Assembly (NCBI RefSeq): GCF_030068445.1 | Contig: NZ_JAQPOK010000014.1 | Span: 1 to 40,688 of the forward strand | Direction of reading: 5' to 3' | DNA from: Roseofilum halophilum BLCC-M91 | Lineage (GTDB): Bacteria; Cyanobacteriota; Cyanobacteriia; Cyanobacteriales; Desertifilaceae | Length of the DNA: 40,688 bases | Shown: positions 1 through 40,688 of the stretch, in pieces | Layout: the number at the start of each line of letters is the position of its first letter | How positions within the stretch are numbered: the stretch's first letter is position 1 | Position numbers and translations under genes: made by a program | The notes under the pieces: model-generated | Database searches by the model: none | Told to the model about the DNA's origin: nothing | Seen by the model: the letters and a program-made list of their open reading frames with translations, nothing else

Positions 1-97
1 ATATTTACAGGCATGTATGTGTAGTCAAATAAGTTATGTCCATTGGCTACCCAAGTTGATCTTTTTTTGACGAAATCGCCCGATCGCCGGTGTAGTG

Positions 98-113
98 TGT
101 CTAATTTTAGACA
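98..113. repeat. 16-bp perfect inverted repeat
   Basis: TGTCTAA and TTAGACA arms are separated by TT. The palindrome lies upstream of the first xisH remnant and could be an operator or a small hairpin. Nothing else in the first 120 bases was recognised. Confidence 0.4.
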
Positions 114-119
114 TGCTAC

Positions 120-206
120 GGATGCCGTTCAACACTTCTGGAAAATAACATCAAGCTAATCATTGTGGATACCGACAAAGAGGTTATTACAAAATGGATA
201 AATTAG
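120..206 (+). pseudogene. xisH: Decayed xisH 3' end (remnant)
   Basis: An open stretch ending in TAG at 204-206 translates to a tail (KLIIVDTDKEVITKWIN) that matches the C-terminus of the intact XisH further on (SLLVVDLNQEEIIQWTN). No start and no PD-(D/E)XK core remain upstream, so only about the last 20 to 28 codons survive. As in the intact pair, the end of xisH overlaps the first codons of the following xisI (ATG at 194). This suggests an ancestral xisH-xisI pair that lost the xisH body while xisI stayed intact. The left boundary is approximate. Confidence 0.6.
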
Positions 207-535
207 AACACTATCGTTCATTAGTTCAGTCAATTTTAACTGAATACGATCGCCTTTTTTCCCAAGCTTGCCCTAATGAGGTAGAAATGCTATTAGCATT
301 CGACAAAGATAGAGATCAATATCTGTGGTTTCAAGTGGGTTGGACACCAGAGGAAAGAGTTAAGGGAATTTCCGTTCATATTCAGATTAAAAATGAGAAA
401 ATTTATATTGAAGAAGATTGGACAGAGGAAGGTATTGCGACTGAGCTATTGAGGGAAGGTGTACCGAAAGAAGATATTGTACTGGCGTTCCATGCTCCAG
501 AAACTCGGAAGTTTACGGAGTTCGCGATCGCCTAA
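194..535 (+). CDS. xisI: XisI family protein (copy 1)
   Basis: A 113-residue protein of the XisI family, named after the factor needed with XisH and XisF for excision of the Anabaena fdxN element. Most homologues, probably this one too, are not linked to an excisable element and their biochemical role is unsettled. The length is full for the family. The C-terminal half carries the family hallmark (KIYIEEDWTEEGIATELL, then PKEDIVLAFHAPETRKFTEF). The stop lies in a HIP1 site. The start overlaps the end of a decayed xisH. Over the last 50 residues it is almost identical to copy 2, while the first 63 residues are only roughly 40-45% identical, which hints at gene conversion of the 3' half or very uneven constraint. 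Confidence 0.9.
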   Translation: MDKLEHYRSLVQSILTEYDRLFSQACPNEVEMLLAFDKDRDQYLWFQVGWTPEERVKGISVHIQIKNEKIYIEEDWTEEGIATELLREGVPKEDIVLAFHAPETRKFTEFAIA

Positions 536-539
536 CCCT

Positions 540-590
540 TGACACTCAATGGGATAGGGAGAATGGGGAGAGGGGTGTGGGGGCGATCGC
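540..590. repeat. Post-xisI repeat, copy A
   Basis: The sequence after xisI copy 1 begins with TGACACT and ends in a 30-base G-rich block (561-590) finishing in GCGATCGC. The same 30 bases occur at 1882-1911 after xisI copy 3, also preceded by TGACACT. The two copies differ by an indel of about 9 bases in the middle. The repeat indicates duplication of an xisI-plus-downstream unit. Confidence 0.7.
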
Positions 591-596
591 CTTTGC

Positions 597-602
597 TATA
601 AT
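597..602 (+). promoter_or_regulatory. Putative -10 box for xisH
   Basis: A perfect TATAAT lies 32 bases before the xisH start, followed by a strong AGGAGG ribosome site at 627-632. No convincing -35 box is visible, because the preceding bases are the G-rich repeat. Confidence 0.4.
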
Positions 603-634
603 ACCAGTATCCTCAACTCACATATAGGAGGAAA

Positions 635-1051
635 ATGCCAGCCAAAGACACTTACCATGATGCTGTCAAAAATGCTTTAATCAAGGATGGTTGGACAATC
701 ACTGCCGATCCTTATCCTATTAAATACGAAGAAGTTAAATTAGTTGCCGATCTTGCTAGTGAAAAAACCATTGCTGCCACTAGACAAGAACGCCAAATCG
801 TAATTGAAATCAAAAGTTTTTTCAGTCGTTCTCCGATGCGGGAATTTGAGACAGCATTAGGTCAATACTTGATTTACAAAACTTTCCTTTCCATTAATCA
901 ACCTAACTATCAAATTTACCTAGCTATTGGCAAAGATATTTATCAAAGGTTTTTTGAGCAAGTAGCGATTCAACTCATTCTTCAAACCTATCACATCTCA
1001 TTGTTAGTTGTCGATCTGAATCAAGAGGAAATTATCCAATGGACAAACTAA
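635..1051 (+). CDS. xisH: XisH family protein (PD-(D/E)XK-like)
   Basis: A 138-residue XisH family protein, full length. The fold is a PD-(D/E)XK nuclease-like core: Asp39 in KLVADLAS and Glu58-x-Lys60 in IVIEIKSF fit the catalytic pattern, so nuclease-type activity is possible although the family's enzymatic role is not firmly established. The start ATG follows AGGAGG closely. Its stop overlaps the start of the next xisI by 13 bases, the usual arrangement for this pair, implying translational coupling and a shared complex. It is the only intact xisH among the three xisI genes here. Confidence 0.9.
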   Translation: MPAKDTYHDAVKNALIKDGWTITADPYPIKYEEVKLVADLASEKTIAATRQERQIVIEIKSFFSRSPMREFETALGQYLIYKTFLSINQPNYQIYLAIGKDIYQRFFEQVAIQLILQTYHISLLVVDLNQEEIIQWTN

Positions 1052-1380
1052 TCGGCTATCAAACCCTGATCAAAAATATTTTAACCGAGTACGATCGCAT
1101 TTCTGCACAAGTCCCCGATCCAGATATTGATGAGATTTTAATGTTTGATGATGAAAGAAATCAATATCTCTGGTTTAATATTGGTTGGAAAGATGGTAGA
1201 AGAATTAAAGCGGTTTCTGTTTATGTAAGAGTCAAAAATGAGAAAATATACATAGAAGAAGATTGGACAGAGGAAGGAATTGCAACTGAGTTACTGAGGG
1301 AAGGTGTACCGAAAGAAGATATTGTGCTGGCGTTTCATTCCCCCGAAACTCGGAAGTTTACGGAGTTTGCGATCGCCTAA
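1039..1380 (+). CDS. xisI: XisI family protein (copy 2)
   Basis: A 113-residue XisI protein that overlaps the intact xisH by 13 bases. The C-terminal half again shows NEKIYIEEDWTEEGIATELL and EDIVLAFHSPETRKFTEFAI. It differs from copy 1 by only a couple of residues over the last 50, but widely before that. It probably works with the XisH encoded just upstream, as in the known xisH-xisI pair. The role in this genome is not known, and no fdxN element or xisF recombinase is present in the window. Confidence 0.9.
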   Translation: MDKLIGYQTLIKNILTEYDRISAQVPDPDIDEILMFDDERNQYLWFNIGWKDGRRIKAVSVYVRVKNEKIYIEEDWTEEGIATELLREGVPKEDIVLAFHSPETRKFTEFAIA

Positions 1381-1536
1381 ACCCTACCAGACTATGAAAT
1401 TTATCTGGCAATTAAAGATACTATTCACAAAAACTTCTTTAGCCGAGAATCTATTCAGGAAGTAACCAAACTAAACCAACTCTGTTTGATTGTGGTTGAT
1501 ATGGATAAAGAGGAAATCGTAGCATGGAAAGACTAG
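1381..1536 (+). pseudogene. xisH: Truncated xisH (C-terminal 51 codons)
   Basis: Directly after the stop of xisI copy 2, in the same frame and without a start codon, the sequence reads as the last third of XisH: DYEIYLAIKDTIHKNFF, then LNQLCLIVVDMDKEEIVAW, ending in TAG at 1534-1536. It aligns with residues about 91-138 of the intact XisH. The catalytic Asp and Glu-x-Lys region is missing. Its end overlaps the start of xisI copy 3 (ATG at 1524), preserving the original junction. The junction at 1380/1381 looks like a deletion endpoint that removed the 5' two thirds of a former xisH. Confidence 0.75.
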
Positions 1537-1865
1537 AACATTATCGTTGCTCAATTAAGAAAATTTTGACTGAGTATCATGAATGGGTCTCTGGTTCATC
1601 TCATCTAGACCGAGAAAGTTGCTTAGTATTTGATGAAGATCATGACCATTATCTTTGGATATTTATGGCATGGGAAGAAAAGAAAAAAATCAGAAATATT
1701 CACGCTCATATTCGGATTAAAAATGAGAAAATTTATCTTGAAGAAGATTGGACAGAGGAAGGTATTGCCAATGAACTATTAAGGGAAGGTATCTCAAAAG
1801 AGGAAATTGTGTTAGCGTTTCACGAGCCAGAAAGTCGCAAGTTTACGGAATTTGCGATCGCCTAA
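1524..1865 (+). CDS. xisI: XisI family protein (copy 3)
   Basis: A third 113-residue XisI. It is more diverged than copies 1 and 2 but keeps RIKNEKIYLEEDWTEEGIA and LAFHEPESRKFTEFAIA. The start overlaps the end of a truncated xisH, so translation may now depend on read-through from copy 2 or on a weak local site. The reading frame is intact and of full length, which argues that it is still selected despite losing its partner. Downstream is a repeat shared with the region after copy 1. Confidence 0.88.
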   Translation: MERLEHYRCSIKKILTEYHEWVSGSSHLDRESCLVFDEDHDHYLWIFMAWEEKKKIRNIHAHIRIKNEKIYLEEDWTEEGIANELLREGISKEEIVLAFHEPESRKFTEFAIA

Positions 1866-1869
1866 ACTG

Positions 1870-1911
1870 TGACACTGACTAGAATGGGGAGAGGGGTGTG
1901 GGGGCGATCGC
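1870..1911. repeat. Post-xisI repeat, copy B
   Basis: Second copy of the repeat at 540-590: TGACACT followed by the same 30-base G-rich block ending in a HIP1 site (1882-1911). Confidence 0.7.
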
Positions 1912-1963
1912 TATGTTAGGAGGGTGCTTTAGGAGAGTATACTTTGTTAGAATACCCGTATCT

Positions 1964-1990
1964 GTAGGGGCGGGTTTCAAACTCGCTGTT
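1964..1990. repeat. Half of a dispersed GTAGGGGCGGGTTT palindrome
   Basis: The left arm GTAGGGGCGGGTTTCAAAC is intact, but the right arm has decayed (TCGCTGTT instead of CCGCCCCTAC). A perfect copy of the same palindrome lies at 8242-8270. This one sits between xisI copy 3 and the deaminase gene. Confidence 0.55.
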
Positions 1991-2020
1991 ATTTGAATTG
2001 ACTATATATTCAAAAAATAA

Positions 2021-3046
<1,026 letters not shown>

Positions 3047-3139
3047 AACAGAATCGAGCCTCTAAAGGTTCTTGTGCCCCTCGTACCCTCATTCATGGTA
3101 TCCTGAGCCAAGATTATCTGTTTCGGTTTCCATCCCCCT

Positions 3140-3670
3140 ATGGCACTGTTAGATTCAAAAGGTCGGTTATTTGGCAAGCTCTCCATTCTCGATCTCGGCG
3201 CTCTCGTCGTTATTGGCCTAGTCTTATTCGGTATTTTCTTCTATCCAGGAACCTCTGGATCGGTTGCCCAAGTGGGAGTGACCACCCAACCCGTAGAAGT
3301 GGATGTCATAGTCCGGGGATTAAGCGTGCGGAGTCCAGAAGATTTAGTTCAAGAATTCCGAGACACTCAGACAACTAATATTGTCATCCGGAATCAACCC
3401 TATGGAAGCGTAACGGTTAAATCCGTAGAACCCTTAGAACGTCGGGTAATTGTTCCTCAACCGGATGGTACAGTCAAAGGATTGAGCGATCCGAGGCCAG
3501 AAAGTGAATTTTCCCTCGATATGTTAATGACCCTGACCGGAAATGCCCAAATTACTGATAATGGCGTAGTGTTGGGAAATAGTAAGCTTAAAATTGGTAC
3601 TCCCGTGGAGCTAGAAGGATTTACTTATAACTTTAATGGCAGTGTGATAGAAGTTCGCGTTCTGGAATAA
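3140..3670 (+). CDS. DUF4330 family membrane-anchored protein
   Basis: A 176-residue protein of the cyanobacterial DUF4330 type. After a short charged start (LLDSKGRLFGKLSILDLG) there is one membrane helix (about residues 20-38, ALVVIGLVLFGIFFYP), then a beta-rich domain expected outside the cytoplasmic membrane. Full length for the family; function unknown. It follows the deaminase by about 93 bases on the same strand, so co-transcription is possible. It converges with the large gene that ends at 3715. No clear terminator lies in the 44-base gap. Confidence 0.8.
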   Translation: MALLDSKGRLFGKLSILDLGALVVIGLVLFGIFFYPGTSGSVAQVGVTTQPVEVDVIVRGLSVRSPEDLVQEFRDTQTTNIVIRNQPYGSVTVKSVEPLERRVIVPQPDGTVKGLSDPRPESEFSLDMLMTLTGNAQITDNGVVLGNSKLKIGTPVELEGFTYNFNGSVIEVRVLE

Positions 3671-3714
3671 TCTCTAGTCCCTTCACAACCAGAGTCCCAG
3701 AGATACACAGAGGA

Positions 3715-6700
3715 TTAATCAAACTGTGGAGGTAAATCCGCAGGAGATAAGCCATCGGGTTCTGCGGGTAAGGGTTGCTCCCTTGGAGCAGAGGACGGGG
3801 TTTCAGACGGAGGAGGCAGGACGGTTTCAATCACTAAGGTGCGTTGTAATTTTTGCCCGGTTCCCCCCGTAACGGTTAAGGTCAGGGTTTCTTGTCCCGG
3901 TTGGGGACTAATGGGATAAGCAAGCGTGCCGGTTAAGGGGACTGTGCCCGGTGACGGGAGTAATTCGACACGGGTATCGGGGCCGCCCATGACACTCCAG
4001 GCTAAATTAAGGGGGTTGGGTCTCTCGTCCGGTTGCAGCGTCACCACCACCCGCAGGGGGGCAGATTCTCCATTTACGGTAAAGTTGGTAAGGGCTAGGG
4101 GATAGGTGCGCGGTACAATTTCAATCACTTCTGTTTGTTGGCGATCGTTGACCTCTGAGGGGTTTTGTTGACTGATGGTGCTGACTTCAAAGATGTATTC
4201 TCCCCCTTGACGGGCGGATGTGGGGACATTTTGACAAATCAAACGTCCAGCTAGAATGCAATAGGGTTGTAGGGCATTAGGGATGCCGCTATCAAACCGA
4301 TAACGGCGGGCTGGAACCCTGGCAATTCCACTGGTATCCCGACCGATGATGCGGAGTTCTTGCAGTTGCTGGGCGTTTTCAATTTCCCAAGAGAGTAAAA
4401 TTTCTTCCCCTTGGTCTTCCCTGTAGGTGGGTTGCCCCGATCGCAGTTGCAAGATTTGCGGCGAGGGTGGGGGAGGAGGCGGCAGTAGGGCAATAGTGGC
4501 GGTGGTTTCGGTTTGGGTGATTTCTCCGCTTCCCCCTTTGGGAATGACACCGAGTTCAAATTGATAGTCACCGCTTTGGGAGAGGGGGAGGGTTACATTC
4601 CGACAGCGCAGTTGATTGACTTGCTCGAATATCTCACAAATAGGGTTGAGCGGTTCGGGGATAGCTTGCTCGGAGTCGAAGGGCTTGTCCTGAGCGGAGT
4701 CGAAGGAAAAGCGCATTTCTGGCATGGCAACAAAGCCTTGAGCCGATCGCCCCTTTAAGACGATCTCTTGGATTTGATCGGGATTGGCGATCGCCCAATC
4801 AAGCTGTATTTGTTCTCCTCTGGCGATTTCATAACTCGGCTGGGTAGGCTGAAATTCGATAATTTTGGGCGGTTCTGGCGGTTTAATTTCAATCACATCC
4901 GCAAGGGCAGTTCGGGCTTCTCCTTCAATGCGCGAATCGGGAATAACGGTGAGTTCAAAGATATAACGGCCAAATTCGTCTACGGTTACGGGAACGCCGT
5001 CACAGCTTAAGGTCTGATTGTCAAAACTACAATACTTGCGCCACTCATCGGGGAGTCCAGATTGCAGATCGGTACGCTGTTCCTCACTATTGACGACTCC
5101 ATCCGGGTTACGCCCGATCCAACCCAATTCGGCGATCGCACTGGGATTGCTGATTTTCCAGCTTAATTCAATGGTGTGGGTTGTGTCATTTCCGGTAGAA
5201 TTTCCCGTGGTAGGGGCGGGTTCACCGAGATCTTGGTTAGAAGACGATACGGCTGGTGAACCCGCCCTTACAGAACCTGGTTGTACCGCATCGGGTTGTG
5301 CCAATGTAGCCTTAAATTCGAGGATTTCCGGTAGGGGAATGGGGGCGATCGCGATCGTATTAGTTTTGGCGATAATGGGAGCAACCTGCGATCGCTTGGC
5401 AGTCACCTTTAACTCAAAAATATAATCCCCTGGTTCGCGGGCATCCGTGCGAATATTGCGACAGACTAAAGTCCGCCAAGAGCGCGTACAAAACTCCTGC
5501 AAACTTTCCGGTAATCCTCGGCTCAGATCGTAGGAAACCGGAATACTCGTTACATTACCATTAGGCGATCGCCCCAAAATCTGCAAACTCTGAATTTGCC
5601 GAGCATTGCCAATTTCCCAATTCAGATAAATAAAATCATCATTAGCCGCCGCATAGGACGGAGCAACCGAATTAAAGTCCTCAATTCTAGGCGGTGCAGG
5701 TGGCTTAAAAAACAGCCACCACAAGGCAAAAATCAATAACCCCAACACCCCCAACCCAGCTAAAATCGCTAACAGCAATTGCCACCAAGGCCGAGCTTGC
5801 CACAGAAACGTCCCCTCAATTCGATCCGTCGGTAAGGGAAGTTGATAATCATCCGTCAGTTCCAGATAAAAATTAAGGGTGCGTCCCTCACCCAACAAGG
5901 GTCTGCGCCACCAGGGGCCAGGTTTTGCATCGATATCGACCTGCCATTGCGTCCCCCGATCCAATTTCAGGCGATCGGGATTTAATTCATACACACAAAC
6001 CGGCCGTTCCTGGTCTTCCCGAATCGTAAGGCGCAATTGTCGCAGGGTATTCCCCTCATTATTTAAGCGCAACTGAAATAGGGCCGCCTCCCGACTCACC
6101 TTACCCACCAATGTCCGCAAATCATACCGCAAATCATACCGAGGCAAAACCTCGATATAGACCAGATCCAATAACAGCAAATCCGGGTTATTTTCCCCCA
6201 TTAAGCGCAGAGTCGGTAAATAACGGCCCGCTTTCGTATCCGGGGGAAAGCGAAACTCTAGGGTAACTTCTCCCTTAGCTCCTGGGTTGAGGGCCAAATT
6301 ATCAGGAATAACCACCAAACCCAACTCATTAATCCCTTCTGGATAATGGACTTCCCACCAAGACTCCGGTAAATCGGTACAACTGAGGCGAAAGCGATCG
6401 ACCCGGTTAGAGCGATTATGCACCAAAACCGTCACGATCAGGGATTGTCCCAGTTCTAGAGGGGCTGGTTTTTCGGGGGAGGTAACGGGAGTCAGGGCAA
6501 ATGTGGGGTCATTGGACTGAACCGCTTCTTGAATGGGGGGCAGGACTTGGAGCGTCGCTTGGTGACGGATGGGGGTTTCTTCGGGATAATGCTTGGGTGC
6601 ATCAATCACCAGCAAGTAGGTATACTGACCAGGAATTGCTTCTACGGGAATGGGAAAGGAAAAGACCACCTCGCTGCTGCTTCCCCCACTGAGGGCAAAC

Positions 6701-6924
6701 CGTTCATAGGGGTTGGGACACCAAGTTTTAAGCACTCCTGAAGAATCATCAATAAACAGATCGATAATTGCCCCTTGAAATCCTTGATTACCAATCGTTA
6801 CCCGCAATTCAAAGGTTTCCCCAGCCGAAATGACACTATCTCCTGATGGGTTGGTAATCACGCTCAGGGATTGACTTCCATTAGATCTTTGGTCATTGGT
6901 ACTGGGTAATTGGTAATTAGTCAT
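3715..6924 (-). CDS. Single-pass membrane protein with Cys-pair beta repeats
   Basis: A 1069-residue protein of unrecognised family. Residues about 20-375 are beta-rich and resemble Ig-like/NEW3/CARDB modules (AGETFELRVTIGNQG, LNPGAKGEVTLEF). One membrane helix follows (about 382-406). Then come four repeats of roughly 120-150 residues beginning near 411, 531, 685 and 821, each opening with a P-x-I-x-x-F/L motif and carrying a Cys pair 9-11 residues apart (C479/C488, C632/C641, C763/C774, C889/C897). A last beta domain and a Pro-rich tail end the protein. There is no cleavable signal peptide. Paired Cys suggest that the C-terminal half is in the periplasm. The neighbour upstream has the same N-terminal plan. 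Two dispersed repeats are inserted in frame (at 4671-4706 and 5211-5270). The first dozen residues derive from heptamer repeat DNA, so the true start may lie further in. Confidence 0.8.
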   Translation of the reverse strand: MTNYQLPSTNDQRSNGSQSLSVITNPSGDSVISAGETFELRVTIGNQGFQGAIIDLFIDDSSGVLKTWCPNPYERFALSGGSSSEVVFSFPIPVEAIPGQYTYLLVIDAPKHYPEETPIRHQATLQVLPPIQEAVQSNDPTFALTPVTSPEKPAPLELGQSLIVTVLVHNRSNRVDRFRLSCTDLPESWWEVHYPEGINELGLVVIPDNLALNPGAKGEVTLEFRFPPDTKAGRYLPTLRLMGENNPDLLLLDLVYIEVLPRYDLRYDLRTLVGKVSREAALFQLRLNNEGNTLRQLRLTIREDQERPVCVYELNPDRLKLDRGTQWQVDIDAKPGPWWRRPLLGEGRTLNFYLELTDDYQLPLPTDRIEGTFLWQARPWWQLLLAILAGLGVLGLLIFALWWLFFKPPAPPRIEDFNSVAPSYAAANDDFIYLNWEIGNARQIQSLQILGRSPNGNVTSIPVSYDLSRGLPESLQEFCTRSWRTLVCRNIRTDAREPGDYIFELKVTAKRSQVAPIIAKTNTIAIAPIPLPEILEFKATLAQPDAVQPGSVRAGSPAVSSSNQDLGEPAPTTGNSTGNDTTHTIELSWKISNPSAIAELGWIGRNPDGVVNSEEQRTDLQSGLPDEWRKYCSFDNQTLSCDGVPVTVDEFGRYIFELTVIPDSRIEGEARTALADVIEIKPPEPPKIIEFQPTQPSYEIARGEQIQLDWAIANPDQIQEIVLKGRSAQGFVAMPEMRFSFDSAQDKPFDSEQAIPEPLNPICEIFEQVNQLRCRNVTLPLSQSGDYQFELGVIPKGGSGEITQTETTATIALLPPPPPPSPQILQLRSGQPTYREDQGEEILLSWEIENAQQLQELRIIGRDTSGIARVPARRYRFDSGIPNALQPYCILAGRLICQNVPTSARQGGEYIFEVSTISQQNPSEVNDRQQTEVIEIVPRTYPLALTNFTVNGESAPLRVVVTLQPDERPNPLNLAWSVMGGPDTRVELLPSPGTVPLTGTLAYPISPQPGQETLTLTVTGGTGQKLQRTLVIETVLPPPSETPSSAPREQPLPAEPDGLSPADLPPQFD
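4671..4706. repeat. Dispersed CGGAGTCGAAGG repeat inside a gene
   Basis: The 12-base unit CGGAGTCGAAGG occurs twice (4671-4682 and 4695-4706) around CTTGTCCTGAG. On the coding (minus) strand it reads FDSAQDKPFDSE. The block CCTGAGCGGAGTCGAAGG (4689-4706) is nearly identical to 7043-7060. It lies in the third Cys-pair repeat of the 1069-residue protein, where the sister repeats have no such stretch. Confidence 0.75.
5211..5270. repeat. Dispersed inverted repeat inside a gene
   Basis: Arms TAGGGGCGGGTTCACC (5211-5226) and GGTGAACCCGCCCTTA (5255-5270) pair with one mismatch across a 28-base loop. On the coding strand the element encodes VRAGSPAVSSSNQDLGEPAP, which falls in a linker of the second Cys-pair repeat. 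The arm sequence is related to the palindrome at 8242-8270. Confidence 0.75.
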
Positions 6925-6925
6925 A

Positions 6926-7020
6926 TCAATTAAAAATTAAAAATTAAAAATTAAAAAATTTGATACTAGCCATCCCCGTGTCTCCGTGTCTGTGCGTCCC
7001 CGTGTCCCCCCACTCCCCCA
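6926..7020. repeat. Low-complexity heptamer tracts
   Basis: Tandem AATTAAA-like heptamers run from about 6929 to 6960. A C-rich series of CCCCGTGTCTCCGTGTC-like units follows to about 7020. These separate the two large minus-strand genes. No gene is seen here. Confidence 0.6.
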
Positions 7021-7025
7021 TTCCT

Positions 7026-7064
7026 GTGCCCTTCGAGTGTGCCCTGAGCGAAGTCGAAGGGCAC
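7026..7064. repeat. REP-like inverted repeat
   Basis: Perfect 11-base arms GTGCCCTTCGA and TCGAAGGGCAC flank a 17-base loop containing CCTGAGCGAAG. It lies immediately downstream of the WD40 gene ending at 7068. It could act as a weak terminator or mRNA stabiliser between the two genes. The same core occurs inside the next gene at 4689-4706. Confidence 0.7.
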
Positions 7065-7067
7065 ACT

Positions 7068-9254
7068 CTAATCCCGAATCGACTGCACCTGGTAGAGTCT
7101 CACTTTGCCATCATCGCCTCCGGTAACGATTTGCAGTTGGGAGCCACTTCTATCTCTGCGAGAGGGAATTAGGGATAAGTCTACGGTATTGAGGGATTGA
7201 GAATGGTTTGCGATCGCCTTTCCTTTAAGATATTTACTTAAGCGCTCTCCTGTGTCTCTCAGGGGCCAGAGGATCAGTTTACCGTCATCTCCCACACTGG
7301 CAAGATAAGAGCCATCAGGACTGAAGGCAATCGAGCGCACGGCTTCACCATTATGACTATCTTGCCAGCGATCGAGCAGTTCGCAACTCGGATTGGCTCC
7401 TGCTCCTAAACCGGGTTCTAAACAAGGACGTAAATTCCAAATACTCATACTGCCTTGATTATCGGCAACGGCTAAGAGAAAGGGGCGTTTTTCGGCGGTG
7501 GCTAAACTGGTAATATAGTTGTCTTGACCCGTTGAGGTCTCTGGATCGGAAATATCGATGGTTTGGGTGGAGTTGCTTTGCGTATTCCAGAGGATGAGTT
7601 GATTAAACCGACCAGCAACGGCTAAGGTTTCTGCTCTTTGACCGACAAAGGCGAGATCGGAAATGGCGAATTCAAAGGTTTGGGTTAGTTCGGGTTCATT
7701 AACATTTTCGATTTGCTCAAAGTCTTGGCCGATATACCATTTGGCTAGGAGTCCGCTACCATGGCCACTGAATAAATAGCGGGAGTCGGGGGTAAATTCG
7801 AGATCCATTACCCGGTCGTCTTTTTGATAAACGAGCGATCGCACCGGAACATCTTCATAGGATAATAAATCCCAAAGCTGGATTTCTCCATTTTCTAAAC
7901 CCATGGCCATTTGATTGTTATCAATGGGGCGATATTTGACGGTGCGAACAGCTTTGTCGGCTTGGGCACGAATGTGGATAAATTCGAGTTTTTGCCCTTC
8001 AACACCCCAGTCTCTGACCTGTTGATCGACTCCACCACTGAGAACGCGATCGCCGAGTCCATTCAGTTGTACGGTGGTGACTGCTCCTTGGTGATGAATA
8101 TAATGATACTGTCCATGAACCAACCACCAGAATACCCAAGCCAAGACGACTATCAAGAGTCCCTGCAACCATCGGGGAATAATGGGAAAGACTCTTAGGA
8201 TTAAGATTTGTTGGCGATCGATGATGGGAACAGCAGGTTCTGTAGGGGCGGGTTTCAAACCCGCCCCTACCTCTATCAAACGCTCCTGTACCCATCCCAA
8301 CCAGGGGCGTTTTGTTTCCACCTTAAGATCGAAGATTTGGGTCTCCGTTGGGTTAAGGGTATATTCTGGAGGCAATAATTCCAGTTGCAAGCGGTTTCGG
8401 GCGCTGTTTTTATCTTCTAGGGGTAAATCGATGGTAGTTTGATAGCGTTGATTACTCTGGTTATCCAGTTCCAAGGAATACATGACTGGATTAGATTTCC
8501 AGGAAGGAAGCCAACGCCGTTTTTGAGGGATAGTTTGCTCTAGTTGCTCGATTTCAAAGCGGATTTCACCTTGGGGAAGGATGTCAATCACCGCTTGCAG
8601 TTGGGTCGGGGGGCCATCGGGATGTGTAATTTTGATATGGGCTAAATAATCGATGTCGGCGATCGCCTCTTCAATATCCGGCACAGAACAAATTAAGCTG
8701 TAATCCATCCATTGTCCCGGAGGCAAGCTCAAGGGAACAGCAGAGCGGTTTAACCAGGAATAGGCACTAGAGAGAGCAATGAGGGCTGTAATTTCCTTCT
8801 GACTCGGATTCAGCAGTCTTAGAGGAAGCTCTAGATCCCGGTTAGGATAGGCTTTGAGCGTAGAGTCAGTCAGTTCAGCCTGGAGCAGCAGTTCACCGAT
8901 CCCCTTTTCCACCCGCAAGCGGAGAATATGCCGTTCTTCCGTTCCCAGTTCCAGGGAAAAAATATGGATCGTGAGATTGACGAGGCCCACAAACCCTAAA
9001 ATCGGGGTGCGGTGAATTTCCACAATAAACCGGGTCAAGTCTCCGGGGGGTTTCTTGGTGCTAATCTCTGGGGAGAGGGTGTACCAGGTGCGCTCATCCT
9101 TGGCAGGAACACCAGCAGCCATAATCTCTAGCTGAAAACTGGCGAAGCGATCGCCCTGGTTAAGAACCTTAACCTCAAACTGAGCCACTCCATAACCCGG
9201 TTGAAAGGTGAGTTCTTTGGTGGATAGCTCCGTCGCCATCAGTTTTTCAACCAT
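7068..9254 (-). CDS. Single-pass membrane protein with C-terminal WD40 propeller
   Basis: A 728-residue protein. Residues about 8-350 form beta-rich NEW3/CARDB-like modules (VAQFEVKVLNQGDRFASFQL, ELPLRLLNPSQKEI). A membrane helix spans about 363-381 (GLLIVVLAWVFWWLV), with Arg residues before it. A WD40 domain fills 386-728 with seven recognisable blades (QLWD, LILWN, MSIWN, LILWP and others), enough for one propeller. There is no signal peptide, so the N-terminal part is predicted cytoplasmic and the propeller extracytoplasmic, though this rests on charge bias only. A dispersed palindrome adds VGAGLKPAPT just before the membrane helix. The gene precedes the 1069-residue protein by 143 bases on the same strand, and the shared plan suggests joint function. 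The start is uncertain: AGGAG is very close to this ATG, and a second in-frame ATG lies at 9239. Confidence 0.82.
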   Translation of the reverse strand: MVEKLMATELSTKELTFQPGYGVAQFEVKVLNQGDRFASFQLEIMAAGVPAKDERTWYTLSPEISTKKPPGDLTRFIVEIHRTPILGFVGLVNLTIHIFSLELGTEERHILRLRVEKGIGELLLQAELTDSTLKAYPNRDLELPLRLLNPSQKEITALIALSSAYSWLNRSAVPLSLPPGQWMDYSLICSVPDIEEAIADIDYLAHIKITHPDGPPTQLQAVIDILPQGEIRFEIEQLEQTIPQKRRWLPSWKSNPVMYSLELDNQSNQRYQTTIDLPLEDKNSARNRLQLELLPPEYTLNPTETQIFDLKVETKRPWLGWVQERLIEVGAGLKPAPTEPAVPIIDRQQILILRVFPIIPRWLQGLLIVVLAWVFWWLVHGQYHYIHHQGAVTTVQLNGLGDRVLSGGVDQQVRDWGVEGQKLEFIHIRAQADKAVRTVKYRPIDNNQMAMGLENGEIQLWDLLSYEDVPVRSLVYQKDDRVMDLEFTPDSRYLFSGHGSGLLAKWYIGQDFEQIENVNEPELTQTFEFAISDLAFVGQRAETLAVAGRFNQLILWNTQSNSTQTIDISDPETSTGQDNYITSLATAEKRPFLLAVADNQGSMSIWNLRPCLEPGLGAGANPSCELLDRWQDSHNGEAVRSIAFSPDGSYLASVGDDGKLILWPLRDTGERLSKYLKGKAIANHSQSLNTVDLSLIPSRRDRSGSQLQIVTGGDDGKVRLYQVQSIRD
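8242..8270. repeat. Perfect 29-bp palindrome inside a gene
   Basis: Arms GTAGGGGCGGGTTT and AAACCCGCCCCTAC are perfect around a central C. On the coding (minus) strand it reads VGAGLKPAPT, a peptide that recurs in unrelated bacterial proteins carrying this kind of repeat. A decayed copy is at 1964-1990 and a related one at 5211-5270. Confidence 0.85.
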
Positions 9255-9392
9255 TCTCCTACCCTTACCCTCTGACCTTAACTGGAGCCATCATATCAAG
9301 CAAACCTTGAAATGTTTGAGACAATGGGCTGATCAATTAGATTCCTGGTACTCTAGATTAAGTCAGTCTATGTGCAAAAAGAATTATCATTA

Positions 9393-10358
9393 ATGACCTC
9401 CTCTGCTACCGCTGCTCGAACTGTACGCCTGGGTTCCCGTAAAAGCCAACTCGCTTTAGTACAAAGCGAATGGGTGCAAGCTCAACTCCAGGCCCATCAC
9501 CCCAATACCCAATTTGAAATTGAAACCATGAGTACCCAAGGAGATAAAATCCTAGATGTGCCCCTGGCGAAAATTGGTGATAAGGGGTTGTTTACAAAGG
9601 AACTGGAAGTGGGGATGCTGGCTAAACAAACAGATTTAGCCGTGCATTCGCTGAAAGATTTACCTACTAATTTACCCGAAGGCTTGGTTCTCGGTTGTGT
9701 GACAGAACGGGAAAACCCGGCCGATGCGCTGGTGGTGAATGCCAAATATGGGGATAAGAAATTGGAAACGCTCCCCGATGGTGCGGTGGTGGGTACGTCT
9801 TCCCTGCGACGTTTGGCCCAACTGCGCCATCATTTCCCGAAGCTGGCGTTTAAGGATGTGCGCGGGAATTTGAATACTCGTCTGAAAAAGTTGGATGATG
9901 GGGAATATGATGCTCTGATTCTAGCGGCAGCCGGTTTAACGCGCTTGGAAATGGGCGATCGCATTCAACAAGAGATTCCCTCTGATATTTCTCTCCATGC
10001 CGTCGGACAAGGGGCATTGGGGATCGAGTGCCGGGAGGGAGATAGGGAAATTCTGGATATTATTCAGGTCATCCAACACGAACCGACGCTCTATCGCTGT
10101 TTGGCGGAACGGGCGTTTCTGCGGACTTTGGAAGGGGGATGTCAAGTTCCCATTGGGGTGAATACCTCCATTGAGGGCGATCGCCTCACCTTAGTCGGTA
10201 TGGTAGCCAGTTTAGACGGTCAGCGCTTACTCCGCGACCAAATTACCGGCAGTTGCCAAGAGGCAGAACAACTCGGTACGAGTTTAGCCGCAGAACTGCG
10301 CGGACGCGGTGCAGGGGAAATCCTAGCAGAAATTCTGGCCCAAGTTGACCGCAGTTAA
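9393..10358 (+). CDS. hemC: Hydroxymethylbilane synthase (porphobilinogen deaminase)
   Basis: This enzyme condenses four porphobilinogen molecules into hydroxymethylbilane in the tetrapyrrole pathway that supplies heme, chlorophyll and bilins; it is cytosolic. The sequence shows the N-terminal [14 protein letters not shown], the [10 protein letters not shown] loop, the GTSSLRR and [14 protein letters not shown] substrate-binding motifs, and the cofactor cysteine in [10 protein letters not shown], which carries the dipyrromethane. At 321 residues it is of normal length. The ATG at 9393 was chosen; an upstream in-frame GTG at 9372 would add seven residues. It is divergent from the WD40 gene, with about 138 bases between them holding both promoters. 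Confidence 0.96.
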
Positions 10359-10400
10359 TGGGCTAGGCAAAAGGTAAACAGTATATTGACTTGTACAATG

Positions 10401-10421
10401 AACGTGAGTTAAACCCACGTT
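10401..10421. repeat. Short inverted repeat in the hemC-thioredoxin gap
   Basis: AACGTG and CACGTT pair across a 9-base loop, 16 bases before the start of the thioredoxin-like gene. It could be an operator or a 5'-UTR hairpin. No T-run follows, so it is not a typical terminator. Confidence 0.3.
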
Positions 10422-10437
10422 GTGCAATTCAATCCCT

Positions 10438-11019
10438 ATGGCTAGAACCGAATCAACCATGTTGGCGTTAGGCACTCTAGCGCCTGACTTTCAACTCCCA
10501 GATGTAGTCTCTGGAAAAATTATTTCTTTAGAGACTTTTGCCCAGAAAAAAGCGCTTTTGGTGATGTTTATTTGTAAGCATTGCCCGTTTGTAAAGCATA
10601 TTCAGATCCAATTGTCAAGTCTAGGGAAAGATTACCAAAATACGGACTTAGGGATCGTAGCCATTAGCGCCAATGATGCGGTGAAATATCCCGATGATTC
10701 CCCGGAACAACTCAAACAGATGGCTGTAGAATTGGGCTTCACCTTTCCCCTTTGCTACGACGAAACCCAAGAGGTTGCTAAAACCTATACGGCTGCTTGC
10801 ACGCCAGATTTTTTCCTCTTTGATAGCGATCGCCGCCTCGTGTATCGAGGTCAACTCGATGACTCTCGCCCCAGTACAGAGATGCCGGTAACCGGTGCAG
10901 ATCTGCGTCAGGCGATCGACACCACATTATCGGGAAAACCCGTAAATCCAGAACAAAAGCCCAGTCTTGGTTGTAACATTAAATGGAAACCAGGAAATGA
11001 ACCCTCCTATTATGGCTAG
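10438..11019 (+). CDS. Thioredoxin-like / peroxiredoxin-like family protein
   Basis: A 193-residue soluble protein with an AhpC/TSA-Redoxin fold. It begins with the typical LGTLAPDFQLPDVVSGK, and has the redox motif CKHCPFVK (a CxxC) after the second strand and the cis-Pro region ACTPDFFLFD. This CKHCPFVK form marks a thioredoxin-like subgroup common in cyanobacteria and proteobacteria, probably acting as a thiol-disulfide reductase or peroxidase; the substrate is not known. The ATG at 10438 was chosen; an upstream TTG at 10420 would add six residues and lacks a better ribosome site. It lies 79 bases after hemC. Confidence 0.88.
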   Translation: MARTESTMLALGTLAPDFQLPDVVSGKIISLETFAQKKALLVMFICKHCPFVKHIQIQLSSLGKDYQNTDLGIVAISANDAVKYPDDSPEQLKQMAVELGFTFPLCYDETQEVAKTYTAACTPDFFLFDSDRRLVYRGQLDDSRPSTEMPVTGADLRQAIDTTLSGKPVNPEQKPSLGCNIKWKPGNEPSYYG

Positions 11020-11078
11020 GGAGATGGGGGACACGGAGATAGAAGGACAACCAGACCCCCAGACATGGAGATAGGGAA

Positions 11079-14000
11079 ATGAGTAGACCTGAAGGCAACC
11101 TATTACCTATTACCCATGACCTATTACCCATTAACCGTTTAACACAACTGTTCCTCCTGGCCATCTCCATGATGAACTTTAGTGCGATCGGGTTAACCCT
11201 AGGAAGTGCCCTATTTTTGCAACATGCGGGCCCATCCTCTCTGCCCCTTTCCTATATGATCATGGGAGGGGTTTCGATCCCGGTATATCTGGGATTATCG
11301 CAAATCGTCGATCGCACCCATCGCCCCCGACTATTACAATATTTTCTCATCCTTGCCCTCGGATTGGCGATCGCCTTACGTCTAATCGTCCTCTTCGATC
11401 GCCCCTGGGTTTACTTCGTCCTTTACATCAGCTTTTATATCCAATGGACTTTAGTCACCGAAGTCCTCTTTCCCAGCCTAGTCACCGATTACTTCACCAC
11501 CTTAGACTGGAAACGCTATGCACCCTCCCTAAGAATGGCAACCGCATTAGGGGGATTGTTAGGTGGAGGGTTAATCACCATCCTCTCGCCCAAGGTGACA
11601 CCCGAAAATCTGATCTTAACTCTGCCCTTCTTTTATGCGATCGTCTTTATTCAACTGCTCTATCTCGACCATACCCAAAGCCCGATAGAAGCATCATCTT
11701 CCCCCGATTCCGTCAATCCTTCCACGACAAGTTCCCGCTTCGGAACCCTAAAAGACTATCCGATCATTGGCTTCTTAGCCACCAGTACCTTTTTAACCAT
11801 TCTCCTGTATACCATTGGCGAATTTCTCTACTTTAGTATCTATGCCCAAACCTTTCAGGGCGATCGCCAACTGACCCGTTTTTTAGGCATCATGCGAATG
11901 ATCAACAGCATCATTCCCTTTGTAATTCTCTACACCTGTACCCAACCCCTGCTCAATCGGATTGGGGTCATGGGAATGAACTTGGTTTACCCCATAACCA
12001 CCTTTCTCAGCTTTCTCGGATTAGGCACTCAAGGCAACTTAGTCGCTGCCATAATTTGCAATTGTAATACCAATGGCATCGAAGATAGCATTAATCAACC
12101 CATTCAAAGCCTCAACTATAACGCCGTTCCCTATAATTTAGTCGGCCGCATTCGCACCATCAGTAACGGCTTATTCTACTCTCTTGGTCTCGCTACCGCA
12201 GGCCTTCTGCTCTGGGGATTGGATCGATTGAGTCTGTCCCAAATCGCTCAACTGGGTATGGGATTGAGCTTACTCTTCCTGATCGTCCGCTATGGTATGG
12301 GCAAAAGCTATCTACAATCCCTGCTGAGTTTATTGCGATCGGGTTCCACTCACTTTGATGACGTAAGAAGAGGATTAACCCAATTACCCAAACGCTGCGA
12401 AACTGAAGTGATCGAGATGCTCATCAGTGGCGATCTTCAAAACATTATTCTCGCCCTTTCTCTCGCCTCTCGCCTGAAAAAACCGGAACAATTTTTAATC
12501 TACATTCAACCTCTATTCATCAATCCTAACCCAGAGATTAATCGCCATCTGGTTCAATTTTTCCAAAGTTGTCCCAGTCCCCAGATGCTCGATTTTTTAG
12601 ATCCTTTTCTCAAAAGTGAGGATCAAAATCTACGCCTGTTAGCCCTAGAAGCCATAATTGCCAGTAAATACAAACTCAATAATGAACAATTAGAAACCCT
12701 CTGTCAAAACCCCAATCTGCAACAACAAGCCCTTCTGTGTGTCGCTTCTGTTGAAGCCCAAAGTCAACATCCTCAAATTCAGCAGACCTGCCAAATCTTT
12801 TGGAATACCTCCCTCGATGAAACCACCAAACTCACCTTGATTCGAGCCATTCGCAGCACCAAAAATCGCCAATTTATTCCCTATCTACAAATGCTCTTAA
12901 AGGGGGCTTCCCTACAGGTGACTCGTCAAGGATTAGATGTTTTAGCCCTACTAGCTCGCCCTGGAGAAAGGGATCTAGGAGAGTTAGCCGCGACCCAACT
13001 GGCTAATATCGATCCTTTATCTAGGGCAGTAGCGTTTAAGGTCATGGGCGTTGTCCAAAATCCCAATTTACTGCTCGATGTGGCCATGGGACTGCAACAT
13101 TCGAGTTTAGCCGTCCGGTTATGGGCAGCTACAGCCTTAGCCAATTATGGAGAAGCCAGCTTAAAAGTAGCTCGTATCTATCTCTATTCCCCTCGTTATG
13201 AGGTAGTGGAAATGGCGATCGCCACCCTAGCTAAAGTGGGAAGTCGCCGCGCCCTGAATATGCTCTATGACTTCCTCAAACCCGATTATAAAGCAGTTGC
13301 CCAAACCCCCTCCTGGATTCAGAGTATTTCCGCCCATGCACCCTATTCCAGGTTCTTGAACATTATTCTTGATGACTATCAACAACGGGTGCTTCGGCGT
13401 GTCTTTTATGTTTTATCCGTACTTGATGACCAAAAAACGATTCAACAGATTCAACCTTTACTGAGGACGACCGATGCTCGTCTGCGAGCCAATGCCCTAG
13501 AAACCTTGATGTCCCTTAAACATCAACGATTGATCCGTCCCATTCTTCCCCTATTGGACAATTCCCCAGCATCAGTCTCTCATGCTGTTTTATCCGAATC
13601 CGAATTCATCAACCAACTCAGTCAACAGAACGATCGCTGGTTACGCCTCGGTGCATTATTCATCCTCTCACCTACCCCCCATCTCATCCCTCCCCACTTA
13701 GAAGAAGACCCCAATCTCCTCGTTCGCAGAATTGCCCAATCCCTAGCCACCGGTCAACAAGAAGAAATTCCCCAACAAGACTGGTTTTTAAGCCAACTTT
13801 TTTTCCTCAAACAAACTTCCCTCTTGAAAATCCTTTCCCTAGATGAATTAGAAGAACTCAACCGCCTCTTTTATCCAGAAGATGTACCCGCCAACTCCAC
13901 CCTTTACGCCTGCGACCCCCACCAAGCTAAACTCTATCTTATTGCCGATGGTCAAGTCACCTTATATAACCATCCCGACACATTAGAAGCCCAGACCCGA

Positions 14001-14171
14001 ACTCTTAACCCTGGAGAATATTTTGGTGAAATTGCTGCCCTGGAAAACCCTTGGTATAAAGTGATTACTCAAACCGATTGTTCTTTTCTAACCCTATCGA
14101 GTAAACAATTCGATCATCTGATCGATCGCTGTCCTCGCCTTCTCTGGTGTCTGTCCCAACCGCAGAAATAG
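11079..14171 (+). CDS. MFS/NTP-transporter-like protein with HEAT repeats and cNMP-binding domain
   Basis: A 1030-residue three-part protein. Residues about 25-420 are a polytopic domain with about ten or more membrane helices, resembling the MFS or ATP/ADP-translocase (Npt1)-like group. Residues about 430-880 are alpha-helical repeats of HEAT/armadillo type (ARPGERDLGELAATQL, SLAVRLWAATALANYGE). Residues about 920-1030 are a CRP-type cyclic-nucleotide-binding domain ending in NPGEYFGEIAAL. The phosphate-binding cassette lacks the usual Arg (WYKVIT instead of RxA), so nucleotide binding is doubtful. The transported substrate is unknown. The first ~20 residues are encoded by ATTACCC-like heptamer DNA, so the start may be a repeat-driven extension. 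Confidence 0.85.
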   Translation: MSRPEGNLLPITHDLLPINRLTQLFLLAISMMNFSAIGLTLGSALFLQHAGPSSLPLSYMIMGGVSIPVYLGLSQIVDRTHRPRLLQYFLILALGLAIALRLIVLFDRPWVYFVLYISFYIQWTLVTEVLFPSLVTDYFTTLDWKRYAPSLRMATALGGLLGGGLITILSPKVTPENLILTLPFFYAIVFIQLLYLDHTQSPIEASSSPDSVNPSTTSSRFGTLKDYPIIGFLATSTFLTILLYTIGEFLYFSIYAQTFQGDRQLTRFLGIMRMINSIIPFVILYTCTQPLLNRIGVMGMNLVYPITTFLSFLGLGTQGNLVAAIICNCNTNGIEDSINQPIQSLNYNAVPYNLVGRIRTISNGLFYSLGLATAGLLLWGLDRLSLSQIAQLGMGLSLLFLIVRYGMGKSYLQSLLSLLRSGSTHFDDVRRGLTQLPKRCETEVIEMLISGDLQNIILALSLASRLKKPEQFLIYIQPLFINPNPEINRHLVQFFQSCPSPQMLDFLDPFLKSEDQNLRLLALEAIIASKYKLNNEQLETLCQNPNLQQQALLCVASVEAQSQHPQIQQTCQIFWNTSLDETTKLTLIRAIRSTKNRQFIPYLQMLLKGASLQVTRQGLDVLALLARPGERDLGELAATQLANIDPLSRAVAFKVMGVVQNPNLLLDVAMGLQHSSLAVRLWAATALANYGEASLKVARIYLYSPRYEVVEMAIATLAKVGSRRALNMLYDFLKPDYKAVAQTPSWIQSISAHAPYSRFLNIILDDYQQRVLRRVFYVLSVLDDQKTIQQIQPLLRTTDARLRANALETLMSLKHQRLIRPILPLLDNSPASVSHAVLSESEFINQLSQQNDRWLRLGALFILSPTPHLIPPHLEEDPNLLVRRIAQSLATGQQEEIPQQDWFLSQLFFLKQTSLLKILSLDELEELNRLFYPEDVPANSTLYACDPHQAKLYLIADGQVTLYNHPDTLEAQTRTLNPGEYFGEIAALENPWYKVITQTDCSFLTLSSKQFDHLIDRCPRLLWCLSQPQK

Positions 14172-14263
14172 CATGGGTATCCACCGGTTCGGAAACCGGA
14201 TCGGTTTCAGATTTGGTAAATTGAGAATCGCAAAACCTACGGACTTGGGAGCAGCCGTTATTT

Positions 14264-16057
14264 ATGGGTGAGTCGTTACCAACCAAGAAACCAAAACCCC
14301 CCCAACCGGCGATCGCCTCAACGATCTGCCTGGTTTGGCTGATCGCTATCGGCATTATCGCCTTTATCTGGCACTTGGGGGCGATCGGTTTAGTCGATGA
14401 AACTGAACCCCTGTTTGCCGAAGCAGCACGGCAAATGACGGTGACGGGAGATTGGATCACGCCCTATTTTAATGGCGAAACTCGGTTTGATAAGCCGCCC
14501 CTGATCTATTGGTTCATGGCGCTCTGTTATCAGGCTCTCGGGGTGAACCCTTGGGCGGTACGTCTGCCTTCGGCTCTGGCAGCGATCGCGTTAGGCTTGT
14601 TTGGATGTTACACCCTGCGCCGCTTCGGACGCTCCACAGGTAGAACCCAACCCTTTGCGATCGCCGGTTGCATCGGCGGAACCGCGATCATGCTCAATGT
14701 GCAAACCATTGCCTGGGCACGGATGGGAGTCTCGGACATGCTCCTGAGTGCTTGTATGGGTGCTGCCCTGTTTGCCTTCTTCTTTGCCTACGCGACTCCA
14801 GAACGGCACGGTAAACAACTCTGGTATCAGGCCTTTTATATCTTCTGCACTCTGGCTGTCCTCACTAAAGGCCCTGTGGGGATCATCTTGCCCGGCTTAA
14901 TTATTGTCTGCTTTTTAGCCTACATGGGCAACCTGAAACTGGTTTTAGGGGAAATGAACCTAAAGGTGGGTTTACTGCTGTTTTTTTCCCTGACTCTCCC
15001 CTGGTATATCCTGGTGACTTGGGCCAATGGTTGGGACTATATCAACTCGTTCTTTGGCTATCACAATATCGAGCGCTTTACCAGCGTTGTCAATCACCAC
15101 TCTGCTCCCTTTTATTTCTACATTCCCACGATTTTTGTCGGCTTTCTACCTTGGTCGGTTTATCTTCCTGTGGCTCTGTTTAAAGCCCGATTTTGGCAGC
15201 GTCGCGCCTGGTTAAGCCAACCTCGCAGCCATCATTTACCCATGTTTGCGTTTTTCTGGTTTATTTGTATTTTCGGCTTTTTTACCATTGCTGTCACCAA
15301 ACTGCCCAGCTATGTCCTGCCCCTGATGCCTGCTTGCGCTATTCTGGTAGCTCTGGTGTGGAGTGAACCGGAAGCGGGAAAGTCGAAAACCTGGAACCCT
15401 GGGCTATTCTGGAGCGGTGTGGCGAATATCATCCTCTGTTTAGCGATCGCCGCGATCGCCCCCTTCACCCCTCCCTGGTTAGGTACTGATCCGGCCATGC
15501 CCAATTTTGGCACAACCCTACAAGAGTCTGGCTTACTCTGGCAAATTACAGGACATCATCTCATTCTGGCGATCGTCCTCTTGGTGGCTCTACTGGGCAA
15601 ATGGTGGCGGGGTTTATGGACAGTGAATGCGATCGCCTTTGCCGCCCTTATGATCTTTATTGTCACCCCCATGACCGAGATCATGGATCAACAGCGCCAA
15701 CTTCCCCTCCGGGAACTCGCCCAAACCGTCACCGAAACCCGGCAACCGAGCGAACCCCTGATGATGATCGGGTTTTGGAAACCCAGCCTCAACTTCTATA
15801 CCCAAAACACCGTCATCTATGGCCATCATTCTCAAAGCTCCCTCGCTATCCTAGGCAACCTGATCCAAGACCCAGAAATGGGCGAAACCTTACTGATTTT
15901 AGGAGAACCGAAAACCTTTATCAACCTGGAATTTGAACCCCAACAGTATCAAGTTTTAGACCAACAAGGCGTGTATCAACTGGTACGAATTAGTAAAGCC
16001 GAAGTGATTAATACGCTCAACAAGAATATAGAACAAGCGATTGTCTTGAATGAATAA
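14264..16057 (+). CDS. GT39/ArnT-like glycosyltransferase
   Basis: A 597-residue integral membrane glycosyltransferase of the PMT/ArnT (GT39/GT83) type, which uses polyprenyl-phosphate sugars at the outer face of the plasma membrane. The first membrane helix (about 17-40) is followed by the family's acidic loop LVDETEPLFAEAARQ, with the Asp-Glu expected to be catalytic, and then GDWITPYFNGETRFDKPPL, a hallmark of this family. About 11-12 further hydrophobic helices and a soluble C-terminal domain follow. The acceptor (lipid A, protein or another lipid) cannot be told from the sequence. It starts 92 bases after the HEAT-repeat transporter and may share its transcript. Confidence 0.9.
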   Translation: MGESLPTKKPKPPQPAIASTICLVWLIAIGIIAFIWHLGAIGLVDETEPLFAEAARQMTVTGDWITPYFNGETRFDKPPLIYWFMALCYQALGVNPWAVRLPSALAAIALGLFGCYTLRRFGRSTGRTQPFAIAGCIGGTAIMLNVQTIAWARMGVSDMLLSACMGAALFAFFFAYATPERHGKQLWYQAFYIFCTLAVLTKGPVGIILPGLIIVCFLAYMGNLKLVLGEMNLKVGLLLFFSLTLPWYILVTWANGWDYINSFFGYHNIERFTSVVNHHSAPFYFYIPTIFVGFLPWSVYLPVALFKARFWQRRAWLSQPRSHHLPMFAFFWFICIFGFFTIAVTKLPSYVLPLMPACAILVALVWSEPEAGKSKTWNPGLFWSGVANIILCLAIAAIAPFTPPWLGTDPAMPNFGTTLQESGLLWQITGHHLILAIVLLVALLGKWWRGLWTVNAIAFAALMIFIVTPMTEIMDQQRQLPLRELAQTVTETRQPSEPLMMIGFWKPSLNFYTQNTVIYGHHSQSSLAILGNLIQDPEMGETLLILGEPKTFINLEFEPQQYQVLDQQGVYQLVRISKAEVINTLNKNIEQAIVLNE

Positions 16058-16101
16058 TTACCCATTACCTCTTAACCTATTACCGTGCGAAGCGCTATAT
16101 T

Positions 16102-16137
16102 GCCTATGATAAGGGACAACGATGTGCAAACATAGGC
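16102..16137 (+). promoter_or_regulatory. Leader hairpin overlapping the ribosome site region
   Basis: Arms GCCTATG (16102-16108) and CATAGGC (16131-16137) are perfect, and the second arm ends six bases before the ATG at 16144. In mRNA this could occlude the ribosome site and modulate translation of the protease gene. This is inference from position only. Confidence 0.35.
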
Positions 16138-16143
16138 GAGGCA

Positions 16144-18660
16144 ATGGGTCAGCGCAGAACAACAACCATAAAACGATGGATTAGTCGGGTACTCTTGGGT
16201 ACGATCGCGGTGGCTCTCGTCACCCTAAGTGCTTCTTCTCACGAGGCGCAACGCTCCAGTTATGCCCTGAGTTTGGAAGCGCCTTTTAATCAAATCGAGT
16301 TTTATCCCCCGGTGCAATCAGTCGATTCTCCCTACTATCGCAGCACAGGCGAATGGTTAGGGAGGTTGATTTTACCCTCTCGTGAAGACTGGGAAACGGT
16401 TACTCCCACATCGTCAATTTCCGATTGGGCTTGGATTGAGCTGTATCATACGCCACCAGAGGCTAAAGCTTGGCAAGGGAAAACGGTGCGCTTAGAATGG
16501 CAGGACGATCCCAGGATTGCTGAGTATGTTAATTTAGTGACGACAGATGTCAACTTGAGCGATCGCGCCCTCAAAAGCCATCATAACGGCAATGTCATTC
16601 CCACCCGTCTCAATGGTCGCACCCAAGTTGGCCCCCTCCAGTCCCTGGCCGGAGCGCGACCCGAAGACGATCTGATCGTTCGCCTCAATGAAGTCGAATT
16701 TATGGCTAAGAGTCCCGATGCAGCCGTCTTACAAACTGCCCTCGAACCCATTCAAGTCACGGGACGCTTTTACGGATTGGTCAATATTCTAGAACCGCTT
16801 CCCTCAACCTGTGAAGACACCCAACCTTGTCCCACAGAATGGTATAGAGTCCAACACTATAACCCGGAAACCGGTGAGTTTAACGGCCCGGAAGGAACCG
16901 TCCGCATTCCTCAACAACCCAGGGATAGAAATGGTCGCTGGTTATCCACTCCCGAAGGGATCGAAAACTCCCCTGCGGGCGACCAAGGTTGGTATATCTA
17001 TGGAGCGAGAGACCAACAAGGACAATTCATTGCCCAAGGAATTAAGCCGCGATCGCTCTTTGAACTCTATCCCGATCGTATCCTGCTAGAAACCCAAACC
17101 GGCCTCGACTATATCCGGCACTACAACTGGAAAGACACCGAAGCACGCAAAGGAACCACCCAAAGTATCCTCATCTCTCCCACCGCTACCCGTCCAGAAG
17201 AAGCCGTGCAATACTGGAACGAAGGAGATTATGCGATCGTTATGCATCTCTTTGGCGGAATGGGTGGCGAAAACGGAGAACCCATTAGCGCTGGAACCGT
17301 CACCGGTCATTTTGCTTATGGAATTGCCCAAGTTGTCCGCAACCCCTTCACCCAAGAGCTACAATTCGAGATCTTCTATCAACAAGTTTACGCCCATAAT
17401 CCCAATGGCATTATTTCCGGAACCCAAACTTGGACAAACTACATGGGAAATCTGCAACGGGGATGGTTAGGCACTCGACCCGTTTCCGATGTAGTCATTA
17501 AACTCGATGCCTTAACCCAAGACTATAATTTTGACGGTGAAATCATCTCGCCCATCCGCGAATTTTGGATACAACTCCAAGTAATGATGGCCCGGTATCG
17601 CACCGGGGACGGAACCGGAATTGCCCAAGTTACTCCCGCAACTTCCTGCGTGCAAGATTCCAATCAAGCGCTCTACATCACCATTGAACAAATTCAACAA
17701 CAAATCCTCAATAACCCCAAAATTGTTACCTGGTTACGCGCTCATCCCAACGCTCCCCAAACTCAACGCTTATCAGAATTAGTGAAATTAGGAGAAAACA
17801 TCGCCAAAACCCTTGCACCTCAAGGCATTGTTCGGGAAGATTGGAAACAAAATGCCCAGTTTTTATCGGGGATAAATGCTCGCAATGGATTTGTGACCGA
17901 TCAAGATTTATTGAATGCTCTGTTAAGTTGGCAAACCTTACTCCCCCGCCCTGCTTATGACCGCATGGCTAAAGTGTTTATTGAGCAAGGAGCGCAACAG
18001 TGGTTTTTACGCACCAATCAAGTCGGTGGACTCGATCCCACCATAGAACCGGTTGCCCCGACGGGCATTTTAGGTCAATTTCCGATCGTCTCCACCCTTG
18101 CGGGTCGGGTTTTATTCTCCTTAGCTTGGCCCGAATGGCGAGATTGGGGCATTTTAATTTTAATGTTAGGCGGGTATGGGGTTATTGCTCTAGCTTTAGC
18201 CTGGAGTTATAGTTTTTGGCAATGGGTCAATGGAGCATCTTTCCAGGAATCCTGGAATCAAGTGGGATTATCTTCGCTGGTTTGGGGTGAATCTCCACCC
18301 GGTTTCTGGCAAGGATTGGGGATTTTATTCGTTCCGGTGGCAGTAGAAGAATTGATCTTCCGCGTGTTATTGGTTCCCCATCCAACGGACTGGGTTTCAA
18401 CTCAGGAATGGTGGTTATTGGCTTTAGTGAGTTTAATCATTTATCTGTTATATAAATTGGTTACGGTTTGCTTAGGGTCTAAACTACCGTTAAAACTTGT
18501 GCCGGTTATCTTGCTCTTGAGTGGCACATTGGGAACAGTTTGTATTTTGACCTATGGTCTAACGGGTTCGTTTTGGATCGTTTGGGTGTTGCATGGATTG
18601 ATTCAACTGAATCCGTTCAAGTTTAGAACCATGAAGAAGAACCGTGAGTTTATCAATTAA
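16144..18660 (+). CDS. CPBP family intramembrane glutamic protease with large N-terminal domain
   Basis: An 838-residue protein. A basic N-terminus and hydrophobic stretch (about 10-33) look like a signal peptide or anchor. Then comes a long region (about 40-650), predicted outside the membrane and without a recognised domain; it contains many Trp, Tyr and NG motifs. Membrane helices start near 670. The CPBP (Rce1/Abi) motif EELIFR is at residues 735-740 and a second His motif (WVLHGLIQLNPF) lies near the end. Family members cleave membrane proteins or peptides. Typical CPBP proteases are 200-300 residues, so this is a large fusion. It is the downstream neighbour of the GT39 gene, and a hairpin precedes its start. 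Confidence 0.85.
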   Translation: MGQRRTTTIKRWISRVLLGTIAVALVTLSASSHEAQRSSYALSLEAPFNQIEFYPPVQSVDSPYYRSTGEWLGRLILPSREDWETVTPTSSISDWAWIELYHTPPEAKAWQGKTVRLEWQDDPRIAEYVNLVTTDVNLSDRALKSHHNGNVIPTRLNGRTQVGPLQSLAGARPEDDLIVRLNEVEFMAKSPDAAVLQTALEPIQVTGRFYGLVNILEPLPSTCEDTQPCPTEWYRVQHYNPETGEFNGPEGTVRIPQQPRDRNGRWLSTPEGIENSPAGDQGWYIYGARDQQGQFIAQGIKPRSLFELYPDRILLETQTGLDYIRHYNWKDTEARKGTTQSILISPTATRPEEAVQYWNEGDYAIVMHLFGGMGGENGEPISAGTVTGHFAYGIAQVVRNPFTQELQFEIFYQQVYAHNPNGIISGTQTWTNYMGNLQRGWLGTRPVSDVVIKLDALTQDYNFDGEIISPIREFWIQLQVMMARYRTGDGTGIAQVTPATSCVQDSNQALYITIEQIQQQILNNPKIVTWLRAHPNAPQTQRLSELVKLGENIAKTLAPQGIVREDWKQNAQFLSGINARNGFVTDQDLLNALLSWQTLLPRPAYDRMAKVFIEQGAQQWFLRTNQVGGLDPTIEPVAPTGILGQFPIVSTLAGRVLFSLAWPEWRDWGILILMLGGYGVIALALAWSYSFWQWVNGASFQESWNQVGLSSLVWGESPPGFWQGLGILFVPVAVEELIFRVLLVPHPTDWVSTQEWWLLALVSLIIYLLYKLVTVCLGSKLPLKLVPVILLLSGTLGTVCILTYGLTGSFWIVWVLHGLIQLNPFKFRTMKKNREFIN

Positions 18661-18815
18661 CGCGATCTTAATCGACTACTCGTAGAGAACCTTGGCGTAA
18701 TCCTTCAAATACCCGATCGATAGACTATATCTGGAAATTTAAACATTTCTTTCTTGACTGAGCTTGATGATCATGATATTCAAAAAACATCATCTTATTT
18801 TCAAGGAAATAGGTT

Positions 18816-19223
18816 ATGTTTGACCGCATTAAAAATCAAGCCCAAGACAAGGCGGCAGGAGTGGCTGACGCAGCTCAAGAAAAACTTGAAGAAGTTATCG
18901 ATCAATTTAACCAATTTCTTCCCATCGCCGAAGAGCTAGGTTTAAGTCTGGAGACCTTTCATATTGAAGCCGGAATTTTACCCGAACTGAACGCGACTCT
19001 GATCGGTTCTGTCGATCGGATTAACAATGAGACCGTCGATCGCATTATTAGCGAAAATGAGAACAATAAAATTTTGGTCGCAGCCCTAAAAGCGGTCTTG
19101 ATGGCTAAAAGTGTTCATGAGAAACTCGAAGGGGTGTATATTTCCATCCTCCAAGATTTGGTTATTGATATGAAATTAGGCATTCCTCCCAGTATTTCTT
19201 GCAAATTCAAAAAACCGGGTTAA
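18816..19223 (+). CDS. Small helical protein of unknown function
   Basis: A 135-residue protein, not recognised. Residues 1-45 form an amphipathic, Ala/Lys/Glu-rich helix (IKNQAQDKAAGVADAAQEKL), with a centre that looks mixed alpha/beta and a short basic Cys-containing tail (ISCKFKKPG). No signal peptide or membrane helix is seen. The ATG follows AAGGAAATAGG, a reasonable ribosome site. The gene stands alone, 155 bases after the protease gene, and converges with moaE, with 18 bases between stops. The start at 18754 in another frame was not used because its peptide has no protein-like pattern. Confidence 0.7.
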   Translation: MFDRIKNQAQDKAAGVADAAQEKLEEVIDQFNQFLPIAEELGLSLETFHIEAGILPELNATLIGSVDRINNETVDRIISENENNKILVAALKAVLMAKSVHEKLEGVYISILQDLVIDMKLGIPPSISCKFKKPG

Positions 19224-19241
19224 AGAAGAGAAATAAACTCT

Positions 19242-19676
19242 CTATGTGAGCCTTACCGAAGGTTTCACCCAACTTTGTGTCCCATCTGCCCAACCTTCCC
19301 TCTTCCAGATGGGTGCATCCGCTTTGAGCGCATCAATGGCATACTGACAAGCAGCAAAGGCTTCCGCACGGTGGGGACTGCCCACCGCAATAATCACACT
19401 CACTTCACCAATTTCTAAATATCCCAACCGATGATGAATCACCACTCGATTTACGGTAGGATAGGCTTGATAGATGCGGTTGGCAATTTGCTTAAAGATC
19501 TCTAAGGCCATGGGTTCATAGGCTTGATAATCTAGGGCAACGACGGGTTTACCTTCGGTTTGATTGCGAACCATACCGCTCATCAAGGCGATCGCCCCAT
19601 TGCCCGGATCTTCAGCCAAATGATACACTTCCTCTAACGAGAGGCGATCGCGAGTAATCTTAAACTGCTCTAACAT
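19242..19676 (-). CDS. moaE: Molybdopterin synthase catalytic subunit MoaE
   Basis: MoaE and the thiocarboxylated small subunit MoaD convert precursor Z (cPMP) to molybdopterin in the cytosol. The 144-residue protein is full length. It has GAIALMSGMVRNQTEGKPV, the VVIHHRLGYLEIGEVSVII core, SPHRAEAFAACQYAIDALK and the active-site lysines in APIWKREGW. No moaD, moaA or moaC is in the window, so it is not in a molybdenum-cofactor operon here. It is divergent from the VOC gene with a 39-base gap. Confidence 0.95.
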   Translation of the reverse strand: MLEQFKITRDRLSLEEVYHLAEDPGNGAIALMSGMVRNQTEGKPVVALDYQAYEPMALEIFKQIANRIYQAYPTVNRVVIHHRLGYLEIGEVSVIIAVGSPHRAEAFAACQYAIDALKADAPIWKREGWADGTQSWVKPSVRLT

Positions 19677-19715
19677 AACACCCTAACCATCATTGATCCT
19701 TTTAATATACTAACT

Positions 19716-20171
19716 ATGAACTCCCCTGCCCTCCTCCAAGGTCATCTCAAAACCGTCCATCATATCGCCCTCAACGTCAAAAATATGGACACTTCCCGGC
19801 ACTTCTACGGTAACATTCTGGGACTCGAAGAACTCACCGGCGATCGAGTCCCCGAAACCCTCATCAACCTCGTCGCTGCCGGAAAAGTCGCCAACTTTCG
19901 CACCCCCGACGGCATCATTATCGACCTATTCTGGGAACCCCAACTATCCCCCCCAGACCCCAATCCCAAAACCCAATTTACCCGTGCCAACCATCTCGCC
20001 TTTGACATCGCCCCAGAAGAATTCGATCGCGCCGTGGCTGTCCTCCAGCATCATCAAGTGGCGATCGATCATGGCCCCGTCAGTCGCCCCACCGGACGAG
20101 GGATTTACTTCTACGATCCCGACGGTTTTTTAGTCGAAATTCGCTGCGATCCCCACCCCTCAGAACAGTAA
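19716..20171 (+). CDS. VOC family (glyoxalase/dioxygenase-like) protein
   Basis: A 151-residue protein of the vicinal oxygen chelate superfamily, with two beta-alpha-beta-beta-beta modules. Putative metal ligands are in HHIALNVKNMDTSRHFYGNIL, NHLAFDI and FLVEIRC (His, His, Glu). The DPDGFLVEI ending is typical of the glyoxalase/bleomycin-resistance branch. The substrate is unknown. It lies 16 bases before an aldo/keto reductase gene, so the two probably share an operon and may both deal with reactive carbonyl compounds; that link is inference. Confidence 0.85.
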   Translation: MNSPALLQGHLKTVHHIALNVKNMDTSRHFYGNILGLEELTGDRVPETLINLVAAGKVANFRTPDGIIIDLFWEPQLSPPDPNPKTQFTRANHLAFDIAPEEFDRAVAVLQHHQVAIDHGPVSRPTGRGIYFYDPDGFLVEIRCDPHPSEQ

Positions 20172-20187
20172 TAGTTTATCCTTAAAA

Positions 20188-21168
20188 ATGGCAACCACTT
20201 CCACCTTATCTTTACCCAAAATGGGATGCGGAACCTGGGCATGGGGCAATCGATTACTCTGGCAATACGACCCCACCATGGATCGAGAATTGCAAAAAGT
20301 CTTTAATCTCTGCATCGGCAATGGTATCACCTTATTTGATACCGGAGATTCCTATGGAACCGGTAAACTCAATGGCCAAAGTGAAAAACTCCTCGGACAA
20401 TTTGCCCAAGGTTGTATCGCTGCCAATATCGATAGTCTTTGTCTGGCCACAAAACTGGCCCCCTATCCTTGGCGTTTAACCCGAAATTCTATGGTCAAAG
20501 CCGCAGAAGCCTCGGCTCAACGCTTCCAACGGCCCATTGATTTAGTACAGATGCATTGGTCTACCGGGAATTATGCCCCTTGGCAAGAATGGGCCCTCTT
20601 AGACGGATTAGCCGACTTATACCAACAGGGAAAAGTCAAAGCTGTAGGCTTATCCAATTACGGGCCCAAACGATTACAAAAAGTGGTCAACCACTTACAA
20701 AAAAGAGGCGTTCCCATTCTCACCCTACAAGTCCAATATTCTCTCTTATCTACCGCTCCCGTCACCCAACTCAATCTTAAAGCCATCTGTGATGATTTAG
20801 GCATCCAACTGATTGCCTATAGTCCCTTAGCATTAGGCCTATTAACCGGAAAATATACAGAATCTGGACAATTACCCCAAGGACTGCGTAAGGGATTATT
20901 TCGGGACTTATTACCCCAAGTCAAACCGGTTTTAGCATGTCTGCAAGCAGTGGCTAAAACTCGCCAAAAAACGCCCTCTCAAGTGGCTCTCAATTGGTGT
21001 ATGGCCAAAGGTACAATTCCCATTCCTGGAGCTAAAACAGTGAGACAAGCTCAGGAGAATATCGGCGCGTTAGGTTGGTCGTTAAACTCTGGGGAAGTGG
21101 ATGCCTTAGATCGAGCGGCTGCGGGATTGAAAAAAGGAATGGTGAAAAATATTTTTCAGACCGGTTGA
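20188..21168 (+). CDS. Aldo/keto reductase
   Basis: A 326-residue NADPH-dependent oxidoreductase with a TIM-barrel fold. The conserved GCGTWAWGN start is followed by catalytic Asp and Tyr in LFDTGDSYGTG, the Lys in CLATKLAP and the His in VQMHW. KAVGLSNYG, IAYSPLALGLLTGKY and the cofactor-binding IPIPGAKTVRQAQENIGAL are also present. The reaction is reduction of aldehydes or ketones; the physiological substrate is unknown. It follows the VOC gene by 16 bases, most likely in one operon. Confidence 0.93.
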   Translation: MATTSTLSLPKMGCGTWAWGNRLLWQYDPTMDRELQKVFNLCIGNGITLFDTGDSYGTGKLNGQSEKLLGQFAQGCIAANIDSLCLATKLAPYPWRLTRNSMVKAAEASAQRFQRPIDLVQMHWSTGNYAPWQEWALLDGLADLYQQGKVKAVGLSNYGPKRLQKVVNHLQKRGVPILTLQVQYSLLSTAPVTQLNLKAICDDLGIQLIAYSPLALGLLTGKYTESGQLPQGLRKGLFRDLLPQVKPVLACLQAVAKTRQKTPSQVALNWCMAKGTIPIPGAKTVRQAQENIGALGWSLNSGEVDALDRAAAGLKKGMVKNIFQTG

Positions 21169-21205
21169 AGCAGGGCAAAATCATGTCCCTTTGAACCGTT
21201 GACTG

Positions 21206-21247
21206 ATTACCCATTACCCATTACCCATTACCCATTACCCATTACCC
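21206..21247. repeat. Six tandem ATTACCC heptamers
   Basis: Six perfect copies of ATTACCC (42 bases) lie between the convergent aldo/keto reductase and SpoIIAA-like genes. The end of the array supplies the last codons and the stop of the minus-strand gene. Related tracts occur near 11098-11135, 16056-16083, 29151-29166 and 35713-35747. Confidence 0.9.
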
Positions 21248-21615
21248 TGATTCCCGGCAATCCACAAACGGGCTTGTTCCTGCTCTGCCCAAGAAAAACA
21301 AGCGACTTCTAAAGATGGAAATAGTTGACGCGCCACGGGAAGCAAGGATTTAATCCAACGGGCATCACAGACAACAGCTTTTTTATCAAAATCCTGAAAA
21401 TGATTAAAGCCAATTTTCAAGTCTTCGAGCAGAGCATCTGGGGTAATCCATCCGAATTGCTTAACCTCTACATAGGCTTGTAGGCGAGGATGTTGTTGCA
21501 GTTTCTGTTCAATTTCTTGACCAATTTGGTCGATATCCTGGCGCTCAATTTTGCCCTCAATAGTCATAGCAACGACTGAAGGGCAATCTAAAGAAATTAG
21601 GGTAATCATCAGCAA
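21235..21615 (-). CDS. SpoIIAA-like (STAS/SEC14-type) protein
   Basis: A 126-residue soluble protein resembling the SpoIIAA-like family: an N-terminal beta strand pair with MTIEGKIERQDIDQI, then VEVKQFGWITPDALLEDLKIG, and a late strand AVVCDARWIKS. Such proteins may bind lipids or partner proteins; the role here is unknown. The final residues NQGNG come from the heptamer array, so the original stop may have been lost and replaced. An ndhB terminator lies just upstream, so it should have its own promoter. Confidence 0.78.
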   Translation of the reverse strand: MLMITLISLDCPSVVAMTIEGKIERQDIDQIGQEIEQKLQQHPRLQAYVEVKQFGWITPDALLEDLKIGFNHFQDFDKKAVVCDARWIKSLLPVARQLFPSLEVACFSWAEQEQARLWIAGNQGNG

Positions 21616-21667
21616 GTTCCTCCTATCCTGGATTCTCCTTCCAGTTTAGCAAGTTTAACCAGGCATT

Positions 21668-21699
21668 GAAAAACCGCCTAACTCTGAGGCTAGGCGGTT
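21668..21699 (-). terminator. Intrinsic terminator of ndhB
   Basis: Perfect 9-base arms AACCGCCTA (21672-21680) and TAGGCGGTT (21691-21699) are separated by 10 bases. On the minus strand the stem is followed by a T-run (TTTTTC). It begins 27 bases after the ndhB stop. Confidence 0.85.
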
Positions 21700-21725
21700 C
21701 AAGCCAATCATCGTAGGGTGAATTC

Positions 21726-23276
21726 CTAATCGGCTATGTCTAACTGGGCAATGGATTCAACCGCAGGGGTAGAAGCTTGCAACAAGGGAGTATTGATTAC
21801 CGCGTCATTGGCTAGGGTAAACAAGGGATTGGAGAAAATGCCGCCCAGAGAAGTGACTAACAGGGAGATAATTAAACCCACTTGCAAGGGACGCAAGCCA
21901 GGAATATTCCATTGAATGGGGGGATAGTTTTCCACGGATTCCGACATTTCATGGGGTTCTTTAACTACCATCATTTTAACGACGCGGATATAGTAGTAGA
22001 TGGAAACGACGCTGGTAATTAATCCTAGTAAGACCAGGGTATATAAGCCCGCTTGCCAACCAGCCCAGAAGAGATAGATTTTGCCGAAGAAACCGACGAG
22101 GGGAGGAATGCCACCGAGGGATAAGAGGCACAGACTTAATCCGAGGGTGAGTAAGGGGTCTTTTTGGTATAAACCGGCATATTCGCTAATTTGGTCGGTT
22201 CCGGTTCGCAGGGAGAAGAGGATCACGCAGGTGAAGCCGCCGAGGTTCATGAACAGGTAAACCAGGAGATAGAAGATCATGCTGGCATATCCGGCTTCGG
22301 TTCCGGCGATGAACCCAATCATGACGAAACCTGCTTGAGCGATGGAGGAGTAGGCTAGGAGCCGTTTCATGCTGGTTTGGGCGAGGGCAACGACGTTGCC
22401 TAGAACGAGGCTGAAGATGGCAAGAGCGGTAAAGACAAAGTGCCATTGCTCGGAGACGGAGGGGAAAGCGGTGACGAGTAGGCGAATGGCGAGGGCAAAT
22501 CCTGCGGCTTTGGAGCCGACGGAGAGAAAGGCAACGACGGGGGTGGGGGAGCCTTCATAAACGTCGGGTGTCCATTGGTGGAAGGGGACGGCGGAGATTT
22601 TGAAGGCAATCCCGGCGATAATGAAGACGAGGGAAATGACGAGACCGATCGCCGGACTCTGGGGATTTTGGCTAAAGCTTTGGGCTATTTCCCCCAGTTG
22701 GGTTTCTCCACCGGATAAGCCATAGAGCAAGGAACTGCCATAGAGAAATACGGCTGAACTTGAGGCTCCAATTAACAGATATTTTAGGGCGGCTTCATTG
22801 GAGCGGGGGTCGCGTTTCATGTATCCCGTCAGCAAGTAGGAAGCAATACTGAGGGTTTCTAGGGAGACGAAGATCATCACTAATTCATCTGCTCCGGAGA
22901 GGAACATCCCCCCAATGGTAGCGGTAAGCAGAATCATTAGAAATTCGCCTAAAGCGGTTCCGGTTTCTCGGACGTAGGTGATGGACATGAGGATGGTGAG
23001 CGCCGCAGAGAGGGCAATTACCCCCCGGAAAACCATACTGAGGGCATCACTGTTAAATCCGCCAAAGAAGGCGACGGGGTTGGGGTTATCCCATTGCAGG
23101 AATAGAGCTACAACGGCGGTGAGTAATCCGGCGATCGCGATATACGGAGTCCATTTTGAGGCGTTGCGTCCACCGATTAGGTCTGTAATCAGCACGACCA
23201 GTAAGGTTAGAATAACGATTCCCTCTGGTATTATGACTCCAGCATTAAGCTGGGCAGCAAGGTTGGTAACATCCAT
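21726..23276 (-). CDS. ndhB: NAD(P)H-quinone oxidoreductase subunit 2
   Basis: NdhB is a membrane subunit of the cyanobacterial NDH-1 complex, working in respiration, cyclic electron flow and CO2 uptake in the thylakoid membrane. The 516-residue protein has about 14 membrane helices of the proton-pumping antiporter-like type, with [31 protein letters not shown] (conserved Glu and Lys) and [16 protein letters not shown] split over the middle. Length is normal. It is a single gene with a clear terminator. Its first codons and leader are duplicated at 24012-24114. Confidence 0.97.
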
Positions 23277-23334
23277 AGGTTGTTTTGAGTTGAGCTATGC
23301 ATCTGGCGACGTAACATTTCCGCATTATATAGCG
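23232..23334. repeat. Direct repeat copy 1: ndhB start and leader
   Basis: This 103-base segment covers the first 15 codons of ndhB and 58 bases of its leader up to AGCG. It is repeated at 24012-24114 with four mismatches (about 96% identity), an offset of exactly 780 bases and the same orientation. The Uma2 gene lies between the copies. This copy is attached to the functional ndhB. Confidence 0.95.
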
Positions 23335-23429
23335 ATCGCGTCTCCCACCATAGGTTGATTGAGTTTAGACCTGAAGTTTGCTACCTTTAGCGCTACCATG
23401 AGAACATTATTGTTAGTCGATTTCTCGTT

Positions 23430-23993
23430 ATGGTACAGATCTGTGCTGAAACCTTAACTCTAGAGCAGTTTCTGCAACAACCGGAAACTCGGCCGATTCG
23501 CGAATATATGGATGGGGTGATTCTGGAAAAACCCATGCCTCAAGGAAAACACAGTACGATTCAAACTGAGTTAGCTACAGCCATTAATATGGCTCTGAAA
23601 CCCCCTAAAATTGGGCGAGCGTGGTCAGAATTGCGCTGTACCTTTGGTGGTAAATCCATTGTGCCGGATATATCGGTGGTGGTTTGGGAGCGTATTCCTC
23701 GCGATAGAGATGGAAAGATTGCCAATAGCTTTGAAATTGCTCCAGATTGGGCGATCGAAATTGTTTCTCCAGATCAAGGACAAACGGCGATCGTCAAAAA
23801 AATTCTGCGCTGTTTAGACTATGGAACACAAATGGGTTGGTTAATCGATCCCCAGGAAGAAACCCTATTTACTTATGCACCCCATCAGCAACCCCAATGC
23901 TATGATCAACCCGGACAAGTTATTTCAGTTCCTTCATTTGCTTCCCCATTCCAGTTAACCGTAGGTCAATTGTTTGCTTGGTTAGTGGATTAA
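23430..23993 (+). CDS. Uma2 family endonuclease-like protein (DUF820)
   Basis: A 187-residue PD-(D/E)XK-fold protein of the Uma2/DUF820 family, very numerous in cyanobacteria. Characteristic features are the REYMDGVIL start, Pro79-Asp80 in SIVPDISVVVWE, and Glu110 with SPD in DWAIEIVSPDQ, then the MGWLIDPQEET ending. The nuclease fold is established, but the biological role of the family is unclear. It is divergent from ndhB and bracketed by direct repeats of the ndhB leader, which suggests insertion as a unit. Confidence 0.9.
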   Translation: MVQICAETLTLEQFLQQPETRPIREYMDGVILEKPMPQGKHSTIQTELATAINMALKPPKIGRAWSELRCTFGGKSIVPDISVVVWERIPRDRDGKIANSFEIAPDWAIEIVSPDQGQTAIVKKILRCLDYGTQMGWLIDPQEETLFTYAPHQQPQCYDQPGQVISVPSFASPFQLTVGQLFAWLVD

Positions 23994-24011
23994 TACCATG
24001 GAAGCTAATCA

Positions 24012-24114
24012 TATGACTCCAGAATTAAGCTAGGCAGCAAGGTTGGTAACATCCATAGGTTGTTTTGAGTTGAGCTATGCATCTGGCGACGTAATATTTC
24101 CGCATTATACAGCG
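24012..24114. repeat. Direct repeat copy 2: orphan ndhB 5' fragment
   Basis: Duplicate of 23232-23334, starting 19 bases after the Uma2 stop. On the minus strand it begins with the ndhB start (ATG at 24056) but the ninth codon is a stop (CAG to TAG), so it reads MDVTNLAA and ends. It is a non-functional ndhB fragment with a leader and possibly a promoter. Homology ends sharply at AGCG, where a CGCTTCGCGC repeat begins. Confidence 0.95.
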
Positions 24115-24196
24115 CTTCGCGCTCGGCAAAAGGCAAAAGTCTTGTTGTACAGGGTTTTGGGAATTCAAAACTGTTTTCTACCCTCAGAATCGGCTT

Positions 24197-25177
24197 CTAT
24201 TCAATCTGGCAGGTTTTGAGTTTATGGATCAGTAGGGAATAGCCGATCGCCGATCCCAGATAAGGTAAGTGACCTTCCGGCGCACTATCGGTGTAATTTA
24301 AATCTGTTGGTTTTGCCCATTGACTCTCTTTTCGCCAGCCAATGCGATCGCAAAACTGGCCATAATCTCCCCCCACCTGTTCATACACCTGACATTGCAC
24401 GCTCAAACCAAACTGTCCACCACTATAGGCCACCCAAAGCTGATTAATCGTTTCTAATTCCGTACAAGGAAGCTCATCCAAATTCAGTGCATCTAACCAA
24501 CCATCACTTTCACGTCGAGTGGCTCGCAAAATCAGAACCAGGGTTTCTTCATTACTCTCTTGCCACTTACGATCCGCCAGCAAATCCCGCAACCGAGTAT
24601 AATCAATACCACTTTCAGAACGTAACGGCACATCCGGGTTCGTCGGATAAACTGGAGTAGCAGAAGACTCCACAGAAGCTTGGGCTTGCGGAGTTTGTGC
24701 TTCAACCGATGCCACAGGAGCAGTGGCAGGAACGGCTTCAGATAACTTGGCTGATTTTCCCGGAGCCATAAACCGGTCGATCCCCTCAAAAATGTCCGTT
24801 AGCAGTCCTTGGAACCATTGGCAACATTCGGCCGGCAGTGCAATCATTAACAGCACTTCATCTTGCAGCACCTTTTGCACCTGCTCCAAGAGACTTTCAC
24901 GCTTGAACACCTTCAACAGTACCAAAACCGTACACCAGAGCAAAGAACTCAAAGCCAACAGAAAGAGCAAGGGAAACGTGAGGGGAAAGCCTAAGATCAA
25001 CCCTCGGTCATCCTTAAGCGAGTAGGGATACTGCTGCCGATCGCCGATCGCCCAATTCCACAACCTAACACTCAAGTGACCGCTCAAATCGATGAGCGCT
25101 AATAAGATCCGTCCTATCAAAACATAACTTGTAAGGGGAAAGGCCAGGATCATCAGACGGAGTTGCGGGTTAGCCAT
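24197..25177 (-). CDS. Membrane-anchored GUN4 domain protein
   Basis: A 326-residue protein with two hydrophobic segments (about 8-30 and 60-92), an Ala/Pro/Gln-rich linker (about 145-185) and a C-terminal GUN4 domain (about 191-320). The GUN4 pattern is clear: IDYTRLRDLLADRKWQESNE, then ELPCTELETINQLWVAYS and GQFGLSVQ. GUN4 proteins bind porphyrins and activate Mg-chelatase in chlorophyll synthesis; paralogues tethered to membranes or kinases are of unknown function. The ATG at 25177 was chosen because AAGGAAG precedes it; an upstream TTG at 25192 is less likely. The gene follows the duplicated ndhB leader in reverse orientation. Confidence 0.85.
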   Translation of the reverse strand: MANPQLRLMILAFPLTSYVLIGRILLALIDLSGHLSVRLWNWAIGDRQQYPYSLKDDRGLILGFPLTFPLLFLLALSSLLWCTVLVLLKVFKRESLLEQVQKVLQDEVLLMIALPAECCQWFQGLLTDIFEGIDRFMAPGKSAKLSEAVPATAPVASVEAQTPQAQASVESSATPVYPTNPDVPLRSESGIDYTRLRDLLADRKWQESNEETLVLILRATRRESDGWLDALNLDELPCTELETINQLWVAYSGGQFGLSVQCQVYEQVGGDYGQFCDRIGWRKESQWAKPTDLNYTDSAPEGHLPYLGSAIGYSLLIHKLKTCQIE

Positions 25178-25316
25178 TGGTTCTTCCTTCAATTCTTTGC
25201 GTGCTTCCTTTCCACTGCTTCTAGAAGTAAGCGGTTAATTCTTGTAGCTTATACTTGGTATTGTACCTGAAAGAGTGTCATCATTTAAATGAAGCTTTTT
25301 AAATGCTGATTGAAAC

Positions 25317-25805
25317 ATGGTTTATCAAAAGATTTTAGTGGCCCTCGATCGCTCCATTCAAGCAGAAATCGTTTTTGAGAAAGGGTTCGCTCTAGCTCAA
25401 CAGTTTTCTGCCCAAATGATGCTCTTTCACCGTCTCGCCTTAGAAGAGAGCGGTCTCTTCACCTATGTTGGCCCCTATGGCCACACTTTAACCAACTTTT
25501 CCCAAGCCGTACAGGAACAGATGGCAGAAGAAACGGAACAGACTCGTCAATGGCTCACATCTTATTGCGATCGGGCTACGCAGGCTGGTGTTTCTTGTGA
25601 GTGGGAATGGAAAATGGGCGATACTGGACGCTGGATCTGCGATCTGGCCAAAACCTGGGGAGCGGACTTAATTGTGGTGGGTCGTCGCGGACGACATGGA
25701 GTCACCGAGGTACTCTTAGGAAGTGTCAGTAACTATGTGGTTCATCGAGCTTCCTGTTCTGTGTTCATCGTCCAAGAAAAACCCTTGCTATCCGAGCCAA
25801 CGTGA
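25317..25805 (+). CDS. Universal stress protein (UspA family)
   Basis: A 162-residue single-domain UspA protein, starting with YQKILVALDRS. It has the ATP-binding G-x2-G-x9-G-[ST] motif in GRRGRHGVTEVLLGSVS and ends in the usual CSVFIVQ strand. These proteins bind ATP or AMP and respond to stress, and no specific partner is visible. It lies 51 bases before the glycosyltransferase-like gene on the same strand and may be co-transcribed. Confidence 0.92.
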   Translation: MVYQKILVALDRSIQAEIVFEKGFALAQQFSAQMMLFHRLALEESGLFTYVGPYGHTLTNFSQAVQEQMAEETEQTRQWLTSYCDRATQAGVSCEWEWKMGDTGRWICDLAKTWGADLIVVGRRGRHGVTEVLLGSVSNYVVHRASCSVFIVQEKPLLSEPT

Positions 25806-25856
25806 ACCCCCCGTTCCCTTTCTCTACCCACACACCTTTAATTTTTAATTAATTCC

Positions 25857-26942
25857 ATGTCTAGACCGGCTTTGTATATGGCGATTACTAATCATGGCTT
25901 TGGTCATGCGGTGAGGATGGCTTCAGTCGCCGCCGCGATCGCCCAACGGCAACCTGAAATCCTCCTGATTCTGGTCAGCACCGTGCCCCGATGGTTGCTG
26001 GAGTCCTATATTCCCGGTGACTTTATCCACCGTCCCAGGGGGTTTGATGTGGGGGTTATCCAATCCGATAGCCTGAAAATGGATAAACAACCCACCTTAG
26101 AAAAACTGAAAGAGATTCGCCAAAATGAACGCTCAATTATTGCCGGAGAAGTGAATTTTATTCGCCAAAATCGAGTCGGTTTGGTGTTGGCCGATTTACC
26201 CCATTTAGCCGTAGACATTGCCCATAATGCTGGTCTTCCCTGTTGGATGATGGGAAATTTTGGCTGGGATTTTATTTATCGCCCTTGGGGAGGGGAATTT
26301 ATGGAAATAGCGGATTGGATTAGCAGTGCTTATCGTCAGTGCGATCGCCTGTTTCGACTGCCGATCCATGAACCCATGAGTGCCTTCCCAAAAATTGTTG
26401 ATGTGGGGTTAACCGGAGGCATTCCCCGATGGACTCCGGAGCAGTTGCGCCAACAGTTACAGATTTCGTCTCCCCAAGAACGGACGATTTTATTAACGTT
26501 TGGGGGGCTGAGTCTGCAAGCGATTCCCTATGATACCCTGAAAGACTTCCCCGATTGGCAATTTATCACTTTCGATGCCCAGGCTCCGGATCTGCCCAAT
26601 TTGATGCAAGTGAGGGGAAATGAATATCGACCCGTCGATTTTATGCCGATTTGCGATCGCCTGATCTCCAAACCCGGATATAGTACCTTTGCTGAAGCTT
26701 TGCGCTTAGGGACTCCTGTTGCTTCCTTAACGCGAGATGGATTTGCCGAAACCCCGGTTTTAATGGCAGGATTACAAGATTATGGCCACCATCAGATTAT
26801 TAGCCCAGAAGCCTTTTTTAGCGGAGATTGGGGCTTTTTGCACCAAGCTCCCACTCCTCCCAGAACGGATTCAAGGTTGGATAAAAACGGCAGTGAGGCG
26901 ATCGCCCAAGCCATTATCAACTATTTTAGGGATAATGAATAA
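25857..26942 (+). CDS. GT-B fold glycosyltransferase-like protein
   Basis: A 361-residue protein resembling GT-B glycosyltransferases and the N-terminal half of plant arabinokinase-type proteins. It starts with YMAITNHGFGHAVRMASVA, the first nucleotide-binding-like loop. A second half has ILLTFGGLSLQAIPYDTL, DFMPICDRLISKPGYSTFAEAL and GTPVASLTRDGFAETPVLM, the typical sugar-nucleotide site of the MurG/GT28 style. Donor and acceptor are unknown. The 24-base spacing to the YjbQ gene suggests an operon. Confidence 0.78.
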   Translation: MSRPALYMAITNHGFGHAVRMASVAAAIAQRQPEILLILVSTVPRWLLESYIPGDFIHRPRGFDVGVIQSDSLKMDKQPTLEKLKEIRQNERSIIAGEVNFIRQNRVGLVLADLPHLAVDIAHNAGLPCWMMGNFGWDFIYRPWGGEFMEIADWISSAYRQCDRLFRLPIHEPMSAFPKIVDVGLTGGIPRWTPEQLRQQLQISSPQERTILLTFGGLSLQAIPYDTLKDFPDWQFITFDAQAPDLPNLMQVRGNEYRPVDFMPICDRLISKPGYSTFAEALRLGTPVASLTRDGFAETPVLMAGLQDYGHHQIISPEAFFSGDWGFLHQAPTPPRTDSRLDKNGSEAIAQAIINYFRDNE

Positions 26943-26965
26943 TTGAGGATTTTCCCCATTTGCCC

Positions 26966-27385
26966 ATGACTTACTATCAAACCCAACTCCAGATCAAAAC
27001 CACAGGCAAAAACTTTTCCCCCATCACCTCTCAAGTTAAACAAGTGGTCAAAGAATCCGGCATTCAAACCGGATTATGTACCCTGTTTTTGAGGCACACT
27101 TCCGCCAGTTTAGTCATTCAAGAAAATGCCGATCCCGATGTTTTGCGCGATTTAGCTAATTTTTTTGCTAAATTAGTTCCTGAAGATGGGATCAGCTATA
27201 TTCATGATGCCGAAGGGCCGGATGATATGCCAGCCCATATCCGCAGTGTATTAACCAAAACCTCAGAACAAATTCCCATTCATCAAGGGCGCTTACTTTT
27301 AGGCACTTGGCAAGGCATTTATCTATGGGAACATCGCAGTCGCAATCATCATCGAGAACTGGTGGTTCATATTAGTGGAAATTAG
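26966..27385 (+). CDS. YjbQ family (UPF0047) protein
   Basis: A 139-residue protein of the YjbQ/UPF0047 family, reported in some bacteria to have secondary thiamine-phosphate synthase activity. Family marks are LFLRHTSASLVIQENADPDV, then DDMPAHIRSVLTKTSEQIPI and LLLGTWQGIYLWEHRSRNHHR, with the conserved His residues. Length is normal. The ATG at 26966 was chosen over an upstream TTG at 26960. It is downstream of the glycosyltransferase-like gene with a 23-base gap. Confidence 0.9.
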   Translation: MTYYQTQLQIKTTGKNFSPITSQVKQVVKESGIQTGLCTLFLRHTSASLVIQENADPDVLRDLANFFAKLVPEDGISYIHDAEGPDDMPAHIRSVLTKTSEQIPIHQGRLLLGTWQGIYLWEHRSRNHHRELVVHISGN

Positions 27386-27412
27386 CTTGTGTTTTCTCCT
27401 CTTTTGCTCTAA

Positions 27413-27425
27413 AATGATAATCATT
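27413..27425 (+). promoter_or_regulatory. Zur-box-like palindrome before znuC
   Basis: AATGATAATCATT is a perfect 13-base palindrome about a central A. It resembles cyanobacterial Zur operators, which contain TGATAATCATTATCA-like sequence. It lies 81 bases upstream of znuC and is suitably placed to repress the zinc transporter genes when zinc is ample. Confidence 0.75.
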
Positions 27426-27506
27426 CTACCGAAACACTCTTGGGTTGGCCCCATATCCCCTAACCAACCCCAAACCTAGAGTGCCTCAGAACACAGGAGA
27501 TTGAGC

Positions 27507-28295
27507 TTGAGCGAACCCGTATTGGAAGTTGAAGGCTTAATTGTCGATCGCGATCGCACCCCCGGAGTCGTGCGAGACGTATCCTTTACCTTGTCCCCTG
27601 GTACAGATACCGCCCTAATCGGCCCCAATGGAGCCGGAAAAAGTACCCTCATTCAAGCCATTTTAGGCATTTTACCCCGGAAATCCGGCAAAATTTCCAT
27701 ATTAGGAAAACCTCTAACTTCTCAAGGCAAACTACCCGCACACATTCGCCAACAAATTGCCTATTTACCCCAAAACTTTCTCTTCGATCGCCGTCTTCCC
27801 CTAACCGTCGCCGAACTGGTAGGCTTAGGTTGGGATAAATTGGGTATTCAATGGCCCTGGTCAGGTTATCGAGAGCGCCGCCAAGCCGTCCGAGAGAGCC
27901 TTTCGCGAGTCGATGCCTGGCATTTAAAAAATAAACCCATCAGCCAACTTTCTGGCGGCGAAACCAAACGAGTCTTGTTAGCTTATTGTCTCGCCCGGCC
28001 GCGAAAACTACTCATTCTAGATGAAGCCCCTGCGGGGTTAGATATTAGTGGAGAAGCGGAATTTTATCAACTGCTCGAAGACCTAAAACAAGAATATCAT
28101 TGGGCAATTTTACAAATTTCCCATGATTTAGAGATGGTGAGAAAACAGTGCGATCGCGTCCTGTGTCTCAATCGGACTTTGCTCTGTCAAGGCACACCAG
28201 AAACTACCCTCAGCACGGAAAACCTCATTGCTGCTTACGGTTCTGCCTTTGCTCGCTATCACCATCATCACTCTTGCCCAAAGAGTACAGAGTAA
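27507..28295 (+). CDS. znuC: Zinc/manganese-type ABC transporter ATP-binding protein
   Basis: A 262-residue ABC ATPase that powers metal import through the adjacent permease. It has Walker A GPNGAGKST (39-47), the Q-loop YLPQNF, the signature LSGGE, Walker B LLILDEAPAGLD and the switch ISHD. The C-terminus is His-rich (ARYHHHHSC), suggesting zinc sensing or binding. The TTG at 27507 fits AGGAG (27495-27499) better than the TTG at 27501. The Zur-like palindrome upstream supports zinc as substrate, but manganese cannot be excluded by the ATPase alone. Confidence 0.88.
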   Translation: MSEPVLEVEGLIVDRDRTPGVVRDVSFTLSPGTDTALIGPNGAGKSTLIQAILGILPRKSGKISILGKPLTSQGKLPAHIRQQIAYLPQNFLFDRRLPLTVAELVGLGWDKLGIQWPWSGYRERRQAVRESLSRVDAWHLKNKPISQLSGGETKRVLLAYCLARPRKLLILDEAPAGLDISGEAEFYQLLEDLKQEYHWAILQISHDLEMVRKQCDRVLCLNRTLLCQGTPETTLSTENLIAAYGSAFARYHHHHSCPKSTE

Positions 28296-28308
28296 AAAAT
28301 TATTGATT

Positions 28309-29163
28309 ATGGTATTAGAAACGGAATTATCACGGGCGATCGAACTCTTCCAATTTGCCTTTATGCAACGGGCGCTCATGGGAGGAGTATTAATGGGAGT
28401 TATGGGAGGACTCTTGGGCAGCTTTACCATTTTGCGGCAACTCTCATTTTTTAGTGATGCTCTAGGGCACTCGGCCCTATTGGGATTAAGTTTAGGGCTA
28501 TTATTAGGACTTAATCCATCATTTGTGATTTTGCCTTTTGCCGTTATTTTTGCCCTGGTGGTTAATACTTTTCTAGAACGTACCCAACTGTGGACGGATG
28601 CTTTACTCAATATTGTTTATTCCTCATCCTTAGCCCTTGCAATTATTACCCTCAGCCTGATTGGGCAATACAAAGGGGGCATCAATAACTTACTGTTTGG
28701 TGATATTTTAGCCCTGCAAAACTTCGATCTGATCCTTAGTGCCCTTCTGTTATCGATCTGTGTCGGATTTATTAGCTTAACTGTGCGAACTCAGATGATG
28801 GTTACGCTTCATGAACCGATGGCGATCGCCCGTGGTGTCTCCGTCCAGGCCCATCGCACCGCCTTTATTGTCCTCCTTTCCTTAGTCGTCGGCGTTGCGA
28901 TCAAGGCGATCGGAGTCCTATTAGTGAGCGCTTTTATCGTCATTCCCGCATGTTGCGCTCGCTTACTGACTCACAACTTCACCACTTATGCGATCGGTTC
29001 TGCTGTCGTTGGTGCGATCGGCGCTCTGGGTGGCATTGTTCTCTCGGCTCTATTTAACCTCCCGTCCGGCCCCAGTATTGTGATCGTACAACTGGCATTG
29101 TTCTTGAGTGCGATCGCTCTGTCCCAATTACAGCGCTTCGCGCGGCAGAAGGGTAATGGGTAA
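28309..29163 (+). CDS. znuB: Metal ABC transporter permease
   Basis: A 284-residue permease of the ABC-3 (ZnuB/MntB) family with eight or nine membrane helices. Motifs include LMGGVLMGVMGGLLGSFTIL, SFFSDALGHSALLGLSLGLL (the typical SD-x-LGHS motif) and the coupling region ARGVSVQAHR. It starts 13 bases after znuC, in one operon. No periplasmic metal-binding ZnuA is present in the window. The last codons (QKGNG) come from a heptamer repeat, so the C-terminal end may have been altered. Confidence 0.88.
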   Translation: MVLETELSRAIELFQFAFMQRALMGGVLMGVMGGLLGSFTILRQLSFFSDALGHSALLGLSLGLLLGLNPSFVILPFAVIFALVVNTFLERTQLWTDALLNIVYSSSLALAIITLSLIGQYKGGINNLLFGDILALQNFDLILSALLLSICVGFISLTVRTQMMVTLHEPMAIARGVSVQAHRTAFIVLLSLVVGVAIKAIGVLLVSAFIVIPACCARLLTHNFTTYAIGSAVVGAIGALGGIVLSALFNLPSGPSIVIVQLALFLSAIALSQLQRFARQKGNG

Positions 29164-29168
29164 TGGGG

Positions 29169-29190
29169 AGCGCAAGTTACAGCGCTTTTC
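29169..29190 (+). terminator. Weak hairpin between znuB and the WD40 gene
   Basis: Arms AGCGC (29169-29173) and GCGCT (29182-29186) are followed by TTTT. The stem is short (5 bp), so this is a possible terminator for the znu operon only. It lies between convergent genes. Confidence 0.35.
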
Positions 29191-29197
29191 GATAATT

Positions 29198-32100
29198 TTA
29201 ATCGCACAGAGATACTCTCTCTTGTTGACCCGTGGGATTATTCTGTAAATATCCTTGTAACCATTCACACCCGGTTTCTAACAACTGGTCAAGTTCCAAC
29301 CGATCCAAATGCCATAGGGTAACCCGTCCATCTCCCCCCACAGAAATCAGGGTTTTGCCATCAGAGGTGAAACTGAGTCCATTAATCGAACGGTGGGAAC
29401 TTGCGGTCAGCAGATGCAGTAAGGTTCCATCTTTGCGCCAGAGGCGAATGGTGTTATGGCTGGCGGACGCTAATCGTTCTCCATCTGGGCTAAAAACAAC
29501 ACTGGTAACCGTGTTTCCCTGATGTTCTAGGGGTTCAACCAAGAGTTGCCCTTGGCGGTTCCAGAGTTTGACTCGGCTATCATAACTAGCAGTGGCGATC
29601 GCCTGACCATCAGGAGCAAACGTTACCCCCCAAACTCCCGCTCGATGGCGCAGAGTGCCCACCTGAGTACCATCCGTGCGCCAGAGCTTCACCCGTCCCT
29701 CATCGCTGGCAGCAGCCACGAGCTGACCATCAGGGCTAAAACTCACCCAATTAATGGCAGAACTATCCGTAACCAACGTTTTCAATAATGTGCCATCTCT
29801 GCGCCATAACTTCACCGTATAATCCTTACTCCCAGAAGCAATCGTTTTACCATCAGGACTCACACTCACACTGAGAACCACATCCCGATGACCCTCCAGG
29901 GTTTGCAGCAGCTCCCCTTTCAGGTTCCAAACTTTGACTTGGCGATCGTCCCCTGCGGTCACCAACTGCTGGCTATCTGGGGTAAACGCCACCCCCCAAA
30001 CCTGTCCCTGATGACCCTTCCAGGACTTTCGCACCTTCCCATCCGGCTGCCATACCGTAATCATGCCATTATCACCGATAGTGGAAATGTGCCTCCCATT
30101 CGGACTCACATTCACCCCATTGAGCGGCCCACCCCCGTCCCAGACCTCCATCAGGGCCTTATTCAAGCGCCACACCTTCACCGACTTATCCAAACTGGCC
30201 GAAACAATACGACTCCCATCTGGACTAAATCCCACCTTGGGAACCCAATGGCTATGACCAATCAAAGTTTTTTGCAAACTCCCATCCAACCCACTCCAAA
30301 TCTTAATCGTCTTATCCTTACTAGCCGTCACAAACTGTTGACCATCGGCCCTAAATTGCACATCTAAAACTGTATCCTCATGAGCTTCAATTTCAGTAAT
30401 TAACCCCTCCTCAGTCCAAAAACTCACCATTCCTTTTCTCTGGCCCGTTTGTCCTTCAATTACCTGGCCAGCCACCGCTAAAAGTCCCTCTGACGACCAA
30501 CTCATACTATACACTTCTTGCTCACTCACAAAGGTTTTCACAAGCGTTCCATCCAAGCGCCAAAAGCGAATTTTACGGTCTAAACTCGCCGTTGCTACCA
30601 ACTGACCATCAGGAGAAAAGACCACACTTAAAACTGAAGAATCATGAGGTAGAGTCACCAGCTCGGAGCCATCTTTACGCCAGAGTTTCACCGTTTTATC
30701 CCGACTCGCTGAAGCAATTAACGGATTCTGTGCATCTAGATTTGCTGCTAGGTCAATAATTTGGTCAGTATGGCCCTGTAATTCTATATATTCAATCCGC
30801 TCTAAGTTCGCTACATTGCCTAAATCGGAAAACTTGCCTAAATTCCACAATTTAACGCTACGATCCCAACTGCCAGAGGCTAACCATTTTCCATTCTCCA
30901 GAAATGCCAAACTGGTAATTACATCCTCATGACCGGGAATCGTAAAACAAGGCTTTCCTTCTTCATCCCAAACGCGAATTGTGCTGTCTTCCCCTGCGGT
31001 AGCAATCACTTTTCCATCGGGGCTAAATGTGGCCGCATAAACTCCATCTTTATGACCCTGTAAGCGATTTTCTTCGCTAATTTTATAAACCGCATAGGAT
31101 AAGGTTTTCTCAATGGTCTCGGACACCGATTGAGGTACAAAGGGTGTAATTTTGATTTGTTGTCCCGCTTTCAGTCCCGTGGTTAACCCTTCAATTTCCT
31201 TATTGAGTCCCACTAAGGCCTCGGAAGACGTGCCCAAGGTTCTAATCTGATTAATCACCCCATTCCAAGCAAATCCCGTTAACCCAACAATAAAACAACC
31301 CGCACCGACTAATAGAGAATTCAAAATAAGCTTGCGCTGTTTTTCGCTCTTTTTCTCTTTTTCTCTGGCTTGCTTTAATAATCTCAATAACTTGTTCTCT
31401 TTGCGTAATTTATCGAGGACAAATTGTCCTTCTGAAAGCCGTTGTTTTTCTTGATCTAGGGCTTCAGAGTCAGAAATAGCATGATTTTGAGGATTGGAAA
31501 TATAATCAGCTAAGTCATTTTCTACCAGTTCATAGCGCTCTTGAGCCAATTGAGAAATTTCTGAGTTTTGATGAAGTAACTGGTCGATTTGTTTCTGGTT
31601 TTGGGCATTTTGTTTCTGAAGGTGCGATCGCTCCTGATTAATGGACTGTTTTTTCTGGGTTTGGATAAACTCAACCAGATAATCATGGATTAACTGATAG
31701 CGGGGTTCGGGTTGTTCGGGAATCAGGTAAATTAAGCCCGAACCGCAGAAAATTTCTAAAATTAGCGTCAGGGTTTCTAAAGTGAGATCGGAACCCATTT
31801 CCCCTAAAATTTCTGACCGGGTTTTTAGGGGACGATTGCTGTCTTCATCGATGAAAGTGTAAACGATTTTGCGAGCGTGATACTCATTCTTTTGACCACA
31901 ATCCTTAATTACAGAGTCTAAGAAGTTCTGGACTAATTTGTGTTTGGATTCGACTTGACGATATTGTTCTAATGTGGTAATATTTAGGTCTTGCAGTTGA
32001 GAACCGACAATTTGTAATTCAATCGGTCGGACTTCGTTTGTACCCGCCGATAAATCATTGACTAAGGCTTCAATTAAATCATCATCGAGTTCAAATTGAG

Positions 32101-34327
32101 TGTGACGGGTCAAATTTTTAATCACTTCAAAGGTATGGGCTTTGGAGAAATTGCCCAAGGCATAGCGATTGCTTTTATCGAGTAAATTACAGGCGATCGC
32201 CTCCAGGGAAAGATGGCGTTCAATTTCTAGCAGATGATGTAAGTAATCTTCTCTAATCGAAATAATGATTTTTAGTCCTGATTGATGGAGACACTCTTCT
32301 AAAAAGCCATAAAACTCTTGTCGTTTTTCAGGATCGTTACAAACAAAGAAAAACTCTTCAAATTGGTCAAAGATGAGTACCGTTAACCCATTTTGATCGG
32401 CAATTTGATCGAAGGTTTGCAGATAGAGGTCTGGGGTGTAATCTGAGAGGTGAGTATGGCTAAATTGAAAGTGTTTCAAGGATTCTTTTAAGGCTTTGCC
32501 CAAGTTCACTCCCCAATCTGAATACACCCGCATCACTACCGGAATTGGAATTTGATCGCCGAGGGTTTTTCGATGGAGGGTAGGGACTAATCCGGCGTTC
32601 ACAATGGAACTTTTTCCGACTCCAGAGGGGCCATGAATTACAGTGATTTTATAATCGGAACGGCTAATGCGATACAGCAGGTTTTGGACATCATTTTGAC
32701 GGTTCGAGGTGGAGATAGCTTCGGCGACTCCCCCCACCTGTGTATCGGTTTCTATCGGATTGGCAAGGAGGGGATTTAAGGCTTGTTGAGTGGGTCTTAA
32801 TTGGGCTGCACCGACAAAGGGACGTAATCCATACTGGGATTGGACGGCACGCTGTTCTTGTTTGAGTAAAAAGGCTTCTCGATAACAGTGTTCGTGGAAA
32901 TAGAGCGATCGCACTCCTTCTAATAAGCGTAAATACCGGTGGGGGTCATGGCGAGAATTGCTTTGGGTAATAGCACGTTCTAGCTTCTGCTTTGCTTCAT
33001 TTAATCTCTGATTCGCCTGTTCATACTGGTTCAGATGGCGCAAGCATTGGACGAATTGTAATTGAAATAACTGAGACCAGAGCAGAGGATATAATCCCTG
33101 GGGTAAAGGCTGCAAGCTCTTGTCCACAGTGGGGTCTGCTACAGAGTATAGGATTTCTAAACACTGCTCTAATCGCTCGCGAGCTGTTTCCCATTCTTCC
33201 TGTTCTAAAGCGAATTTTCCTAAAAATCCATAATCAAGGGCTAACTGCACGGGTAAGCCATACTGCTGATGTAAATCGAGGGCGGTTTGGGTAAACTCTA
33301 AAAGGGTTTCCCAGGCTTTTAAATGTTGCAAGACATCACTAACTTGTCCGGTAATTTGTGCCATTAAATCTTGCCGTCCAGCGTCTTGAAAGCACTGTAT
33401 AGCCTGATGGAAATAATACCAAGATTGTTCCCATAAGTGTTTCTGTTCGGGGGTTTCTTGGGCGGGATAGAAGTAACAGAGTCCCAGGTAAAACAGCAGT
33501 AAACCTTGATGCTCTAAATTGGGGCTAGAGGATAAGTGTTGTTCATAATTTAAGGCAGTTTGATAATAGCCGATCGCAGCTTCAATCTGACCTTGCATCA
33601 GTCGGTCATGACCTAACAGAATCGCTACCCTGGCTTCTAAACCTGGATCAAAAACGGCTTCTCGGCGTTCTAGGGTGGAAAGGGCTAATTCTAACTCCTG
33701 GCGATGTTGACCGCATCCTCCCCGTTGGGGAGAAATAAACGACAGGGGAAACCCTAGCAGTTTTTTATGCTCGCGACTTAAGAGATTGTCGAGTAAGGTT
33801 TGTGCTTTCTGGATAATCAGGGTTGAGAGGGCTTGGGTGGTGAGATCGAAGGAGATGGGATTGGCGGCGAAATTGGCAAAATCGGGGGCAAGCTGCAAAA
33901 ATTGATATAAGAGGCGATCGTTAACCCACAAAACTAAGGGACAATTAAGCTGTTTGCGAAATTCATCCCGGATAACGTTGGTGGAGGTTAAGATATCTTC
34001 TAAGTTAATGACGGATTCTAGACCTACAACCAAGAGTGCAGAGGGTTGGGTTTCAGTTAGGGCTAAATCGGCTTTAACGCTGTGATAGAGATGGGTAACA
34101 TGGGGGGATAACTGCAACTGTCGAAAGGCTGGAAAATCGGGCGATCGCTCCTTTAAGACTTCAGATAACCGCTTCAACAGATACTCTCGCAGGTGTCCAT
34201 AGTTACAGCGTACCAAAATTAAGGAAAATTGCCCTTGAGACAGGGTAATGGCTCGCGCCAACTGTTGCAGGGCCGGTTCATTGTCTATGAAGTCGCAATC
34301 TTGCCAGTGTTGTTCTGTGTTAACCAT
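29198..34327 (-). CDS. nSTAND NTPase with TPR-like, transmembrane and 14 WD40 repeats
   Basis: A giant protein of about 1709 residues. Residues about 20-175 look like a degenerate P-loop domain (SLILVRCNYGHLREYLL in place of Walker A, then ALLVVGLESV and PLVLWVNDRLL). TPR-like helices follow (about 230-500). The nSTAND NTPase starts near 560 with the Walker A GPSGVGKSS and has TVLIFDQFEEFFF as Walker B. A coiled coil lies at about 900-990, one membrane helix near 995-1020 with Lys/Arg before it, then about 14 WD40 repeats, enough for two seven-bladed propellers. The ATG at 34327 was chosen, overlapping the preceding ATPase gene by 43 bases; an earlier GTG at 34375 would give a longer overlap. 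It is probably a signalling or defence NTPase, but no effector domain is recognised. Confidence 0.85.
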   Translation of the reverse strand: MVNTEQHWQDCDFIDNEPALQQLARAITLSQGQFSLILVRCNYGHLREYLLKRLSEVLKERSPDFPAFRQLQLSPHVTHLYHSVKADLALTETQPSALLVVGLESVINLEDILTSTNVIRDEFRKQLNCPLVLWVNDRLLYQFLQLAPDFANFAANPISFDLTTQALSTLIIQKAQTLLDNLLSREHKKLLGFPLSFISPQRGGCGQHRQELELALSTLERREAVFDPGLEARVAILLGHDRLMQGQIEAAIGYYQTALNYEQHLSSSPNLEHQGLLLFYLGLCYFYPAQETPEQKHLWEQSWYYFHQAIQCFQDAGRQDLMAQITGQVSDVLQHLKAWETLLEFTQTALDLHQQYGLPVQLALDYGFLGKFALEQEEWETARERLEQCLEILYSVADPTVDKSLQPLPQGLYPLLWSQLFQLQFVQCLRHLNQYEQANQRLNEAKQKLERAITQSNSRHDPHRYLRLLEGVRSLYFHEHCYREAFLLKQEQRAVQSQYGLRPFVGAAQLRPTQQALNPLLANPIETDTQVGGVAEAISTSNRQNDVQNLLYRISRSDYKITVIHGPSGVGKSSIVNAGLVPTLHRKTLGDQIPIPVVMRVYSDWGVNLGKALKESLKHFQFSHTHLSDYTPDLYLQTFDQIADQNGLTVLIFDQFEEFFFVCNDPEKRQEFYGFLEECLHQSGLKIIISIREDYLHHLLEIERHLSLEAIACNLLDKSNRYALGNFSKAHTFEVIKNLTRHTQFELDDDLIEALVNDLSAGTNEVRPIELQIVGSQLQDLNITTLEQYRQVESKHKLVQNFLDSVIKDCGQKNEYHARKIVYTFIDEDSNRPLKTRSEILGEMGSDLTLETLTLILEIFCGSGLIYLIPEQPEPRYQLIHDYLVEFIQTQKKQSINQERSHLQKQNAQNQKQIDQLLHQNSEISQLAQERYELVENDLADYISNPQNHAISDSEALDQEKQRLSEGQFVLDKLRKENKLLRLLKQAREKEKKSEKQRKLILNSLLVGAGCFIVGLTGFAWNGVINQIRTLGTSSEALVGLNKEIEGLTTGLKAGQQIKITPFVPQSVSETIEKTLSYAVYKISEENRLQGHKDGVYAATFSPDGKVIATAGEDSTIRVWDEEGKPCFTIPGHEDVITSLAFLENGKWLASGSWDRSVKLWNLGKFSDLGNVANLERIEYIELQGHTDQIIDLAANLDAQNPLIASASRDKTVKLWRKDGSELVTLPHDSSVLSVVFSPDGQLVATASLDRKIRFWRLDGTLVKTFVSEQEVYSMSWSSEGLLAVAGQVIEGQTGQRKGMVSFWTEEGLITEIEAHEDTVLDVQFRADGQQFVTASKDKTIKIWSGLDGSLQKTLIGHSHWVPKVGFSPDGSRIVSASLDKSVKVWRLNKALMEVWDGGGPLNGVNVSPNGRHISTIGDNGMITVWQPDGKVRKSWKGHQGQVWGVAFTPDSQQLVTAGDDRQVKVWNLKGELLQTLEGHRDVVLSVSVSPDGKTIASGSKDYTVKLWRRDGTLLKTLVTDSSAINWVSFSPDGQLVAAASDEGRVKLWRTDGTQVGTLRHRAGVWGVTFAPDGQAIATASYDSRVKLWNRQGQLLVEPLEHQGNTVTSVVFSPDGERLASASHNTIRLWRKDGTLLHLLTASSHRSINGLSFTSDGKTLISVGGDGRVTLWHLDRLELDQLLETGCEWLQGYLQNNPTGQQERVSLCD

Positions 34328-35688
34328 TGCTTGAACTTTTGATGCTCGCATAGGGCGGGATTGAGCGCAAACCAAGAGCCATCTGCATCTCGATATTCAA
34401 AGACAAACATACTGCGTAACAGGGTCAAGTATTCTAGGTCTCCCTGTACGCTTTGGTTATTGACCACGCGATACAAGAGTTCCCATTCTTCATCTTTAAT
34501 GGAGGTGGTTAAATAATCTCGACGGTCTCGAATCACTGCCTCTAGTATATCGCGGGAAAAGGGTGGGTCTTCTTGTTGCAAACAACTAAAGAGCATTCCG
34601 AGTAGGTTTCGCATGTGACCCCCACTGACTTCACAGAGGCGGTCTAAGGTATGGGGGTGGTCAAAGAGGTCTAAAATGTGGGATTTTTGCTCTTCTAAGG
34701 TTTGCTCTGGAAAGGCACGGGTTAAGACCATATGGTGCAGGAGTTCCATTCCCTGGGGAAAGGGTTGGCTGCTGCGGGTTTTTACTGGAACCATGGGTAA
34801 GACTTTGGGGGTAATGCCTCCTCCAAGTCTATTTTTGAGGGTTTCGCATTCACTGGAAAAAATCAGGGAGAGGGGAATGGTATAGACGAGATGGCAGTTG
34901 AGTTGACGCAGTTGCGCTCCCCGGTCAATAAAGAGGTATTCGGGTAAGAGTCGTCCGGTGGGCCCGGCTTGATTGTGTACTCGGTCGAGGTTATCGATAA
35001 TGACGACTAATCCTTTTTTCCCTTGCTGCTTGAGTTGTTCAGTGGCTACTTGCAGGAGTTCTCGGTTAATGGCTTCTAAAATACTGGCGGTGCGGGGTTC
35101 GAGATAGTTGCGAAGACGATGGCGCAGTTTTTGGCTTTCTTTGGTTTTGGCGGTAATTTTGGCGATACCGAGGGGAAGGGAGAATTCCATTTCGCCGCTA
35201 CTGTTGGCGCTGAGGTCTCCGACTCCGGGAATGGAGGCTTCGGCATTAAAATCGATGGGGGTTTGTAGAAAGTCTACGGCATCTTTGAGTAGGGTTTTGA
35301 AGGTGCGCGGTTGCAGTTGGATGGAGTGCTGCTGTAACTGTTCGCTGACTTGACGGGCGATCGCCAATAAAATATCGGTAATGTCAATATCGCCCATATC
35401 TAGGTCTTCTGAGGACTCAAAGTAGACGACCTCAAAGTTTTCTTGCTCTAGCAAGGCTTTTAAGCGCAAGAGTTCGGTGGATTTTCCGCAGCCAATATGG
35501 CCGGTGAACAGTTGGCAGGTGGGGCGATCGGGGGATAGGGTGATGATGGTACGACCCAAGGCTTTGACGATTTTGCCCCCCCGCACAGAAGAAAAATCAA
35601 TATAATAACGACGATTGTCAGGATCGCCTAGGTCTAAGGGTGTGGATGGATTACAGGCTTGGTAAAATTGCCCTAAATCTATGGTCAT
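34285..35688 (-). CDS. AAA/STAND-like P-loop ATPase
   Basis: A 467-residue ATPase. Walker A GHIGCGKST is at 63-71 and Walker B in LVVIIDNLDRVH near 230; a SGGHMRNLLGML stretch resembles the later sensor region. A C-terminal part (about 380-460) looks like a winged-helix or similar regulatory domain. No effector or DNA-binding domain is recognised and no membrane helix is seen. Its last 43 bases overlap the start of the giant nSTAND-WD40 gene, so the two are probably translationally coupled and act together. A heptamer repeat tract lies just upstream. Confidence 0.8.
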   Translation of the reverse strand: MTIDLGQFYQACNPSTPLDLGDPDNRRYYIDFSSVRGGKIVKALGRTIITLSPDRPTCQLFTGHIGCGKSTELLRLKALLEQENFEVVYFESSEDLDMGDIDITDILLAIARQVSEQLQQHSIQLQPRTFKTLLKDAVDFLQTPIDFNAEASIPGVGDLSANSSGEMEFSLPLGIAKITAKTKESQKLRHRLRNYLEPRTASILEAINRELLQVATEQLKQQGKKGLVVIIDNLDRVHNQAGPTGRLLPEYLFIDRGAQLRQLNCHLVYTIPLSLIFSSECETLKNRLGGGITPKVLPMVPVKTRSSQPFPQGMELLHHMVLTRAFPEQTLEEQKSHILDLFDHPHTLDRLCEVSGGHMRNLLGMLFSCLQQEDPPFSRDILEAVIRDRRDYLTTSIKDEEWELLYRVVNNQSVQGDLEYLTLLRSMFVFEYRDADGSWFALNPALCEHQKFKQWLTQNNTGKIATS

Positions 35689-35712
35689 AAGTTCGTGTAG
35701 CGCTACGCGCTA

Positions 35713-35747
35713 GGGAATGGGGAATAGGGAATAGGGAATGGGGAATG
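35713..35747. repeat. Five tandem GGGAATR heptamers
   Basis: GGGAATG, GGGAATA, GGGAATA, GGGAATG, GGGAATG in tandem, immediately upstream of the AAA ATPase gene. The adjacent AGCGCTACGCGCT (35699-35711) is palindrome-like. Confidence 0.8.
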
Positions 35748-35815
35748 GGAACATTGGGCCCCCAGTCAAGACCCATTGTTTCGGCTGTCGCCGACATGAA
35801 AATTGTTAATTGATA

Positions 35816-36025
35816 CTAGCATCCTAACCAGGTACAATCTCCCCGGCCGCCTCGTTGATCTCTGGCTTCTGGAGTGACTAAGGGTTGTATTAGATTTGGG
35901 TGACTTGGATCTGAAGTCCAAAATGAATCTAAGGGTTGTTCAGATGAGAGGCGATCGCCATACAGAGAACTAACCCCTAAACAGAATACGATCGCGATCG
36001 GTGCAATTTTACGATGATTCCACAT
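35816..36025 (-). CDS. Small exported peptide with C-terminal RGGRGDC motif
   Basis: A 69-residue protein, not recognised. An ATG at 36025 preceded by AAGGAG gives MWNHRK followed by a hydrophobic stretch (about 7-19) and a likely signal-peptidase region near SLYGDRL. The mature part (about 45 residues) is polar and Pro-rich, and ends in RDQRGGRGDCTWLGC with two Cys. The RGGRGDC stretch faintly resembles the start of DUF928 proteins and other short Gly/Arg-rich cyanobacterial tails, but homology is not claimed. It could be a secreted peptide or lipoprotein-like signal, though the first Cys is too far from the hydrophobic stretch for a lipobox. Confidence 0.55.
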   Translation of the reverse strand: MWNHRKIAPIAIVFCLGVSSLYGDRLSSEQPLDSFWTSDPSHPNLIQPLVTPEARDQRGGRGDCTWLGC

Positions 36026-36162
36026 GATAACCTTCTCCTTCACCCCATCGATCGGGGAGTTCTATAGAAACTCAGGTACATTCAGCATGACCTAATTGAC
36101 TATTCATCCCATCCTCACAGACTTCAGGAAGACCGGGTGCGGGTTGTTGTCTCTATACTCCT

Positions 36163-36178
36163 ATAGACGATCCATCTG
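36163..36178. repeat. Short hairpin in the upstream intergenic region
   Basis: TCTATA and TATAGA pair around CTCC in the gap between the small peptide gene and the second Uma2 gene. No other gene was seen in 36044-36252. Confidence 0.3.
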
Positions 36179-36252
36179 GTGTAAAAGTTCAGGATATTGT
36201 CATTAGAACCCATTCATTCAGCCAGGGGAGTGTCAACGCAGCCCTACTACAA

Positions 36253-36810
36253 CTACAACAATTTTTGCAAAGCGACGGTAAAACCGGGAATCACATCTTC
36301 TCCTTCTAACATTGCATTCTCTGGATATTGGGTAATCGAACCATCAGCACGATAAACAAAAGCACGACGATTGATGCGATCGATTAACCATCCTAATTTC
36401 ACCCCATTGTCGATATATTCTGCCATCTTTCCTTTTAACTTAGTTAAACTATCCGTCTTAGAACGAATTTCAATGACAAAATCAGGAACTATATCGCAAA
36501 ATTCGTCTTCTCCAGTATCCCACCCCTCTGGTAGACGTTCTTGGGCAATAAAAGCAGCATCAGGAGAGTATAACGCACCGTTAGGAAGTATAAAACCTGT
36601 ACTCGAACTAAAAACTTCTCCCAACTCATTAGAGTCTGCAAAGGCGAATAAATAGGCACCTGCTTTTAGTTCTCGATTACCCGAAATTTTTCCAGTTGGT
36701 GGCATTGTGATTAAAGTTCCATCGGCATTGCGTTCAAATCTCAGTTCGGGATTTTGGGAACTGAGTTGCATTAATGCTGCATCGGTAATGGGTTTAATGG
36801 CTAGGGTCAT
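36253..36810 (-). CDS. Uma2 family endonuclease-like protein (second copy)
   Basis: A 185-residue Uma2/DUF820 protein, only distantly similar to the one at 23430. It has NADGTLITMPPTGKISG, Pro83-Asp84 in YSPDAAFIAQERL, Glu114 and Arg116 in DFVIEIRSKTDSL, and LGWLIDRINRRAFVYR near the end. The substitution of Arg for the usual Lys or Ser next to Glu114 may weaken activity. It is transcribed away from the small peptide gene and lies 118 bases after HerA; shared transcription with herA is possible. Confidence 0.9.
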   Translation of the reverse strand: MTLAIKPITDAALMQLSSQNPELRFERNADGTLITMPPTGKISGNRELKAGAYLFAFADSNELGEVFSSSTGFILPNGALYSPDAAFIAQERLPEGWDTGEDEFCDIVPDFVIEIRSKTDSLTKLKGKMAEYIDNGVKLGWLIDRINRRAFVYRADGSITQYPENAMLEGEDVIPGFTVALQKLL

Positions 36811-36928
36811 GGTAGCGCGATCGCATTGGTTTGCTTGTTTCCTCTCATATTAACGCTCTCAGGACTCTAGACCCTGGAGGGCATTGAACAGAGTCTTGAA
36901 ATCTTACCTAAAAACCGATCGCGATACC

Positions 36929-38629
36929 TTAATCAATACTGCGACCATTGAAGACTTGGGGGGCTTCTCGTTTTGCTGGCGGGGCGGCGCTGGCTTGCCG
37001 TTGTTGCTGTTGATCTTTTTGAAAGTAATGTTGCCAGAGTTCGGGGGCGTTGAGGGTGTCGCCTCCGTGACGGGTGAGCCGTTGACGGATGCGACAGAGG
37101 ACAGGAGTATTGACACAAGCTCCAGCAATGATGGCTTGACCTTTGGTGAGGGCGGGGAGTTCGTTGAGCAGGTCTCGTCCGGCTGCTTCTACGCCGTGTT
37201 TGAGGCTATCTTGGTCTACGGGGTTGATGATGCGGAGTAGAAATTGGCTCATGCATTGGGAGAGTACATCGGAGTCGAGTTTTCCGGGGCGCTGGGTGAT
37301 CAGACCGACTCCGAGGCCAAATTTACGCCCTTCGCTGAGGATGGTTCGCAGCATGGCTTTACACCGGGAGGGTTCGTGAGCGGGGGCGAAGCGATGGGCT
37401 TCTTCGAGGAGAATGAAGACGGGAAAGGGAAGATAGTTGTCATCGCCGGGGAGAAGTTTTTGTTTTTGGGTGTTCATCCGCGCTTGATAGCTTTGGCGCA
37501 AAAGGGCGGCACAGATGACTTGTTGTTCTTCTTGGGGTATTTCGTTCATTTGTAGAACGGTGACTTGGCCGGGTTCAAAGAGGTTTTGGGGGGTGAGGTG
37601 TTTGTAGGCGTGGAAATGGGGCGATCGCTCTAAGCGTTCGAGTTTCCATTCTAGAGCAGGGGCTGAACTGCCGACTTTTTCGTTGCCTTCGTCGTCAGTT
37701 TGGCGATCGGCTTCATAGACGGCGGCAATGAGATCTTGCACATCCCAGCGATATTCGGAGTTTTTGTGTCTTTTGAGGATGTTAAAGGCTTTGCTGAGGA
37801 TGGACTGTTGGCGATCGCTCATTGTCGGTAACAGCATCAAAATATCGTAGTAGTCCAAGGACGACAAGCGAATATGCACGTCTTCGGGCAGCAGAATTTT
37901 CACTTGGGGATAATAACCATCTTCACCCCGAAAAGCGGAATGCCCTTGTAAGTCGGCTAAGGTTCCATACTCTCCGTGGGGGTCGAAAATTAAGACCGGG
38001 GCGCGGTTGTGGGGGGCGAGAAATTCTTCGATCAGTACCCCAGCCGTGTAGGATTTTCCTGAACCCGTGCCCGCAAGAATGGCTAGGTGGGTACTGACTA
38101 ATTCTTTCACATCTAAAACCACGGGCACATCGCCACCGGGACGCAGGAGAATTGACCCCATGTGGGCGCTACCGATTTCTGCTTGCTGTTTGCGGTTGAT
38201 CGCGGACTGTAAGAGGCGATCGCTCGCCAACATCACTTTTGCGCCCGGATCGGGGGACTGGCGAGGGTTAAGAAATCCTAAGTTCGGGTGAAAATACCCA
38301 ATCACGTCTACGGTGACCTCGTAGAGTTCGGGATTTTTATCTGTAAATCCCACTAAGGCGGCGATCGCCTCTGGACTGGTTTCTGGGTCGGCAAAGATGC
38401 GATCGGGAAAGTGATCGATTAGACTTATGTTTGAGATTTTGCCGAGAATTTTCTGAGTTTCATCCCCCGAAATCAACGAATAATAAACAAATTCTCCAAT
38501 TTTGACTTGGCGATTATTCGTTGTAATAAACACATATTGATTTCCCGTTTCACCTGGGCCTTTCACTGTACCAATAATCTGGACAGAAGTGGTGGGCGGG
38601 AATTCTGGGGATTCTTGTACCTGGGTCAT
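36929..38629 (-). CDS. HerA-like ATPase (DUF87)
   Basis: A 566-residue hexameric DNA-translocase-type ATPase. Residues about 14-65 look like a HAS-barrel (VQIIGTVKGPGETGNQYVF). Walker A GTGSGKS is at 187-193, Walker B in VFILLEEAHRFAPAHE and the sensor stretch in LITQRPGKLDSDVLSQC. HerA usually works with the nuclease NurA in DNA end processing, or with Sir2 or other effectors in defence; neither is seen next to it. The C-terminal 30 residues are Gln/Ala-rich and unlikely to be structured. The start is an ATG 7 bases after a CCTAGG palindrome. Confidence 0.9.
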   Translation of the reverse strand: MTQVQESPEFPPTTSVQIIGTVKGPGETGNQYVFITTNNRQVKIGEFVYYSLISGDETQKILGKISNISLIDHFPDRIFADPETSPEAIAALVGFTDKNPELYEVTVDVIGYFHPNLGFLNPRQSPDPGAKVMLASDRLLQSAINRKQQAEIGSAHMGSILLRPGGDVPVVLDVKELVSTHLAILAGTGSGKSYTAGVLIEEFLAPHNRAPVLIFDPHGEYGTLADLQGHSAFRGEDGYYPQVKILLPEDVHIRLSSLDYYDILMLLPTMSDRQQSILSKAFNILKRHKNSEYRWDVQDLIAAVYEADRQTDDEGNEKVGSSAPALEWKLERLERSPHFHAYKHLTPQNLFEPGQVTVLQMNEIPQEEQQVICAALLRQSYQARMNTQKQKLLPGDDNYLPFPVFILLEEAHRFAPAHEPSRCKAMLRTILSEGRKFGLGVGLITQRPGKLDSDVLSQCMSQFLLRIINPVDQDSLKHGVEAAGRDLLNELPALTKGQAIIAGACVNTPVLCRIRQRLTRHGGDTLNAPELWQHYFQKDQQQQRQASAAPPAKREAPQVFNGRSID

Positions 38630-38958
38630 GGCCTAGCCTAGGTGGATTGTTTGCGAAAAGATTAAAAAAAGATAAAAAAGAGAGGCGCTTTTGAGGAAAT
38701 GGCTTGCCTGGGAAAAAAGTTTGCGGAATTTTCGGATTTCTTTTGGTAGAACCGTATTGTACCCTGTAACTAGGCTTTGTGGATTAGAAATCCTCCCCAA
38801 TGGATTAAAGAATTGGAGTTAGTTTCAACCCTTTTCTGTTGGCCATTGATCCATAGATCTCTCATTCGATCTTAACCCTTTTACGGTTTTTTTCACGAAA
38901 AAAAAGAGTGGGAGAACGGAAGCCGGGTTACTTTAGTACGCGGAGGAAGTTCGACTCA
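38630..38958. other. Intergenic region between herA and iscB
   Basis: This stretch of about 330 bases holds no convincing gene. It should contain the herA promoter near 38640-38780. A tract with T7 (38888-38894) and A8 (38899-38906) runs around CACG. The right part, from about 38910, probably belongs to the iscB element's end. No tRNA or riboswitch was seen. Confidence 0.5.
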
Positions 38959-38974
38959 GGCGGTTTTAACCGCC
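38959..38974 (-). repeat. Perfect palindrome at the 3' side of iscB
   Basis: GGCGGTTTTAACCGCC is a 16-base perfect palindrome starting 8 bases after the iscB stop. It resembles the subterminal right-end hairpins of IS200/IS605-type elements that are cut by TnpA, and could also serve as a terminator. It is flanked by TTCGACTCA. Confidence 0.6.
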
Positions 38975-38981
38975 GTGAATC

Positions 38982-40442
38982 TTAGAATAAACTTAGTTGC
39001 TCTCCTTCTGTTCCTTTAGATTTACGAGTACGTTTGATTTTAGTTTTGATTGTTTGAGTGGAAAACTCAGTAGTATTAAAGAGGTTAAGTTGAGTTGGAG
39101 TTATTGGTTTATTAATTGTGGGTTTAACAACCTTGACTTTTTGCTTAACCCATTCTCCAAATCCATAATTAAAACCATCAGATTTATGAGTATGTTCGCA
39201 ATATTTATGACTAATACCCTGGACAAGTTCAGTTTTAGTTTTGATATTAAAACTGCCAGTTTTTCTAACAGCAACTCGACCGAGATAAGTGCCGATTTTC
39301 TTTCCTTTAGTTACAACAGCTTTAACCATGTCTCCAGTCTGAAAACCAAAGAAGGATTTCTGTCTTAATTTAGGTGCGCATCCAGGAAAACCGTACTTAT
39401 CAGAATTAACCATCTGACGAGTACCTCTACCCATAGCTTTGATTAGCAAGGGTTGATAACCTTTAACATTTAAGCTGTTAGGAGTTGACAGGCCCACGCA
39501 GGCTGCATCAGTCCAATGAGATTTGCTGATTCCCAAACGCTTGCGATTAAATTTAGTTAATCCTCCAGAACCAATCTCAACTGGTAGTCCGGTAGCTTCG
39601 AGAATTTCCTTGAGTTTCCAACGAGTCGCATTAACAGCGGCAGCGTCAGCCAAAGGTTGTTTTCGTTGTTTCTCAATTATTGCTAATAAATTAGGTCTAT
39701 CTGATAGAAAATCAGCAGGTAATTGATTGTCTTTTTTCTGATTACACTTTACACAACTTAAGACTAAATTGGAAACTCTATCGCTCCCCCCTTTCGATTT
39801 TGGATGAAAGTGGTCGAGATTAAAATGCCCTTCTTTAGTATGGCAATAAACGCAAGTTCTGTTAAATTTCTCAAGCAAATATTCCCTGACCTCGTAGCCA
39901 AATAGTTCACCTTTCTGGTATTCAGTTCCATTAATTTCTGGGTTGACCATTTTCTGACTATCAAACCTAACTAATTCCATACTGATAGCAGAAATTGGAG
40001 CTAATCGACATAGCTTTTTAACCCAAGATTCGATGTTATAAACTCTGGACATTAACGATGGAGGCAACCATCCTTTGGAGCGGCGGCGATTGAGGAAGCG
40101 TGGCTTACGGTAACGGGTCTTGCGGTTACGTCTTGACCTTCTTAACGTCCGACGGTCATTTAATTTCTCCCGAATCTGAAGCCCGCGATGCTCTAACTCA
40201 GCGCACCAAACGATATTAGTTTCAGAAACTATTGCTAAACCAGTAGTCTTAGCACCAGGGTCAATCTTTATTTTTAATTCCTTGGGTTCCGAAGTTAATT
40301 CCTCCTTCAAAATAATCGTAAACGGATACCTGCGAAATACTGCTGCTTTCCCTTGCTTTAATACCTTTCTAGCAACAGCCGGATGCACTGAATTGCAGGG
40401 TTTTCTATTAGTATCCAGTACAAAGACTGAATTGTTATTCAT
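38982..40442 (-). CDS. iscB: IscB RNA-guided nuclease (RuvC-HNH)
   Basis: A 486-residue IscB, the IS200/IS605-linked ancestor of Cas9 that uses an omega RNA to cut DNA. In order: PLMP-like N-terminus (VHPAVARKVLKQGKAAVFRR), RuvC-I with Asp61 in KIDPGAKTTGLAIV, an Arg-rich bridge helix (97-121), RuvC-II with Glu156 in SMELVRFD, the HNH with CVYC (197/200), NLDHFHPKSKGG (His211) and CVKC (230/233), and RuvC-III with Asp312 in KSHWTDAACVG. All key residues are present, so it may be active. The ATG at 40442 follows AGGAG by 7 bases; an upstream in-frame start at 40511 would enter the RNA. A structured RNA precedes it. No tnpA is in the window. Confidence 0.95.
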   Translation of the reverse strand: MNNNSVFVLDTNRKPCNSVHPAVARKVLKQGKAAVFRRYPFTIILKEELTSEPKELKIKIDPGAKTTGLAIVSETNIVWCAELEHRGLQIREKLNDRRTLRRSRRNRKTRYRKPRFLNRRRSKGWLPPSLMSRVYNIESWVKKLCRLAPISAISMELVRFDSQKMVNPEINGTEYQKGELFGYEVREYLLEKFNRTCVYCHTKEGHFNLDHFHPKSKGGSDRVSNLVLSCVKCNQKKDNQLPADFLSDRPNLLAIIEKQRKQPLADAAAVNATRWKLKEILEATGLPVEIGSGGLTKFNRKRLGISKSHWTDAACVGLSTPNSLNVKGYQPLLIKAMGRGTRQMVNSDKYGFPGCAPKLRQKSFFGFQTGDMVKAVVTKGKKIGTYLGRVAVRKTGSFNIKTKTELVQGISHKYCEHTHKSDGFNYGFGEWVKQKVKVVKPTINKPITPTQLNLFNTTEFSTQTIKTKIKRTRKSKGTEGEQLSLF

Positions 40443-40511
40443 TGAAAAACTCCTATTTCTAGGGTAATGTTCGCCTTGCCAATGTTGCATCTCGGCACTT
40501 CCAAATAGCAC

Positions 40512-40688
40512 CGCTTTACCCCTCGTAAACTTTTAACTATTTGGTTTCAGAAGCTCGGAACTGGCGAGGCATTCCAAGGTGAGAACTTTGGCTCTTAAAT
40601 GCAACGTAGCCCTTTAGGGGCTTAGGCGGGTCAGCTACCTAAATTAACGAGGCAGTGAGCCGCCGTCTCTTTAGAGCGGGGTGCTGAC
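40512..40688 (-). ncRNA. HEARO/omega RNA of IscB (partly outside window)
   Basis: The 177 bases upstream of iscB fold into a compact structure. Plus-strand arms are: GCATT (40569-40573)/AATGC (40598-40602) enclosing CCAA (40574-40577)/TTGG (40588-40591); AGCCC (40608-40612)/GGGCT (40618-40622); GGCGG (40625-40629)/CCGCC (40660-40664); and GTCAGC (40630-40635)/GCTGAC (40683-40688). The last two cross, giving a pseudoknot. This matches HEARO/omega RNA placement. The guide segment would lie 5' of the RNA, beyond 40688. The end nearest the gene is not certain. Confidence 0.8.

Follow-up and report, generated by a model that had tools for sequence, protein, structure and literature searches.

Multicellular cyanobacteria encode many STAND proteins that have no assigned function, and one such case raises the question addressed here. 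Within a 40,688-nucleotide stretch of DNA (termed here the window), which forms contig 14 of a 4.85-Mb genome, a gene for an ATPase (gene A) runs into a gene for a giant, receptor-like protein (gene B). Do the two proteins act together and, if so, in response to what? A first-pass annotation of the same sequence had suggested an undescribed signalling or defence module. Because homologous pairs turn up repeatedly among cyanobacteria, and frequently next to cell-division genes instead of known antiviral ones, the pair looks like a conserved signalling module. What marks the A family is a fixed partner, a shared domain (termed here N) and a repeated position at ftsQ-ftsZ, which in place of a vague label of possible defence raise testable questions concerning A-N binding, the orientation of the WD40 region and septation.

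Domain architecture of the two proteins

The two genes and their parts, in window coordinates, are as follows.

34285..35688, minus strand: gene A, a 467-residue STAND/ORC-like AAA+ ATPase with a C-terminal winged-helix-like end (HH-beta-beta), by Pfam, AF2 and Foldseek
35479..35502, minus strand: Walker A motif of A, GHIGCGKS
34981..35010, minus strand: Walker B motif of A, LVVIIDNLDR
34285..34327, minus strand: 43 bases shared by the 3' end of A and the 5' end of B, given B's ATG start
29198..34327, minus strand: gene B, a 1709-residue N-TPR-nSTAND1-TM-WD40 protein, ATG start at 34327
33758..34294, minus strand: N domain of B, approximately residues 12-190, alpha/beta, lacking a P-loop (model and alignment)
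32813..33712, minus strand: TPR-like helical solenoid of B, approximately residues 206-505 (predicted model, weak TPR matches)
31667..32701, minus strand: nSTAND1 ATPase domain of B, residues 543-887, Walker motifs intact (Pfam PF20703)
31265..31330, minus strand: predicted membrane helix of B, residues 1000-1021, N-terminal side positive
29303..31063, minus strand: 14 WD40 units of B, residues 1089-1675, W-ending and about 41 residues apart (Pfam E 3.8e-119)

Its motifs and its predicted fold mark A as a complete STAND-type AAA+ ATPase. It matches the Pfam families AAA_22 (E 1.6e-7) and KAP_NTPase, and an intact Walker A motif together with a STAND-type Walker B motif (D[NG]LD[RK]) places it among the STAND proteins; these motifs are kept in 133 and 128, respectively, of 134 A homologues. 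The STAND classification itself reportedly goes back to Leipe in 2004. The AF2 model of A (pLDDT 81.7, pTM 0.84) ends in helices followed by a two-strand wing, and a Foldseek search with this model ranks ORC/Cdc6 proteins first, with CED-4 also present. A would thus have a STAND/ORC-like AAA+ fold with a C-terminal winged helix, its likeness to these ATPases being remote (TM-scores of 0.31-0.42 and 10-15% identity for ORC/Cdc6 among the matches listed).

The 43-base overlap between the 467-residue ATPase and the giant protein, as first annotated, is upheld with B's ATG start; an alternative open TTG start at 34375 would lengthen it to 91 bases, and in two loci of the same genus (L031 and L035) the longest B frame begins at the 43-base position. 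The TPR-like helices, the membrane helix and the 14 WD40 repeats ascribed to B are likewise found, by Pfam, by the predicted model and as a hydrophobic helix. B belongs to the nSTAND1 family by a wide score (PF20703, E 2.1e-31, 110.3 bits versus a cut-off of 27.1), and its nSTAND1 Walker A motif is kept in 95 of 96 B homologues. The TPR matches fall below the Pfam cut-offs, and the TPR-like solenoid is confident in the predicted model. The 14 WD40 units are enough for two seven-bladed propellers. Counted only in the region beyond nSTAND1 (some loci have a hydrophobic segment within nSTAND1), a hydrophobic helix is present at KD>=1.6 in 84 of the 96 homologues, and its N-terminal side is the more positive one in 68 of those 84. 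According to the positive-inside rule, the more positive flank of a membrane helix marks the cytosolic side; the WD40 part would therefore lie outside the cytosol. Pfam and PADLOC searches found no effector domain in either A or B.

The N-terminal region of B is an undescribed domain of about 180 residues. It is modelled confidently as a five-strand alpha/beta fold and carries the conserved motifs RCNY, G(L)ES, N..RDEFR and LAPDF..WA; a Pfam search with it returned no convincing family match. B had been annotated as having two P-loop-like domains, one of them degenerate. This description is borne out in part: nSTAND1 is intact, the order of strands and helices in N resembles that of A (both as predicted models), and a P-loop (G4GK[ST]) occurs in 0 of 120 N domains; profile-profile comparison of N with A, on the other hand, finds no homology (probabilities of 0.5% and 0.1%). 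N is consequently not claimed here to be a degenerate copy of A's ATPase. N also occurs by itself, in short stand-alone proteins of about 150-195 residues (L224-L235), usually one per genome and mostly far from any A.

Recurrence of the pair and its nearest published counterparts

Homologues of A were examined at 141 loci, that is, 60 picked for variety, the best 80 of 542 relatives from a homologue scan of contigs, and the window itself; 134 of these loci are unique. At 120 of the 134 an N-domain gene lies downstream of A, on the same strand and within 2.5 kb; at 96 of these 120 N, nSTAND1 and WD40 are all present, and at 57 the N-domain gene overlaps A (taking longest-frame starts). A second set, of 59 genomes, was less selected; in it N occurs at most 4 kb downstream of 70 of the 84 strong A matches. 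The expectation that the two genes would co-occur is thus borne out, and the contrary possibility, that they are seldom adjacent, is refuted. Viewed from N in the same 59 genomes, A lies upstream of 70 of the 98 strong N matches listed, i.e., of 69 of 84 long frames and of 1 of 14 short frames, the other 13 short frames being far from any A. Of these genomes, 41 have A and 37 have N, and 7 of the 12 genomes having an unpaired A retain an unpaired large B elsewhere. Within the window's own clade, 36 of the loci listed have a partner, and in 34 of them the offset between A and B is negative (that is, the genes overlap).

The partner varies in what follows its N domain. In a distant sister clade of A (26-36% identity) the next gene encodes an N-TPR protein in 12 of the 12 loci taken, joined to A in 6 of the 12 by a 4-base ATGA overlap; these N-TPR proteins score weaker for N, and two such genomes have no genome-wide N match at all. 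At five other loci (L244, L245, L246, L247 and L037) A is followed by N alone, the minimal form. Because N-TPR follows the distant-clade A and N alone follows some A genes, the best-supported statement, as far as sequence can tell, is that A and N are the constant core and that B is one carrier of N, of the receptor type. Distances among A proteins correlate with those among their partners (Mantel rho of 0.71 for N, 0.69 for nSTAND1 and 0.73 for WD40, with 0 of 200 permutations as high); such correlations say that the pair has been inherited together and do not single out N, A-WD40 being as strong as A-N. No third gene recurs between A and B. At two loci (L069:4165-4587 and L070:1640-2062) a 140-residue toxin-like frame and a 72-residue antitoxin-like frame, so labelled by eye, are inserted between the two.

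Might this be an ordinary operon, in which two unrelated proteins are held together by vertical descent and share no function? Linked genes can be passed on together even when no function joins them, and related genomes are not independent; the linkage seen here is indeed partly inherited among related genomes, and at 14 of the 134 A loci no partner lies nearby. Such an operon is nevertheless very unlikely, given that each of two deep A clades has its own N partners, which differ in architecture, that roaming copies retain the pair while their neighbours change, and that one genome (G077; contig 20, 3370-8096) has two tandem A matches and, after them, a single long frame containing two N domains, so that A and N are equal in number. 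What recurs is a conserved two-gene STAND unit that is seemingly undescribed as such in the searchable literature, as had been suggested for a signalling module.

Among published systems the nearest idea is that of Kaur et al. 2021 (PMC8195603), who describe a pair of STAND genes, one active and one inactive. Their nSTAND2 system consists of adjacent genes for an intact STAND ATPase and for a partner that has lost its NTP-binding motifs; A and B likewise are adjacent and combine one intact STAND ATPase with an N partner that lacks a P-loop and is fused to variable modules. The modules differ, however, being mostly GT4 or HEPN in the nSTAND2 system and TPR or TPR-nSTAND1-TM-WD40 here; Pfam and PADLOC searches found no GT4 or HEPN effector fused to A or B. 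Seen in this light, N could be an inactive STAND domain: the missing P-loop and a strand order similar to that of A's predicted model are consistent with this, and the absence of profile homology to A lends it no support. The Pfam nSTAND2 family itself (PF20702) does not appear among the matches of A at E<=0.05, nor among those of the N or TPR regions of B; it is absent for full-length B among the 25 of 66 family matches listed, has 0 matches in genome G000, and matches elsewhere in 2 of 19 relatives.

The iSTAND ternary systems (Kaur et al. 2020, PMC7159879) resemble the A-B pair in having an inactive ATPase-like component, a cyanobacterial concentration and, in some, membrane segments; they require a MoxR-vWA couple, which the A and B proteins lack, and MoxR or vWA genes are absent from the window; nor are they among the 25 Pfam families that occur most often in 150 neighbours. 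Like the WD40-bearing NLR/STAND receptors (nSTAND1 or NACHT with WD40), B combines nSTAND1 with WD40 propellers; unlike them, it has no recognised N-terminal effector or EAD, has instead an N domain and a partner ATPase, and has a likely membrane helix between switch and sensor.

Association with ftsQ-ftsZ

Among 150 neighbouring genes at 50 loci, the FtsQ POTRA domain (27) and FtsZ (13) are the commonest Pfam families by far, and at 39 of the 134 loci ftsQ and/or ftsZ lies upstream of A on the opposite strand. In an even sample of 146 genomes from the phylum, A is present in 34, all of one class, and ftsQ was found in 33 of these; in 16 of the 33, A is divergent from ftsQ within 2 kb. All 16 near cases have A upstream of ftsQ in divergent orientation, with 325-1704 bases between them, as against about 0.1 genomes expected under uniform placement, a figure that ignores kinship between genomes. 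The set of relatives, which shares genomes with this sample, shows the linkage in 13 of 41 (scored by eye). In six genomes a further A, of the distant clade, is found 8-14 kb away on the other side of ftsQ; in one such genome (G158), ftsQ-ftsZ is flanked by an A-B pair and, at the opposite side, by an A-(N-TPR) pair. In a tree of A proteins, ftsQ-linked rows are scattered across the main clade. The same tree puts N-alone partners at three places inside WD40 clades, and an arrangement of A and N beside ftsQ was accordingly set aside as the ancestral state. N is also fused to a division protein: in one genome (G031), which has no A match, the only SepF is a 357-residue frame (L236:3654-4727) that begins with N and has SepF at residues 282-352 (E 1.5e-20). 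This fusion is from a single genome and lies on a 5.7-kb contig.

These observations are tentatively brought together, with a probability of roughly 40%, by regarding A and B as two halves of one cyanobacterial signalling module, in which the membrane receptor B is coupled through N to the ATPase A, possibly reporting the state of the envelope or of division. B would be a single-pass receptor with cytosolic TPR and nSTAND1 regions; its WD40 double propeller, probably across the membrane from these, would act as sensor; nSTAND1 would switch and oligomerise, as in STAND proteins; and N, a putative docking piece for A, would relay the state of B. The ORC-like ATPase of A, with its winged-helix-like end, would be the likely output arm, binding either DNA or a complex. 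Because a large part of the family is tied to ftsQ-ftsZ and because N is fused to SepF, the state of the envelope or of cell division would be the likeliest signal, a step that we infer from linkage and one fusion. Were A to bind N, the WD40 region to face outwards and the ftsQ-linked pair to affect septation, this would link an NLR-like receptor directly to bacterial cell division.

The same orientation toward ftsQ allows another arrangement, in which A, as an AAA+ regulator resembling ORC/Cdc6 or MalT, binds DNA and controls divergent genes, acting upon ftsQ-ftsZ from the shared intergenic region, and B is a membrane-bound anti-regulator. The divergent placement in all 16 near cases, the ORC/Cdc6 proteins heading the Foldseek list and the wing that ends the model of A are as this would have it; winged helices are, on the other hand, common as pure protein parts of STAND proteins, and the window's copy has no conserved gene divergent from it. 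We consider such a regulator quite unlikely.

Defence, mobility and the neighbourhood of the pair

The window's own copy stands apart from the ftsQ linkage: its A clade (28 rows, support 99) has no ftsQ-linked member, ftsQ is on a different contig of its genome, and no neighbour is common to more than 11 of the 35 loci of the clade. Without a fixed neighbourhood, this clade does not present the pair only with housekeeping genes. Under the two-halves reading, the ftsQ-linked system would have in the window's copy a roaming paralogue of the receptor type. The window's genome has one copy of A, and the five other genomes of the genus have from 2 to 8; among the best 80 of 542 relatives, the closest named one, as judged by A, is from Roseofilum acuticapitatum (L091; 93% identity). 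The flanks of the pair are not conserved between the window and five loci of the same genus (L031-L035): znuB, which lies beyond B in the window, is in none of these within the flanks retrieved, and the HerA neighbour is common, within the genus, only to L031.

The main rival to envelope or division signalling is an immune role, that is, an abortive-infection STAND module in which B senses a phage product through its TPR or WD40 repeats and oligomerises by its nSTAND1 domain, the effector being either A or a protein encoded elsewhere. nSTAND1 and WD40/TPR repeats are among the predicted components of conflict systems (PMC8195603, PMC10907252), and iSTAND systems are reported to be concentrated in cyanobacteria and associated with multicellularity (PMC7159879). 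The varying copy number and the loss of neighbours within the genus fit a mobile lifestyle, homologues occur on 8 plasmid records, all cyanobacterial, and A weakly matches the PADLOC model PDC-S20 (E 7.4e-8).

The neighbourhood speaks differently. The first-pass annotation had placed the pair in an accessory region; its HerA, Uma2 and RRXRR-HNH (IscB-like) neighbours are present in the window, and neither the accessory region nor the defence context is supported. PADLOC tallies (E<=1e-10; counting models, not proteins) came to 43 in 150 neighbours of 50 pair loci, taken from 67 qualifying loci (93 full loci) with genes longer than 800 residues left out, versus 155 in 141 control genes from 20 regions (18 random and 2 shifted off pair loci), a control inflated by CRISPR-Cas loci. 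Because this first set is rich in ftsQ-linked loci, the test was repeated on the window's clade, giving 53 models in 140 of 174 listed neighbours (genes shorter than 800 residues, 35 loci); the Uma2-type model PDC-S03 was commonest, at 7 of 140 versus 3 of 141 in the control among the matches listed. Neither neighbour set is enriched over the control. Nor did A or B make up any PADLOC system with its required partners, their matches being weak or repeat-driven; no homologue was found in 50,697 phage records, and none was recovered from viral contigs. Together with the lack of a recognised effector domain and the many loci fixed beside ftsQ-ftsZ, this makes an immune module, on balance, somewhat unlikely.

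The divisome is a known phage target, and ftsQ-linked copies could guard it, in which case division signalling and an immune role could both hold. A further, rather unlikely version would be a STAND system coupled to the divisome, with N as a new adaptor linking A to division proteins and with outward-facing WD40 receptors of the B type feeding in signals from the envelope or from intruders; filamentous cyanobacteria could by this means stop or redirect septation, perhaps as a cell-sacrificing immunity.

Several other genes of the window may be recorded. Homologues of XisI and XisH adjoin each other at 194-1051 (plus strand); a 1069-residue frame at 3715-6924 (minus strand) has no Pfam match at E<=0.001; the RRXRR-HNH (IscB-like) protein is encoded at 38982-40511 (minus strand); and a 1030-residue protein encoded at 11079-14171 (plus strand) combines MFS, HEAT repeats and a cyclic-nucleotide-binding domain.
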